DNA of 64,000 bases, taken from positions 124,001-188,000 of the forward strand of contig CANKHA010000001.1 of NCBI GenBank assembly GCA_947481685.1, in the 5' to 3' direction. This stretch comes from Bradyrhizobiaceae bacterium. Its GTDB lineage: Bacteria > Pseudomonadota > Alphaproteobacteria > Rhizobiales > Xanthobacteraceae. The position numbers and the translations under genes were made by a program. The notes beneath the pieces were generated by a model, which saw only the letters and a program-made list of their open reading frames with translations, had not been told where the DNA came from and ran no database searches. Positions within the stretch are counted from its first letter, which is position 1. Each line of letters opens with the position of its first letter. This document shows positions 1 to 64,000 of this stretch, piece by piece.

Positions 1-251
1 CCAAGCCATGCCGACGGCACATGCAGGAACATGATTTTGACCGTAGCGCCTTGCTGATAGTCGTCCGGCGCGACGAAGATTGCCTGGTTGATCCCAAGCG
101 CGAACGTGAGCGCCGTCGCCGCGGCGAGCCACGGCAGAATCGGGTTCACAAGGGCGAGAAAGCGCGACGGATTGGCGAGGTTGGTGATGGCCATCGACCG
201 TTTTTTAGGGCCGGGCGCTTCCGGGCGCAATGCGGTGTCTTTCATCGTCAT
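1..251 (-). CDS. ccmC: Haem exporter protein CcmC, N-terminal part (cut by window edge)
   Basis: Only about the first 83 residues are visible; the frame stays open to base 1. After a polar N-terminus comes a membrane segment (about residues 33-52) and the family-typical stretch VKIMFLHVPSAWL near residue 70. CcmC is an inner-membrane protein that binds and presents haem to CcmE during cytochrome c maturation. It starts 14 bases after the ccmB stop, in the usual ccmA-ccmB-ccmC order. Two ATGs lie two codons apart (251 and 245); I used the first. Confidence 0.88.
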   Translation of the reverse strand, partial: MTMKDTALRPEAPGPKKRSMAITNLANPSRFLALVNPILPWLAAATALTFALGINQAIFVAPDDYQQGATVKIMFLHVPSAWL

Positions 252-265
252 GGATTGAGCCGATC

Positions 266-931
266 CTAGTCCGCATTTTTCAAGGCCGCCGCCGCTGCGA
301 CAGGCCCCACGACCAGACTCATCAGCGACAGCGCGCAGAGGATCGTGAATGGAGTTCCAAAAGGCACGGGCCCGGCGAGCGCAGCATGCGTTGCCGCCAC
401 GCCGAAGATGAGCACGGGAATGGTCAGTGGCAAGATCAGCACCGGCACCAGCAATCCTCCGCGCCGCAATGCCGCGGCAAGTGCGGCCCCAATCAATCCG
501 AGAAAGGTCAGAGCCGGTGTTCCCACCAGGAGAGTGAGCGCTACGGCGCCCATCGATGACAAGTCGATGTTGAAGAAAATGCCCAACAATGGCGCGGCTA
601 TGACCAGCGGCAATCCGGCCGTGAGCCAGTGCGCCAGCGCCTTGGCGACGATCGCCAGTTGCAGCGGCGTGCGTCCTATCAGGATAAGGTCGAGCGAGCC
701 ATCTTCGCGGTCATCGGCGAACAGCTGATCGAGCGTGAGCAAGCTTGCCAGCAGCGCACCGAGCCACAGGATTGCAGGGCCGATCCGCTGCAGCAATCCA
801 CTGTCCGGACCGACAGCGAAGGGAACCAGCGCCACCACGATGAGAAAGAACAGGACGCCCATCCAGGCGCCGCCGCCGACGCGGATCGCGAGGCGCACAT
901 CCCGCAGAAAAATGGCAGCGAGCGCGTTCAT
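266..931 (-). CDS. ccmB: Haem exporter permease CcmB
   Basis: The 221-residue protein is almost entirely hydrophobic, with about six membrane segments, and carries the CcmB-typical region [14 protein letters not shown] near residues 72-86. CcmB is the permease partner of the CcmA ATPase in the CcmABCD complex, which releases haem-loaded CcmE for c-type cytochrome assembly in the inner membrane. Length fits the family. Its start overlaps the end of ccmA by four bases (ATGA type), so the two are probably translationally coupled. Confidence 0.95.
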
Positions 932-1536
932 GGCGCCGCTCCGAGATTCAATTCCTGCGCGCTGGGAAGCCCGATCGGGCCATGCACGGCCGCGAGAATC
1001 AAACCTCCGCGCGCGAGATGGGCGTGCATGACGTCGGCGAGGCGGCCCTGGCCTTCGGCGTCAAGCGCCGCAGTGGGTTCATCCAGCAGCCACAGCGGAC
1101 GATGCACGGTGAGGAGGCGGGCCAGCGACAATCGGCGTCTTTGTCCTGCGGAAAGATAGGCTGCGGGCAGGTCGGCGAGATCCTGCAGTCCGACCCGTTC
1201 GAGGGCGAGCGCCGGCGGGTTTTCAGTGGGCCCAAGATAGGCGCTCCAGAACCGGAGATTTTCGCCCACCGTCAGGGAAGGCTTCAGCGCATCCTGATGG
1301 CCGAGATAATGCGCTTGCTCTCCGACGGGCAGGTCCATGTCGCCGCCTTCGAGGGCGATCCGCCCGGTTTCGGGGCTCAAAAGCCCTGCGATCATCCGCA
1401 ACAGGGACGATTTTCCGCTGCCGTTGCGGCCCGTGACCGTCATGGCCTCGCCTCCGGCCAAGGAAAAGCTGAGGCCGGAGAACAGCTCCCGGCCGCCCCG
1501 CCGGCAGGTCAGATCAGCCGCGGCAAGCCGCATCAT
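928..1536 (-). CDS. ccmA: Haem exporter ATP-binding protein CcmA
   Basis: This 202-residue ABC ATPase has the Walker A motif GRNGSGKSS (about residues 36-44), an ABC signature [12 protein letters not shown] (about 128-139) and a Walker B motif [10 protein letters not shown] (about 149-158). It is short, as is usual for CcmA. It would energise haem delivery in cytochrome c maturation with CcmB and CcmC. It is the first gene of the visible operon and is divergent from acnA. A second ATG follows directly after the first, so the exact start is uncertain by one codon. Confidence 0.95.
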
Positions 1537-1724
1537 TCAGCGCCTGTTTTCAAGGGGTTGAGCCACACGACCCGGCCATTCGGGCCTCATGGAAACGGCG
1601 AGGACAGCCTGCATCTTTGTGATGAACAGCCTTGCAGTGGCGGAACATTCGAAAAGTTCTTATAAGCCGCAAATCATGCGACAGTGGGCTGAAATTCTAC
1701 GCCAAACGCCCCAAAGTGGGTTGT

Positions 1725-1740
1725 TGGTATCTTAATACCA
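1725..1740. promoter_or_regulatory. Palindrome TGGTAT-CTTA-ATACCA upstream of acnA (candidate operator)
   Basis: Six-base perfect arms TGGTAT and ATACCA are separated by four bases, ending 46 bases before the chosen acnA start. A near copy (CTGGTAT, five bases, ATACCAG) lies between mdh and sucC. TGGT-N-ACCA symmetry is typical of operators for FadR-type GntR regulators; that link is inference. Confidence 0.35.
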
Positions 1741-1786
1741 TGACTTTTTCCTGCCGTTCAGGCCGATAGGGATGGGAATAGCCGTT

Positions 1787-4495
<2,709 letters not shown>

Positions 4496-4501
4496 CCTTC
4501 G

Positions 4502-4526
4502 GCCTGCCTGTGACGAACAGGCAGGC
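4502..4526 (+). terminator. Stem-loop after acnA
   Basis: Perfect 10-base arms GCCTGCCTGT and ACAGGCAGGC with a five-base loop begin seven bases after the acnA stop. No T-run follows, so termination is likely but not of the classic intrinsic type; the hairpin may instead protect the mRNA end. Confidence 0.5.
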
Positions 4527-4556
4527 AAGCGGCTTCCGCCTCGCGGACTGACCGTG

Positions 4557-4667
4557 GAGCGCGTTCAGCAAAAGTGGACACCGGTTTTGCGTCCGAACGC
4601 GCTCGCACTCCTTAGAGTGGAGCGTTTTCTTCACGCGAACCGGATTCCACTTCGCTTGAAAACGCTC
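4557..4667. repeat. Two adjacent REP-like palindromes
   Basis: Two imperfect palindromes sit side by side: arms GAGCGCGTTC/GAACGCGCTC (4557-4604) and GAGCGTTTTC/GAAAACGCTC (4620-4667). Both carry an internal ACCGG core next to an AGTGG/CCACTT stretch, like related elements at 6727, 42245 and 47174. They lie between acnA and the DUF1223 gene. Confidence 0.7.
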
Positions 4668-4681
4668 TGGCCGGAGGTCTT

Positions 4682-5401
4682 ATGCAGAAAATCGCTTATC
4701 TCGCAGCGCTCGCGGCTTTCGCGGGCGCTGTTGCGTTGCCGCAGGCGCAAGCCGAAACGCGCGGTGTCGTCGAGCTTTTCACCAGTCAGGGCTGCTCGTC
4801 ATGCCCACCGGCCGACAAGCTGATGGGCGAACTGATCCACGATCCCTCGCTCGTCGTCTTCAGTCTCCCGGTCGATTACTGGGATTCGCTCGGCTGGAAG
4901 GACACGCTCGCCGACCCGCGCAATGCCGAACGGCAACGCGCCTATGCCCGCGTGCGCGGAGAGCGCGGCGTCTATACGCCACAGGCGGTCATCAACGGCA
5001 CCACGCATGTGGTCGGAAGCGACAACGCGGCGTTGCAGCAGGCAGTCGCATCCACGCGCAGCAATCTCACGGTTGCTGTGAATGCGGCGGTCAGCGGCGG
5101 CACACTCAGCGTCGATGTGCCCGCGGGCAAGGGCTCTGGCGAAGTCTGGGTTTATGCCCTGGCGAAGGAAGTGCCGGTTGCGGTTGCGCGCGGTGAGAAC
5201 CGCGGTCGCACGGTGACCTATCACAACGTCGCGCGCAGCTGGCAGAAGCTCGGCGACTGGAATGGCAAGGAAGCGCTCTGGAGCATTCCGCTCAGTCAGC
5301 TCACGGCCAGCGGCGCCGATACCGCAGCGGTGCTGGTGCAAGGTGGCAGCGCAAGCGATCCCGGTGCGATGCTCGGCGCTACCGTTGCCTCGCTCCTATA
5401 A
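4682..5401 (+). CDS. Secreted DUF1223 family protein (thioredoxin-like)
   Basis: A 239-residue protein with a clear signal peptide (hydrophobic core 4-20, likely cleavage after AQA near residue 24). Right after it comes the DUF1223 hallmark VVELFTSQGCSSCPPAD, with Cys38 and Cys41 forming a CxxC motif in a thioredoxin-like fold. Family members are exported and of unproven function; a periplasmic thiol or redox role is a reasonable inference. The start is fixed by a strong GGAGG five bases upstream. It stands alone, between two REP-like repeats and a strong hairpin. Confidence 0.88.
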   Translation: MQKIAYLAALAAFAGAVALPQAQAETRGVVELFTSQGCSSCPPADKLMGELIHDPSLVVFSLPVDYWDSLGWKDTLADPRNAERQRAYARVRGERGVYTPQAVINGTTHVVGSDNAALQQAVASTRSNLTVAVNAAVSGGTLSVDVPAGKGSGEVWVYALAKEVPVAVARGENRGRTVTYHNVARSWQKLGDWNGKEALWSIPLSQLTASGADTAAVLVQGGSASDPGAMLGATVASLL

Positions 5402-5419
5402 TTCGCAATCGTGCGCGCA

Positions 5420-5650
5420 TGAAAAAAGGGCCGGCTAACAAGCCGGCCCTTAAGAATTGGGGATTGAACGTACACGGAGCTTCGAACTACTCGGTGCCAT
5501 CAATGGGCCCGGCCCTTACCGAACATCGGGGGGCTGGGGGGCTGAGGAATCCGAAGCTCGTTTTCGGACCGGGCCCTTGAGGCAACAGTCTTCTGTATCG
5601 CCTCGCAGCAGGGCGATGGCTTGGCTGAAATCGGGCCGTATTGTGGTGCG
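5420..5650 (-). ncRNA. Candidate structured small RNA ending at an intrinsic terminator
   Basis: This gene-free stretch (5402-5793) holds strong secondary structure. Read on the minus strand, a segment at 5544-5559 pairs with 5479-5494 over 15 of 16 positions (two of them G-T). It encloses a small CCGA-TGT-TCGG hairpin (5518-5528). GGGCCCGG/CCGGGCCC arms also occur. The minus strand then runs into a perfect 11-base hairpin followed by six Ts. The terminator orientation and the absence of an ORF support a minus-strand RNA of roughly 150-230 nt. I do not recognise the family; a 6S-like rod is possible but unproven, and tmRNA, SRP RNA and RNase P signatures were not seen. The 5' end is a guess. 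Confidence 0.4.
5422..5451 (-). terminator. Intrinsic terminator (minus strand)
   Basis: Perfect arms AAGGGCCGGCT (5426-5436) and AGCCGGCCCTT (5441-5451) surround a four-base loop. Six As on the left (5422-5427) read as a T-run on the minus strand. It can therefore end a minus-strand transcript; it may also slow plus-strand readthrough from the DUF1223 gene. Confidence 0.75.
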
Positions 5651-5672
5651 GTCTAACGAATCCGTGATCGTT

Positions 5673-5694
5673 GAAATTGCTTGGAAATTGCTTG
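5673..5694. repeat. Exact tandem duplication of an 11-mer
   Basis: GAAATTGCTTG occurs twice head to tail in the intergenic region, just upstream of the DUF2794 gene and near the possible 5' end of the candidate minus-strand RNA. It could be a doubled protein-binding site or a simple slippage duplication. Confidence 0.6.
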
Positions 5695-5793
5695 AAAAAC
5701 CGCCGCTCCAAGCCGAAAAAATCAACATCGCAGGGACTTGCCGTGACAAGCGGGCGGCGCGATCATGACGGTTCAACGAAGGAGGCGCCGCCA

Positions 5794-6177
5794 ATGGATT
5801 TTGGCTCCGGCGACACTGAACCAAGCAAGCCCCGCGTGGGCGACGTTGCGGGCCGATTTCCCCCCGCCGCCCCCGTCAATCAAGTGACCTTCAGCCGACA
5901 CGAACTCGACCGCATCCTCAATCTTTATGGCCGCATGGTCGCCATCGGCGAGTGGCGCGACTACGCGATCGATTTCATGAAGGACCGCGCGGTATTTTCG
6001 ATTTTCCGGCGCACGTCCGAAGTACCGATCTATCGCATAGAGAAAGATCCGAAACTGGCGCGCAAGCAGGGTGTCTATAGCGTGATCTCGGCGACCGGCC
6101 TGATCGTGCGCCGTGGCCCAGAGCTTGATCGCGTATTGCGCGCCATCGACAAGCCGCTGCGGATCGTCGCGATTTAG
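5794..6177 (+). CDS. DUF2794 domain-containing protein
   Basis: A 127-residue protein matching the alphaproteobacterial DUF2794 family: the conserved block starts at VTFSRHELDRILNLYG and runs through WRDYAIDF, AVFSIFRR and RIEKDPKL to the C-terminus. Function is unknown. The reading frame extends upstream to 5671, but an ideal GGAGG lies eight bases before the ATG at 5794 and gives the family's usual length, so I chose that start. There is no signal peptide or membrane segment. It converges with the GNAT gene, and the stop codons overlap by four bases. Confidence 0.85.
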   Translation: MDFGSGDTEPSKPRVGDVAGRFPPAAPVNQVTFSRHELDRILNLYGRMVAIGEWRDYAIDFMKDRAVFSIFRRTSEVPIYRIEKDPKLARKQGVYSVISATGLIVRRGPELDRVLRAIDKPLRIVAI

Positions 6178-6698
6178 ACCGGCGGTTCGTCCGCGCCGCT
6201 GCCCAGCGCGCGCTGCATCAGCAACGTATCCAGCCACTGCCCGTGCTTGAAGCCGACGTGGTCGAGCGTGCCGGTGATGCGAAAGCCTGCAGCCTTGTGC
6301 AGCGCTATCGAACCAGCCTGTGTGCGTGAATCGCCGATCACCGCGATCATCTGGCGAAAGCCGCGTTTCGAACATTCATCGATCAGGGCGTCCAGCAGGG
6401 CGCGGCCGACACCGCGGCGTTGCGCTGCCGGTGCGACATAGACTGAATTTTCGACGGTGAAGCGATAGGCGGGGCGGAGCCGGTAAGTGCCGGCATAGGC
6501 ATAGCCGGCGACTGCGCCATCCCATTCCGCGGTCAGATAGGGGAATCCGGTTTCGGTGATATGGCGCATCCGCATCGCCATTTCAGCCTGGTCCGGTGGC
6601 TCCAGCTCGAATGTCGCCGTGCCGTTGGCGACATCGCCGGCATAGATGCCGGTAATGGCGGGAATGTCGGAAAGGCTGGCCGGGCGGATCGAAAGCAT
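6174..6698 (-). CDS. GNAT family N-acetyltransferase, phosphinothricin/MnaT-like
   Basis: A 174-residue GNAT acetyltransferase. The start IRPASLSDIPAITGIYAGDV and the motif VENSVYVAP followed by the acetyl-CoA loop QRRGVG (residues 93-98) match the Pat/Bar and YncA/MnaT group, which acetylates phosphinothricin, methionine sulfoximine or methionine analogues. AGFRITGTLDHVGFK near the C-terminus is also typical. The true substrate cannot be told from sequence. It overlaps the DUF2794 stop tail-to-tail and has no operon partner. Confidence 0.85.
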   Translation of the reverse strand: MLSIRPASLSDIPAITGIYAGDVANGTATFELEPPDQAEMAMRMRHITETGFPYLTAEWDGAVAGYAYAGTYRLRPAYRFTVENSVYVAPAAQRRGVGRALLDALIDECSKRGFRQMIAVIGDSRTQAGSIALHKAAGFRITGTLDHVGFKHGQWLDTLLMQRALGSGADEPPV

Positions 6699-6726
6699 GC
6701 GCGCAGTCTAGCTTACTTTAAACTTG

Positions 6727-6773
6727 GCGCATGATCCGATCCGAAAACCGGTCCCCACCTCCGGATCATGCGC
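6727..6773. repeat. REP-like palindrome with ACCGGT core
   Basis: Arms GCGCATGATCCG and CGGATCATGCGC (12 bases, perfect) flank GAAAACCGGTCCCCACC-type sequence. A close copy with the same GCGCATGATC arms lies at 42245-42293. It sits upstream of the GNAT gene and beyond the Bax-inhibitor terminator. Confidence 0.75.
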
Positions 6774-6780
6774 AATAAAA

Positions 6781-6807
6781 AACGCCCCGGCTTTTGGCCG
6801 GGGCGTT
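6781..6807 (-). terminator. Intrinsic terminator of the Bax-inhibitor-1 gene
   Basis: Perfect 11-base arms AACGCCCCGGC and GCCGGGGCGTT with a five-base loop lie 16 bases after the stop codon of the minus-strand gene. The As just left of the stem give a T-run on that strand. Confidence 0.85.
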
Positions 6808-6822
6808 TCGGTTTATTGGACC

Positions 6823-7578
6823 TTAGCGGCGGTCGCCGAACAGGCGCAGCAGCATCAGGAACATGTTGATGAAGTCGAGGTAGAGCGACAGCGCGCCCAT
6901 CACGATCTTGCGGCCGGAGACGGTGCCGTCGTCGTTGACATCATACATTTCCTTGATGCGCTGGGTGTCGTAGGCGGTGAGGCCCGCGAACACCAGCACG
7001 CCGATCGCCGAAATCATGAATGACATCGCCGAGCTCTGGAACCACAGGTTTACCAGCGAGGCCAGGATGATGCCAAACAGCCCCATGATCAGGAACGATC
7101 CGATCGGGCCAAGGTCACGCTGCGTCGTGTAACCGTAGAGGCTCAACGCACCGAACGATGCCGCCGTGATGAAGAACACACGCGTGATCGATTGGCCCGT
7201 GTAGACCAGGAACACTGAGGCGAGCATCACGCCGAGCAGGCCGGCGTACAGGAAGAAGAGACCTGTTGCTGTGCCGACCGACAGCGTTTGCACGCGGAAG
7301 CTCATGAAGAACACCAGCCCCAGCGTCGCCAGGAACAGCACGATCGTTGCCGGGCCGCTGAACAGAGCCTGTCCGAACGACGTCAACACGATCTTGCCGG
7401 CTTCGTTGGTGACGGTGGCGGCGTTGAACGTGAACCACGAAACGATGCCTGTGAGCGCGACGCCCATCGCCATCGTGTTGTAGACGCTGATCATGTACGA
7501 GCGCAGGCCCGCATCGACGACCGCGCGGTCGGCGCCGTAGCCACGGGCAGACGCTACGTTCCTGTCGAAATTCGACAT
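6823..7578 (-). CDS. Bax inhibitor-1/YccA family membrane protein
   Basis: A 251-residue protein with seven hydrophobic segments and a short cytoplasmic N-terminus containing YGADRAVVDAGLRSYMISVYN, as in bacterial BI-1/YbhL proteins. The C-terminus has the family-typical AYDTQRIKEMY and a last helix DFINMFLMLLRLFG. BI-1 members are inner-membrane proteins linked to calcium leak and FtsH interaction (family knowledge). The gene has its own terminator, and a possible promoter upstream (CTGACT, 17 bases, TGATAA on the minus strand, near 7616-7645). Confidence 0.92.
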   Translation of the reverse strand: MSNFDRNVASARGYGADRAVVDAGLRSYMISVYNTMAMGVALTGIVSWFTFNAATVTNEAGKIVLTSFGQALFSGPATIVLFLATLGLVFFMSFRVQTLSVGTATGLFFLYAGLLGVMLASVFLVYTGQSITRVFFITAASFGALSLYGYTTQRDLGPIGSFLIMGLFGIILASLVNLWFQSSAMSFMISAIGVLVFAGLTAYDTQRIKEMYDVNDDGTVSGRKIVMGALSLYLDFINMFLMLLRLFGDRR

Positions 7579-7684
7579 GGCTTTTCCTCTCCATTGTTCG
7601 GCGTGATGCCGGCTTATCAGTTTGGCACGGGACTGAAGTCAGCCTTCGCCATGGGTGGAATCTAGTACGGGCGGGGCATCGGCG

Positions 7685-7729
7685 CTAGGTCTCGCGCCTG
7701 CGGCGAAAGGTTAATTCCGCGACACCTAG
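7685..7729 (-). terminator. Inverted repeat downstream of the ABC transporter operon
   Basis: CTAGGTCTCGCG and CGCGACACCTAG match as inverted arms at 11 of 12 positions, 45-90 bases past the permease stop on the minus strand. There is no T-run, so its role as a terminator is uncertain. A TTCGCCGCAGG stretch is also repeated nearby (about 7696 and 7740). Confidence 0.35.
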
Positions 7730-7774
7730 GCCTTTGAGCCTGCGGCGAAAACACGCGGCGGCGGTTGCGGCAAA

Positions 7775-10339
7775 TTAAAGGTTGCGAAGGACCGCCGCCG
7801 GTTTCTGCCCCAGCGCGGAAAACGTGCCCAACAGACCAAGCGCAACCGTCACAAACAGGGCGATGGCGGCGGCCGCGGCGGCCGGCCCCGGCAGCCAGAC
7901 GAAGCTCAGGTTCATCACCTTGGTGACGACCAGCGCAGCTGCAATCGAGCCCGCCGCAACGCCGAAGATGGCGGTGGCCAGACCCAAGATGAGATATTCG
8001 AGGCCATAGGCGGCCAGAAGCCGCCCGCGGGTCGCGCCAAGCGTTTTGAGGATCACGGCGTCATAGACACGGTTGCGTCTTCCGGCGGCGAGCGCGCCGC
8101 CCAACACCAGCACCGCCGCCAGCAAGGTGATGAGGCTTGCGCCGCGAATGCCAAGCGCGAGATTCTGGACGAGTTTCGCCACGGCCTCGATCGCTTCCTT
8201 CACCGGCACGGTGGTTACCATCGAGAAGGCGTCCGCGGCCGCTTTCAGGAGTTTGTCTTCCTGCTCGACGCTGCTGCCGTTCGGATAGGTCAGCGTTGCG
8301 ATATGCGTGTGCGGCGCGCTGGAGAAAGTGCCGGGCGAATAGACCAGTACGAAGTTGATGCCGAGGCTTTCCCAATCCACCTGTCGCAGGTTGGCGATCG
8401 TCGCGGTGATCGGACGTCCGAGTACGTTGACTGTCACCGGATCCCCGAGTTTCAAACCGAGCCCTTCGGCGAGCTTCTTCTCGAACGAGACGAGCGGCGG
8501 CCCGTTGTAATCCGCGTCCCACCATTTTCCTTCCACCAGCCGCGATCCTGCAGGGACCTCGTTGGCGTAAGTCAGGCCGCGGTCGCTCTGCAGAACCCAG
8601 GCGGCGTCGGTTGTGGGTTTCAGATCTTCGGCCTTGATGCCGTTTGCCGACACAATACGACCGCGCAGCATCGGCACGCGCTCAAGCTTCGCGTCAGGCG
8701 CGGCGGCATGAATGAAAGCGTCGAAGCGTTCGGCTTCGACTGAAGGAATGTCGGTGAAATAGAACGAGGGAGCCTTGTCCGGCAGCGCAGCATCGAACTG
8801 CCGCCGCAAATTGCCGTCGATCTGAACCAGCGTCACCAGCAGCGCGAGTCCAAGCCCGAGCGACAGCACGACGGTCGGCGTCAATGCACCGGGACGATGA
8901 ATATTGGCGATGGCAAGCCGCACCAGCGCGGAGCCTTTGTGCGGCGTGTGGCGCGCGGCCCACATCAATCCTTCGGCCACGATACGCAGCACGATGAAAA
9001 CCACCGCGGCTGCGGCGATAAAGAACACGGCGATGCGGCGGTCATAGGCAAGGAAAATTGCGGTGCCTGCCAGAGCAAGTGTTACCAGCGCGGTTGCGAT
9101 GCTGTAGCCCCACCGTGGGCTGCGGCGCTGACTGTCGATCTCGTCGCGAAACAGCGCTGAGACCGGAACGTCATGCGCACGCCCGAGCGGCCAGAGTGCG
9201 AAGGCGCCGGCCGTGAGCAGGCCGTAAAGCAGCGCCAGCACGAGCTGCGCCGGATAAATGTCCGGCTCCATCGGCAGCGGAATAATACTGCCGAAGATCC
9301 AGGCGACCAGGAACGGCAGCGCCGCGCCCAAAGCGAGTCCGATCACGGCGCCGATCACAGCCAGCACCATTACCTGGGACAGATAGATCAGGAAAACGCG
9401 GGTGCCCGTTGCGCCCACGGCCTTCAGGGTCGCGATGACGTCGCGCTTGCGGTCGAGATGACTCTTCACGGCGTTGGCGACACCGACGCCGCCGACCAGA
9501 AGCGCGGTGAGGCCCACAAGGGTGAGATATTGCGTAAAGCGTTCGACATTGCGCGCGAGCTGCGGCGACGCATTGGTGCGGCTGCGGATCTCCCAACCGG
9601 CATCCGGCAATTGCGCTTGCGCCGCGTCGGCGATGGCGTTGGTCGCCTGTTCGCTGGCATCCGGAAGACTGAGGCGGTAGCGCCAGCGCACCAGACTGCC
9701 GGGTTGCAACAAGCCGGTGGTGCGCAGCGCCGCTTCGCTCATCAACAGACGTGGGCCGAAGTCGATGCCGCCGGCAAGCTTGTCCGGCTCGCTGTTCAAC
9801 ACCGCGCGAATTTCGAAATGGGTAGCACCGACGCTGATGCGATCGCCGGTTTTCAGATTGAGCCGCGCAAGCAAGGCAGGCGCAGCGGCGACGCCGAACA
9901 CGCCATCGCGCTCCGCCAGCAAGGCGGACAGGTTCATCGCAGGCTCAAGCGAGAGTTCGCCATACAGCGGATAGTGACGATCGACCGCCTTGAGTTCCAC
10001 CAGCGCCGAGCGGCCGTCGGAGGTCTGTGACATCGCGCGCATGGTGGCGGCGACCGACATGCGCCCACGCTGTGCGACAAACTTATTCTCTTCGTCCGTT
10101 GCCTCGCGCTGGATCAGGCTGAAGGAGACGTCGCCGCCGAGGATCACCTTGCCTTCACGCGCGAGCCCATCCCCCAGACTGCTGGAGACCGAGCCGACGC
10201 CGGCAATGGCCATGACACCCAGCGCGATGCAGGCAATGAAGACATAAAAGCCGCGCAGGCCGCCGCGCATTTCGCGCAAGGCAAAGCGCAGCGGAATAAA
10301 TGTCGCGCTGCTCTTGGCAGGCGCCGCGGCAGAACTCAT
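7775..10339 (-). CDS. ABC transporter permease, FtsX/YbbP type
   Basis: An 854-residue permease with an N-terminal membrane helix (about 28-50), a large periplasmic domain, a central cluster of helices (about 275-480), a second extracytoplasmic domain, and three C-terminal helices (about 735-845). This doubled FtsX-like layout is that of YbbP. The product overlaps the ATPase gene by four bases, so the pair is one transporter. A divergent TesA-type esterase completes the classic ybbA-ybbP/tesA neighbourhood. The substrate is unknown; export or extraction of a lipid or hydrophobic compound is often proposed. Confidence 0.9.
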   Translation of the reverse strand: MSSAAAPAKSSATFIPLRFALREMRGGLRGFYVFIACIALGVMAIAGVGSVSSSLGDGLAREGKVILGGDVSFSLIQREATDEENKFVAQRGRMSVAATMRAMSQTSDGRSALVELKAVDRHYPLYGELSLEPAMNLSALLAERDGVFGVAAAPALLARLNLKTGDRISVGATHFEIRAVLNSEPDKLAGGIDFGPRLLMSEAALRTTGLLQPGSLVRWRYRLSLPDASEQATNAIADAAQAQLPDAGWEIRSRTNASPQLARNVERFTQYLTLVGLTALLVGGVGVANAVKSHLDRKRDVIATLKAVGATGTRVFLIYLSQVMVLAVIGAVIGLALGAALPFLVAWIFGSIIPLPMEPDIYPAQLVLALLYGLLTAGAFALWPLGRAHDVPVSALFRDEIDSQRRSPRWGYSIATALVTLALAGTAIFLAYDRRIAVFFIAAAAVVFIVLRIVAEGLMWAARHTPHKGSALVRLAIANIHRPGALTPTVVLSLGLGLALLVTLVQIDGNLRRQFDAALPDKAPSFYFTDIPSVEAERFDAFIHAAAPDAKLERVPMLRGRIVSANGIKAEDLKPTTDAAWVLQSDRGLTYANEVPAGSRLVEGKWWDADYNGPPLVSFEKKLAEGLGLKLGDPVTVNVLGRPITATIANLRQVDWESLGINFVLVYSPGTFSSAPHTHIATLTYPNGSSVEQEDKLLKAAADAFSMVTTVPVKEAIEAVAKLVQNLALGIRGASLITLLAAVLVLGGALAAGRRNRVYDAVILKTLGATRGRLLAAYGLEYLILGLATAIFGVAAGSIAAALVVTKVMNLSFVWLPGPAAAAAAIALFVTVALGLLGTFSALGQKPAAVLRNL

Positions 10340-11055
10340 CGCGGCACCGTCAAGCTGTCGCTGTCGATGTGGCCCGATCGCATGCGCATCACACGATCGC
10401 AGCGCGCCGCGAGCGACGCATCGTGCGTGACCAGGATCAAGGTGGTGCCGCGCTCCTGATGTCCTGCGAACAACAGCTCAACGATCTGCTTGCCGGTATT
10501 CTCATCGAGATTGCCGGTGGGCTCGTCGGCGACAAGGATGGCGGGGTTGGGCGCCAGCGCACGGGCGAGGGCGACCCGTTGCTGCTCGCCGCCGGAAAGC
10601 TGCGCCGGATAATGCGACAGCCGTTCGGCGAGACCGACGAGGGCGAGTTCGCGACGGGCGCGGTCATACGCATCAGCAGCACCGGCGAGTTCGAGCGGCA
10701 CGGCGACGTTCTCGATCGCCGTCATGGTCGGGATCAGGTGGAAGGATTGAAACACGATGCCGACATGGCGGCCACGAAACCGCGCCAGGCCGTCTTCGTC
10801 GAGCTGGTTGAGGTCGCTGCCAGCAACCTCCACCGAGCCGGTATCCGGCCGTTCCAGCCCCGCCATCACCATCAGGAGGGTGGATTTGCCGGAGCCGGAC
10901 GGACCGACCAGCCCCACGGCCTCGCCGCGGCCGATCTGCAACCCTATATCCTTGAGAATGTGAACCCGGGCCGCACCGCGGCCGAGGGAAAGATTGACCC
11001 CTGCGAGCGTGATGGCGGCAGGCAATGGCGGCTGAGACCGCGAGATATCGTCCAT
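10336..11055 (-). CDS. ABC transporter ATP-binding protein, YbbA/LolD type
   Basis: An ATPase of about 239 residues with Walker A GPSGSGKSTLL, the signature LSGGEQQRVALARAL and Walker B LVADEPTGNLD, all typical of the LolD/YbbA/MacB branch. A GTG six codons upstream (11073) is also in frame, but GGAAAG sits directly against it, leaving no spacing. The ATG at 11055 is therefore preferred with modest confidence. It is coupled to the permease by a four-base overlap and is divergent from tesA. Confidence 0.9.
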   Translation of the reverse strand: MDDISRSQPPLPAAITLAGVNLSLGRGAARVHILKDIGLQIGRGEAVGLVGPSGSGKSTLLMVMAGLERPDTGSVEVAGSDLNQLDEDGLARFRGRHVGIVFQSFHLIPTMTAIENVAVPLELAGAADAYDRARRELALVGLAERLSHYPAQLSGGEQQRVALARALAPNPAILVADEPTGNLDENTGKQIVELLFAGHQERGTTLILVTHDASLAARCDRVMRMRSGHIDSDSLTVPR

Positions 11056-11125
11056 GAAGTTATTCCGTATCACCTTTCCCGCCGCCGCAAGGGGCTGCGC
11101 CCGAGCCTCGACATATGGGGGCGGA

Positions 11126-11782
11126 ATGCGGCCAATAAAGGCACTGATTGTCGCTGCGGGCGTTGTTTTTGCGCTTTTTCAGGGAGCTTTGCCTGCATTT
11201 GCGCAGGAGAAGCCGGTGAAGCTGGTCCTGCTCGGCGATTCTTTGACCGCCGGTTTCGGCTTGCCGGCTGTGCAGGCCTTTCCGGCCAGGCTCGGCCGCG
11301 CCCTGAAGGATAAGGGAATTGCGGTGGAGATTTCCGATGCCGGCGTTTCCGATGATACCGCGTCTGGTGGCCTTGCCCGCCTGGATTGGTCGGTGCCGGA
11401 AGGGACGCAAGCCGTGATTGTCGAACTTGGCGCCAACGATGCGTTACGCGGCATCGACCCGAAGGTGACGCGGTCGGCGCTGGACAAGATCGTGAGCCGC
11501 CTGAAAGCACGCAACATCGAAATTCTGGTCGCGGGCATGCAGGCGCCGCGCAATCTCGGCAGCGATTACGCCGGCAGCTTCGACGGGATTTATTCGGATC
11601 TCGCGCAGAAATACGGCGCGTTGCTTTATCCGTTCTTTCTCGATGGCGTCGTTGGCGACGCCAAGCTCAACCAGCGCGATGGCGTTCATCCCGGTCCGGC
11701 GGGCGTCGATATCATCGTCGACCGCATGCTGCCGAAGGTGGAAGAACTGATTGCCCGCGTGCGCGCGAAATCCGCATCCTGA
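11126..11782 (+). CDS. tesA: Periplasmic SGNH esterase/acyl-CoA thioesterase TesA
   Basis: A 218-residue SGNH hydrolase. A signal peptide (cleavage after AFA, about residue 26) is followed by block I GDSLTAGFGL with catalytic Ser39, a GAND block, and block V DGVHP with Asp185 and His188. This matches TesA (thioesterase I/arylesterase/lysophospholipase L1). An upstream in-frame ATG at 11054 would overlap the ABC ATPase gene and bury the signal peptide, so I use 11126, which has a G-rich site just upstream. It is divergent from the YbbAP-like transporter, as in enterobacteria. Confidence 0.9.
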   Translation: MRPIKALIVAAGVVFALFQGALPAFAQEKPVKLVLLGDSLTAGFGLPAVQAFPARLGRALKDKGIAVEISDAGVSDDTASGGLARLDWSVPEGTQAVIVELGANDALRGIDPKVTRSALDKIVSRLKARNIEILVAGMQAPRNLGSDYAGSFDGIYSDLAQKYGALLYPFFLDGVVGDAKLNQRDGVHPGPAGVDIIVDRMLPKVEELIARVRAKSAS

Positions 11783-11841
11783 CGCATGGCGTCGAGAGGC
11801 AATTTTGTGCATCATTTCGTCAGGCGATTCGTGAGTGACCC

Positions 11842-12408
11842 ATGCTACGTCTCTTCACCGCCCTGGAAATCCCGCCCGATGTGCGGAGCGCGCTTTCCAC
11901 CATGCGCGGCGGCCTTCCGGGCGCGCGCTGGATCGATCCCGAAAATTATCATGTGACGCTGCGCTTCATCGGCGACGTGGACGAATATATCGCGCGCGAG
12001 GCGGCTTTCATTCTCGGGCAGATCAGGCGCGAAGCCTTCGACATCAAATTCGAGATGCTGTCGCCGTTCGGCGGCAACCGCCCGCGCGCAATCGTGGCTT
12101 TGCTTGTTCAGACGCAGCCGTTGATGGAATTGCAAGCCGAGCACGAAAGGCTGTTGCGGCGGGTTGGACTCGAACCGGAAGGCCGCAAATTCACGCCGCA
12201 TGTCACGCTGGCGCGGTTGCGCCATTCATCCAGCTTTGAAGTCGCCGACTATTTTTCGACGCGCGGCGCGCTCCGCGTGCCGGTGTTTGAGCCCGATCGT
12301 TTCGTGCTGTTCTCCTCGCGCGATTCTGTCGGCGGTGGGCCTTATGTGGTGGAAGCGGATTATCCCCTGCTGGAGCCGATACAGCCTATGCGTCAGGCGC
12401 ATCGCTAG
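11842..12408 (+). CDS. thpR: RNA 2',3'-cyclic phosphodiesterase
   Basis: A 188-residue protein of the 2H phosphoesterase family with the two diagnostic HxT motifs: HVTL at His37 and HVTL at His120. The N-terminus LRLFTALEIP is typical of ThpR (formerly 2'-5' RNA ligase LigT). It opens 2',3'-cyclic phosphates on RNA. It follows tesA in the same direction with a 60-base gap and precedes zapE, a common order in this lineage. Confidence 0.9.
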   Translation: MLRLFTALEIPPDVRSALSTMRGGLPGARWIDPENYHVTLRFIGDVDEYIAREAAFILGQIRREAFDIKFEMLSPFGGNRPRAIVALLVQTQPLMELQAEHERLLRRVGLEPEGRKFTPHVTLARLRHSSSFEVADYFSTRGALRVPVFEPDRFVLFSSRDSVGGGPYVVEADYPLLEPIQPMRQAHR

Positions 12409-12560
12409 CGCGCGCTTACCAGTTTGATTCTTCACGATAATGCCTGGCATGCCAGCATTGCAGGCTGGCCAGCGTACACAGCTTGCGCTTGCAGGCGGTA
12501 TCGCCGAGCCGCTATGCCTCGCTGACCCTTTTTTCCTCGCGTCTTCACGAACAAAATCCC

Positions 12561-13733
12561 ATGTCGAGCTCCGCCAGCGAGCGTTATGCGGCCCTCGTTG
12601 CCGCCGGTGAGATCGAGCGCGATCTCGCGCAGGAAGCGGTGCTTGCAAAACTCACGCAGCTTGAGGAACGGCTGAGGGCGCACCGGCTTGCGCGCAAGTC
12701 ATCGTCGCTAGGCTGGCTTTTTGGACGCACCGAACCGAAAGAGCCGATCAAGGGGCTTTATCTTCACGGCGATGTCGGTCGCGGCAAGACCATGCTGATG
12801 GACCTGTTTTTCGAATCGAGCGCGGTGATCCGCAAGCGCCGCGCGCATTTCCATGAGTTCATGGCGGACGTGCATGAACGCGTGCATGCGTGGCGGCAGA
12901 AGCTCAAGCGTGGTGAGGTCAAGGGCGACGATCCGATCGCGCCGGTGGCGGCCGCCATCGCGGACGAAGCCTGGCTCCTGTGTTTCGACGAATTCCACGT
13001 CACCGACATTGCAGACGCGATGATTCTCGGCCGCCTGTTCACGAAGCTGTTCGAACACGGGGGCGTCGTGGTGGCGACGTCGAACGTCGCGCCGGACAAT
13101 CTGTATTGGGATGGGCTGAACCGCGGCCTGTTTTTGCCTTTTATCGCGATGCTGCGCGAGCGCATGACAGTCATGCGGGTGGACTCCCGTACCGACTTCC
13201 GCATGGAGAAACTGGCCGGTGCGCCGATCTGGTATGTGCCTGCGAATGCTGCGGCCGATGCCGCCATGGATCAGGCGTGGCGGCGGCTGACTGGCGGGCA
13301 CGAAGGCGCTGCCCAGGACATCGTTCACAAAGGCCGGGCGCTGCATGTGCCGCTCGCCGCCCTTGGCGTGGCGCGTTTTTCATTCGATGAATTATGCGAC
13401 CGGCCGCTCGGCGCACTGGATTATCTGAAGCTCGCGCATGAATTCCATACGCTGCTGATCGACCGTATCCCGGTGCTGGATTTTCCCCGCCGCAATGAAG
13501 CCAGGCGGTTCATCACGCTGATAGATACGCTTTATGACCAGGCGGTGAAAGTGGTGGCCTCCGCAGACGCCGAACCGGACGGTCTCTATCGCAGCGACGA
13601 CGGGACGGAAGCGATGGAATTCAGGCGCACGGCGTCGCGGCTGATTGAAATGCGGTCGGATTCTTACCTGGCGCTGCCCCATGGCCGGCGCGATTCACCC
13701 GGCCAGCTGCAGGAAGGGATTGTGGAGACTTGA
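12561..13733 (+). CDS. zapE: Cell division ATPase ZapE (AFG1-like)
   Basis: A 390-residue AFG1/ZapE-type AAA-like ATPase with Walker A GDVGRGKT (about 70-77) and Walker B LLCFDEFHVTD (about 139-149), then the conserved VATSN and NLYWDGLNR regions. ZapE acts on the Z-ring in bacteria, and the mitochondrial relative handles respiratory proteins. The frame opens at 12483, but the ATG at 12561 yields the family-like N-terminus MSSSASERYAALVAAG; no strong ribosome site is visible for either. It lies directly before mdh, as in many Rhizobiales. Confidence 0.9.
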   Translation: MSSSASERYAALVAAGEIERDLAQEAVLAKLTQLEERLRAHRLARKSSSLGWLFGRTEPKEPIKGLYLHGDVGRGKTMLMDLFFESSAVIRKRRAHFHEFMADVHERVHAWRQKLKRGEVKGDDPIAPVAAAIADEAWLLCFDEFHVTDIADAMILGRLFTKLFEHGGVVVATSNVAPDNLYWDGLNRGLFLPFIAMLRERMTVMRVDSRTDFRMEKLAGAPIWYVPANAAADAAMDQAWRRLTGGHEGAAQDIVHKGRALHVPLAALGVARFSFDELCDRPLGALDYLKLAHEFHTLLIDRIPVLDFPRRNEARRFITLIDTLYDQAVKVVASADAEPDGLYRSDDGTEAMEFRRTASRLIEMRSDSYLALPHGRRDSPGQLQEGIVET

Positions 13734-13792
13734 CCAGTCCCTAACCGTGCAGTTAATGACCACCAATCCACGCATTTCAGCGGATTTTTTAG

Positions 13793-14776
<984 letters not shown>

Positions 14777-14780
14777 GTTT

Positions 14781-14799
14781 CTGGTATTACGTATACCAG
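14781..14799. promoter_or_regulatory. Palindrome CTGGTAT-TACGT-ATACCAG between mdh and sucC
   Basis: Seven-base perfect arms with a five-base centre end 15 bases before the sucC start codon. The element resembles the acnA upstream palindrome at 1725-1740. It could be an operator, or an RNA stem that tunes sucC translation or mRNA processing. Confidence 0.35.
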
Positions 14800-14814
14800 G
14801 CCGGGACATATCTC

Positions 14815-15984
14815 ATGAATATTCACGAGTATCAGGCCAAAGCGCTGTTGCGGGAGGCCGGTGTGGCGGTCCCGCGTGGGCAGGCTGCATTCTCTCCCGA
14901 TGAAGCCGTGAAGGCCGCGCAAGCCTTGGGCGGTCCGGTGTGGGTGGTGAAGGCACAGATCCACGCCGGCGGACGCGGCAAGGCGGGCGGCGTCAAAGTC
15001 GTCAAATCCATCGATGACGTGAAGAAGGAAGCGGAACGCCTGATCGGCGCGACGCTCGTCACGCACCAGACCGGCCCGCAGGGCAAGGAAGTGCGCCGCC
15101 TTCTGATCGAGGAAGGCGCTGCGATTGCGCGCGAGATTTATTTTTCGCTGCTGGTCGATCGTGAATCGTCACGCGTCGCAGTGGTTGCTTCCACCGAAGG
15201 CGGCATGGACATCGAAAAGGTCGCGCACGATACGCCGGAGAAGATCATCAGCTTCTCCATCGATCCGGCGACCAACATTTGCCCGTTCCATGTGCGGCTG
15301 TTGTCCAAGGCGCTGAAGCTCGAAGACAAGCAGCACAAGCAGATGGGCCCGCTGCTGACCAAGCTCTACAAAGCCTTCACCGAGAAGGACATGAGCCTGC
15401 TCGAAGTGAATCCGCTGATCGTCACCAAGGACGGCGATCTGGTTTGCCTCGACGCCAAGGTCAGCTTCGATTCCAATGCGCTTTACCGGCATCCGGAATT
15501 GATGGAATTGCGCGACCTCACGGAAGAGGACGACAAGGAAATTGAAGCGTCGAAATACGACCTGAACTACATCTCGCTTGAAGGCAGCATCGGTTGCATG
15601 GTCAACGGCGCAGGCCTCGCCATGGCGACGATGGACATCATCAAGCTTTATGGCGCCGCGCCCGCAAACTTCCTCGACGTCGGCGGCAGCGCTACCAAGG
15701 ACAAGGTCGCTTCCGCCTTCAAGATCATCACCTCGGATCCGAGCGTGAAGGGGATCCTGGTGAACATCTTCGGCGGTATCATGAAATGCGACGTTATTGC
15801 TGAAGGCGTCGTTGCCGCCGTGAAGGAAGTCGGATTGAAAGTCCCGCTGGTGGTTCGTCTCGAAGGCACCAATGTCGAACTCGGCAAGGAGATCATCGCC
15901 AAGTCGGGACTGAACGTCATCTCCGCCGACGACCTCGACGATGCCGCGCAAAAAATTGTCAAAGCCGTGAAGGAGGCTGCGTAA
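14815..15984 (+). CDS. sucC: Succinyl-CoA ligase (ADP-forming) beta subunit
   Basis: A 389-residue beta subunit with the N-terminal ATP-grasp domain ([29 protein letters not shown]) and the C-terminal CoA-ligase domain ([29 protein letters not shown]). With SucD it converts succinyl-CoA, ADP and phosphate into succinate, CoA and ATP. Its TAA shares one base with the ATG of sucD, so expression of the two subunits is coupled. Confidence 0.97.
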
Positions 15985-16874
15985 TGGCCATCCTGATCGA
16001 CAAGAACACCAAGGTTATCTGCCAGGGCTTCACCGGCAAGAACGGCACTTTCCATTCCGAGCAGGCCATCGCTTACGGCACGCAGATGGTTGGCGGCGTG
16101 TCGCCGGGCAAAGGCGGCGCCATGCATCTCGGCCTGCCGGTGTTCGACACCGTTGCCGAGGCGCGCGCCGAAACCGGTTGTGATGCCAGCGTGATCTATG
16201 TCCCGCCGGCCGGCGCCGCCGACGCCATCACGGAAGCGATCGCAGCGGAAGTGCCGCTGATCATCTGCATCACCGAGGGCATTCCCGTCATCGACATGGT
16301 GAAGGTGAAGCGCGCGCTCTGCGGTTCGAAGTCCCGCCTGATCGGGCCGAACTGCCCTGGCGTAATGACCTCGGGCGAATGCAAGATCGGCATCATGCCG
16401 GGCAACATCTTCAAGCCGGGCAAGGTAGGCATCGTGTCGCGCTCCGGCACGCTGACCTACGAAGCGGTGTTCCAGACCACGCGCGAAGGCCTCGGCCAGA
16501 CCACGGCCGTCGGCATCGGCGGCGATCCGGTGAACGGCACCGACTTCATAGACATGCTCGAGCTGTTCCTCGCCGACAAGGCGACGGAATCGATCATCAT
16601 GATCGGCGAAATCGGCGGTTCAGCGGAAGAAGATGCCGCAACCTTCCTGAAGGACGAAGCCAAGCGCGGCCGCAAGAAACCGATGGTAGGCTTCATCGCC
16701 GGACGCACCGCGCCTCCCGGACGCCGCATGGGCCATGCGGGCGCCATCATCTCCGGCGGCAAGGGCGATGCGGAATCCAAGATCGCGGCGATGCAGGCTG
16801 CAGGCATCACCGTTTCGCCGTCGCCCGCGCGTCTCGGCAAGACGCTGGTCGAGGTCCTGAACAAGCGCGCCTGA
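15984..16874 (+). CDS. sucD: Succinyl-CoA ligase alpha subunit
   Basis: A 296-residue alpha subunit. The CoA-binding Rossmann domain starts at [16 protein letters not shown], and the phosphorylated active-site histidine sits in GHAGAII (about His251). It forms the alpha/beta succinyl-CoA synthetase with SucC, whose gene it overlaps by one base (TAATG). Normal length, with no anomalies seen. Confidence 0.97.
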
Positions 16875-16896
16875 AAATTGCGTCCGCGAGGTAGCC

Positions 16897-18396
16897 ATGT
16901 CGCTCGACTTGCGGACGTTTCCAGCCCACTCTTCCCGCTTCAAGTTATTTGCAGGACTGCTGTTTGCCCTGATCGTCGTGACGTTGGGGCTGCGCATTCT
17001 GTCGCCGTCCGACATCGTCTCGCGCGATCAGTCGCGCACGGTGTCCTACACCGTCTATATCGTCCGTAACGGCAATCTCATTCTCGCGTCCGACGCGGAT
17101 GGCTTCCTCGCCACCAAGCCGCCGCTGATGAATTACATCTCGGCGTTGCTGGTCGCGCCGTTCGGTCCGAACGAATGGACCTTCATGTTCCCGTCGCTGC
17201 TCGCTTTCTTCGGGACGCTGGCGCTGGTCTATCTGATTGCGCGCGATGTCTTTGCGCAGATGGAGCGGCCGGATGCGGACTGGCTCGGCGTCACCGCGCC
17301 GGAATGGGCGACGCTGTTGGCCGTCGCGTTCTATGGCTTGTCGGCAATGGCGCTGCGGCTCGCTTTCGTGGCGCGGCCCGACATGATCCTGGTTTTCTTT
17401 TTGACGTTGAGTGTCTATGCGGCCAATCGCGCTCTCACTGCGCAGTCGTCGCAGGGCGGCTGGGCTTTCGTGTTCTGGCTCGCGGCCATTCTCGCGGCGC
17501 TGGCGAAAGGCCCGATCGCACTGATCCCGGTGGCGTATGCGTTTCTTGCCGCAAAGCTCTTTTACGGCGGCTGGGATGCGGCGCTGCGGTTGCGTCCCTA
17601 TATCGGCGCGCCGGTTGCGCTCGTGATTGCGCTTGCCTGGCCAGTGACAGTTTTCATTCTCGCACCGGATCACTTCCGCAACATCCTGGTCAATCAGGAA
17701 CTCGGCGGACAATTCGAAGGTCATTGGTATTCCGGCATCGTCTCGGCATGGCAGGTGCCGCTGTGGGTGATCTCGCGCTTTCTCCCGTAGTCGCTGTTGT
17801 TGCTCGTGGCCGCGTGGTTTTTCCCGTGGCGCGAATGGCGCAAACATCCGCTCGCGCCGGCGCTGCTCTACATCGCGTTACTGGCCATTCCGTTTTTGCT
17901 GGTGGCGAGCCGGCGCGGGGATCGCTTCGCGCCTTTCTTCCCACTCGTTGCCGTCATCTGTGCCTGGGCTGCGGTCTATTGCTGGCGCGGGCAGGTGTTG
18001 CTGCGCATCGGCGTTGCCGCCATTCCGGCCGTGATTGTCGGGCTCACGGTGTATTTTCATTTCCTCAGCGACCAGGCGCGGGATTTATCCGGCCAGCGCA
18101 TGCTCGATTTCGTGCGCGAAGTGAAAGTGAAGGCGGTCGGCCAGCCACTCGTGTTCTGCAAAATCGAAAACCGCGGTCTCGCGGTGCAGGCGTTCCTCGG
18201 CGTGAATCAGCGCGGGCGCACGCCAAGGGAGGTGCCGGCGTCCGGTGCCTGGGTGATTGCGCAAGGGCCCGGCGATCAACCCGACGCGATCCTCGAATCC
18301 CAGCCGATTCCGATGATCGAGGGCCGCCGGCTCTATGCGGCTCCGGCCGAAGCGGGCAGTGCGATCTGCCAGCGCGGGCAGGGCAGCGCGGAATAG
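16897..18396 (+). pseudogene. ArnT/PMT-type membrane glycosyltransferase interrupted by an in-frame TAG
   Basis: A 499-codon frame is continuous except for one TAG at 17788-17790. The first part (297 residues) has an N-terminal membrane segment, the DADGFLATKPPLMNY region typical of GT39/GT83 lipid-linked sugar transferases, and many membrane helices. The second part (from 17791) continues the helices and then a C-terminal soluble domain. Both parts read in one frame, and the break falls inside RFLP-stop-SLLLLVAAW, where a Trp codon would fit. GAGG lies five bases before the ATG. The gene sits between sucD and sucA, an unusual place. It is either a recent pseudogene or a base-call error. Confidence 0.8.
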
Positions 18397-18550
18397 AACT
18401 GAAGATTAGTTCATAACTTGGCCTTTTCTTCATAAAATACTCGCAATATCGGCGCTACAACGGGCGTATTGGGCCGGGGCGAATAGCCTTGGCTCATGAG
18501 AATCACTATCCGGGTGGGTGCCGGCCCGCCCTGCATTTCAGGATCGCCCC

Positions 18551-21508
18551 ATGTCTCGCCAAGACGCGAACGCTGCCTTTGCCCTTTCGTCTTTTCTCTA
18601 CGGCGGCAACGCTCCCTATATCGACGACCTCTACGCCAAGTACGAGAAAGACCCGCAGGCGGTCGATGCCGAATGGCGCGAATTCTTCGAGAGCCTGAAA
18701 GACAATTCCGACGAAGTGGCGAAGATCGCCAGCGGCCCGTCTTGGAAGAAGCCGAACTGGCCGACGCGCGAAAGCGGCGACCTCGTTTCCGCCGTCACCG
18801 GCGAATGGACCGAAGCGGCGAAGGGCGTCGGCGACAAGGTCAAGGCTTCCGCCCAGACCCGCGGCGTCGAGCTATCCTCCGAACAGGTGCAGCAAGCCAC
18901 GCGCGATTCCATTCACGCGCTAATGCTGATCCGCGCGTACCGCATCCGCGGTCATCTGCATGCCAAGCTCGACCCGCTCGGACTCGAACCGGAAAAGCCC
19001 GAGGCTGAGCTCGATCCGAACTCATACGGTTTCACTGAAGCCGATTACGACCGTCCGATCTTCCTCGACAAGGTGCTCGGTCTGGAATTCGCCACGCTGC
19101 GCGAGATCGTCGCCATCCTGAAGCGCACCTATTGCCAGACCATCGGTGTGGAGTTCATGCACATCTCCAACGCCGAGCAGAAAGGCTGGCTGCAGGAACG
19201 CATCGAAGGCAAGGACAAGGAAATCACTTTCACCCGTGAAGGCAAGCGCGCGATCCTCAACAAGCTGATCGAGGCCGAAGGCTTCGAGAAATTCTGCGAT
19301 CTGCGCTTCACCGGCACCAAGCGCTTCGGTCTCGACGGCGGCGAATCGATGATTCCGGCGCTTGAGCAGATCATCAAGCGTGGCGGCGCGCTTGGTGTGA
19401 AAGAGATTGTGCTTGGCATGGCACATCGCGGCCGGCTTAACGTGCTTTCGCAGGTGATGGCGAAGCCGCATCGCATCATCTTCCACGAATTCAAGGGCGG
19501 CTCGGCAACGCCCGAAGAGATCGAGGGTTCGGGCGACGTCAAGTATCACCTGGGCGCGTCATCGGACCGCGAATTCGACGGCAACCATGTGCATCTGTCG
19601 CTGACCGCAAACCCGTCGCATCTCGAGATCGTCAATCCCGTGGTGCTCGGCAAGGTGCGCGCGAAGCAGGACCAGCACGGCGATCCGCCGGAAGAGCGCA
19701 TCTCGGTGATGCCGCTGCTGATCCACGGCGATGCGGCTTTTGCCGGTCAGGGCGTGGTGGCGGAATGCTTCGGCCTGTCGGACCTGAAGGGCTACCGCAC
19801 CGGCGGCTCGATGCATTTCATCGTCAACAACCAGATCGGTTTTACGACCTATCCGCGCTACTCGCGTTCGTCGCCGTATCCGTCCGATGTGGCGAAGATG
19901 ATCGAAGCGCCGATCTTCCACGTCAACGGCGACGATCCGGAAGCGGTCGTCTATGCGGCGAAGGTGCTGACGGAATTCCGGCAGAAATTCCACAAGCCGG
20001 TCGTCATCGACATGTTCTGCTACCGGCGCTACGGCCATAACGAAGGCGACGAGCCGTCGTTCACCCAGCCGCTGATGTACAAGAAGATCCGCGCGCACGC
20101 GTCGACGCTGGAAATCTATTCGAAGAAGCTCGTCAGCGAAGGCGTGGTCACCGACGCTGAAGTCGAGAAAATGCGCGCCGACTGGCGCGCGAAGCTCGAA
20201 ATCGAATTCGAGGCGGGTGCGGGCTACAAGGCCAACAAGGCTGACTGGCTGGACGGCCGGTGGGCCGGGATGAAATCTGCGGCGGATGCCGACGATCCAC
20301 GGCGCGGCACCACCGGTGTGTCGCTCGACGAGTTGCGCGACATCGGCAAGAAAATCACGTCGGTCCCGGAAGGCTTCCAGGTCCACAAAACCATCCAGCG
20401 CTTCCTCGACAACCGCCGCCAGGCCATCGAGACCGGCCAGGGCATCGACTGGGCTACGGGCGAAGCGCTTGCGCTATGCACGCTGTTGCTTGAGGGCAAT
20501 CCGGTGCGCTTCTCCGGGCAGGACAGCGAGCGCGGCACCTTCTCCCAGCGCCATTCGGTGCTGTTCGATCAGGAGAACGAAGAGCGCCACACGCCGTTCA
20601 ACCATCTCGATCAGAAGCAGGCGCATTTCGAGGTGCTCAATTCCATGCTGTCGGAAGAGGCCGTGCTCGGCTTCGACTACGGCTATTCCACCGCCGAGCC
20701 GAATGCGCTCACGATCTGGGAAGCGCAGTTCGGCGACTTCGCCAACGGCGCGCAGGTGATCTTCGACCAGTTCATCTCGTCCGGTGAGCGCAAGTGGTTG
20801 CGCATGTCCGGCCTCGTCTGCCTGTTGCCGCATGGCTATGAAGGGCAGGGGCCGGAGCATTCCTCCGCCCGTCTGGAGCGCTTCCTGCAGATGTGCGCCG
20901 AGGATAATTTGCAAGTCGCCAACTGCACGACGCCGGCGAACTATTTCCACATCCTGCGCCGCCAGCTGAAGCGCGAAATCCGCAAGCCGCTGATCCTGAT
21001 GACGCCGAAGAGCCTGTTGCGTCACAAGCGTGCGGTCTCGCGCCTCGACGAACTCGGCCCGGATACCTCGTTCCATCGTCTGCTCTGGGACGATGCCCAG
21101 ATACTGCCGAACGAGAAGATCAAGCTCGCAGCCGACAACAAGATGCGTCGCGTGGTTCTGTGCTCCGGCAAAGTCTATTATGATTTGTACGAGGAGCGCG
21201 AGAAGCGCGGCATCGACGACATCTACATCCTGCGCGTCGAGCAGCTTTATCCATTCCCGACCAAGGCGCTGGTCACCGAGCTGTCGCGCTTCAAGCAGGC
21301 CGAGATCGTCTGGTGCCAGGAAGAACCGCGCAATATGGGCGCATGGTTCTTCGTCGATGTCTTCCTGCAATGGGTGCTCAACCAGATCAACGCCAAATAC
21401 AAGAACGTGCGCTATGCCGGACGTCCGGCTTCGGCATCGACTGCCGTGGGCCAGATGTCCAAGCATCTCGCGCAGCTCAAGCTGTTGCTCGACGAAGCGC
21501 TCGGATAA
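18551..21508 (+). CDS. sucA: 2-oxoglutarate dehydrogenase E1 component
   Basis: A 985-residue thiamine-diphosphate E1 enzyme that decarboxylates 2-oxoglutarate and passes the succinyl group to SucB. The N-terminal E2-binding region ([18 protein letters not shown]) is followed by core motifs [25 protein letters not shown] and NNQIGFTT, and the C-terminal [17 protein letters not shown]. The frame opens 11 codons earlier, but AGGA eight bases before the ATG at 18551 and the family-typical [10 protein letters not shown] start support the shorter form. It begins a new run after the broken glycosyltransferase, so it probably has its own promoter within 18397-18550. Confidence 0.97.
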
Positions 21509-21514
21509 AATCTT

Positions 21515-21552
21515 CCGTCATCCCTGCGGTCGCTCACACCTCAGGATGACGG
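21515..21552. repeat. Palindromic repeat between sucA and sucB
   Basis: CCGTCATCC and GGATGACGG form perfect nine-base arms around a short spacer containing CACACCTCA. It belongs to the same family as the larger element at 60749-60863. In the mRNA it would form a hairpin between the sucA and sucB cistrons. Confidence 0.75.
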
Positions 21553-21584
21553 CTGATTGCGGAAACAGAGACAGGAAAAGAAAC

Positions 21585-22868
21585 ATGGCTGAAATCCGCG
21601 TTCCCACCCTCGGCGAATCCGTCACCGAGGCGACCATCGGCAAATGGTTCAAGAAAGCCGGTGACGCCGTCGCGGCCGACGAGCCTATGGTCGAGCTGGA
21701 AACCGACAAGGTGACGATCGAAGTGCCGGCGCCTGCCGCAGGTGTGCTGTCCGAAATCCTGGCGAAGGATGGCGAGACCGTCGCGGTCGGTGCGCTGCTC
21801 GGCCAGATCAAGGAAGGCGCGGGCGCTCCCGCCGCCAAGCCCGCGGCTGCGCCTGCCGGCCGTCCCGATCAGAAGACCTCCACCACCACGCCGATTAATG
21901 CGGCGGAAGAAACGCAGGCGCTGCGCGTTCCGCCGAAGGCCGATGCCGAACCGAAGAGCAAGGATCCCGACGCGCCGCCTGCGCCATCCGTGCGCAAGCT
22001 GTCCGCCGAAAGCGGTGTCGATGCTTCGACCGTTCCGGGCTCCGGCAAGGATGGCCGCGTCACCAAGGGCGACATGCTAGCCGCCATCGAACGCGCCGCG
22101 GCGCAGCCGACACCGGTGGCGCAGAGCGCTCCGGTGCAGGCGCGTGCACCTTCTCAGCCCGACGATGCCGCGCGCGAAGAGCGCGTGAAGATGACCAAGC
22201 TGCGCCAGACCATCGCGCGCCGTTTGAAGGATGCGCAGAACACCGCCGCCATGCTCACAACCTTCAACGAGGTCGATATGAGCGAGGTGATGAAGCTGCG
22301 CGCGCAGTACAAAGACGTGTTCGAGAAGAAGCACGGCACCAAGCTCGGCTTCATGGGTTTCTTCGTGCGCGCATGCGTGCAGGCTTTGAAGGATCTTCCG
22401 GCGGTCAACGCCGAGATCGACGGCGCCGATATCGTTTACAAGAATTATTACCACATCGGCGTGGCGGTCGGCACCGAGAAGGGCCTGGTCGTGCCGGTGG
22501 TGCGCAATGCCGATCGCCTGTCGCTTGCGGAAATCGAGAAGACGATCGGCGGGCTCGGCAAGCGCGCGCGCGACGGCCAGCTCAAGATCGAGGAAATGCA
22601 GGGTGGCACCTTCACCATCACCAATGGCGGCGTCTATGGTTCGCTGATGTCCACGCCGATCCTGAACGCCCCGCAGTCCGGCATCCTCGGCATGCACAAG
22701 ATCCAGGAGCGGCCGGTCGCCATCGCAGGCAAGGTGGAAATCCGTCCGATGATGTATCTCGCGCTGAGCTACGACCACCGGGTGGTCGATGGCCAGGGCG
22801 CGGTGACCTTCCTTGTGCGGGTGAAGGACGTGCTGGAAGATCCGGCGCGGCTGGTTTTGGATCTTTAA
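21585..22868 (+). CDS. sucB: 2-oxoglutarate dehydrogenase E2 (dihydrolipoyl succinyltransferase)
   Basis: A 427-residue E2 with three parts: an N-terminal lipoyl domain with the lipoylated Lys42 in ETDKVTIEV, a peripheral subunit-binding domain near residues 127-160 ([11 protein letters not shown]...[12 protein letters not shown]) after a Pro/Ala-rich linker, and the catalytic acyltransferase domain ending with the HRVVDG motif (His398, Asp402). It moves the succinyl group onto CoA. AGGA about eight bases before 21585 fixes the start; the frame itself stays open far upstream inside sucA and should not be used. Confidence 0.97.
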
Positions 22869-22876
22869 TCATTCGT

Positions 22877-22963
22877 CGTCATGCCCGGCCTTGTGCCGGG
22901 CATCCCGCTTGGGGGCGAATTGCCTTCATAAGCGAGATGGCCGGGACGCGCCCGGCCATGACG
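22877..22963. repeat. Palindromic repeat between sucB and lpdA
   Basis: Two hairpins, each built from CATGCCCGGC- or GGCCGGGACGCGCCCGGCC-type sequence, are enclosed by CGTCATG and CATGACG ends. The same family recurs at 37528-37632. It fills nearly all the space between the two genes. Confidence 0.7.
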
Positions 22964-22979
22964 TAAGTGGAGCATTCTT

Positions 22980-24380
22980 ATGGCTTACGACCTCATCGTT
23001 ATCGGCACCGGCCCCGGCGGCTATGTCTGCGCCATCCGTGCTGCGCAACTCGGCTTGAAGACCGCGGTGGTCGAGAAACGGGCGACCTTCGGCGGCACCT
23101 GTCTCAACGTCGGCTGCATTCCCTCGAAGGCGCTGCTGCATGCCTCCGAGCTGTTCGAGGAAGCGGGCCACAAATTCGAGAAGATGGGCATCAAGGTCGG
23201 CACACCGAAGCTCGATCTTCCCACGATGCTGAAGTTCAAGGACGAGGCGGTCGACGGCAACGTCAAGGGCGTCGACTTCCTGCTGAAGAAGAACAAGGTC
23301 GATGCCTTTTTCGGCACGGGGCGCATCCTCGGCACGGGCAAGGTCGAGGTGAAGGGCGCGGACGGCAAGACGCAGACGCTGGAAACCAAATCCATCGTCA
23401 TTGCTACCGGCTCGTCGGTCTCGCAGCTCAAGGGCATCGACATCGACGAGAAGCGCATTGTTTCATCCGACAGCGCGATTGCGCTCGACAAGGTGCCGGA
23501 ACGATTGCTGGTCGTCGGCGCGGGCGTCATCGGGCTGGAGCTTGGCTCGGTCTGGCGGCGTCTTGGCTCCAAGGTGACGGTGGTTGAGTTTGTCGATGGC
23601 GTGCTGCCCGGCATGGACGGCGAAGTGCGCAAGCAGGCGCAGCGCCTGTTCGAAAAGCAGGGCATGGTCTTCAAGCTGTCGTCGAAGGTCACCGGTGTCG
23701 ATGCGTCGGGCAAGACGCTGAAGGCCAGGGTCGAGCCCGCCAAGGGTGGCGCGGCGGAAACGATTGAAGCCGACGTGGTGCTGGTCGCGGTCGGCCGCGT
23801 GCCGAACACGCAAGGCCTCGGGCTGGAAGAAGCCGGCGTGAAGAAAGACGAACGCGGCCGTGTTGCGGTCGACAAGCATTACGCCACCAACGTGGCGGGC
23901 ATCTATGCCATCGGCGACGTCATTGCCGGGCCGATGTTGGCGCACAAGGCGGAAGACGAAGGCGTGGCGGTCGCGGAAATCCTCGCCGGCCAGGCGGGGC
24001 ATGTGAACTACGACGTGATCCCGGGCGTGGTCTACACGATGCCGGAAATCGCATCGGTCGGAAAAACCGAAGAGGAATTGAAGCAGGCGGGTGTCGCTTA
24101 CAACACCGGCAAGTTTCCGTTCACCGCGAACGGCCGCGCCAAGGCCAACCAGACCACCGATGGTTTTGTGAAAATTCTGGCGGACGCCAAGACCGACCGC
24201 GTGCTGGGCGTGCACATCATCGGTGTGGATGCCGGCAACATGATCGCGGAAGCCGCAATCGCGATGGAATTCTCAGCGTCAGCGGAAGACATCGCGCGCA
24301 CCTGCCACGCGCATCCGACGCTGCCCGAGGCGGTGAAGGAAGCCGCCTTCGCGGTCGCCAAGCGCGCGATTCATATGTGA
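22980..24380 (+). CDS. lpdA: Dihydrolipoyl dehydrogenase (E3)
   Basis: A 466-residue flavoprotein disulphide reductase. FAD-binding [17 protein letters not shown] (10-26) is followed by the redox-active cysteines Cys41 and Cys46 in [13 protein letters not shown], an NAD-binding [14 protein letters not shown] near residue 180, and the catalytic His445-Glu450 pair in [10 protein letters not shown]. It reoxidises the lipoyl group of SucB with NAD+. Its position after sucB marks it as the E3 of the 2-oxoglutarate dehydrogenase complex. Confidence 0.97.
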
Positions 24381-24393
24381 TGGCGCGGCGGCG

Positions 24394-24987
24394 TTAGATC
24401 AAATGCACGGCGTGCGGCGCCCACAGGCCGATCGCCATGAACACCAGTCCGAGCACGCCCAGGCCGCCGGCAACAAAAGCCAGCGCCATCATGCCGGTGA
24501 TCACCGCGGCCGACGCCATCACGATGCCGATCTGCAGCGCGGCTGAAGCCACTTCATAGTGATGATACTTCGCGAGCGCCTCGTCCCGCTTGTGCTCATA
24601 GCCTTCCGCCTGCGCGCGCAATTCCTTGCGCCCGTCTTTCACCGCGGGGTCTGACTCATAGCGCGCGACGGTGCTCTTCCAGGCCTCGATCTGCTTGGTC
24701 ATGGTGGCGCGTGCTTCATCGGTGGGCGCCACGCCGAGGTCGGCGGTCATGTTTTCCGCCGCGGTTCGCAACGTGGTCTGCCGGATGGTCTTGGCCTGGA
24801 AGAAATTCCAGGTATCGGACGCTTTGATGTTGAGGCCGATGCCCTCGGTTTGCGCGCTTTTGCCGAGCGTCTCGGCAAAGGCAAGGAACAGCGCGATCAC
24901 CGAAATCAGCAGCGCGATGCGCTTGTTGGAATGCCCGGCATGTTCGGCATGCTCCGCATGTTCCAGATTTTCATGAGCGCCGGCCAT
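24394..24987 (-). CDS. DUF4337 domain-containing membrane protein
   Basis: A 197-residue protein of the DUF4337 family. The first 20 residues are rich in His and Glu (HENLEHAEHAEHAGH). Then come a membrane helix (about 23-40), a helical soluble stretch (about 45-135, probably coiled coil), and two C-terminal helices (about 145-195). Function is unknown. The His-rich tail could bind metal, but that is inference. It converges with lpdA and lies 43 bases from its stop. Confidence 0.8.
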   Translation of the reverse strand: MAGAHENLEHAEHAEHAGHSNKRIALLISVIALFLAFAETLGKSAQTEGIGLNIKASDTWNFFQAKTIRQTTLRTAAENMTADLGVAPTDEARATMTKQIEAWKSTVARYESDPAVKDGRKELRAQAEGYEHKRDEALAKYHHYEVASAALQIGIVMASAAVITGMMALAFVAGGLGVLGLVFMAIGLWAPHAVHLI

Positions 24988-25059
24988 GGTAGTCCTCTCC
25001 CGATTCGGCGCGGAGGGTGGGCGAAGCCCGCGATGGGCGCAAGCGAGACGAAGGGTGGG

Positions 25060-26016
25060 TCAGGCGCGCGGGTGCGCGCTTTTATAGACGTCCATCAGGC
25101 GCTCGGCATCGACCGCGGTGTAGATCTGCGTGGTGGAAAGCGAGGCGTGGCCGAGCAGTTCCTGGATCGCGCGCAGGTCGCCGCCGCGCGCCAGGAGATG
25201 CGTTGCGAAAGAATGTCGCAGGGCATGGGGCGTGGCGGTGTCCGGCAGGCCGAGCGCGCCGCGCAGCCGTTCCATCGTCAGCTGAAGGATGCGCGGGCTC
25301 AGCGGGCCGCCGCGCGCGCCGACGAACAACGGTCCGTTGCCCGGCAAGTCATAGGGACAGAGCGCGACATAGTCCGCGATCACCTGAAGCACCTGCGGCA
25401 GCACCGGCACCATGCGGGTCTTGCCGCCTTTACCGAGGACCGTAAGCGCGTGGCTCTTTTCGGCCGATGCCACGTCAGTTGGCTTCAGCGACAAGGCTTC
25501 GGAGATACGCAGGCCCGATCCGTAGAGCAGCGCCAGCACGGCGGCGTCCCGCGCGAAAATCCACGGCGCGCGTTCTTCGCCGGCGCGCATGTCGGTTTCG
25601 GTCATGCGCCGGGCGGCGGTTGTGGCCAGCGGCTTGGGCAGCGTCTTGCTCACTTTCGGCGCGCGCACCGCGGCAAGCGCCGCGACCTTGCCCTTGCCGT
25701 TGCGCTCGAGAAAGCGGGCGAAGGAGCGCGCGCCGGCCAGTCCACGCATCAAAGAGCGTCCGCTGATACCCGCCGCGCGCCGCGCTGCCATGAAGGCGCG
25801 GACATCCTGCGGCGTGAGTTTGGCAAGCGCCTTCAGCGATAGCGCGCCGCCCTGATGCCCGGCCATGAAAGCAAGGAATTGGCCCACATCCCGCTGGTAG
25901 GCTTCCAGAGTCTTTGGCGACATGCGCCGCTCGGCGCCGAGATGCGTCAGCCAATGCGCCAGCTCCGCCGCGACGTCGGCGGCGAAAGAAACCGGCGTCT
26001 CCTTGGTCTTCGGCAT
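25060..26016 (-). CDS. xerC: Tyrosine recombinase XerC
   Basis: A 318-residue tyrosine recombinase with an N-terminal core-binding SAM-like domain (about 15-110) and a catalytic domain carrying Arg170 (GLRISEAL), a Lys near 196-199 (LGKGGKTRMVP), His264 and Arg267 (HALRHSFATHLL), His290 (LGHASL) and nucleophile Tyr299. With XerD it resolves chromosome dimers at dif. The setting next to priA, with no phage or integron genes, supports the housekeeping XerC rather than a mobile integrase. Confidence 0.93.
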   Translation of the reverse strand: MPKTKETPVSFAADVAAELAHWLTHLGAERRMSPKTLEAYQRDVGQFLAFMAGHQGGALSLKALAKLTPQDVRAFMAARRAAGISGRSLMRGLAGARSFARFLERNGKGKVAALAAVRAPKVSKTLPKPLATTAARRMTETDMRAGEERAPWIFARDAAVLALLYGSGLRISEALSLKPTDVASAEKSHALTVLGKGGKTRMVPVLPQVLQVIADYVALCPYDLPGNGPLFVGARGGPLSPRILQLTMERLRGALGLPDTATPHALRHSFATHLLARGGDLRAIQELLGHASLSTTQIYTAVDAERLMDVYKSAHPRA

Positions 26017-26185
26017 GACCGGCCTATATGGGGGAAGGGTAAGAGGTGGCCGATGAAACGAGGAAGAACCCGCTGTGGCAGAAGGGTTTTTAGGGCCCCA
26101 CCGCTCGCCTCGCTCGGCCGGAAGTCATATTGCGCCCTTTTCCTTCACTCTTCCTTAAGCGCGCGGAATCGGACACCCATAGGGC

Positions 26186-28357
26186 ATGACGAAACGAACC
26201 GTCGATGTGCTGGTGCCTCTGGCGCTCGACAAAGCCTATTCCTACCGGGCGCCGGAAGGCGTCGAGCTTGCGCCGGGCGATATCGTCACGGTGCCGCTTG
26301 GCGCGCGCGACTATGTCGCCGTGGTCTGGGGCGAGGGCACCTCGCGGCCCGGCCTCGATAACCGGTTGAAGGACGTCGAGGCGAAACTCGACTTTCCCCC
26401 GCTGAAGCCGGAATTGCGGACCTTCGTCGACTGGGTTGCGAACTACACGCTGGCCGCGCGCGGCATGGTGCTGCGGATGACGCTCCGCATGGGCGCGGAT
26501 CTTGCCCCGGAGCGCGAGCGCGTCGGCGTGCGGCTTTCCGGCCCGCAGCCGTCGCGGATGACTCCGGCGCGGGCGCGCGTAATCCGGCTGATGCAGGACG
26601 GCATGGTCCGCAGCAAGGGTGAAGCGGCACAGGAGGCCGGCGTCAGCGTTGGCGTCATCAACGGGCTGATCGACGAGGAGACGCTGGAGACGGTGGTGCT
26701 GCAGGCGGGACCGGTGGCAGAGCCGCCCGATCCGGATTTTGCCCAGCCGGATTTCAGCACGGCGCAGGACGAAGCCGCGGCGGCGCTACGCGAGAGCGTG
26801 CGCGCGGGCAGTTTTTCCGCGACGCTGATCGACGGCGTCACCGGCTCGGGCAAGACCGAGGTTTATTACGAAGCCGTGGCAGAAAATCTTCGTCGCGGAA
26901 AACAGACGCTGATCCTGATGCCGGAGATCGCGCTCACCGCGCAGGCGCTGGATCGCTTCACCGCGCGCTTCGGTGTCATGCCAGCGGAATGGCATTCGCA
27001 ATTGTCGCCGCGCAAGCGCGCGCGCACCTGGGCGGCGGTGGCATCGGGCGAGGTGAAGGTGGTGATCGGCGCGCGCTCGGCGCTGTTTCTGCCTTATGCC
27101 GATCTCGGCCTGATCATCGTCGATGAAGAGCATGATCCTGCCTACAAGCAGGAGGACGGCGCGCATTATCACGCCCGCGATATGGCGGTGGTGCGCGGCA
27201 ATGTCGCGCAGCTTCCGGTGATGCTCGCCTCCGCGACGCCGTCGGTGGAAACCGAGGTCAATGCGCGGCGCGGGCGTTACAAGCGCGTGCGATTGCCGGA
27301 GCGTTTCGGCGGCCAGAGCATGCCGCATATCGAAGCCATCGACATGAAACGCGAGGGCCCGGCGCGCGGACGCTTCATCGCGCCGCGCTTGGTCGAGGCC
27401 GTGAACATCGCGGTCGAGCGCGGCGAGCAGGCGCTGCTGTTCCTCAATCGCCGCGGTTACGCGCCGCTGACGCTGTGCCGCACCTGCGGCTTCCGCCTGC
27501 AATGTCAGCACTGCGACGCCTGGCTGGTGGAGCACCGTTTTCGCCGCCGGCTGGTTTGTCATCACTGCGGTTATTCGCTGCCGCTGCCGCCCGAGTGTCC
27601 GAAATGCCAGACCAAAGACAGCTTCGTTGCGGTCGGCCCCGGCGTGGAGCGGCTGGGCGAGGAAATCTCCGGACTGTTTCCGGAGAAGCGTGTGCTGGTG
27701 CTGTCGAGCGATCTCGTGGAGTCGGTCGAGCGTCTGCGGCAGGAGCTCGATGACGTCGCCGAAGGCCGCTTCGACATCATCATCGGCACGCAGCTTGTGG
27801 CGAAAGGCCATCACTTCCCGAAGCTCAATCTCGTCGGCGTCGTCGATGCCGATCTCGGCCTCGGCAACGGCGATCCGCGCGCGGCGGAGCGCACCTTCCA
27901 GTTGCTGCATCAGGTGATGGGCCGCGCCGGGCGCACGGCAGGGCAGGGTCACGGCTTGATACAGACGCACCAGCCCGAACATCCGGTGATGCGCGCGCTG
28001 ATCTCCGGCGACCGCGATGCTTTCTACGATGCGGAAATAGCGTTGCGCGAGCGCGATGGCTATCCGCCGTTCGGACGGCTGGCGGCGCTGATCGTGTCGG
28101 GCGGTGACAAGCACGCTGCGGAAAGTTTTGCACGGAAGCTTGCGAGCGCTGCGCCGCAAGACGAGCAGGTGCGCGTGCTCGGGCCCGCGGAAGCGCCGCT
28201 CGCGGTGGTGCGCGGACGGTTTCGCTTTCGCCTGTTGGTGAAAGCGCCGCGCGCTTACGACCTCTCCGGTTACCTGCGCGACTGGCTTGCCGCCGGGCCG
28301 AAGGTCAAGGGCAATCTCAAGCTTGAGGTGGATGTCGATCCGCAGAGCTTTTTCTGA
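26186..28357 (+). CDS. priA: Primosomal protein N' (replication restart helicase PriA)
   Basis: A 723-residue superfamily 2 helicase. The N-terminal 3' DNA-binding domain (VDVLVPLALDKAYSYRAPEG) precedes Walker A GVTGSGKTE (about 216-224), the DEEH box (about 312-315), and a zinc-binding module with paired cysteines (about 432-475, CRTCGF, CQHC, CHHCG, CPKC). PriA reloads the replisome at stalled forks. It is divergent from xerC across a 169-base gap. Confidence 0.95.
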   Translation: MTKRTVDVLVPLALDKAYSYRAPEGVELAPGDIVTVPLGARDYVAVVWGEGTSRPGLDNRLKDVEAKLDFPPLKPELRTFVDWVANYTLAARGMVLRMTLRMGADLAPERERVGVRLSGPQPSRMTPARARVIRLMQDGMVRSKGEAAQEAGVSVGVINGLIDEETLETVVLQAGPVAEPPDPDFAQPDFSTAQDEAAAALRESVRAGSFSATLIDGVTGSGKTEVYYEAVAENLRRGKQTLILMPEIALTAQALDRFTARFGVMPAEWHSQLSPRKRARTWAAVASGEVKVVIGARSALFLPYADLGLIIVDEEHDPAYKQEDGAHYHARDMAVVRGNVAQLPVMLASATPSVETEVNARRGRYKRVRLPERFGGQSMPHIEAIDMKREGPARGRFIAPRLVEAVNIAVERGEQALLFLNRRGYAPLTLCRTCGFRLQCQHCDAWLVEHRFRRRLVCHHCGYSLPLPPECPKCQTKDSFVAVGPGVERLGEEISGLFPEKRVLVLSSDLVESVERLRQELDDVAEGRFDIIIGTQLVAKGHHFPKLNLVGVVDADLGLGNGDPRAAERTFQLLHQVMGRAGRTAGQGHGLIQTHQPEHPVMRALISGDRDAFYDAEIALRERDGYPPFGRLAALIVSGGDKHAAESFARKLASAAPQDEQVRVLGPAEAPLAVVRGRFRFRLLVKAPRAYDLSGYLRDWLAAGPKVKGNLKLEVDVDPQSFF

Positions 28358-28385
28358 TCGCTCCTCAGGACGAGGATTGCGGTTC

Positions 28386-29144
28386 TCAATACCCCAAACC
28401 CATCCGGATCAGATTGACGCCGGTGATCCAGACCACGCCGAGCACCAGCAGGCGGAACTGGTCGGGATTGATGTAGCGGCGCACGCGCTGGCCGATCAGC
28501 ATGCCGCCATAGACCGGGATCATCCCGATGGCGGACCATGTCAGCTCGCGCGCGCCAGCAGTGCCCTGCGCCGTCCCGCCGATGGTGAGGCAGACCGCGG
28601 CGATCAGATAGAGGATCGAGATCGCCTTGACGAAATCGTCGCGATCCATCTTCAGGCCGACGACATAAACCGCCAGCAGCGGCCCGAACAATGTCGACAT
28701 GCCGCCGATCACGCCGGAGACAAAACCGAGCGGCGGTCCTAACCATCGCTCGATGGCGGGCGTTACGGTGACATGCGGCTGCAGAATCGAGAAGCTCGAC
28801 ATCACGATGGCGAGCGCGCCCACGATGAGCAGCAAAACATGCCGGTCGAGCGCGGCGAACAATGCGGTGCCGACGAAGGTGCCGCCGATCACGCCGATGA
28901 TCAGCGGCCAGAACCGCTTGAGCATGGCGGCCGTGCCGCGGCCCTCGATCGCCTGGATCAGGTTGCTCAACACCAGCGGGATCATCAGGATGGCGATGGC
29001 GGTCGGCACGTCCACCGCCAGAGTCAGCAGAGGCATGCCGACCAGCGGCAGGCCGATGCTGAGGATGCCCTTCACCACGCCGGACAGAAGCAGCGCAACG
29101 GTGCAAGCGAGGATGGTCGGCAGCCACGGAATGATGTCTTGCAT
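28386..29144 (-). CDS. TauE/SafE family sulfite/sulfonate exporter
   Basis: A protein of about 252 residues, almost wholly hydrophobic with roughly eight membrane helices and the family-like repeated halves (GVVKGILSIGLPLVGMPLL; GFVSGVIGGMSTLFGPLL). The frame opens at 29240 inside the SulP gene, but the ATG at 29144 starts the membrane core directly and lies four bases after the SulP stop. TauE/SafE proteins export sulfite, sulfoacetate or similar organosulfur anions. The link to a SulP gene fits sulfur-oxyanion transport. Confidence 0.85.
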   Translation of the reverse strand: MQDIIPWLPTILACTVALLLSGVVKGILSIGLPLVGMPLLTLAVDVPTAIAILMIPLVLSNLIQAIEGRGTAAMLKRFWPLIIGVIGGTFVGTALFAALDRHVLLLIVGALAIVMSSFSILQPHVTVTPAIERWLGPPLGFVSGVIGGMSTLFGPLLAVYVVGLKMDRDDFVKAISILYLIAAVCLTIGGTAQGTAGARELTWSAIGMIPVYGGMLIGQRVRRYINPDQFRLLVLGVVWITGVNLIRMGLGY

Positions 29145-29148
29145 CCGC

Positions 29149-30849
29149 TCAGTGCTCGCGCGGTAATTTCCTGGCCAAAGCCAGCGCCGCTTGCGTATCC
29201 GCCTTGTAGCTGACGAGCGGGGGCGTGAGGCCCGCAGCAAACAAGGCTTCGCGCACGCGGTGTCGCGTGTCGGTGAAATAGACGTGCGTGCCGGCGCGGG
29301 TGAGGCGCTTCACAAAGCTGCGCAAGGTCGATGCCGCGGTGCTGTCGATCAGCGGCACGTCATGAAAATCAAGAATGAAGGCCTTCGGTCTTTCGCCTGC
29401 GCGGTCCAGCACCGTGCTCACCGCGGCGGTCGCACCGAAGAAGAACGCGCCGCTGATCCGGAAAACCATGACGTCGCGGTCCTGGTTCGTGACGCCGCGA
29501 GGTTGATCGCTTTCCGAATCCGGGCGGTCCTTCATAACCAGCGCATGGCCTTCGACTTCCACGGCCTCCGCCATCCGGTGCAGGAACAGGAAAGCGCCAA
29601 GCACGACGCCGACGGCGATGCCGGTCGTGAGATCGACGAAGATCGTGAGGCCGAATGTCGTCAGCAGCACCAGCGCGTCGCCGCGTGAGGATCGCGTTAA
29701 AGCCCAGAACTCGGCCTTTTCCGCCATGTTCCACGCGACGATCAACAGCACGGCGCCAAGGGTCGCGAGCGGGATGTAGGAAATGAGCGGCGCGGCCACC
29801 AGCATGAAGATCAGCAGAAAGGCCGCATGCAGCATGCCCGCGACCGGCCCGCGCGCTCCCGAGCGGATGTTGGTGGCTGTGCGCGCGATGGTGCCGGTGA
29901 CGCAGATGCCACCGAACAGCGCCGAGCCGATATTGGCGACGCCCTGCGCGACCAGTTCACAATTCGACCTGTGGCGGCGGCCGGTCATGCCGTCGGCAAC
30001 CACCGCCGACAGCAGAGATTCAATGGCGCCAAGAAATGCAATCGCCGCGCCGTTGCGAATGGCCGCCGGCATCTTGTCCAGCGACCAATCGGGCAGCGCG
30101 GGCGCGGGAAGGCCGCTCGGGATTCCGCCGAAGCGCGATCCGACGGTGGCGACGTCGAGATGCAGTAGTGCGGCAACGATAGCGGCGCCGGCCACCGCGA
30201 TCAGAAACCCGGGCGCGCGCGGCGCCCAGCGCGTCATGCCGAGGATGATGGCGATCGACAGCAGCGTGATGGCGACGGTCGCGGGGCTGGTGGTGCCGAT
30301 CGCACCGGCCAATGCCGCGAGACGCTGGACGATGCTCTCGGCCGCCTGCGGTGCGAGCCCCAGCAGGTCCGGCATCTGGCTGATCGCGATGATGACAGCG
30401 ATGCCGGAGGTGAAGCCGACTGTGACCGGATAGGGGATGTATTTGATGAAGGTGCCGAGCCGCAGAAAGCCGACCAGCATCATCATCGCGCCGGCCACCA
30501 GCATGGCCAGCACCAGGCCGTCATAGCCCTCGCGCGCGACGATGGCGGCCACCACCACAATGAAGGCGGCGGCCGGCCCGCCGATCTGCACGCGGCTGCC
30601 GCCCAGGAGCGAAACGAGAAAGCCGCCGACGATGGCGGTGAACAGCCCACGCTCGGGGCCGACGCCTGAGCCGATCGCGATCGCCATGGAGAGCGGCAGC
30701 GCCACGATGGCGACGGTGAGTCCCGCGACCACGTCGGCCTGCAGGTCCTTGAGCCCATAGCCTTCGCGCCAAACGGTCACGAGCTTGGGCGTGAACATTT
30801 CGGCGAATGTCGGCTGCTGCGCGCGCAGGGGAAGTGGAGGCGTAGCCAT
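29149..30849 (-). CDS. SulP family anion transporter with STAS domain
   Basis: A protein of about 566 residues with the SulP hallmark DVVAGLTVAIVALPLSMAIA near the N-terminus, 10-12 membrane helices and a cytoplasmic STAS domain (about 440-550) containing FILDFHDVPLIDSTA. SulP carriers move sulfate, bicarbonate or related anions; substrate cannot be fixed here. An upstream in-frame ATG at 30906 adds 19 polar residues; I prefer 30849. The downstream TauE/SafE gene begins four bases later, so they are probably co-transcribed. Confidence 0.88.
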   Translation of the reverse strand: MATPPLPLRAQQPTFAEMFTPKLVTVWREGYGLKDLQADVVAGLTVAIVALPLSMAIAIGSGVGPERGLFTAIVGGFLVSLLGGSRVQIGGPAAAFIVVVAAIVAREGYDGLVLAMLVAGAMMMLVGFLRLGTFIKYIPYPVTVGFTSGIAVIIAISQMPDLLGLAPQAAESIVQRLAALAGAIGTTSPATVAITLLSIAIILGMTRWAPRAPGFLIAVAGAAIVAALLHLDVATVGSRFGGIPSGLPAPALPDWSLDKMPAAIRNGAAIAFLGAIESLLSAVVADGMTGRRHRSNCELVAQGVANIGSALFGGICVTGTIARTATNIRSGARGPVAGMLHAAFLLIFMLVAAPLISYIPLATLGAVLLIVAWNMAEKAEFWALTRSSRGDALVLLTTFGLTIFVDLTTGIAVGVVLGAFLFLHRMAEAVEVEGHALVMKDRPDSESDQPRGVTNQDRDVMVFRISGAFFFGATAAVSTVLDRAGERPKAFILDFHDVPLIDSTAASTLRSFVKRLTRAGTHVYFTDTRHRVREALFAAGLTPPLVSYKADTQAALALARKLPREH

Positions 30850-31268
30850 GGGGGGCCGTCCGAAGGGAGAGTGAGCCAATCTGACAGGTCGGACGGTGCG
30901 ATACAAACCCCCGCATGGGGGCCGGTCACTCTATGGTGCACTCTATCGCACAACCTCATTTAACCGGATCGGCCGGCTGGAGTCTGTGGCCCGGAGGCCA
31001 CATTCACAACCAAAATGACGATGGTGCGAGCGGCCGAAACCGACCGCTTCATCGTGTCGCGCCTCCATTCGTTTTCGCGCCTTTTGTCCAACGCGAGCTA
31101 TGTTGCACCGCATAGCTCCTTGTGTTAGCAAAACCGCGATTTCATGAGGATTTTCGGGGGCGCACCATGGAGCCCGTGAAATCGGGATTCTCTCACGGAT
31201 TCCACTACGTTGCGACGCCCTTCGCCGGACGGCGTTAAGCATGTGAATTGGTCAAATAACGAGTTTCC
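30850..31268. other. Divergent intergenic region upstream of SulP and the atp operon
   Basis: This 419-base gap separates two divergent transcription units and must hold both promoters. I see a GTGGCC-CGGA-GGCCAC hairpin near 30986-31001, and inverted arms CGATTTCA/TGAAATCG (31137-31144 and 31177-31184) in the probable atpH leader, about 85 bases before the ATG. No convincing -35/-10 pair, ORF or RNA gene was recognised. Confidence 0.5.
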
Positions 31269-31831
31269 ATGGCAGGCCAGGAACCGATCGTCTCAGGAGT
31301 AGCGGGCCGTTATGCAACGGCGCTTTTCGAGCTCGCGCTCGAGGAGAAAAAAGTCGATGCCGTGAAGGCCGATCTCGACCGCTTCGGCGCGATGATCGAT
31401 GACAGCGCCGACCTCGCGCGGCTGGTCCGCAGCCCGGTTTTCACCGCCGACGAGCAGGCCCGCGCGCTCGCCGCGATCCTCGACAAGGCCGACATCGGCG
31501 GTCTCGCCGCAAAATTCCTTCAGCTGGTGGCCTCCAACCGCCGGCTTTTCGCTTTCGGCCAGATCTTGAAGGCCTTCCGGCTGCTCGCCGCCCGCCACAA
31601 GGGCGAGGTCACCGCCGAGGTGACCGTGGCCGAAACGCTCAGCGACCAGAATCTCGACGCGCTCAAGGGCGCGCTCAAAACCGTCACCGGCGGCAAGGAC
31701 ATCGACTTCGCTGTGAAAGTCGATCCGGCCATTATCGGCGGCCTCATCGTCAAGGTGGGCAGCCGGATGGTCGATAGCTCGCTCCGCACCAAACTCAATT
31801 CGATCAAGCTTGCGATGAAAGAGGCCCGCTG

Positions 31832-31832
<1 letters not shown>
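31269..31832 (+). CDS. atpH: ATP synthase F1 delta subunit
   Basis: A 187-residue delta (OSCP) subunit that joins the F1 head to the peripheral stalk. Typical features are the start [18 protein letters not shown] and the C-terminal [23 protein letters not shown]. It is first in the F1 operon; the F0 genes (atpIBEF) are not here, as expected in alphaproteobacteria. Its TGA overlaps the ATG of atpA by one base. Confidence 0.96.
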
Positions 31833-33350
<1,518 letters not shown>

Positions 33351-33361
<11 letters not shown>

Positions 33362-33396
33362 TTCTCTTTCGCTTAATTCTCGTTCGCTTAATTTCT
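33351..33396 (+). repeat. Three tandem copies of a 15-mer spanning the atpA stop
   Basis: CTTTCGCTTAATTCT occurs at 33351-33365 and 33366-33380, and a slightly changed third copy (CGTTCGCTTAATTTC) begins at 33381. The first copy contains the atpA C-terminal codons and TAA, so each copy carries an in-frame TAA. It accounts for most of the atpA-atpG spacer. Confidence 0.85.
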
Positions 33397-33426
33397 GCCT
33401 GACGCAGCAAGAGACGAAGAGCACCG

Positions 33427-34302
33427 ATGGCTTCACTCAAGGACATGCGTGTCCGCATCGCCGCCACCAAGGCGACGCAGAAGATCACCAAGGCCATGCA
33501 AATGGTTGCGGCGTCGAAGCTGCGCCGTGCGCAGGCTGCGGCTGAAGCCGCGCGTCCCTATGCCGAGCGTATGGACGCGGTGTTGCAGAGCATCGCCACG
33601 GGGATGGCCGGTTCGGACAACGCGCCGAAGCTGCTCTCCGGCACCGGCAACGACAAGGTGCATCTCCTGATCGTGGCGACCGGCGAGCGTGGCCTTGCGG
33701 GCGCGTTCAACTCTTCCATCGTCCGTCTGGCGCGCGAGCACATCAATCGCCTTCAGGCCGAAGGCAAAGAGGTCAAGATCCTCACCGTCGGCAAGAAGGG
33801 CTTCGAGCAGCTTCGCCGCAACTACGAAAAGAATATCGTCGATCGCGTCGAACTGCGCGGCGTGCGCGTGCTGGGCTACAGCAACGCCGCCGACATCGGC
33901 CAGAAGGTGGTCGCGATGTATGAGCGCGGCGAATTCGATGTCGCCACGCTGTTTTATTCGCGCTTCCGCTCGGTGATTCAGCAGATTCCGACCGCGCAAC
34001 AGCTCGTCCCGCCGAAGTTCGAGGGCAAGGTCGCGGAAGGTCCGGCTGCGTCGTACGAATACGAGCCGGAAGAAGAAGAGATTCTCGCCGAACTGCTGCC
34101 GCGTTATATCGCGACACAGATCCTGCGCGCGCTGCTGGAAAACAACGCCTCGTTCTACGGCTCGCAAATGTCCGCGATGGACAACGCAACCCGTAACGCC
34201 GGCGACATGATCCGCAAGCAGACCATCAAGTATAACCGCACACGCCAGGCCATGATCACGAAGGAACTGATCGAGATCATTTCCGGCGCGGAGGCTCTGT
34301 AG
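33427..34302 (+). CDS. atpG: ATP synthase F1 gamma subunit
   Basis: A 291-residue gamma subunit, the rotor shaft of F1. The conserved N-terminal helix [20 protein letters not shown] and C-terminal helix ([30 protein letters not shown]) that form the coiled coil are both present. Normal length. It is followed after only four bases by an OsmC/Ohr gene instead of atpD. Confidence 0.97.
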
Positions 34303-34306
34303 TCCC

Positions 34307-34711
34307 ATGGCATATACCACCACAGCGACGACCAAGGGCGGCCGCAACGGCCGCGCCATTCTCGACAACGGCGGTCTTGCGCTCGCGATGGCGCTGCCGA
34401 AGGAAATGGGCGGCGACGGCGCGGGCCACAATCCGGAGCAGCTATTCGCGCTCGGCTGGTCCTCCTGCTTCGGTCAGGCCATCCTTGCTCTGGCCAAGAA
34501 GCATGGCCTCGACGGTCAGGATGCGCGCGTTACCTGCACAATCACCCTCGACAAGGACGAGACGTCTTTCGCTCTCAAGGCGGAACTGAAGGTCTCGCTC
34601 CCGGGCGCCGACAAGGCCAAGGTTCAGGCGCTGGTCGAAGACGCCCACACCATTTGTCCCTATTCAAAAGCAACGCGCGGCAACGTGCCGGTCACGTTGA
34701 CCGTCGTCTAG
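34307..34711 (+). CDS. Ohr/OsmC family organic hydroperoxide reductase
   Basis: A 134-residue protein with the two peroxidatic/resolving cysteines of the family: Cys54 in LGWSSCFGQAI and Cys115 in HTICPYSKATRGN. Length and the CPYSKAT motif favour the Ohr subgroup, which reduces organic hydroperoxides with lipoyl-linked electrons. It starts four bases after the atpG stop, with GGAGG 12 bases upstream inside atpG, and ends 18 bases before atpD, so it is transcribed as part of the atp operon. That position is unusual. Confidence 0.88.
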   Translation: MAYTTTATTKGGRNGRAILDNGGLALAMALPKEMGGDGAGHNPEQLFALGWSSCFGQAILALAKKHGLDGQDARVTCTITLDKDETSFALKAELKVSLPGADKAKVQALVEDAHTICPYSKATRGNVPVTLTVV

Positions 34712-36168
<1,457 letters not shown>

Positions 36169-36169
<1 letters not shown>

Positions 36170-36414
36170 TGAGCAAATGGGCGATCGCGGCGCATGTCGT
36201 GATCGTCTGTCTATCGTTTCTCATGGGGACTTTAGGACAAGCGAGTTACGGGTTGGGCTGTTTCTACGAAAAGCACCCGTTCGGGTCTGCCTGTGAAGCG
36301 TCTGCCGGCTACTGGGCATTTGCCCAGTTCTTTCTCGCGACAGCAGGATGTTTCTACGGTGCGTGGGCTTTAGGTTTTTTCGGCATCCGGTTGGTTAGAA
36401 GAATCAGGACTTAG
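36169..36414 (+). CDS. Unrecognised 81-residue membrane protein in the atp operon
   Basis: I do not recognise this protein. It has two predicted membrane helices (about 5-25 and 48-74), a short loop with acidic and aromatic residues, a basic tail RLVRRIRT, and four cysteines (14, 31, 42, 61), two of them in a repeated GCFY motif. The start overlaps the atpD stop by one base and the stop lies two bases before atpC, so it looks translated within the operon. Codon use looks less GC-biased than its neighbours, suggesting later gain or weak expression. Confidence 0.65.
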
Positions 36415-36416
36415 CG

Positions 36417-36827
36417 ATGGCAACCTTCCAGTTCGAACTCGTCACGCCGGATAAGGTGCTGTTCTCCGGGCAAGTCGATCAGGTCGATGTGCCCGGCGTC
36501 GATGGCGACTTCGGCGTGCTCGCCGGTCATGCCCCGCTCGTGGCGCTGATCAAGCCCGGCGTGCTGGTGATCCACGAAGGCGGCAAGAAGCATCGCATCG
36601 TGGTGCTGGGCGGCTTTGCTGAAGTGAATCCGCAGGGTCTCTCGATCCTTGCCGATCTCGCCAGTCCCGCCGAGGATTTCGATCGCGCGGTGATCGCGTC
36701 GCAGATCGCCGAGACCGAACAGAAGGTCAAGGAGATGGAGCAGGGCTCATTGCTCGACCGTGCTCTTGAACGGCTCGACCATTTCAAGCAGCTGGATACC
36801 CACCTGAATTCGACCGGGATGCACTAG
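36417..36827 (+). CDS. atpC: ATP synthase F1 epsilon subunit
   Basis: A 136-residue epsilon subunit. The N-terminal beta-sandwich includes FELVTPDKVLFSGQVDQVDVPGVDGDFGVLAGHAP in its standard form, followed by a C-terminal helical part (about 90-130). It couples rotor to F1 and can inhibit ATP hydrolysis. It is the last gene of the operon and is followed by a repeat cluster. Confidence 0.96.
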   Translation: MATFQFELVTPDKVLFSGQVDQVDVPGVDGDFGVLAGHAPLVALIKPGVLVIHEGGKKHRIVVLGGFAEVNPQGLSILADLASPAEDFDRAVIASQIAETEQKVKEMEQGSLLDRALERLDHFKQLDTHLNSTGMH

Positions 36828-36856
36828 CCCTTTTCGTTGCTGGGCAAACAGCATCC

Positions 36857-36990
36857 ACCACCCTCATCCTGAGGAGCAGCCGAAGGCTGCGTCTCGAAGG
36901 ATGGCTACAGGTGAGGTTGTTGCATCATCATGGCCTGCATGGTTCGAGACGAATTGCTGCGCAATTCTCCTCACCATGAGGGTTTGATTT
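36857..36990. repeat. Palindromic repeat cluster after atpC
   Basis: Pieces CCCTCATCCTGAGGAG, GTCTCGAAGGATGG, GGTTCGAGACG and CTCCTCACCATGAGGG form nested imperfect inverted arms. It is related to the CCGTCATCCTGAGG elements at 21515 and 60749. It separates the atp operon from the convergent rppH and may act as a bidirectional terminator. Confidence 0.7.
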
Positions 36991-37006
36991 TGCGCGCCGC
37001 AGAAGA

Positions 37007-37513
37007 TTACGGCTTCGCGTATTCCGCGAAAGCCCGCACCATCCTATCGTAAACGGGTTTCTTGAACGGCACCACCAGCTCGGGTGTCTTCTCAAGCTTT
37101 TCCCATCGCCATGCGACGAATTCCGGCTTGTGTCTGCCGCCGCCCGGCTCAACGATGTTGATCTCGCTGTCATCGCCGGTGAAGCGGAGCGCGTACCACT
37201 TCTGCGTTTGCCCGCGATAGCGCCCGCGCCACGCATGCCCGCCGATCTCGGCCGGAATGTCATAGGTCAGCCACTCCGGCACTTCGCCGAGCTTCTGCAC
37301 CGAGCGGATGCTGGTCTCTTCGTAAAGCTCGCGCAACGCCGCGCGATAAGTGTCCTCGCCCGGGTCGATGCCGCCTTGCGGCAACTGCCAGGCATGAATG
37401 TCGTCGGTGTGTTCCGGTCCGCCCAGGCGGCGTCCGATAAACACCTTGCCCTCGGCATTGAACACCGCGATGCCGGCGCAGGGACGATAGGGCAGGGATT
37501 CGTGCGAGGGCAT
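37007..37513 (-). CDS. rppH: RNA pyrophosphohydrolase (Nudix)
   Basis: A 168-residue Nudix hydrolase. The Nudix box [10 protein letters not shown]...RELYEETSI lies at residues 47-69, preceded by WQLPQG, the RppH/dinucleoside-polyphosphatase signature. RppH removes pyrophosphate from mRNA 5' ends and triggers decay. It lies downstream of the polysaccharide deacetylase gene in the same direction, across a spacer filled with a palindromic repeat. Confidence 0.92.
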
Positions 37514-37527
37514 TGTTCCTCAGGCCT

Positions 37528-37632
37528 CATGCCCGGCGCGCGGGCATCCAGTACTCAATAACGGAAATCGGCGCTTTGCGTTCGATGACTGTTTGCGAAG
37601 ACTGACGCGCCCGGTCAAGCCGGGACGATGAC
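37528..37632. repeat. Palindromic repeat between rppH and the deacetylase gene
   Basis: A CATGCCCGGCGCGCGGGCAT hairpin at one end and GCGCCCGGTCAAGCCGGGACG at the other show the same design as the element at 22877-22963. Confidence 0.6.
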
Positions 37633-37642
37633 TAAAAAAGTC

Positions 37643-38851
37643 TCAGCTCGACTTCGGTCTGTTCGGAACCGCACTGATCGGCACCAGCGTGAAGCCGCGG
37701 CCTTCCAGCGCCTTGGCCCATTTGGCGATGCGGTCGATGGCGACGGGTAGTGCGCTTGCGACTCCGACGGCAATGCCGCGCTCGCGCGCGCCGTTCTCCA
37801 GCCGTGCCAGCGCGCGGTCGATTTCCGCCGGTGTCGGCACTGCATCGATCACCACCTCGGCCTTGGCGAAGCCGAGATTATTGGCTCCGGCAATCTGGCC
37901 GGCAAGACTGCGGGCCGATGTGCCGTCGTCCATGTAGATCAGGCCGCGCTTGGCGGCCTCGCGCAAGACCGGTGAGAGCGACGGCTCCGACGCCGAGAAA
38001 CGCGCGCCCATGTAATTTGTGAGTCCGACATAGCCCTGGAAGCGGCTCATCAACCACTGCAGGCGATCGATGTTCTGTCCAGCATCGAGCGTGGTCAGCA
38101 AGGTCTGCGGACCGGGATCGTTATCGGGATAATCGAACGGTTCCATCGGTACCTGCAGCAAGACCTCGTGGCCTTCGTTGCGGGCGCGCTGCGCCAGCTG
38201 CTCGACATTGATGCTGTAAGGCGCGAAGGCAAAGGTCACCGGGCCCGGCAACTTGGAGAGGGCATCGGTTGTGCCGCTGGTGCCGATACCCAGGCCGTTG
38301 ATCACGATGGCGATGCGCGGACCGTCGGGTTTTCCCGCAGTGGCTTTCACGGCGCGCGCATAAGCCTCGGAGGGTTTGACGCCGTCGGCGCCGATTTTCG
38401 GAATCGGGCCGTGACGCGATGTCTCGATCAGCTTTGGATTCGGCCCGTTGGCGGTATCGGCCGCAGGTGTGCTGATGGTGCTGGCGCGCGTCGAACCGGG
38501 CGAAGCCTGCGTCGCAGGGATCGTCACGTCTTCGCGCTTGCCGCTGGTGCCGTCGATGATGGTGATGGTCTTGCTGCCGGGCGCGGGGCCGTCATAACGC
38601 GACGGCGACGTGACGGTCACCGGTGCTGTGCTGTCTTCCGCTGCTTTGGCTGCTGTTCCTGCCGCCCGGACGGCGACCAGAGCGGTCGGCTCCCCGCCCA
38701 GCGGATCGTCGGCCGTCACCGCCCACAGCACAAAGCTGACAAGGCAAAGTCCCAAAGCGCCCGCGGCGGCATGCGGCGCGAAGGCCGCTAATGCCAAGCC
38801 GGGCTTGGGTTTTTTGCTTTGCCCCAGGGGGGCGTTCAGGTCATCCGGCAC
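37643..38851 (-). CDS. Divergent polysaccharide deacetylase family protein
   Basis: A 402-residue protein with an N-terminal membrane anchor (about 24-46), a Pro/Thr/Ala-rich linker (50-160) and a C-terminal NodB-like domain of the divergent polysaccharide deacetylase family (about 175-395), starting at RIAIVINGLGIG. Further family-like motifs are EVLLQVPMEPFDYP and YMDDGTSARSL. The domain probably faces the periplasm and may act on envelope glycans; enzymatic activity is not established. It is encoded downstream of ctpA but beyond a terminator. Confidence 0.85.
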   Translation of the reverse strand: MPDDLNAPLGQSKKPKPGLALAAFAPHAAAGALGLCLVSFVLWAVTADDPLGGEPTALVAVRAAGTAAKAAEDSTAPVTVTSPSRYDGPAPGSKTITIIDGTSGKREDVTIPATQASPGSTRASTISTPAADTANGPNPKLIETSRHGPIPKIGADGVKPSEAYARAVKATAGKPDGPRIAIVINGLGIGTSGTTDALSKLPGPVTFAFAPYSINVEQLAQRARNEGHEVLLQVPMEPFDYPDNDPGPQTLLTTLDAGQNIDRLQWLMSRFQGYVGLTNYMGARFSASEPSLSPVLREAAKRGLIYMDDGTSARSLAGQIAGANNLGFAKAEVVIDAVPTPAEIDRALARLENGARERGIAVGVASALPVAIDRIAKWAKALEGRGFTLVPISAVPNRPKSS

Positions 38852-38934
38852 GGGACGATGTCTCGCGAATCATCCCCTGAGGCTGCCTGTGATTCGTTAA
38901 CCCCTCGTTTACCGTAATCGTCGCCCCACAAACA

Positions 38935-38962
38935 AAAAGGGCGACCCGGAGGCCGCCCTTTT
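38935..38962 (-). terminator. Intrinsic terminator of ctpA
   Basis: Arms AAAAGGGCG and CGCCCTTTT, extended by two more pairs after one mismatch, lie about 22 bases past the ctpA stop on the minus strand. A T-rich run follows the stem on that strand. Confidence 0.8.
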
Positions 38963-38983
38963 GAATGCGCGATGTAGGCCGGT

Positions 38984-40318
38984 TTAGTTCGGCACGCCCG
39001 CCTTCGGGTTTGGCGGGAAGGCCGCGTTCTGCACCGAGCCGTGCAGGAGATCGACCGCCATGCGCAGCGCCTTGTCGTCCTTCGGATCCGGCGGGATGTA
39101 GGACTGCGAACCGGTCGCCTCGTCGCCTTCGGCCTTGAGATGGCCGCGCAGCGAAGCTTCGCCCTTGGTGTCGGTGCGCGCCTTGATCTCGTCCGGCACG
39201 TCCTGCAGCACTTCGATATCGGGCGAGATGCCCTTGGCCTGGATCGAGCGTCCCGACGGCGTGAAGTAACGGGCCGTGGTCAACCGCAGCGCGCCGTTGC
39301 CGGAGCCGAGCGGGATGATGGTCTGCACCGAGCCCTTGCCGAACGAGCGCGTGCCGATGACGGTCGCCCGCTTGTGATCCTGCAGCGCGCCGGCAACGAT
39401 TTCCGACGCGGACGCCGAACCGCCGTTGATCAGCACAATGACCGGCTTGTTCTTCGTCAGATCGCCGGACTTGGCGTTACGGCGCTGCGTCTCTTCCACG
39501 TTGCGGCCGCGGGTGGAGACGATCTCGCCCTTGTCGAGGAAGGCGTCCGACACCGAGATCGCTTCTTCCAGCAAGCCGCCGGGATTGTTGCGCATGTCGA
39601 TGATGTAGCCCTTGAGCTTGTCGCCCGGGGCCTGGGTCGTGAGATCGGTGATCGCACGCTTGAGGCCTTCGGTGGTCTGCTCGTTGAACTGCGTCAGGCG
39701 GATGTAAGCGACATCCTCGCCTTCCAGCCGCGAGCGGACCGAGCGCACGCGAATGACGGCGCGCTCGAGCGTGATCTCGAGCGGAGCATCCTTGCCCTTG
39801 CGCATCACCTTCAGGCGAATCTTCGTGTTGGGAGCGCCGCGCATCTTCTCGACGGCCTGATTCAGGGTGAGGCCCTGCACCGCGTCGTCGTCGAGATAGG
39901 TGATGATGTCGTTGGCGAGGATGCCGGCCTTGGCGGCAGGCGTATCGTCGATCGGCGCCACCACCTTGATCAGGCCGTCTTCCATCGTGACTTCAATGCC
40001 GAGACCGCCGAACTCACCGCGGGTCTGCACCTGCATGTCGCGATAGCTCTTGCCGTCCATGTAGCTGGAATGCGGATCGAGATTGGAAAGCATGCCGTTG
40101 ATCGCGGATTCGACAAGCTTGCTGTCTTCCGGCTTCTCGACGTAGTCGGCGCGTACGCGCTCGAACACGTCGCCGAACAGATTGAGTTGCTTGTAGGTGT
40201 CGGCTGCCGCTGCTTTCGCGCTTGAGCCGAGGAGAAGAATGCGCGGTTGTGTTGCCACCACCGTCAACGCCGCACCCGCAACCGCACCGAGGAGAATGAG
40301 AGAGGTCTTGCGCATCAT
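38984..40318 (-). CDS. ctpA: Carboxy-terminal processing protease (S41A)
   Basis: A 444-residue periplasmic serine protease. An N-terminal signal/anchor (about 4-24) is followed by a PDZ domain (about 88-175) and an S41 domain with the Ser303-Lys328 catalytic dyad (GGSASASEI; GKGSVQTI). It trims periplasmic proteins and, in related systems, controls murein hydrolases. An upstream ATG at 40354 is in frame, but the ATG at 40318 has AGG seven bases upstream and overlaps the envC-like stop by four bases, so I chose it. Confidence 0.93.
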   Translation of the reverse strand: MMRKTSLILLGAVAGAALTVVATQPRILLLGSSAKAAAADTYKQLNLFGDVFERVRADYVEKPEDSKLVESAINGMLSNLDPHSSYMDGKSYRDMQVQTRGEFGGLGIEVTMEDGLIKVVAPIDDTPAAKAGILANDIITYLDDDAVQGLTLNQAVEKMRGAPNTKIRLKVMRKGKDAPLEITLERAVIRVRSVRSRLEGEDVAYIRLTQFNEQTTEGLKRAITDLTTQAPGDKLKGYIIDMRNNPGGLLEEAISVSDAFLDKGEIVSTRGRNVEETQRRNAKSGDLTKNKPVIVLINGGSASASEIVAGALQDHKRATVIGTRSFGKGSVQTIIPLGSGNGALRLTTARYFTPSGRSIQAKGISPDIEVLQDVPDEIKARTDTKGEASLRGHLKAEGDEATGSQSYIPPDPKDDKALRMAVDLLHGSVQNAAFPPNPKAGVPN

Positions 40319-41634
40319 CCGCGAACCTTTTCGCTTTCGCTTGTAGCCCACCATGGGCTGGGATCGATCGGCGTTCCGTCCTTACGAAACTCGATATAAA
40401 GCACGGGCTGACTCGGGGTTACGGTGGCCGCAGCAGAGGCAATTTGCCCTCCGCTTCCCATCGCGGCCACAGGCTCTCCGGTCAGGACAAATTGTCCGGG
40501 ATCCACGGATATCCGCTCCATCCCCATCAGGAGCACATGATACCCGCCGCCGGCGTTCAGGATCAAGACTTGTCCGTACGATCTGAAGGGACCGGCGTAA
40601 ACAACGAGCCCGTCACACGGGGATGTGACCTGCGCGCCCGGCCGGGCAGCGATCGCAAGGCCCTTTTCCAGGCCTCCTGCGGTGTCCTGGTCGCCAAAAT
40701 TGCGGATTTTAACCCCGTTCACAGGAAGTGGGAGCAATCCGCGGGCGGAACTGAAGGTGACCGCCGGGGTCAGCCGTTCTGCGTCCTGGGTGGAGCCGGG
40801 AACCGGACGCCCTTCGAGGGCGGCGCGGGCAGCCGCGCGGGCAGTGCGGGTGGTGGCGTCGAGGCCCTGTTCCAGCTTGGCGATGAGGTCGTTCAGGTTG
40901 GTGGCCTGACGCGACAGTGCCGTGGCGCGCTGGCGCTCGGCTTCGAGCTCGCCTTCCGCCGCTGTCTGTCTTTTCTGGCGGCCTTCGACCAAAACCGAGA
41001 GCCGCTGGTGATCGTCTCCAAGCGATGCGAGGTCGCGCTTCTGCGTTTCGCGCTCGACCGCGATGTCCTTGCGCACGCGCACAAGGTCGGTGAGATCGCT
41101 GGCGAGCGCTTCCGTCTGCTGGCGCATCTCCGGCAACACCGCACCCAGCATGATGGCGGTGCGCACCGATTGCAGCGCGTCTTCCGGCTGCACCATCACC
41201 GCGGGCGGCGGACGCCGGCCCATGCGTTGCAGGGCCGCGAGCACTTCCGCAATCACCGCACGCCGCCCGTCGAGCGATTTGCGAATGGCGCTTTCGTTTT
41301 CATCGAGGGGCTTCAGCCGGGTCTCGGTTGCAGCGATGCGCTGCTCCACGGCGCGCACACGCGCAGCGGTGTCGATCAGTTGCTGGTTGAACTTGCGGCG
41401 GTCGCCTGCGAGGGCATCGATTTCTTCGCGCAGCCTGGCTTCCGCCTCGGCGGCTTTCTTGCGCTCAGCCTGCAGCGATTCGAATTCCTGGTCACGCTGC
41501 TGCAGCGCTTCCGGGCTCACGCCGCCGCGCAACGCAGGACGATCCTGCGCGACGGAATAAGACGACAAGGCCAAGCTAACCGGCAGAGCCAAAGCCACTG
41601 CCGTCAGGGTCTTGCTGTATTGAGAAGGGATCAT
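40315..41634 (-). CDS. EnvC-like murein hydrolase activator (degenerate M23/LytM)
   Basis: A protein of about 439 residues: signal peptide (cleaved near SVAQ), a long coiled coil (about 45-265) and a C-terminal LytM domain (about 315-430). The zinc ligands of active M23 peptidases look lost: the usual His-x-Gly-x-Asp site reads EKGLAIA, and the second site is YHVLLMGM. This is the pattern of EnvC, which activates amidases rather than cutting itself. An in-frame ATG at 41679 is possible. It is coupled to ctpA, a common pairing. Confidence 0.85.
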   Translation of the reverse strand: MIPSQYSKTLTAVALALPVSLALSSYSVAQDRPALRGGVSPEALQQRDQEFESLQAERKKAAEAEARLREEIDALAGDRRKFNQQLIDTAARVRAVEQRIAATETRLKPLDENESAIRKSLDGRRAVIAEVLAALQRMGRRPPPAVMVQPEDALQSVRTAIMLGAVLPEMRQQTEALASDLTDLVRVRKDIAVERETQKRDLASLGDDHQRLSVLVEGRQKRQTAAEGELEAERQRATALSRQATNLNDLIAKLEQGLDATTRTARAAARAALEGRPVPGSTQDAERLTPAVTFSSARGLLPLPVNGVKIRNFGDQDTAGGLEKGLAIAARPGAQVTSPCDGLVVYAGPFRSYGQVLILNAGGGYHVLLMGMERISVDPGQFVLTGEPVAAMGSGGQIASAAATVTPSQPVLYIEFRKDGTPIDPSPWWATSESEKVRG

Positions 41635-41734
41635 TCCCACCGAGCTATTCGCCGCCCCGTTTAAGGGTCCAGATGGCATCTCGAATCGACCGGATTTAAG
41701 GCCAATCCGGGTTCCAGCACCCGTTAAATTTTGC

Positions 41735-42217
41735 TCATGCGCGGTGGTAGGGATGACCCGCCAGCAAGGTGGCGGCCCGATACACCTGTTCCAGCAGCAT
41801 GATGCGGACCAGTTGATGCGGCCAGGTGGCTGCGCCGAAGGCCAGTTTCAGGTCGGCGCGGTCGCGCAGGCTAGCGCCCAGCCCGTCGGCCCCGCCAATC
41901 ACGAATACGGCGGTCGGACGCCCGGCATCGCGCCAGCGCTTGAGCCGGTCGGTCAATGTCACGCTGTCGAGGTTTTCGCCGCGTTCATCGAGCGCGATGA
42001 TGACCGCGCCATCCGGGATCAAAGTGGTGAGCGCGATGGCTTCTTCCATGACGCGCTTCTCGACCTCGCGCGCCTTGCTCTCTCTGATTTCGATGATTTC
42101 GACGCCGCGCAATCCAATGCCGCGGCCGGCATCCGTGGCGCGCTTGCGGTAACGCTCCGCCAAATCCTGTTCGGGACCCTGCTTCTGGCGGCCCACGGCG
42201 GCGACGATGATGCGCAT
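41735..42217 (-). CDS. rlmH: 23S rRNA (pseudouridine1915-N3)-methyltransferase RlmH
   Basis: A 160-residue SPOUT methyltransferase with the knotted SAM-binding site VFVIGGADGLG (about 104-114) and the conserved C-terminus HQLVRIMLLEQVYRA...YHR. It methylates pseudouridine 1915 in helix 69 of 23S rRNA on assembled ribosomes. It lies between rsfS and the envC-like gene, the usual order. Confidence 0.95.
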   Translation of the reverse strand: MRIIVAAVGRQKQGPEQDLAERYRKRATDAGRGIGLRGVEIIEIRESKAREVEKRVMEEAIALTTLIPDGAVIIALDERGENLDSVTLTDRLKRWRDAGRPTAVFVIGGADGLGASLRDRADLKLAFGAATWPHQLVRIMLLEQVYRAATLLAGHPYHRA

Positions 42218-42244
42218 GGCGCGTCGCCGTTAGCGCTTAATGAT

Positions 42245-42293
42245 GCGCATGATCTTGTCCAAAAACCGGTTCCCACTTTTTGGGATCATGCGC
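42245..42293. repeat. REP-like palindrome between rlmH and rsfS
   Basis: Arms GCGCATGATC and GATCATGCGC flank an ACCGGTTCCCACTTTT core, the same design as 6727-6773. The right arm contains the rsfS stop codon (42286-42288), so the element has reached the very end of that gene. Confidence 0.78.
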
Positions 42294-42630
42294 GCTCGCT
42301 CGTCCGGCGACCGTCCGGGCGTGCACCGGAGCCCGACCACATCTTTTCAAGATTGTAGAAGGCGCGCACTTCAGGACGGAAGACGTGGACGATCACATCG
42401 CCAGCATCGATCAGAACCCAGTCGCATTGCGGGATGCCTTCGGAGCGAACGCTCTTCACGCCGCCCTTGTGCAGATCCTTGATCAGGTTGTCCGCGACAG
42501 CGCCGACATGGCGATTCGAACGGCCGTTGGTCACGACCATGTAATCGCCAATCGAGGTTTTGCCGCGGAGATCGAGGGTGAGGGTATCCTCAGCCTTCAT
42601 GTCTTCGAGCGAGGCGAGGACAAGCTGCAA
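42286..42630 (-). CDS. rsfS: Ribosomal silencing factor RsfS
   Basis: A protein of at least 114 residues with the RsfS core: LEDMKAEDTLTLDLRGKTSIGDYMVV, GRSNRHVGAVADNL, DWVLIDAGDVIVHVF and the C-terminal R-x-FYNLEKMW. It binds uL14 and blocks subunit joining under starvation. The start is doubtful: no ATG is available, the frame begins with TTG at 42630, and it stays open further upstream (basic, Ala/Pro/Lys-rich codons to about 42770) without a good start codon. The C-terminal tail after EKMW and the stop may come from the adjoining repeat. Confidence 0.9.
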   Translation of the reverse strand: MQLVLASLEDMKAEDTLTLDLRGKTSIGDYMVVTNGRSNRHVGAVADNLIKDLHKGGVKSVRSEGIPQCDWVLIDAGDVIVHVFRPEVRAFYNLEKMWSGSGARPDGRRTSERA

Positions 42631-42804
42631 CGTCTCATCGGCTGCGGGACGCGCTTTTGGCGCTTTCGAGACGGGTGCGGTTGCGCGCGATTTGCGGGCC
42701 CGCGAAGTTGCAAGGGTGGACAGTGGTCCTTTTCCTTTTGGCTGTCTTTTGCACCCCGATTCATGCCGGAGCCTGGTGAGGATATGGGCGCAACTATAGC
42801 AGTT

Positions 42805-43434
42805 TCAAGCTTTGTGTTGGGCTTTCCGGCGCAGGGCCGTGGACGACAACCCCGATTTCAACCCGTGCAAATAGGCCCAGGCCGGCGGCCTGCGATCGGC
42901 CAGGGTTCTGATTCCGGATTCCGGAACCCGCCAGCGTCCCAAAGCCTGCGCGGCGATGCCGCCGGTGGCGGACAGGTCCGGGACCAGACGATCGACAACG
43001 GCGATGGGTATCATGCGGGCAATACCCCGCCAGTTCTGCCAGCGATGGAAGCTCCGCAGATTGTCGGCGCCCATGATCCAGACAAACCGCACACCCGGAC
43101 ACCGGCGGCGCAGAAATGAAACGGTCTGGAACGTGTAATGGCTGCCAATCGCTTCCTCGAAGCCGGTCACCACAATGCGGGGATCGCGCGCGAAAGCCTT
43201 GATGGTTCGTATGCGGTCCGCGAGCGGCGTGAGTTCCTTCTTGTCCTTGAGCGGATTGCCCGGCGTCACCAGCCACCAGACCCGGTCGAGACCGAGTTTT
43301 TTCATCGCCAGCAAACAGGCCGCGAGATGGGCCTCATGCGGCGGATCGAACGTCCCGCCAAACAGGCCGATACGCATGCCTTGAGCATAAGGAGGCAACA
43401 CCAGCCGCGTGTCCGCTTGAGGCGCGGAGGTCAC
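42805..43434 (-). CDS. nadD: Nicotinate-nucleotide adenylyltransferase
   Basis: A 209-residue nucleotidyltransferase that makes deamido-NAD from nicotinate mononucleotide and ATP. It has the [11 protein letters not shown] motif (His33, His36) and the C-terminal SSTALRR motif. The frame extends through proA to 43761, but the GTG at 43434 overlaps the proA stop (GTGA) and gives the family-typical leader [13 protein letters not shown]. An internal ATG 19 codons later is a less likely start. Confidence 0.93.
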
Positions 43435-44729
43435 GGCCGGATCTGCCCGGTTCCGCGGATCCGATATTTGAAGCTCGTGAGTTGTTCGGCGCCAACCGGA
43501 CCGCGCGCATGCATCTTGCCGGTGGCGATGCCGATTTCCGCGCCGAAGCCGAACTCGCCGCCGTCGGCGAATTGCGTCGATGCATTGTGCAGCACGATCG
43601 CGGAATCCACTTCGCTGAGGAATTGCTCCGCCGCCTTCTTGTCTTCGGTGACGATGGAGTCGGTGTGGTGCGAGCCGTAGTGCTCGATATGCGCGATCGC
43701 GCCATCGACGCCCTCCACTGTTTTCACCGCGATGATGGCGTCGAGATATTCGGTGGCCCAATCCTCTTCGCTCGCGGCTTTCACGCGCGCGTCCGCGCTG
43801 CGCGTCGTCTCATCGCCGCGAATTTCACAACCGGCATCGATCAACATTGTCACAAGCGGCTTGAGGTAAGTTGCGGCGACAGCGCGATCCACCAGCAATG
43901 TTTCGGCAGCGCCGCAGACGCCGGTGCGGCGCATCTTGGCGTTCAGCACGATGGCCTTCGCCATGTCGAGTGACGCGGCCTTGTCGACATAGACATGGCA
44001 GACGCCTTCGAGATGCGCGAACACCGGCACGCGCGCTTCCGCCTGCACGCGCCCGACCAGGCCCTTGCCGCCGCGCGGTACGATGATGTCGATCGCGCCA
44101 TCGAGCCCTTGCAGCATGTGTCCGACCGCAGCGCGGTCGCGCGTGGGCACGATCTGGATCGCTTCCGCAGGAAGCCCGGATTCGCGCAAGCCTTCGGCCA
44201 GCGCCGCATGGATCGCGCGCACCGAGCGATAGCTCTCCGATCCGCCGCGCAGGATCACGGCGTTGCCCGCCTTCAGGCAGAGCGCCGCGGCGTCCGCCGT
44301 CACGTTGGGACGGCTCTCGTAAATGATGCCGACCACGCCAAGCGGTACGCGCACGCGCTCGATGGTCATGCCATTGGGACGGGTCCAGGACTCCGTCACC
44401 TTGCCGACCGGGTCGGGCAGGCCGCGCACCACGTCAATGCCGTCGGCCATCGCGGCGACACGCGCGGCGTCGAGCGTCAGACGGTCGAGGAAAGCCGCGC
44501 CTGCGGTTTCCGTTTTCATCCTGGCCTCCGCCACGTCCTCGGCATTGGCCGCGAGGATATCCTGGGCATGAAAGCGAACCGCCTTGGCCATCGCCGAGAG
44601 GGCGGCATTTTTCTGCGGTGCGGGGGTGAGGGTGAGCGCCCGCGCAGCCGCCCGGGCGCCCCGGCCCAGCGCGCGCATGACGTCGGCGATGTCGCCGGAA
44701 CCCTCAATTGTCTTCAGCGGAGCGGTCAT
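43431..44729 (-). CDS. proA: Gamma-glutamyl phosphate reductase
   Basis: A 432-residue aldehyde-dehydrogenase-fold enzyme of proline synthesis that reduces gamma-glutamyl phosphate to the semialdehyde. Typical stretches are [25 protein letters not shown] and the catalytic-cysteine segment [13 protein letters not shown]. In-frame ATGs exist at 44762 and 44735; 44729 gives the usual N-terminus [10 protein letters not shown]. Its partner proB lies 1.2 kb away on the same strand, with two plus-strand genes between them. Confidence 0.95.
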
Positions 44730-44853
44730 AACCATCCAATCCTGCAGGATTTTTCCTACCACGTTCGATTCCTGTGGGCGAATCGTGGCAGCCGGGAACG
44801 CCTGTCATAGAGCCGCATTAGTTAGTCATTGGTGGGCTTTTGTGGAGGTCGAT

Positions 44854-45048
44854 ATGCAAGCGGCTCGTATCCCGAAACGCGTTCCGGTCGGGACCAAATA
44901 TGTCATCGAAGGCAAGCCTCGTGGCAAAGGCCAGGTGCATGTCTTCTCGCGCTATCTGGTGTTCCCGGACGGGCGCTGTTTCGACCTGCCGTCCGATGTG
45001 CCTCCCGCGGCGATTCCCCGCCGGCACCGGCGCTCCAAAGCCCACTGA
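44854..45048 (+). CDS. Small basic protein of unknown function (64 residues)
   Basis: A strong GGAGG five bases before the ATG, a full stop and an intrinsic terminator 19 bases later make this a convincing small gene. The 64-residue product is rich in Arg, Lys and Pro (RIPKRVPVGTKYVIEG; HVFSRYLVFPDGRCFDLP), with no membrane segment and one cysteine. I believe similar short proteins occur in Bradyrhizobium relatives, but I cannot assign a function. It is divergent from proA. Confidence 0.7.
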   Translation: MQAARIPKRVPVGTKYVIEGKPRGKGQVHVFSRYLVFPDGRCFDLPSDVPPAAIPRRHRRSKAH

Positions 45049-45066
45049 CCCCTTTTTACGGAATCG

Positions 45067-45093
45067 AAAGCCTCCCAAGCGGGAGGCTTTTTT
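45067..45093 (+). terminator. Intrinsic terminator of the small basic protein gene
   Basis: Perfect 10-base arms AAAGCCTCCC and GGGAGGCTTT with a four-base loop are followed by three more Ts. This is a classic plus-strand intrinsic terminator. Confidence 0.9.
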
Positions 45094-45108
45094 GTGCCTT
45101 GGCCACAA

Positions 45109-45240
45109 GCAAAAACCCCAGCCTCCGGGGGCTGGGGTTGATGGGCGGCCTCTTCGGCTGCCTTCATACTGAGTCGCGTCGCATGGAGACAACGTCGCAT
45201 CCCGGAAATGGTTCCAGCGCTCGGCGGCGTTAACCTTTGG
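45109..45240 (-). ncRNA. Candidate minus-strand small RNA with intrinsic terminator
   Basis: On the minus strand, arms AACCCCAGCC and GGCTGGGGTT (45130-45139 and 45114-45123 on plus) are followed by five Ts, forming a strong terminator with no minus-strand gene ahead of it. Upstream on that strand are a GGCAGCC/GGCCGCC-type hairpin (45144-45162) and a direct ATGCGACG repeat. The gap between the small ORF and the dipeptidase gene may therefore encode a short RNA of about 100-130 nt. The 5' end is unknown, and part of the region may be the leader of the opposite gene. Confidence 0.3.
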
Positions 45241-45288
45241 CCCATGACCGCGATTGATTTGGTTGGTGATTTGCGTTTTGTCTGCCGC

Positions 45289-45957
45289 ATGCACCCCGTC
45301 CTGCGAATCGCCTTGTTGTTGATCTTCTCTGTCGGGCCCGTAGTGGCGCAGGAACGGCCCTCGTCATTTGTTGACGCGGCGACGGTGGTGCCGGGCCTCG
45401 TGGCCGAGATGCGCTATGTCGGTGACAGCAATTTTGTCGGACGGCCTATCGACGGTTACGAAAAGCCGGTCTGTTTTCTGACGAAACAGGCCGCCGAGGC
45501 GCTGGCGCAAGTGGCGCGCGATATCGCGCCGCAGGGATTGAAGTTGAAAGCGTTTGATTGCTACCGGCCGAAACGCGCGGTGGCGCATTTCGTGCGCTGG
45601 GCGCGCGCGATCTCCGACATGAAAAACAAACAAGAGTATTATCCGGACATGGAAAAGACGCGGCTGTTCAGCGACGGCTATATTGCCGCGCATTCCGGCC
45701 ACTCGCGCGGCTCGACCATCGATCTCACGATTGTCGATGCCTCAGGCGAACTCGATATGGGAACGCATTTCGATTTCCTGAGCCCGCGCTCCAATACCAA
45801 CAATCCGACAGTGAGTGCGCAGGCGCACAAGAATCGTTTGTTGTTGGCAGCGGCCATGAGCAAGCGCGGCTTCGCGCCTTACGGCAAGGAATGGTGGCAC
45901 TTCACGCTGCGCGGCGAGCCGTTCCCGAATACGTATTTCGATTTTCCGGTGCGCTGA
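45289..45957 (+). CDS. D-alanyl-D-alanine dipeptidase, VanX/DdpX-like (M15D)
   Basis: A 222-residue exported protein. Signal peptide MHPVLRIALLLIFSVGPVVA is followed by the M15D core with LKAFDCYRPKRAV, the zinc motif SGHSRGSTIDL (His and Asp) and the C-terminal EWWHF (Glu and His). Such enzymes split D-Ala-D-Ala; a periplasmic form points to peptidoglycan-fragment recycling rather than vancomycin resistance, and no vanH/A genes are nearby. Starts at 45208 and 45244 are in frame but place extra polar residues before the signal peptide. Confidence 0.85.
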   Translation: MHPVLRIALLLIFSVGPVVAQERPSSFVDAATVVPGLVAEMRYVGDSNFVGRPIDGYEKPVCFLTKQAAEALAQVARDIAPQGLKLKAFDCYRPKRAVAHFVRWARAISDMKNKQEYYPDMEKTRLFSDGYIAAHSGHSRGSTIDLTIVDASGELDMGTHFDFLSPRSNTNNPTVSAQAHKNRLLLAAAMSKRGFAPYGKEWWHFTLRGEPFPNTYFDFPVR

Positions 45958-45960
45958 GCG

Positions 45961-47091
45961 CTAACGCCCTGCGATCACCATGTCGTCGCGGTGGATCATC
46001 TCGGCGCGGCCGTCAAAGCCGAGAATGTCCGCAATATCGCCGGACGGCTTGCCCTTGATCTTGTCGGCTTCGCCCGCGTCATAAGCCACGAGCCCGCGTC
46101 CGATCTCCGCGCCATCGGGCCCGCGGATTATCACCGCATCGCCGCGCTCGAACACACCGTCGATGCGGGTGATGCCAGCGGGCAACAGACTCTTGCCAGC
46201 GCGCAATGCATTCACCGCACCGGCATCGAGGACGAGCGTGCCCTTGGGCTCGAGTGACCCCGCGATCCATTTCTTCCGCGCTGTCACCGGATTGGCTGGC
46301 GTCAGGAACCAGGTGCAAGGCGCGCCTTTGGTAATCGCCTGGATCGGATGCGCGATCTTGCCCGACGCGATCACCATATGCGTGCCGGCGGTGGTCGCGA
46401 TCTTGGCCGCTTCTATTTTCGTCTGCATGCCGCCGCGCGAAAGCTCGGAGCCTGACGCACCGGCCACGCCTTCGATCTCCGCGGAGATGTGCGGCACCAG
46501 CGGAATGAGTTTCGCCTCGCGTCCCGAACCGGGTGGCGCAGTGTAGAGTCCATCGACGTCCGACAGCAGGATCAGCAGATCGGCGCTCGCCATGGTCGCG
46601 ACGCGCGCGGCGAGCCGGTCGTTGTCGCCATAACGGATTTCGTTGGTTGCCACGGTGTCATTCTCATTGATCACCGGAATGGCTTTCCACTCCAGCAATT
46701 TGGCGATGGTCGAGCGCGCGTTGAGATAGCGTCGGCGCTCTTCGGTGTCGCCCAGCGTCACCAGCAATTGGCCGGCGGTGATGCCAAGGCGGCCGAGCAC
46801 TTCGGCCCAGGTTTTTGCAAGCGCGATCTGACCCACGGCGGCAGCAGCCTGACTGTCTTCCAGCTTGAGCGCGCCGCGCGGCAGTTTCAGCACGCTGCGG
46901 CCAAGCGCGATGGCGCCGGAAGACACCACGATCACGTCGCAGCCGAATTTGTGCAGGCCGCTGATGTCTTCGGCCAGGGATTCCAGCCATTCCTGATGCA
47001 GCCGCCCCCCGGCCGAATCGACCAGCAGGGACGAGCCGACCTTGACCACGATGCGGCGGAAATCGGCGAGGGCTGGGGTTTTGGCGGACAT
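45961..47091 (-). CDS. proB: Glutamate 5-kinase
   Basis: A 376-residue kinase for the first step of proline synthesis. The amino-acid-kinase domain (about 10-265) has [21 protein letters not shown] and VINENDTV, and a C-terminal PUA domain (about 280-360) follows. It is likely feedback-inhibited by proline, as is usual for the family. It converges with the VanX-like gene with a three-base gap and is not adjacent to proA. Confidence 0.95.
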
Positions 47092-47173
47092 TCTGGGCTC
47101 GAAACAAAGGGCGGTGATGCAGGTTGTCTAGCACGGGGAAACTTGCCCCGTCATGCCTCGGGCTCCGCTTAGA

Positions 47174-47217
47174 GCGCAATCCGGCGAAGTGGGAACCGGT
47201 TCGCCGCAAGGTTGCGC
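47174..47217. repeat. REP-like palindrome upstream of proB
   Basis: GCGCAA and TTGCGC ends flank GGCGAAGTGGGAACCGGTTCGCC, sharing the GGGAACCGGTT core with the elements at 4557, 6727 and 42245. Confidence 0.65.
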
Positions 47218-47231
47218 GATAAATCAACGAA

Positions 47232-47275
47232 TCTAGAGTCCGATCCGATTCAATCTAATCGGATCGGACTCTAGA
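47232..47275. repeat. Perfect 19-base inverted repeat overlapping the antiporter stop codon
   Basis: TCTAGAGTCCGATCCGATT and its exact complement are separated by six bases. The antiporter TAG (47271-47273) lies inside the right arm. In RNA it would form a very stable hairpin at the end of that gene; no T-run follows. Confidence 0.85.
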
Positions 47276-48866
47276 GCGGCAATGGTGAACCTTCGCCGCG
47301 CCGGGAAATCACCACCGCCTCTTCCAGATCCAGTTCACGCTCAAGCCGACGCCGCGCTTCGTCGGTGATGCGTCCCTCGCGCAAGAGATCGAACAGGAAC
47401 TCACGCTCGACCTGCAGGAGTTCGAGTTTCACCTCGCCGACCATCTCGCGCAGCTCGTCGCTGACAAGCTGGCGGGTGCGGTGGTCGTGGCGCGCGCGCA
47501 GCAGCTTGACCACCTCGTCGGGAAACTCCTGCCCTGCCAGCAACTCTTCCAGACGTTTGCGTCCGGCCTCAATGGCGTCGCGGCGCGCGGCGAGTTCTGC
47601 TTCGTGCTCGTTGCTGCGCTCGATGTTGGCGTCTTTGGCAAGCCCGAGCCAATGGATGACCTTCGGCAACATTAGACCCTGCGCCACCAGCGTGACCACG
47701 ATCACGCCAAGGGTCACGAACAGGATCAGGTCGCGATACGGAAAAACCTGTCCGCCGGTAGTGAGGAAGGGGATGGCGAGCGCTGCTGCGAGGGAGACCA
47801 CGCCGCGTATCCCGACGAACGAGAGCAGGAAGGCCCATTGCCAGGGCGGTGCAGGGTCGCGCTTTCTCAGCGATGGGCTGAGCCAGCGCGGCAGATAGAC
47901 CGCGGGATACACCCAGACGAAACGCGCGAGCACCACAATCACGGTGGTGAGCGCCACCGCTGTCAGAAGATCGCTAACGGAGTAAGCCTCGATCCTTCCC
48001 AACAAAGTACGCGCCTGAAGTCCGACGATCAGGAAGATGAAGCCTTCGATCAGGTAAATGATTAAATCCCAGAAGAAGATTCCTTGCAGGCGGGTGGCGG
48101 AGGGAATGAGCAGCGGACCTTTCCAGCTCACGTAAAGCCCGGCAGCGACGGTCGCCAGAACGCCGGAGCCGCCGAAATGTTCGGGCACCCAGTAGGCGAG
48201 GTAGGGCGTCATCAACGAGAGCGTGATCTCGACGCGTGGGTCGCGCGCCCAACGGCGTACGCCCAGGCTGAACCAGCCAACCACAACGCCCCAGGCGATT
48301 TCGCCCACCACGATGGCTGAAAATGTCCCGGCTGCTTCGCCCAGTGAGAACAAGCCGGTCGATACCGCCACGACTGCGAAGCGATAAAGGATCAGCGCCG
48401 TCGCATCGTTGGCGAGGCCTTCACCTTCCAGCACAAGCAGGAGACGGCGGGGCAGGCGCAGCTTGCGCGCGACTGCGAGCGGCGCAACCACATCCGGCGG
48501 CGCGACGATGGCGCCAAGCAGGAAGCCGACCGCCCAGGGCAGGCCGATGAAGTAATGTGCCGCCGCCGCGACGGCGCAGGTGGTGAAAACCACGCAGCCG
48601 AAGGCGAGCAAGAAGATTGGCCGCAGGTTGAAGCGGAATTCGCGCCAGCTCATGGCGACGCCGGCGGAATAGATCAGCGGCGGCAGGATCACCAGCAGCA
48701 CCAGCTCAGGCGCGAGCTCGACGCTCGGCAGGCCGGGAATGAGGGCCAGTCCGATGCCCGCGATCACGAGCAGGATGGAAGGTGCAACGTCGAGCCGCCG
48801 GGCCGCGACGGCCACGACCACAAGCACGGCCAGCAGCAGAAAAAAGATTTGGAGCGTCGCGATCAT
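47271..48866 (-). CDS. Na+/H+ antiporter, CPA1 (NhaP/YjcE-like) family
   Basis: A protein of 531 residues with about 12 membrane helices and a 150-residue charged, helical C-terminal tail. The ion-binding region LLGAIVAPPDVVAPLAV (about 115-131) fits the CPA1 family. It should exchange Na+ or K+ for protons in the inner membrane. The frame runs back to 48971, but that would include a terminator hairpin; the ATG at 48866 starts directly with the first helix and has GGGGA upstream. The stop lies in a perfect palindrome. Confidence 0.88.
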   Translation of the reverse strand: MIATLQIFFLLLAVLVVVAVAARRLDVAPSILLVIAGIGLALIPGLPSVELAPELVLLVILPPLIYSAGVAMSWREFRFNLRPIFLLAFGCVVFTTCAVAAAAHYFIGLPWAVGFLLGAIVAPPDVVAPLAVARKLRLPRRLLLVLEGEGLANDATALILYRFAVVAVSTGLFSLGEAAGTFSAIVVGEIAWGVVVGWFSLGVRRWARDPRVEITLSLMTPYLAYWVPEHFGGSGVLATVAAGLYVSWKGPLLIPSATRLQGIFFWDLIIYLIEGFIFLIVGLQARTLLGRIEAYSVSDLLTAVALTTVIVVLARFVWVYPAVYLPRWLSPSLRKRDPAPPWQWAFLLSFVGIRGVVSLAAALAIPFLTTGGQVFPYRDLILFVTLGVIVVTLVAQGLMLPKVIHWLGLAKDANIERSNEHEAELAARRDAIEAGRKRLEELLAGQEFPDEVVKLLRARHDHRTRQLVSDELREMVGEVKLELLQVEREFLFDLLREGRITDEARRRLERELDLEEAVVISRRGEGSPLPL

Positions 48867-48938
48867 GGATGAGATTTCCCCTGCGCAATCATCCAGGGCT
48901 TGGGCGCTCGCGACAAGGGGAAACGCCGGGCCCATAAC

Positions 48939-48967
48939 AAAATGCCCGGCACAAGGCCGGGCATTTT
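48939..48967 (-). terminator. Intrinsic terminator of the BA14K gene
   Basis: Perfect 12-base arms AAAATGCCCGGC and GCCGGGCATTTT with a five-base loop start 23 bases past the BA14K stop on the minus strand. The T-rich end of the stem serves as the tail. Confidence 0.82.
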
Positions 48968-48989
48968 GCATTTCAGATTTGCTAGATTG

Positions 48990-49595
48990 TTAGGGGCAGG
49001 GATGCCGGAAGCCGTCGTATCCGAGATAGGTTCCGCTCGCCGGATCGTAGGATTGGAAGCGGTTCAGGCAAAAAGCCGCGTCGCCTCCGCCGCCATAACC
49101 GCTGCCGTAGGCATAGTAAGGCGCACCGAGGGCGAGGCCAAGGCCGATGCCGCTGCCCCAACCGTAGCCGCGATTCCAGTAGCCGTAACGATGACGCCAG
49201 CGCCAGTTGTTGTTCGCCCAGCGCCGGTTATTCGCGCGCGAAACGTTGGACCGGTTTGCACGCGAAACATGCATGGAACTGCCACGCGATGCCCGCGCAA
49301 CGCTGGAGGAGCGTCCTGTGTTCATACGGACATTGCCGCCACCATTGCCACGACCACCGCCGGCACGGGCTGCATTGCCGCCCCCACCTCCGCCGCGATC
49401 GGCATTGCCACCGCCGCCGCCCCCACCGCCGCGTTGATCGCGGACCAGCGTGAGAAGGTGGCTGCTGTCGTTATCGCCGGCTGCGAAAGCCGGCTGGATG
49501 CGCGCGACCTGCGCGGAAGCCGGAAGAGCGCCCGCAACGATCATGGCGGTCCCCAGCGCGGCGGCAACAAGGCCACCGGAAAAAATGTGACGCAT
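48990..49595 (-). CDS. Secreted glycine-rich BA14K family protein
   Basis: A 201-residue protein with a signal peptide (cleavage near ASAQ, residue 29), a long Gly/Asn/Arg-rich low-complexity stretch (about 53-150), a Tyr/Gly/Trp segment and the C-terminal BA14K signature CLNRFQSYDPASGTYLGYDG ending in HPC. The family includes the Brucella immunoreactive 14-kDa protein with lectin-like reports. The two C-terminal cysteines may form a disulphide outside the cytoplasm. Single gene with its own terminator. Confidence 0.82.
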   Translation of the reverse strand: MRHIFSGGLVAAALGTAMIVAGALPASAQVARIQPAFAAGDNDSSHLLTLVRDQRGGGGGGGGNADRGGGGGGNAARAGGGRGNGGGNVRMNTGRSSSVARASRGSSMHVSRANRSNVSRANNRRWANNNWRWRHRYGYWNRGYGWGSGIGLGLALGAPYYAYGSGYGGGGDAAFCLNRFQSYDPASGTYLGYDGFRHPCP

Positions 49596-49693
49596 GACAG
49601 AGTCCTAATGTCGGAAGTCGCCTTGGAAAGGAAACGTTCGGCGGCGGGCAGAGTTCCGAAGGAACACGGGAGGTGGACGATCGGTAATCCAAC

Positions 49694-50935
49694 TTACTCT
49701 GCTGCGGTGTGGCCCTGACCGAAGCGGCGCTCGATGTAATCCGCAACCATTTGCTTGAAATCGGCCACCAGTGTCGGGCCGCGCAAGGTCGTGGCCTTCT
49801 TGCCGTCGATGAAGACCGGCGCGGTCGGCTGCTCGCCGGTGCCTGGCAGCGAGATGCCGATATCGGCATGCTTGCTTTCGCCCGGACCGTTGACGATGCA
49901 GCCCATCACCGCGACGTTCAGGTTTTCGACGCCCGGGTAGCGCGTCTTCCATTCCGGCATCGAGACGCGAATGAATTCCTGAATATCCTGCGCGAGTTCC
50001 TGAAACGTCGTGGATGTGGTGCGTCCGCAGCCGGGGCATGCTGCGACGAAGGGCACGAAGGTGCGAAAGCCCATGGTCTGCAGGATTTCCTGCGCAACTT
50101 TCACTTCGACCGTGCGATCGCCATTCGGCTCCGGCGTGAGCGACACGCGGATGGTATCGCCGATGCCTTCCTGCAGCAGCACACCCATGGCGGCCGATGA
50201 GGCAACGATGCCTTTGGAGCCCATGCCGGCTTCGGTCAATCCGAGATGCAGCGCATAGTCGGAGCGCCGCGCCATCTCCCGATAGACCGCGATGAGATCC
50301 TGCACGGCGGACACTTTTGCAGAAAGGATGATGCGGTTTTTCGGCAGGCCGATCTCTTCGGCACGCTCCGCCGACAGCAGCGCCGACTGCACCATGGCTT
50401 CGCGCGTCACCGCGCGCGCCTCCAGCGGCTTCGGCGCGCGACTGTTCTCATCCATCAGGTGCGTGAGCAATTCCTGATCGAGCGAACCCCAGTTGGCGCC
50501 GATGCGCACCGGCTTGTTGTGCTTGATCGCCATTTCGACAATCGCGCTGAATTGCTTGTCGCGCTTGTCCTTGAAACCGACATTGCCGGGATTGATGCGG
50601 TATTTGTCGAGCGCTTCGGCGCAGGCGGGATGATCGGCCAGCAGCTTGTGGCCGATATAATGAAAGTCGCCCACGATGGGCACGTCGATGCCCATCCGCA
50701 TGACGCGCTCTTTGATGTGCGGAACCGCCGCAGCCGCTTCGTCCCGATCCACCGTGATGCGGATGATTTCCGAACCGGCCTGCGCCAGCGCGATGACTTG
50801 CGCGGCTGTCGCAGCCACATCGGCGGTGTCGGTATTGGTCATCGATTGCACGACGATCGGTGCATCGCCGCCGACCGTGACGCGGCCAATCTGCACGGGC
50901 ACCGAACGGTGGCGTGGTTGCGATGTCGCCTCCAT
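49694..50935 (-). CDS. ispG: 4-hydroxy-3-methylbut-2-en-1-yl diphosphate synthase (flavodoxin)
   Basis: A 413-residue iron-sulfur enzyme of the MEP isoprenoid pathway. The N-terminal TIM barrel opens with [20 protein letters not shown], and the C-terminal domain has the three cluster cysteines and Glu ligand in CPGCGRT and [10 protein letters not shown]. The frame extends into the upstream zur-like gene to 51073, but GGGAAG about six bases before the ATG at 50935 sets the start. It begins two bases after the zur-like stop, so it is probably co-transcribed with that gene. Confidence 0.95.
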
Positions 50936-50937
50936 CG

Positions 50938-51423
50938 TTACGCTTCCCGGCAGTGCGCGCAGACGCCGTTGATTTCGATCACCGGAGTCTTGGGCGTGAA
51001 GCCTGCCGATTTTGCAGCGGATCGCAGTGTCTCCGCCGCCGCCGCCGAGAGCGCTTCGCCAACCGCGCCGCATTTTTCACAAATCAAAAACACCACCAGT
51101 GCTCCCGTGGCATGATTATGAATGCAGGCGATGAAGGCATTGCGACTTTCGATACGGTGGACCAGCCCATTCTCGCGCAGGAAGTCGAGCGCGCGATAAA
51201 CGGTGATCGGAGCGGGCCGCCCGCCCTGGGTCGCCAGCACGTCGATGATTTCGTAGGCGCCGAGCGGCTTGTGGCTGGCGAGCAGCGCTTCCAGGACCTG
51301 ACGGCGAATCGGCGTTAACCTTTGCCCGCGCGAGGCACAGATGGCCTCGGCCTGCGCCATGGCGTCGGTGGAACACCGGGCGTGGTCGTGGTCGGGCGCT
51401 GGGAACAGTGAAACGGGCGTCAC
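50938..51423 (-). CDS. Fur family transcriptional regulator, Zur-like
   Basis: A 161-residue Fur-family repressor. A winged helix ([27 protein letters not shown]) is followed by a dimerisation domain with [18 protein letters not shown] and a final CAHC. The two CxxC pairs form the structural zinc site; the overall pattern is closest to Zur (zinc uptake regulator). The start is GTG at 51423, supported by GAGG five bases upstream; the longer frame to 51543 has no such support. I saw no clear Zur box in the 150-base divergent gap. Confidence 0.87.
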
Positions 51424-51602
51424 AATAGCCTCAAGGCGTTGCCGTATTTGGGGATTGTACCCCCTGTGGCAGATATGCGGAAATTCCGACGAATAGCCGC
51501 ATTGCTTATATTCGGATATGCATATTGCAGTGCAGCATAACACGCCCCATTTTATCGCAAGGGCGATGAGTCGTGATGAGTCGTACTGAGATGGTCATGC
51601 CA

Positions 51603-52385
51603 ATGCTCAAAGGAAAGACCGCAGTCGTCACCGGTTCCACGTCTGGGATCGGCTTGGCGGTCGCGCGCGCCATGGCCCGGGAAGGCGCCAACGTCATGCT
51701 CAATGGCTTTGGCGGTGCGGACGAGATTGAGAATGAGCGCGCCGGCATCGAAAAAGAATTCGGTGTGAAGGCGCTCTATTCTGCTGCCGACATGACCAAG
51801 CCCGCGGAGATCGCCGCGATGATCGCGGAAGCCGAAACCAAATTCGGCAGCGTCGATGTGCTGGTGAACAACGCCGGCATTCAGCATGTGGCGGCGATCG
51901 AGGATTTTCCCATAGAGAAATGGGACGCCATCATCGCAATCAATCTCACGGCCTCTTTCCATACTATTCGCGCTGCCGTGCCCGGCATGAAGAAGCGCAA
52001 ATGGGGGCGCATCATCAATACGGCGTCCGCGCACTCGCTGGTCGCTTCACCGTTCAAGGCGGCTTACGTTTCCGCCAAGCACGGTCTGGTTGGTTTGACC
52101 AAGACGGTTGCGCTTGAACTCGCGACGTTCGGCGTCACCGTGAACTGCATCTCGCCCGGCTATGTCTGGACGCCGCTGGTCGCCAGGCAGATCCCGGATC
52201 AGATGAAGACGCGCAACATGACCGAGGAGCAGGTCAAGCGCGACGTGCTTCTGGCCGCGCAACCGACAAAGGAATTCGTCACGGTGGAACAGGTTGCCGC
52301 GCTGGCGGTTTACCTTTGCTCCGATGCCGCCGCTCCGATCACCGGCGCCAACATCCCGATCGATGGCGGCTGGACCGCGCAGTGA
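51603..52385 (+). CDS. 3-hydroxybutyrate dehydrogenase (short-chain dehydrogenase)
   Basis: A 260-residue SDR enzyme with the NAD motif TGSTSGIG, NNAGI, and the catalytic Tyr-x3-Lys in AYVSAKHGLVGLTK. The C-terminal part (NCISPGYVWTPLV; QPTKEFVTVEQVA) matches D-3-hydroxybutyrate dehydrogenase, which turns hydroxybutyrate from polyhydroxybutyrate breakdown into acetoacetate. The frame starts at 51573; I chose the ATG at 51603, giving the standard MLKGKTAVVTG start. The downstream patatin gene follows after 11 bases. Confidence 0.9.
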   Translation: MLKGKTAVVTGSTSGIGLAVARAMAREGANVMLNGFGGADEIENERAGIEKEFGVKALYSAADMTKPAEIAAMIAEAETKFGSVDVLVNNAGIQHVAAIEDFPIEKWDAIIAINLTASFHTIRAAVPGMKKRKWGRIINTASAHSLVASPFKAAYVSAKHGLVGLTKTVALELATFGVTVNCISPGYVWTPLVARQIPDQMKTRNMTEEQVKRDVLLAAQPTKEFVTVEQVAALAVYLCSDAAAPITGANIPIDGGWTAQ

Positions 52386-52396
52386 ACTGACTCAAC

Positions 52397-53464
52397 ATGA
52401 ATAAACTTTTTTCCTGGGCGCTCGGTGGCGAGTCCGCTCAAGGCAGCCATTCCGAGAAACGCATCAACCTTGCGCTGCAGGGCGGCGGCGCGCATGGCGC
52501 CTTCACCTGGGGTGTGATCGATCGTCTGCTGGAGGACGGCCGCGTCGATATCGACGGGCTGTCCGGTGCCTCCGCTGGGGCGATCAACGCGGTGATGCTG
52601 GCCGACGGCCTGGCGCGCGGTGGACGTGAAGAAGCGCGCAAGCGGCTTGCGGATTTCTGGCGCGCGGCAAGCGTCGATGGCGGATTGTCTCCTGTCCAAC
52701 GGCAGGTGTTCGACCGGTTGTTGACAGCGGATTCCTTCGCTACGGCGCCGATGAACAGCTGGATGCAGTCGATGGGCCGGCTTATGGGCACCGACGTCAA
52801 TCCGCTGAACATAAATCCGCTGAAGCGGTTGATCGAGCGTTTCGTGGACTTTGACGCCATTCGCAGCAGCGGCCGCGATCTCTTCATATCCACCACAAAT
52901 GCCCAGACCGGTGACCTGCGGATCTTCACTGCCGCCGAACTCACACCGGAGGTGGTGATGGCCTCCGCGGCCTTGCCGCCGCTGTTCCGCGCGGTGGAAA
53001 TCGATGGCGAGCATTATTGGGATGGCGGCTATACGTCCAACCCGCCCTTGCTTCCCTTCCTGCAAACCAAAGACAGCGAAGATGTCTTGCTGGTGCAGAT
53101 CTTTCCGGTCCGGCGCGAAGAAACGCCAACGTCATCGCGCGAGATTGCCGGCCGCACCAGCGAGATCGCGTTCAATGCGCCGATGTATGCGGAACTGCGT
53201 GCGCTCGATGCTGTCGATCGCATAGCCACAGAGCAGGGCAAGGGCGCGCGCCGGCTTCGGCTGCATCGCATCGTGCTCGACGAGCGCGAAGTTGCGACCG
53301 ATGCCGCCAGCCGCCTGAACAACCAGTTCGATTTCTTCCAGACGCTGCATGAACTCGGCCGCAACGCCGCCGAGCGGTTCCTTGCGGAGCATTTCGATGC
53401 TATCGGAAGTCACGGCACCATGGATGCCGCGACTGAGGCCGATCAGGAATATGTCCGCGGGTGA
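52397..53464 (+). CDS. Patatin-like phospholipase
   Basis: A 355-residue patatin-domain protein: oxyanion loop GGGAHGAFTWG (about 31-41), nucleophile elbow GASAG (about 57-61) and the Asp of the dyad in WDGGYTSNPPL (about 209-219). It has no signal peptide or membrane helix, so it is probably a cytosolic lipid acyl hydrolase. Bacterial relatives are often encoded next to hydroxybutyrate dehydrogenase and have been tied to polyhydroxyalkanoate granules (inference here). Its end overlaps the macrodomain gene by 14 bases. Confidence 0.88.
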   Translation: MNKLFSWALGGESAQGSHSEKRINLALQGGGAHGAFTWGVIDRLLEDGRVDIDGLSGASAGAINAVMLADGLARGGREEARKRLADFWRAASVDGGLSPVQRQVFDRLLTADSFATAPMNSWMQSMGRLMGTDVNPLNINPLKRLIERFVDFDAIRSSGRDLFISTTNAQTGDLRIFTAAELTPEVVMASAALPPLFRAVEIDGEHYWDGGYTSNPPLLPFLQTKDSEDVLLVQIFPVRREETPTSSREIAGRTSEIAFNAPMYAELRALDAVDRIATEQGKGARRLRLHRIVLDEREVATDAASRLNNQFDFFQTLHELGRNAAERFLAEHFDAIGSHGTMDAATEADQEYVRG

Positions 53465-54008
53465 TCCTCTGATTGCGAAAGTGGGCAAGGCGCGGCTCGA
53501 GATCATCGTTGCCGACATCACCACGCTAGACGTCGATGCCATAGTGAATGCTGCCAACAGCAGTTTGCTGGGCGGCGGCGGGGTCGATGGCGATATCCAT
53601 GATGCAGCCGGGCCGGAACTACTTGCTGAGTGCCGCCTGCTCGGTGGCGCCGAGACCGGCGAAGCAAAAATGACCCTAGGCTATCAGCTGAGGGCGCGGC
53701 ACGTTATTCACACTGTTGGGCCGATCTGGAACGGCGGCAAACGCAACGAAGACGATCTGCTGGCGTCTTGCTACCGCCGCTCATTGGAGTTGGCCGCACA
53801 GCATCGGCTGACGTCGGTTGCTTTCCCCGCGGTCTCCACCGGCGCTTTCCGCTTTCCACCGGATCGTGCCGCCCGCATCGCCATTGGAACGGTCGTGTTG
53901 GAACTGGCGAGCGGACAGTCCAGCATCACGCACGTGATCTTCAGCTGCTTCTCAGAAGAATCGGCGCAGCGCCACCGCACAGCCTTCGCCACACGCGGCC
54001 TGATCTAA
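53451..54008 (+). CDS. Macrodomain protein, O-acetyl-ADP-ribose deacetylase type
   Basis: A 185-residue MacroD/YmdB-type macrodomain with the ADP-ribose site DAIVNAANSSLLGGGGVDGDIH, IHTVGPIW, and AFPAVSTGAFRFP. Such enzymes remove ADP-ribose or acetyl groups from modified substrates. The frame opens earlier, but the ATG at 53451, preceded by AGGA, matches the family's N-terminus. It overlaps the patatin gene by 14 bases, so the two are co-translated or at least co-transcribed. Confidence 0.9.
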   Translation: MSAGDPLIAKVGKARLEIIVADITTLDVDAIVNAANSSLLGGGGVDGDIHDAAGPELLAECRLLGGAETGEAKMTLGYQLRARHVIHTVGPIWNGGKRNEDDLLASCYRRSLELAAQHRLTSVAFPAVSTGAFRFPPDRAARIAIGTVVLELASGQSSITHVIFSCFSEESAQRHRTAFATRGLI

Positions 54009-54058
54009 CCGCCGCTCTCACCTCTGCTTTTTTGCATTTCTCCCCTGCGGGCCAAATC

Positions 54059-54087
54059 TTGAACAATTAGTAAGCTAGCTTATTATA
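54059..54087 (+). promoter_or_regulatory. Probable marR promoter with overlapping palindromic operator
   Basis: TTGAAC (54059-54064) and TATTAT (54081-54086) are spaced by 16 bases. The perfect 12-base palindrome TAAGCTAGCTTA (54071-54082) lies between them and touches the -10 box. This layout fits autorepression of the marR-emrAB operon by its MarR product. Confidence 0.55.
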
Positions 54088-54112
54088 CGTACAGCTCTTT
54101 GAGGTTATCTCC

Positions 54113-54589
54113 ATGCGCGAACCCACCCCTGCCCGCCAAATCGCATTTCTAATCAGTGACTTGGCTCGTCTTCTGAAAACCTACGTGGACCAGCAGGCCC
54201 GCAGCTACGGCATGACCCGGGCCCAGTGGCAGGTGCTGTCTCGGCTGGAGCGGTGCGAGGGGCTGAAGCAATTCGAGCTGGCGGAGATGCTCGATCTCCA
54301 GCCGATCACGCTGACCCGGCTGGTCGACCGGCTTTGCGAAAACGGCCTGATCGAACGGCGTGCCGATCCGAACGATCGCCGCGCCAAGCGCCTTTACCTC
54401 ACCAAGGAAGCGCGTCCGCTGATGGATCGGCTCGCGGTGCTTGGCGAAGAGGTGATGGGCGAGGTGCTGCAGGGGATCGACGACAAGGAAGTGCAACTGA
54501 TGCTGACGAAACTCGGCCGCGCCAAGAACAACCTGCGCGAGGCCATTCAACGTCCGGCCGAATTGAAGAAAGAAGCACGTCATGGCTGA
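54113..54589 (+). CDS. MarR family transcriptional regulator of the efflux operon
   Basis: A 158-residue winged-helix regulator. The DNA-binding core (about 38-105) includes RAQWQVLSRLE, LAEMLDLQPITLTRLVDRL and the wing RRADPNDRRAKRLYLT, all typical of MarR/SlyA. It overlaps emrA by eight bases. As in E. coli mprA-emrAB, it probably represses the pump until a hydrophobic ligand binds. A palindrome at its promoter is the likely operator. Confidence 0.92.
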   Translation: MREPTPARQIAFLISDLARLLKTYVDQQARSYGMTRAQWQVLSRLERCEGLKQFELAEMLDLQPITLTRLVDRLCENGLIERRADPNDRRAKRLYLTKEARPLMDRLAVLGEEVMGEVLQGIDDKEVQLMLTKLGRAKNNLREAIQRPAELKKEARHG

Positions 54590-55742
54590 CACTGTCCTCA
54601 AATTTTCAGACGCCAAACCCGATGCGAAGCCCGCGGAACCGCGGCGTTCACTGAAGCAGCGTTTGATGCGTGGCCGTTTGCGCCTTGTGCTGCTCGGCGG
54701 CGTGCCGGCGCTCGCGCTGACGATCGGCCTCTATTTCTATTTCTCCGGCGGGCGCTACATCTCGACCGATAATTCCTATGTCGGCCAGCAGAAGGTATTG
54801 ATCACGCCCGACGTTTCGGGCCGCGTGACGCGCGCTGTCGTGACGGAAGGCCAGCATGTCAACGCGGCCGACGTCCTGTTCGAGATCGATCCGACGCCGT
54901 TCCGCTTTTCGGCGATCCAGGCCAAGGCCAAGCTCGAATCCGTGCGCGTGGATTTCTCCAAGCTCAAGAGCAATCTGCAAACGCTCGGGACGCTGGTCGA
55001 TCTCGCGCAGAAGAATGTCGAGATCAAGCAGCGCGATGTGGAGCGCAAGACGGCGCTCGCCAAAAGTCAGGCCGGCTCCGCTGTCGAACTCGACAACGCC
55101 AATGCGGCGCTCGTCAGCGCGCAGTTGCAGGCGGAATATGCCGTGCAGCAGCGCTCGGACGTTCTCAACCAGCTGCTTGGCAAGCCCGAGCTGCCGATCG
55201 AACAATTTCCGCCGTTCATGCAGGCAGGCGCCGTAATGGATCAGGCGCAGCGCGATCTCGACCATACCGTGCTGAAGGCGTCGATCTCCGGCATCGCGAC
55301 GCAGGTCGATAACATTCAGCCCGGTCGCTTCGTGATGGCCGGTTCGCCGGTGCTGAGCGTGATTGACGATCAGAAGCCGTGGGTCGATGCCAATCCCAAG
55401 GAAACCGACGTCACTTATCTCCACGCGGGCGAGAAGGTCGAGATCACGGTCGATGCTTTCCCCGACCGCGTCTTCAGCGGCACGGTTTCGGCTGTGAGCC
55501 CCGGTACGGGTTCGCAATTCGCGATCCTGCCGCCGCAGAACGCGACCGGTAACCGGGTCAAGGTCGTGCAGCGCGTTCCGGTGCGTATCGTCTTCGACGA
55601 TGGCCAGGACATGACGAACCTGCGCGCGGGCATGAGCGCCAATGTCGAGATCGATACCGGCCGCCAGCGCACGCTCGGCTCACTGCTCGGCTTCAGCGAT
55701 GTTGAGCAGGCTCCAGCCAAGGTCGCGGGCATCGCGCCATGA
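54582..55742 (+). CDS. emrA: HlyD/EmrA family efflux adaptor
   Basis: A 386-residue membrane-fusion protein: one N-terminal membrane helix (about 31-53), a lipoyl-like half VLITPDVSGRVTRAVVTEGQHV (split by the alpha-hairpin, about 95-190), then a beta-barrel with VDANPKETDVTYLHAGEKVEI. It links the EmrB pump to an outer-membrane channel, which is not encoded here. It overlaps marR by eight bases and emrB by four. Confidence 0.92.
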   Translation: MADTVLKFSDAKPDAKPAEPRRSLKQRLMRGRLRLVLLGGVPALALTIGLYFYFSGGRYISTDNSYVGQQKVLITPDVSGRVTRAVVTEGQHVNAADVLFEIDPTPFRFSAIQAKAKLESVRVDFSKLKSNLQTLGTLVDLAQKNVEIKQRDVERKTALAKSQAGSAVELDNANAALVSAQLQAEYAVQQRSDVLNQLLGKPELPIEQFPPFMQAGAVMDQAQRDLDHTVLKASISGIATQVDNIQPGRFVMAGSPVLSVIDDQKPWVDANPKETDVTYLHAGEKVEITVDAFPDRVFSGTVSAVSPGTGSQFAILPPQNATGNRVKVVQRVPVRIVFDDGQDMTNLRAGMSANVEIDTGRQRTLGSLLGFSDVEQAPAKVAGIAP

Positions 55743-57292
55743 CGACGAAAACGTCCAGCCCGCGTGTGCTCGTTACCATCTGCACGATGGCGGCAACCAT
55801 CATGCAGGCGCTGGACACAACCATTGCCAACGTGGCGCTGCCCTATATGCAGGGCAGCCTGTCGGCCTCGCTCGATCAGATCAACTGGGTGCTGACCTCC
55901 TACATCGTTGCGGCTGCGATCATGACCGCGCCGATCGGCTGGCTGTCCGAACGCTTCGGGCGCAAGAAGCTGTTCATTGTCTGCGCGGCGGGATTCACCG
56001 TCGCGTCGGTGCTCTGCGCGTTGGCGCAGAACATCGGACAGATGGTGGGCTTCCGCTTGCTGCAGGGCATGTTCGGTGCGGCTCTGGTGCCGCTGTCCCA
56101 AGCGGTGATGCTCGACAGCTATCCACCGGAAGAACGCGGTCAGGCCATGGCGATCTGGGGCATGGGCGTGATGCTGGCGCCGATCATGGGCCCGACGCTT
56201 GGCGCGTGGCTTACGGACAATTACAGCTGGCACTGGGTCTTCCTGATCAACTTGCCCATCGGCATCGGCATCGGCATCGGCATCGGCATCGTGACCGTGA
56301 TCGGGCTTATTCTCTTCATCGACGAAAGCGACCAGAAGAAGGAAATGCGCTTCGACTGGTTCGGCTTTATTGCGCTTGCGGTCGGTATCGGTTCGCTGCA
56401 GCTGATGCTCGACCGCGGCGAACAGGTCGGCTGGTTTGAATCCAACGAGATCATCGCCGAAACCATCGTCTCGGTCAGCGGCTTCTATTTCTTCCTGGCG
56501 CATTCGCTGACCACGGCAAAGCCATTCATCCGTTTTGCCTTGTTCAAGGACCGTAACTTTGTGGTCAGCTGCCTGTTCATGGTGGTGATCGGCATCGTGC
56601 TGTTCGGCACCATGGCGTTGGTGACGCCGTTCATGCAGCACGTTATCGGCTATCCGATCTTGACGGCAGGCTACCTGCTCGCAGGCCGCGGCATCGGCAC
56701 ATTGATCGCGATGCTGATGGTCGGCCGCCTGCTGAAAATGGTCGAAGCGCGCTATCTGGTGCTGATTGGACTCTGCCTCAGCGCCTTTACCCTGAACTGG
56801 ATGTCGGGCTTCACCGAGATGGTGTCGTCACAGACGCTCGTGACATCGAGCATCGTGCAGGGCTTCGGCATTGGTCTTGTGTTCGTGCCATTGAGCGCGG
56901 TCGCCTTTACCACCTTGCCCGCCTACCTGCGGACCGATGGCGCGTCGATCCTGACGCTGGTGCGCAACATCGGCAGCTCGATTGGTATTTCGGTGGTGAT
57001 CGCACAACTGACCTCGACCACCATCCGCATGCACGCGCATCTGGCGGAATACGTCACGCCGTTCAACAATGCGTTGCAGATGCCCGATGTCGCCGCTGCA
57101 TTGCCGATGAACACGCAAACCGGTCAGGCGATGATGGAGCAGATCGTCACCCAGCAAGCGACAGTCATCGCCTATGCCAATGACTTCAAGCTGCTGATGT
57201 ATCTAACGATCGTTGTTCTTCCGCTGGTGTTTGCGATCGGCACCACGCGCATGCCATCCAGTTCGGCCAAGCCCGCAATGGCGATCGACTAA
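55739..57292 (+). CDS. emrB: MFS drug efflux permease, DHA2/EmrB family
   Basis: A 517-residue transporter with 14 membrane helices and the DHA2 motif LDTTIANVALPYMQG near the N-terminus, followed by GWLSERFGRKKLF. It would expel lipophilic compounds by proton antiport with EmrA. Residues about 173-184 are a Gly-Ile alternation inside a membrane helix, encoded by tandem six-base repeats. It ends tail-to-tail with glk, overlapping by four bases. Confidence 0.93.
   Translation: MTTKTSSPRVLVTICTMAATIMQALDTTIANVALPYMQGSLSASLDQINWVLTSYIVAAAIMTAPIGWLSERFGRKKLFIVCAAGFTVASVLCALAQNIGQMVGFRLLQGMFGAALVPLSQAVMLDSYPPEERGQAMAIWGMGVMLAPIMGPTLGAWLTDNYSWHWVFLINLPIGIGIGIGIGIVTVIGLILFIDESDQKKEMRFDWFGFIALAVGIGSLQLMLDRGEQVGWFESNEIIAETIVSVSGFYFFLAHSLTTAKPFIRFALFKDRNFVVSCLFMVVIGIVLFGTMALVTPFMQHVIGYPILTAGYLLAGRGIGTLIAMLMVGRLLKMVEARYLVLIGLCLSAFTLNWMSGFTEMVSSQTLVTSSIVQGFGIGLVFVPLSAVAFTTLPAYLRTDGASILTLVRNIGSSIGISVVIAQLTSTTIRMHAHLAEYVTPFNNALQMPDVAAALPMNTQTGQAMMEQIVTQQATVIAYANDFKLLMYLTIVVLPLVFAIGTTRMPSSSAKPAMAID
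56258..56290 (+). repeat. Hexanucleotide tandem repeat inside emrB
   Basis: ATCGGC is repeated five times plus a final ATC, coding for alternating Ile and Gly in a membrane helix. As a six-base unit it can change copy number without frameshift. Confidence 0.9.
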
Positions 57293-58239
57293 CCTGCCTT
57301 CGTCATCGCGTAGGCGGCGCAGCCGATCAGGCCGGGATGCGCGGCGGTGACGAGATAGGTCGGTATGCCTTTGAGCAGATCGCCATAGGGCGGATGCGCT
57401 TCAAAGGCATCGCGCAGGATTTTCTCGTCCAGCAGTGCGCCAAGCTTGCCCGCGACGCCGCCGGCGATATAGACGCCGCCGAAGGCCTTGAACGTGAGCG
57501 CCACGTCGCCGGCAAAACGCCCCAGCAACCGCACGAAAAGTTTGATGGTCGCAACCGCCGCCGCGTCGCCGGCCTGCGCATGTTTTACGATGGTCTCTGC
57601 ATGCAGAGACGGCGCTCCAGGATTCAGCGCGCTGTGGAGTCGCGGCAGACCCGATCCGGACACGACGCTTTCGGCGGAAACCGGACCGGCCTCGTGCAGC
57701 CGTGCGAACACCGGCTCCTCATCCTTACTCGCAGCACCGAAAGAGACATGGCCGCCTTCGCTCGCGATTGGCTGCCAGCCTGTGCCGACAGGAACCAGCG
57801 CGGCGACGCCAAGACCGGTGCCGGGTCCGAGGACGACTTTCACACCGTGGACGGAGCGTGCTGAAGAAACTTCACCGAGATTGCGGTAGTCACCGCTCTG
57901 TAACTGCGTCAGCGCCCATGCCTGGGCTTCGAAATCGTTGATGGCGTCGGCGCGGGAGAAATGAAACCGCGTGGCCAGGTGGTCGAGATCGATCAGCCAG
58001 TGGCGGTTGGTCAGCGCGACTTTCCGTCCGGTGACCGGTCCGGCGACGGCGAACACACCGGCTGTGGGCTTTACCTTCAACTCGCCAACATAGGACGCGA
58101 TTGCTTCTTCGAGGTTGGCGAAGCGGTCATTGTCCCACGATACGACCTGTTCCGGACGGTTGTGGGCAGCGAGCAGGGCGAAGCGGCTATGGGTGCCGCC
58201 GATATCGGCGAGCAGGATAGGTGATCCACTAAACATCAA
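57289..58239 (-). CDS. glk: Glucokinase
   Basis: A 316-residue ROK-independent (Glk-type) glucokinase with LLADIGGTHSRFALL at the N-terminus, the GPGTGLGVAALVP phosphate loop and SEGGHVSFGA. It phosphorylates glucose with ATP. Its start overlaps the end of pcaG by 11 bases on the same strand, so it appears to be the last gene of the protocatechuate operon, an odd partner for a sugar kinase. Two ATGs in a row begin the frame. Confidence 0.92.
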   Translation of the reverse strand: MMFSGSPILLADIGGTHSRFALLAAHNRPEQVVSWDNDRFANLEEAIASYVGELKVKPTAGVFAVAGPVTGRKVALTNRHWLIDLDHLATRFHFSRADAINDFEAQAWALTQLQSGDYRNLGEVSSARSVHGVKVVLGPGTGLGVAALVPVGTGWQPIASEGGHVSFGAASKDEEPVFARLHEAGPVSAESVVSGSGLPRLHSALNPGAPSLHAETIVKHAQAGDAAAVATIKLFVRLLGRFAGDVALTFKAFGGVYIAGGVAGKLGALLDEKILRDAFEAHPPYGDLLKGIPTYLVTAAHPGLIGCAAYAMTKAG

Positions 58240-58816
58240 AGAACACGGTCTCGTTTACGCCCTGCAAGCGGATATCGAAAACATAGACAGCGGCGCCATC
58301 GCGATCTTCGTGTTTCGCGACCAGCGTTTCGCGACGCTGATCCGGAACAAGCGTCAGGATCGGGTCGCCCACGTTGCCGGCCTCATCGGGGAAATAGATG
58401 CGGGTATAGGCATGGCGTGGCAGGCCGCGCGCGAAGACGGCGACCAGAATATGCGGCGCCTGCGGCTTGCCATTCGGGCCGGGAACGGCGCCGGGCTTGA
58501 TCGTGCTGAAGCTGAAGCGGCCTTCGGCATCGGTACCGCAGCGGCCAAAGCCCTGAAATTTTGCATTAGGCCGGCGCTGGTCGGCAGGGTGCGCGTAGCG
58601 GCCCGCTGCATCTGCCTGCCAGATTTCGATCATCGCATCGTTGACCGCTGCGCCGTCGCAATCAAACACGCGTCCCTCGATGCGGATGCGCTGGCCGGAT
58701 GCGTCCGGCGTGATCAGGTCATTCGTGAGAGGTTGTGTCCACGGATAGTCTTTGCCCGGCGTGAGCGCGGGGGCGAAGAACGGTCCGACGGTTTGTGAAG
58801 GCGTGATACCGGCCAT
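58229..58816 (-). CDS. pcaG: Protocatechuate 3,4-dioxygenase alpha subunit
   Basis: A 195-residue alpha subunit starting TPSQTVGPFFAPAL, with the intradiol dioxygenase fold (RIRIEGRVFDCDGAAVNDAMIEIWQADAAG region). The alpha chain lacks the full iron-binding set and pairs with PcaH, which holds the Fe(III). The enzyme opens protocatechuate to 3-carboxy-cis,cis-muconate. It begins four bases after the pcaH stop. Confidence 0.94.
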   Translation of the reverse strand: MAGITPSQTVGPFFAPALTPGKDYPWTQPLTNDLITPDASGQRIRIEGRVFDCDGAAVNDAMIEIWQADAAGRYAHPADQRRPNAKFQGFGRCGTDAEGRFSFSTIKPGAVPGPNGKPQAPHILVAVFARGLPRHAYTRIYFPDEAGNVGDPILTLVPDQRRETLVAKHEDRDGAAVYVFDIRLQGVNETVFFDV

Positions 58817-58820
58817 GGTC

Positions 58821-59516
58821 TCAGCTTTCCGTTGGAGTCTGCAAGCGGCCGCGCAAGACGATATCGAACCGATAGGCCAGCGCCCAGTTCGGTACGGTCG
58901 CGTCCATGTCGAAGGATGAAATCAGGCGCTCGCGGGATTCCTTCGGAACCGAGTCGTAGATCGGATCGAAGGGGATCAGCGGATCGTTCGGAAAATACAT
59001 CTGCGTCACAAGGCGCGACAGGAATGAATGGCCGAACAGCGAGAAATGAATATGCGCCGGCCGCCAGGCGTTCTCGTGGTTGCCCCAGGGATAGGCGCCG
59101 GGCTTGATGGTGAGGAATTGATAGCGGCCCTTGTCGTCGGTCACCGTGCGGCCAGCGCCGGTAAAATTCGGATCGAGCGGGGCTTCGTGTTGATCGACAA
59201 TATGCGTGTAACGGCCGGAGGCATTGGCCTGCCAGAGTTCGACCAGCGTATTGGGCACCGGTTTGGCATCCTCGTCGAGGACGTGGCCATAGATGATGAT
59301 GCGTTCGCCGAGCGGTTCGCTCTTGTGCTGCTTGGTCAAGTCGGCATCGCCCGCCTGAACGGTTTCGTGGCCATAGACCGGTCCGGTCAATTCCGAGAGC
59401 GTATGCGGCACGATGATCAAGGGCTTCGCGGGCGCACGCTTGCGCGAACTCTGGTAGCCGGGTGCGAGATGACCGGAAAATGCGCTGAGGCTTTCGCGCG
59501 GATAAACAATTGTCAT
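58821..59516 (-). CDS. pcaH: Protocatechuate 3,4-dioxygenase beta subunit
   Basis: A 231-residue catalytic subunit. The four iron ligands are visible: Tyr103 (GRYTHIVD), Tyr142 (GAYPWG), His155 and His157 (PAHIHF). Their spacing of 39, 13 and 2 equals that of the Pseudomonas enzyme. The frame extends upstream to 59624 inside pcaF, but the ATG at 59516 shares its base with the pcaF stop (TGATG) and gives the usual MTIVYPRES start. Confidence 0.95.
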   Translation of the reverse strand: MTIVYPRESLSAFSGHLAPGYQSSRKRAPAKPLIIVPHTLSELTGPVYGHETVQAGDADLTKQHKSEPLGERIIIYGHVLDEDAKPVPNTLVELWQANASGRYTHIVDQHEAPLDPNFTGAGRTVTDDKGRYQFLTIKPGAYPWGNHENAWRPAHIHFSLFGHSFLSRLVTQMYFPNDPLIPFDPIYDSVPKESRERLISSFDMDATVPNWALAYRFDIVLRGRLQTPTES

Positions 59517-60727
59517 CACACCTTCTCCAATGCGAGGGAGACACCCTGGCCTACACCAACGCACATCGTCGCCAATGCGCGCGTGCCGCCCCGCGCATGC
59601 AGGCCATGCGCGGCCGTCATGCACAGCCGCGCGCCTGACATGCCGAGCGGATGCCCGAGCGCGATGGCGCCGCCATGCGGGTTCACATATTCGGCATCGT
59701 CGGCAACGCCGAGCTGACGCAAGACAGCCAGCGCCTGCGAGGCGAAGGCTTCGTTCAGCTCGAGCAGATCGAAATCGCCGATCTTCAATTTAAGTAGCGC
59801 CATCAGCTTCTGTGTCGATGGCACCGGGCCCATGCCCATGATCCGCGGCGCAACGCCCGCCGACGCCATGCCGAGGATGCGCGCGCGAGGCGTCAGGCCG
59901 TGTTTCTTTACGGCAGCTTCGGAGGCGAGGATCATCGCGGCTGCGCCATCATTCACGCCCGAGGCGTTGCCCGCGGTAACGGTACCGGGATTGCGGAACG
60001 GCGTCTTAAGCTTCGCCAGATCGTCCAGCGTGGTGCTGGGACGTGGATGCTCGTCGCGGTCGACAACCGCCGGACCGGTCTTGCCGCCGGGCACTTCGAC
60101 CGGAACGATCTCGTCCTTGAAATACCCCGCGGCAATAGCCTTGCCCGCGCGCTGCTGCGAGCGCAGCGCAAAGGCATCCTGATCCTTGCGGCTGATTTGA
60201 AATTCCTCGGCGACGTTCTCGCCGGTCTCTGGCATGGAATCGACGCCGTATTGCGCCTTCATCAGCGGATTGATGAAACGCCAGCCGATGGTGGTGTCGT
60301 GGATTTCAGCGGCGCGCTGGAATGGCGTTTCGGCCTTGCCCATCACCAGCGGTGCGCGCGTCATCGATTCCACGCCGCCGGCAATCGCGAATTCAATCTC
60401 GCCGGAGCGGATCGCGCGTGCGGCATCGCCGACCGCGTTCATGCCCGAGGCGCAAAGCCGGTTTAGCGTGACGCCCGGCACCTTGTCCGGCAGTCCTGCG
60501 AGCAGCAGCGCCATGCGCGCGACATTGCGGTTGTCTTCGCCGGCCTGGTTGGCGCAGCCGAAATAGACTTCGTCGAGAGCATCCCAATCGGCGCGGGGAT
60601 TGCGCGCCACCAGCGCCTTGATCGGCACGGCGGCAAGATCGTCCGGGCGGACTTTGGCCAGCGCGCCGCCGTAACGGCCGATGGCCGTCCGTGCCGCGTC
60701 GCAGAGGAAAACGTCACGTGTGCTCAT
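59516..60727 (-). CDS. pcaF: 3-oxoadipyl-CoA thiolase
   Basis: A 403-residue thiolase with nucleophile Cys92 (NRLCASGMNAV), His359 (NPHGGAIALGHPLG) and acid-base Cys389 (CVGVGQG). Context and sequence favour beta-ketoadipyl-CoA thiolase, which yields succinyl-CoA and acetyl-CoA, over a general acetyl-CoA acetyltransferase. It lies in one direction with pcaHG and the 3-oxoadipate CoA-transferase genes, separated from the latter by a 166-base gap with a palindromic repeat. Confidence 0.92.
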   Translation of the reverse strand: MSTRDVFLCDAARTAIGRYGGALAKVRPDDLAAVPIKALVARNPRADWDALDEVYFGCANQAGEDNRNVARMALLLAGLPDKVPGVTLNRLCASGMNAVGDAARAIRSGEIEFAIAGGVESMTRAPLVMGKAETPFQRAAEIHDTTIGWRFINPLMKAQYGVDSMPETGENVAEEFQISRKDQDAFALRSQQRAGKAIAAGYFKDEIVPVEVPGGKTGPAVVDRDEHPRPSTTLDDLAKLKTPFRNPGTVTAGNASGVNDGAAAMILASEAAVKKHGLTPRARILGMASAGVAPRIMGMGPVPSTQKLMALLKLKIGDFDLLELNEAFASQALAVLRQLGVADDAEYVNPHGGAIALGHPLGMSGARLCMTAAHGLHARGGTRALATMCVGVGQGVSLALEKV

Positions 60728-60748
60728 GCCAAAATCTCGATACGCGAT

Positions 60749-60863
60749 CCGTCATCCTGAGGTGCGACCCCGGCCTTGGGCAGGGGGATCCTCGAAGGGC
60801 GACGGCCCTGAATTCTTGGCCATCCTTCGAGGCCTGCCTTCGGCAGGCACCTCAGGATGACGG
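60749..60863. repeat. Large palindromic repeat between catJ and pcaF
   Basis: Perfect 17-base arms CCGTCATCCTGAGGTGC and its complement enclose inner arms (CCTCGAAGG/CCTTCGAGG) and GCCTGCCTTCGGCAGGC. It is the same family as 21515-21552 and 36857-36990. It could act as an mRNA processing or stabilising element inside the operon. Confidence 0.85.
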
Positions 60864-60893
60864 TAGATGGTTGAGGCAAACTCTTCATGTCAT

Positions 60894-61670
60894 CTATGCC
60901 GCTTTGCCGTGAGCGGCAGCGGTGCGGGCATGCAACGCGCGCAGGGTCTCTAATTCTTTGGCCGTCGGCGTGGGCGTTTCCGCGACCTTGTCTGCGAACC
61001 GCACGGGCCAGCCGGTATTCTCCTGGATCTTCTCGCGCGTCACGCCGGGATGGATCGAGGTGACGATCATTTCCCTGGTCACTGGATCGGGCTGGAAAAT
61101 GCAGAGGTCGGTGACCAGCTTGGTCGGTCCCTTGGTCTTCAGTCCGAGCCGAGCGCGATGGTCGCCGCCTTCGCCATGGCCCAGCGAGGTGATGAAGTCG
61201 AGCTTGTCGACGAAGCTTCGTTTTCCTTGCGCCATGATGATGAAGATCTCGCCGCAGGATGTCGCGATCTCCGGCGCGCCGCCGCCGCCGGGCAGCCGCA
61301 CCTTCGGCTTGTCGTAAGGGCCGATCACGGTGGTGTTGAGGTTGGCGAATTTGTCGATCTGCGCGCCGCCGAGGAAGCCGACGGTGATGCGGCCGCCTTG
61401 CAGCCAGTAGCGGAACATCTCCGGTACCGAGACAGTCGTGAGCGCGGTCTCGCACAACTCGCTGTCGCCGATGGACAGTGGCAACACGTCCGGCTTGGTG
61501 GCAATGGTGCCGGACTCATAGATCAGCGTGATGTCCGGCGCGTGGGTCAGCCGCGCGAGATTCGATGCCGCCGACGGCATGCCGATGCCGACGAAGCAGA
61601 CGTCTTCGTTGCGCATCGCGCGCGCCGCGGCGATGGTCATCATCTCGTTCGATGTGTAAGCGTCTGCCAT
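60894..61670 (-). CDS. catJ: 3-oxoadipate CoA-transferase subunit B, CatJ type
   Basis: A 258-residue class I CoA-transferase beta subunit of the glutaconate/CatIJ branch. The likely catalytic glutamate is Glu52 in LIYESGTI; further motifs are GFLGGAQIDKFANLNTT and LPGGGGAPEIAT. With CatI it moves CoA from succinyl-CoA to 3-oxoadipate, the step before PcaF. It begins three bases after the catI stop. The CatIJ type is distinct in sequence from PcaIJ. Confidence 0.82.
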   Translation of the reverse strand: MADAYTSNEMMTIAAARAMRNEDVCFVGIGMPSAASNLARLTHAPDITLIYESGTIATKPDVLPLSIGDSELCETALTTVSVPEMFRYWLQGGRITVGFLGGAQIDKFANLNTTVIGPYDKPKVRLPGGGGAPEIATSCGEIFIIMAQGKRSFVDKLDFITSLGHGEGGDHRARLGLKTKGPTKLVTDLCIFQPDPVTREMIVTSIHPGVTREKIQENTGWPVRFADKVAETPTPTAKELETLRALHARTAAAHGKAA

Positions 61671-61673
61671 GAC

Positions 61674-62534
61674 TTACTCCGCCGCCACGCGCAGCGGCCG
61701 GGTATGCGCCGCGAAGATTTCCGGACCCTGATCGAGCACGTTGGCTTTCATCCACGCCAGGAAGGTGTCGCGCTCGCGCGCGATCTCGTCCCATTTCTTG
61801 TAGAAGGCGTTGTCGCGCGCGTAATAGCCCTGCGCGTAAGAAGGATAGGCGCCACCCGGCACTTCCGCGATGGCCGTGACCGTCCAGGCCGGCAGCACCA
61901 CGGCGTTAAAGCTCCCGGGTTTTAGGTCATCGACGATCTCTTCCACGGTCACAATCGATCGCTTCGAGGCGAGCACGACTTCCTTCTGCACCCCGGCGAT
62001 GCCGTCGATCAGCACATTGCCTTGCCGGTCGGCTTTCTGGGCATGGATCACGGCGACATCCGGCCGATGTGCGGGGACGGCCGCCAGCGTTTCGCCGGTG
62101 AAGGGGCACTGGATGAATTTGATATTGGGATTCACCTTGGGCAGGTCGGCGCCGATATAACCGCGAAACACTGCGAGGGGCAGACCGGCCGCGCCTGCCT
62201 CGTAAGCATTGGCCATGGCGGCGTGGGAATGTTCCTCGATCTCCAGCGGCGCGGGCCAGGCCTTCTCCACCGCATCCCGGAAACGATAGAGCGAGCCGAC
62301 GCCGGGATTGCCGCCCCAAGAGAACACAACTTTCTTCGCGCAGCCCATGCCGATCATCTGGTCGTAGATCAGATCCGGCGTCATCCGGATCAGCGTCAGG
62401 TTCTTGCGCTGCTGGCGAATGATCTCGTGTCCTGCGGCATGCGGGATGAGATGGGTGAATCCCTCCATCGCGACGGTATCGCCGTCATGGATATGGGCCG
62501 AAACGGCCTCGGCCAAGGTGGTTATGCGCGGCAT
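61674..62534 (-). CDS. catI: 3-oxoadipate CoA-transferase subunit A, CatI type
   Basis: A 286-residue class I CoA-transferase alpha subunit. The stretches AVSAHIHDGDTVAMEGFTHLIPHAAGHEIIR, GNPGVGSLYRFRDA and VIHAQKADRQGNVLIDG match CatI of beta-ketoadipate-degrading pseudomonads; glutaconate CoA-transferase is the related alternative. It is the promoter-proximal gene of the minus-strand operon catI-catJ-pcaF-pcaH-pcaG-glk. The 177-base gap to mutS must hold its promoter; no regulator gene is adjacent. Confidence 0.82.
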   Translation of the reverse strand: MPRITTLAEAVSAHIHDGDTVAMEGFTHLIPHAAGHEIIRQQRKNLTLIRMTPDLIYDQMIGMGCAKKVVFSWGGNPGVGSLYRFRDAVEKAWPAPLEIEEHSHAAMANAYEAGAAGLPLAVFRGYIGADLPKVNPNIKFIQCPFTGETLAAVPAHRPDVAVIHAQKADRQGNVLIDGIAGVQKEVVLASKRSIVTVEEIVDDLKPGSFNAVVLPAWTVTAIAEVPGGAYPSYAQGYYARDNAFYKKWDEIARERDTFLAWMKANVLDQGPEIFAAHTRPLRVAAE

Positions 62535-62711
62535 TGCAGGGCTTCCACGAGCGTCATGGCCGACATTTAGGGACCATTCCGGCAGGGCGTCAAATGCCCG
62601 ATGGAACAGGCCGATAGGTGCGATTTGGCCGCTGTTTCAGGGCTGCAATTGCCGTGCGAATGCTGTGGGCAATCGGCAGAAAGGCCGGGCTGCATCTGAT
62701 ACGGTCCGGCC

Positions 62712-64000
62712 ATGGATCTCGCCCACGCCCCCATCATCCCGGAACCGGCTGCCGACACCGGCCGCGTGACTCCGATGATGGAGCAATATGTCGAGATCAA
62801 AGCCGCCAATCCGGACAGCCTGCTGTTCTACCGGATGGGCGATTTCTACGAGCTGTTCTTCGAGGACGCCGAAATCGCGTCGAAGGCGCTCGGCATCGTG
62901 CTCACCAAGCGCGGCAAGCATCTCGGACGCGACATCCCGATGTGCGGCGTGCCGATCGTCCGCTCCGATGAGTATCTCCACAAGCTGATCGCGCTCGGCC
63001 ATCGCGTGGCGGTCTGCGAGCAGATCGAGGATCCCGCCGAGGCGAAGAAGCGCGGCCCCAAGAGCGTAGTGCAGCGGAATGTCACGCGGCTGGTCACTCC
63101 GGGCACGCTCACGGAAGACACGCTGCTCGATGCCAGGCGCAACAACTACCTGCTGGCGCTCACGCGCGCGCGGGTTTCGACCGACAGCGACCAGGGTCGC
63201 TTCGCGCTGGGCTGGATCGACATCTCCACCGGTGAGTTTCGCATTGCGGAATGCGAACCCGGCGCGCTGGCTGCCGAGATCGCGCGGCTGGAGCCGGGCG
63301 AGATCATCGTCTCCGACGCGCTCTATTCCGATCCGGAATTTGCCAGCTACTTTCGTTCGCTTCCGGCCGTCACGCCACTGACGCGCGATGTGTTCGACGG
63401 CGCCACTGCCGAGCGGAGGCTGACGAATTATTTTGCGGTCGCCACCACGGATGCTTTCGGCACGCTGTCGCGGCTGGAGCTGACGGCCGCTGCCGCCTGC
63501 ATCACCTATGTCGAGCGCACGCAGCTTGGAAAGCGCCCGCCACTGTCGCCGCCGGTGCGCGAAGCCGCTGGTGCGACGCTCGCGATCGATCAGGCCACGC
63601 GCGCCAATCTCGAACTCACGCGCACGCTGACCGGTGAACGACGGGGCTCGCTGCTGGCGGCGATTGACCGCACGGTGACCGCGGCCGGTACGCGTTTGCT
63701 GGCGCAGCGGCTTGCCGCGCCGTTGACGGATGCCAAGGCGATTGCCGAACGCCTCGACAGCATCGATATGCTTGTCGCCGATTCCGGTTTGCGCGGCGAA
63801 GTGCGCGATCGTCTCGCTGCCGCACCCGATCTCGCCCGCGCGCTCAGTCGTATCGTGGTCGACCGCGGTGGGCCGCGCGATCTGGCGGCAATCCGCGACG
63901 GTATTCTTGCGGCGTCATCGATCGCGACGCGCCTCGATGGCCGCAAGGACACGCCGGCCGAAATCGTCTCCGCCATCGCCGCGCTGCGACGGCCTGACCC
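62712..64000 (+). CDS. mutS: DNA mismatch repair protein MutS, N-terminal part (cut by window edge)
   Basis: The first about 429 residues are visible, and the frame is open to the window end. The mismatch-recognition domain begins at [30 protein letters not shown], containing the Phe-x-Glu motif (FYE) that inserts at mispairs. Next come [14 protein letters not shown], the connector domain ([23 protein letters not shown]), and the start of the lever domain ([29 protein letters not shown]). The ATPase domain lies beyond the window. It is divergent from catI. Confidence 0.96.

Follow-up and report, generated by a model that had tools for sequence, protein, structure and literature searches.

The sRNA BjrC174 of Bradyrhizobium japonicum reportedly goes back to a description by Madhugiri in 2012. 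In the accessible parts of PMC4842269 it is described as an abundant sRNA whose start has the highest promoter activity among the validated starts without a mapped promoter. A second sRNA, PmaR (C10) of Agrobacterium tumefaciens, is described in the accessible parts of PMC6234868 as a spoon-like stem with a C-rich end loop. In that account G47 closes the loop, CCCA occupies positions 58-61, G62 is the best T1 site, and G18, G19, and G81 are further cut sites. The loop is accessible, and exchange of its CCCA for UUUU abolishes target regulation. PmaR binds the murB and ampC mRNAs in vitro; without it the murB, cheD, ampC, minD, and bioA mRNAs are less stable and that of atu3504 is more stable. 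PmaR is more abundant at pH 5.5 than under neutral conditions and peaks in stationary phase. Its authors placed PmaR between two hypothetical genes, considered it confined to Agrobacterium and a single Rhizobium strain, and suggested a possible recent origin.

Positions 5420-5650 of the window (the whole 64-kb stretch of DNA that was analyzed) hold, as judged from sequence comparison, a genuine sRNA gene of the known Rfam family BjrC174, and the window element is an unannotated member of that catalogued family. The sequence-only reading of the window had proposed a structured minus-strand RNA at this place that could be matched to no family. The RNA itself is borne out by its fold, by the Rfam match, and by covariation in relatives; the lack of a family was overturned by the Rfam search. 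The RF02355 (BjrC174) match spans model positions 1-201 of 201 (5668-5424, minus strand) and reaches 64.1 bits, the gathering score being 45. Nothing else in the window matched Rfam at gathering level, and RF02355 had no second match in this genome. Across the order, RF02355 was matched in 100 of 397 genomes at an E value of ≤0.001, 33 of them over the family cut-off, and 70 of these 100 loci (30 + 40) were used for the comparisons below, the 30 lowest-ranked being left out.

The minus-strand RNA and its fold

The RNA lies in a gap flanked by the DUF1223 and DUF2794 genes, both on the plus strand, and it is therefore divergent from DUF2794 and convergent with DUF1223. The features of the locus are as follows.

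4682..5401, plus strand: DUF1223 gene, the convergent neighbor (PF06764, 220.8 bits)
5421..5587, minus strand: predicted sRNA transcript of about 167 nt (fold z, -5.55)
5422..5451, minus strand: intrinsic terminator, from the terminator scan
5424..5668, minus strand: RF02355 BjrC174 match over the full model (64.1 bits; cut-off, 45)
5459..5468, minus strand: single-stranded TTCAATCCCC before the terminator, unpaired in the fold and a possible second pairing site
5485..5591, minus strand: covarying core hairpin, matched by covariance model R1 (minus-strand score, 74 bits; plus-strand score, 16.9 bits; the window sequence is one of the 58 used to build R1)
5530..5544, minus strand: C-rich loop CAGCCCCCCAGCCCC, the proposed mRNA-pairing site, near constant in the 70 loci
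5594..5599, minus strand: possible -10 element GATACA, tentative and proposed from its position only
5612..5636, minus strand: GCC-N8-GCC-N8-GCC, the proposed ChvI box, conserved in relatives and resembling the Sinorhizobium meliloti ChvI consensus
5794..6177, plus strand: DUF2794 gene, the divergent neighbor (PF10984, 132.8 bits)

The minus strand of 5420-5650 folds at -93.9 kcal/mol, whereas shuffled copies average -72.1 (z, -4.12; none of 200 folded as well). The predicted transcript (5587-5421) is more extreme, again with none of 200 shuffles as good, and its minimum-energy and centroid structures are nearly identical. Its rod consists of 19 pairs (11 + 4 + 4) with two single-base bulges, close to the helix of 16 positions and 15 pairs that the sequence-only reading had described. 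Beyond the rod lie an inner hairpin whose C-rich loop measures 21 bases, a short hairpin, and a single-stranded stretch, and the 3' end carries an 11-pair terminator hairpin followed by a U-run. Two further points of that reading stand: the terminator (stem at 5451-5426 with the T-run after it on the minus strand) has the orientation needed to end a minus-strand transcript, being the sRNA gene's own, and no minus-strand gene precedes the RNA, its upstream neighbor DUF2794 being divergent. The terminator alone proves nothing, because 1.6 such sites are expected by chance in the 1.6 kb scanned; the element is set above chance by the comparison with relatives, which shows both conservation and covariation. 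The ATCCCC-type motif of the tail is a weak signal, seen in 11 of the 70 loci (mean in shuffles, 1.6). The 5' end was placed at about 5587 on two grounds, the closing stem, which is conserved, and the PmaR numbering of relatives. The RF02355 model includes about 80 positions upstream of this predicted start, and the Bradyrhizobium RNA thus may begin earlier.

Alignment A1, from which model R1 was built, comprised 58 of the 70 loci, 12 near-duplicates having been dropped by eye. Across these 58 distinct sequences, 94.5% of 1,035 cells were paired. Compensatory changes, which the sequence-only reading had asked for among relatives, were abundant, with 15 of the 18 pairs of the core hairpin showing double-sided changes. 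The covariation score was 0.466, compared with 0.254 for shuffled versions, and 0 of 500 shuffles reached any of five measures; related sequences can beat shuffles without structure, and it is the count of double-sided changes that carries the case. When the partners were slid by one column, pairing fell to 57 to 60%, a comparison in which the true register has some advantage, the structure having been derived from the same alignment. The loop, CAGCCCCCCAGCCCC or the same with one C fewer, was near constant in the 70 loci while the stems changed.

Other RNA families were also considered and set aside. The suhB/mmgR and BjrC1505 matches were subthreshold and covered only the terminator end. CC3664 scored 14.1 bits, which is near noise, and its model matched none of 190 genomes of the class, this genome included.

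Spread over the order and place beside DUF2794

Model R1 matched 256 of the 397 genomes of the order and DUF2794 was present in 375 of them, both result tables holding best matches only. These homology searches show that the predicted RNA is far wider than the RF02355 title "Bradyrhizobiaceae" suggests and is spread over much of the order. The DUF2794 gene lay on the 5' side of the RNA, on the opposite strand, in 59 of the 70 loci and across 16 taxonomic families. Of the remaining 11, three were on contigs that end too soon, seven had room but no DUF2794, and one was inverted. Among 80 named DUF2794 loci (Bradyrhizobium, Rhodopseudomonas, Afipia, Microvirga, Bosea, and others), 73 had the RNA, in every case upstream on the opposite strand; this is not an order-wide rate, because those loci are the closest to the query. 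The inversion and the seven loci without DUF2794 indicate that the RNA is an independent unit.

Several arrangements depart from the common one. At the inverted locus (G077, 1501-1717) the sRNA follows DUF1223 in the same orientation and is directed toward DUF2794. In family f50 (three loci: L041, L045, and L060) the RNA lies away from DUF2794, and in G050 the two are about 3.2 Mb apart in contig coordinates, among the matches listed. Ten genomes had two or three R1 matches each among the matches listed (G025, G046, G048, G131, G257, G267, G285, G312, G339, and G351), and the RNA may be duplicated in them.

A draw of 385 genomes from across the class contained the exact 17-base loop in two, this genome and G626. 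The latter lies outside the order and was rejected as a member, its loop match being a CAGCC-type simple repeat without stems. The exact loop pattern was missing in four of the five order members of the same draw, including the Bradyrhizobium-like G035. It therefore misses real members, and absence of the RNA outside the order is only suggested. Caulobacter has DUF2794 but gave no RF02355 match.

DUF2794 (5794-6177) shares its upstream region with the sRNA and is listed without known function in Pfam. The Brucella member of DUF2794, BAB1_0087, is tabulated in a paper on gene silencing by MucR. Farther along the window, a 12-base perfect inverted repeat (GCGCATGATCCG / CGGATCATGCGC, at 6727-6773) resembles a repetitive palindrome and has 10 near copies in the window compared with 5.3 by chance, about twice the expectation.

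Relation to PmaR, promoter region, and mode of action

One family of genomes, f24, is probably the Rhizobiaceae, judging by its Bartonella-like members and its carriers of a telomere resolvase. R1 matched 11 of the 14 f24 DUF2794 loci (L196-L209) at E values of <0.01 on the divergent strand, one match being partial; the versions of the RNA opposite DUF2794 in this family are diverged. The L198 and L202 genomes, both of genus g431, are called Agrobacterium-like because they are the only two with an above-cut-off telomere resolvase. R1, which was built without any f24 sequence, matched them with E values of 7.8e-06 and 1.5e-05. Both loci fit all nine PmaR landmark nucleotides in one register and with the same structural roles, the landmarks having been checked in these two Agrobacterium-like genomes and not in the strain C58 sequence itself. 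In 1.77 Mb (both strands) there are 12 occurrences of the bare landmark pattern, two of them being L198 and L202 and 10 lying elsewhere, so that by our own estimate a chance fit within one 900-nt region amounts to about half a percent. Twenty diverged loci, L198 and L202 not among them, gave no gathering-level Rfam match. In the window RNA itself, fold and covariation reveal the same long stem with a single-stranded C-rich end loop as in PmaR. BjrC174 and PmaR are probably one family by these sequence likenesses, with PmaR as its Rhizobiaceae form: the nine landmarks at the DUF2794 site, together with the R1 match, point to PmaR as the local form of an old RNA.

Further inspection of the upstream region revealed GCC-N8-GCC-N8-GCC ahead of the predicted start in 47 of the 70 loci, where shuffles average 0.035 and never exceed 1, and in 46 of 62 named loci, where they average 0.09 and never exceed 2. 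The shuffles keep base composition only, and the 62 are those of the 73 RNA-bearing named loci whose loop fits the strict pattern. With GTC allowed, the counts rise to 58 of 70 and 58 of 62. No triple was found at the other spacings from N5 to N11, and among other spacings of 4 to 14 bases only N4 occurred in more than one locus of either set (4 and 9). The exact 8-base spacing, an 11-bp period, suits DNA helical phasing. At L198 and L202, GCC, GTC, and GCC stand at -47, -36, and -25 by PmaR numbering. The triple is not rare in the window alone (2 observed, 3.25 expected), and even a GCC pair is absent in 4 of 20 families. Among 18 more distant loci the pair was present in 14 and the triple in only 6 (GTC allowed), that of L199 lying too far upstream. 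A scan of 4800-6400 found no sigma-70 consensus promoter.

The S. meliloti ChvI consensus is N-GCC-N8-GCC as cited, at second hand, in the accessible part of PMC9731502, in which the Caulobacter ChvI motif is reported as different. A GCC-N8-GCC box of the ChvI-controlled type is present upstream of the window RNA, at 5612-5636 on the minus strand. Four adjacent genes of the genome, for an OmpR-type regulator, a ChvG-type kinase, an HPr kinase, and EIIA, form an arrangement of the chvI-chvG-hprK type. The best NCBIfam model for the kinase is ChvG, at 486 bits, which is under the cut-off of 740 of that Caulobacter-specific model. The regulator had no ChvI-named model among the best 25 listed and is called ChvI because of its position in the cluster. 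In the open-access literature neither a ChvI-PmaR link nor RF02355 was found; subscription papers and supplements lay outside this search, and such a link may exist there. Control of the sRNA promoter by ChvI through the GCC repeats is plausible on the strength of the box and its conservation. ChvI would bind the 11-bp-spaced repeats at 5612-5636 and activate the sRNA, transcription would start near 5587 on the minus strand, and the sRNA would act post-transcriptionally as an arm of the ChvG-ChvI response to envelope and acid stress.

By analogy with PmaR, the window sRNA would act in trans, its C-rich loop pairing with G-rich stretches of several mRNAs, in their 5' leaders or coding regions. 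Such pairing would mostly stabilize the mRNAs and would destabilize at least one. The near-fixed C run thus conceived probably grips mRNAs during envelope stress. Conserved targeting of murB was unsupported over 29 genomes (29 of 30 murB loci, L221 being left out since its contig begins near the gene): the best leader duplex was no better than the rest of the locus, with a rank fraction of the best leader site of 0.029 (median) or 0.061 (mean), compared with about 0.027 expected for the best of about 36 windows. When the whole 3-kb stretch was ranked in the Agrobacterium-like G793, the top site fell in front of murB, 81 nt from its assumed start; this was not so in G889.

Alternative readings and comparison with described RNAs

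We consider it likely that the element is a trans-acting sRNA of the BjrC174 family that uses PmaR-like loop pairing and is activated by ChvI, which is the best joint explanation. The wider proposal, in which BjrC174 and PmaR are a single ancient sRNA that occurs in most of the order (GTDB Rhizobiales/Hyphomicrobiales), usually opposite DUF2794, directly activated by ChvI, and with a tandem C-rich seed hardly changed in most families, stands evenly in the balance. Against ChvI control, one may suppose a BjrC174-family sRNA whose GCC repeats are transcribed within the 5' portion of a longer RNA or are bound by some other regulator. This is possible, and we lean against it. The RF02355 model reaching some 80 positions above the predicted start is consistent with a longer RNA, the triple is absent from some families and from most of the 18 more distant loci, and the ChvI box here is a proposal made from sequence. 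The supposition has to contend with a spacing of exactly 8 bases in 47 of 70 loci, far over the shuffled mean and suited to helical phasing, and with the PmaR numbering, which places the repeats upstream of +1 in two loci. A loop whose main role is to bind a protein or act as a decoy, in place of seeding on mRNAs, seems unlikely to us. Its near constancy over many families exceeds what seed pairing to changing targets needs and murB gave no conserved target, but for PmaR direct mRNA binding, and regulation lost on loop exchange, are reported in the accessible parts of PMC6234868.

Other readings dispense with an sRNA of this family altogether. The element lies between two genes and its palindromes fold on both strands, R1 giving 16.9 bits on the plus strand, as might be expected if it were only the terminator or 3'-end structure of the plus-strand DUF1223 mRNA or a cis element of DUF2794. 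We hold this to be very improbable, given the 74 bits and the T-run on the minus side, the 7 of 70 loci that have room but no DUF2794, and the one locus at which the element is inverted. The rod-like fold had suggested a 6S-type RNA to the sequence-only reading, an identification that now has practically nothing to recommend it: RF02355 matches here, RF00013 had no gathering-level match in the window, and the genome's 6S RNA lies on another contig (G000:C6:43626-43780; RF00013, 76.4 bits). A small protein would fit the long mechanical open reading frames that overlap on both strands (102 and 103 amino acids), but no frame was stop-free in more than 33 of the 70 homologues (153 nt around the loop, all frames) and conservation tracks base pairing, so that a coding stretch is hardly to be credited.

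New here are the reach of the family far beyond its Rfam title, PmaR as its apparent Rhizobiaceae form, and a conserved ChvI-like promoter repeat; together they give the family a testable regulator and mode of action. The seeds of sRNAs are said to turn over fast, and the family raises the question of a target-binding loop that is nearly fixed across most of an order. If the favored reading of a ChvI-activated, trans-acting sRNA is true, the RNA would be a standing arm of the response to envelope and acid stress in organisms ranging from nodule bacteria and their photosynthetic relatives to the agrobacteria, and PmaR, for which a recent origin was suggested, would be an old RNA in local form.

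Among described RNAs, GsrN of Caulobacter, as far as the accessible descriptions go, shares a C-rich 5' loop by which it pairs with G-rich mRNA and raises katG expression; it differs in being activated by sigma-T and usually lying near the general stress locus. EcpR1 (SmelC291) of S. meliloti, an sRNA of the stress response, also has members in several families of Rhizobiales, but is described as lying between divK-pleD and rpmG and having the loop motif UCCGCCGCAUCU. Both were set aside by locus and loop, from their descriptions. ChvR of Caulobacter, also compared by description, resembles the proposed system in being an sRNA under ChvI-ChvG control and differs in its locus, the recF region (further sources for these comparisons, each accessible in part: PMC5869019, PMC7143759, PMC4414408, PMC3927594, PMC10746212, PMC6237742, and PMC12403871). 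PmaR has, at the Agrobacterium-like loci, the loop ACCCTTTACCCCCAGCCCCC, unlike that of the window RNA. The window member scores 64.1 bits against RF02355, compared with 148 to 188 in genera g2, g4, and g6 of the same family and 67.3 in g3, and it has one extra C in the first C-run. With BjrC174 of B. japonicum USDA 110 it shares the match over the full model, the same hairpin, and the same loop.
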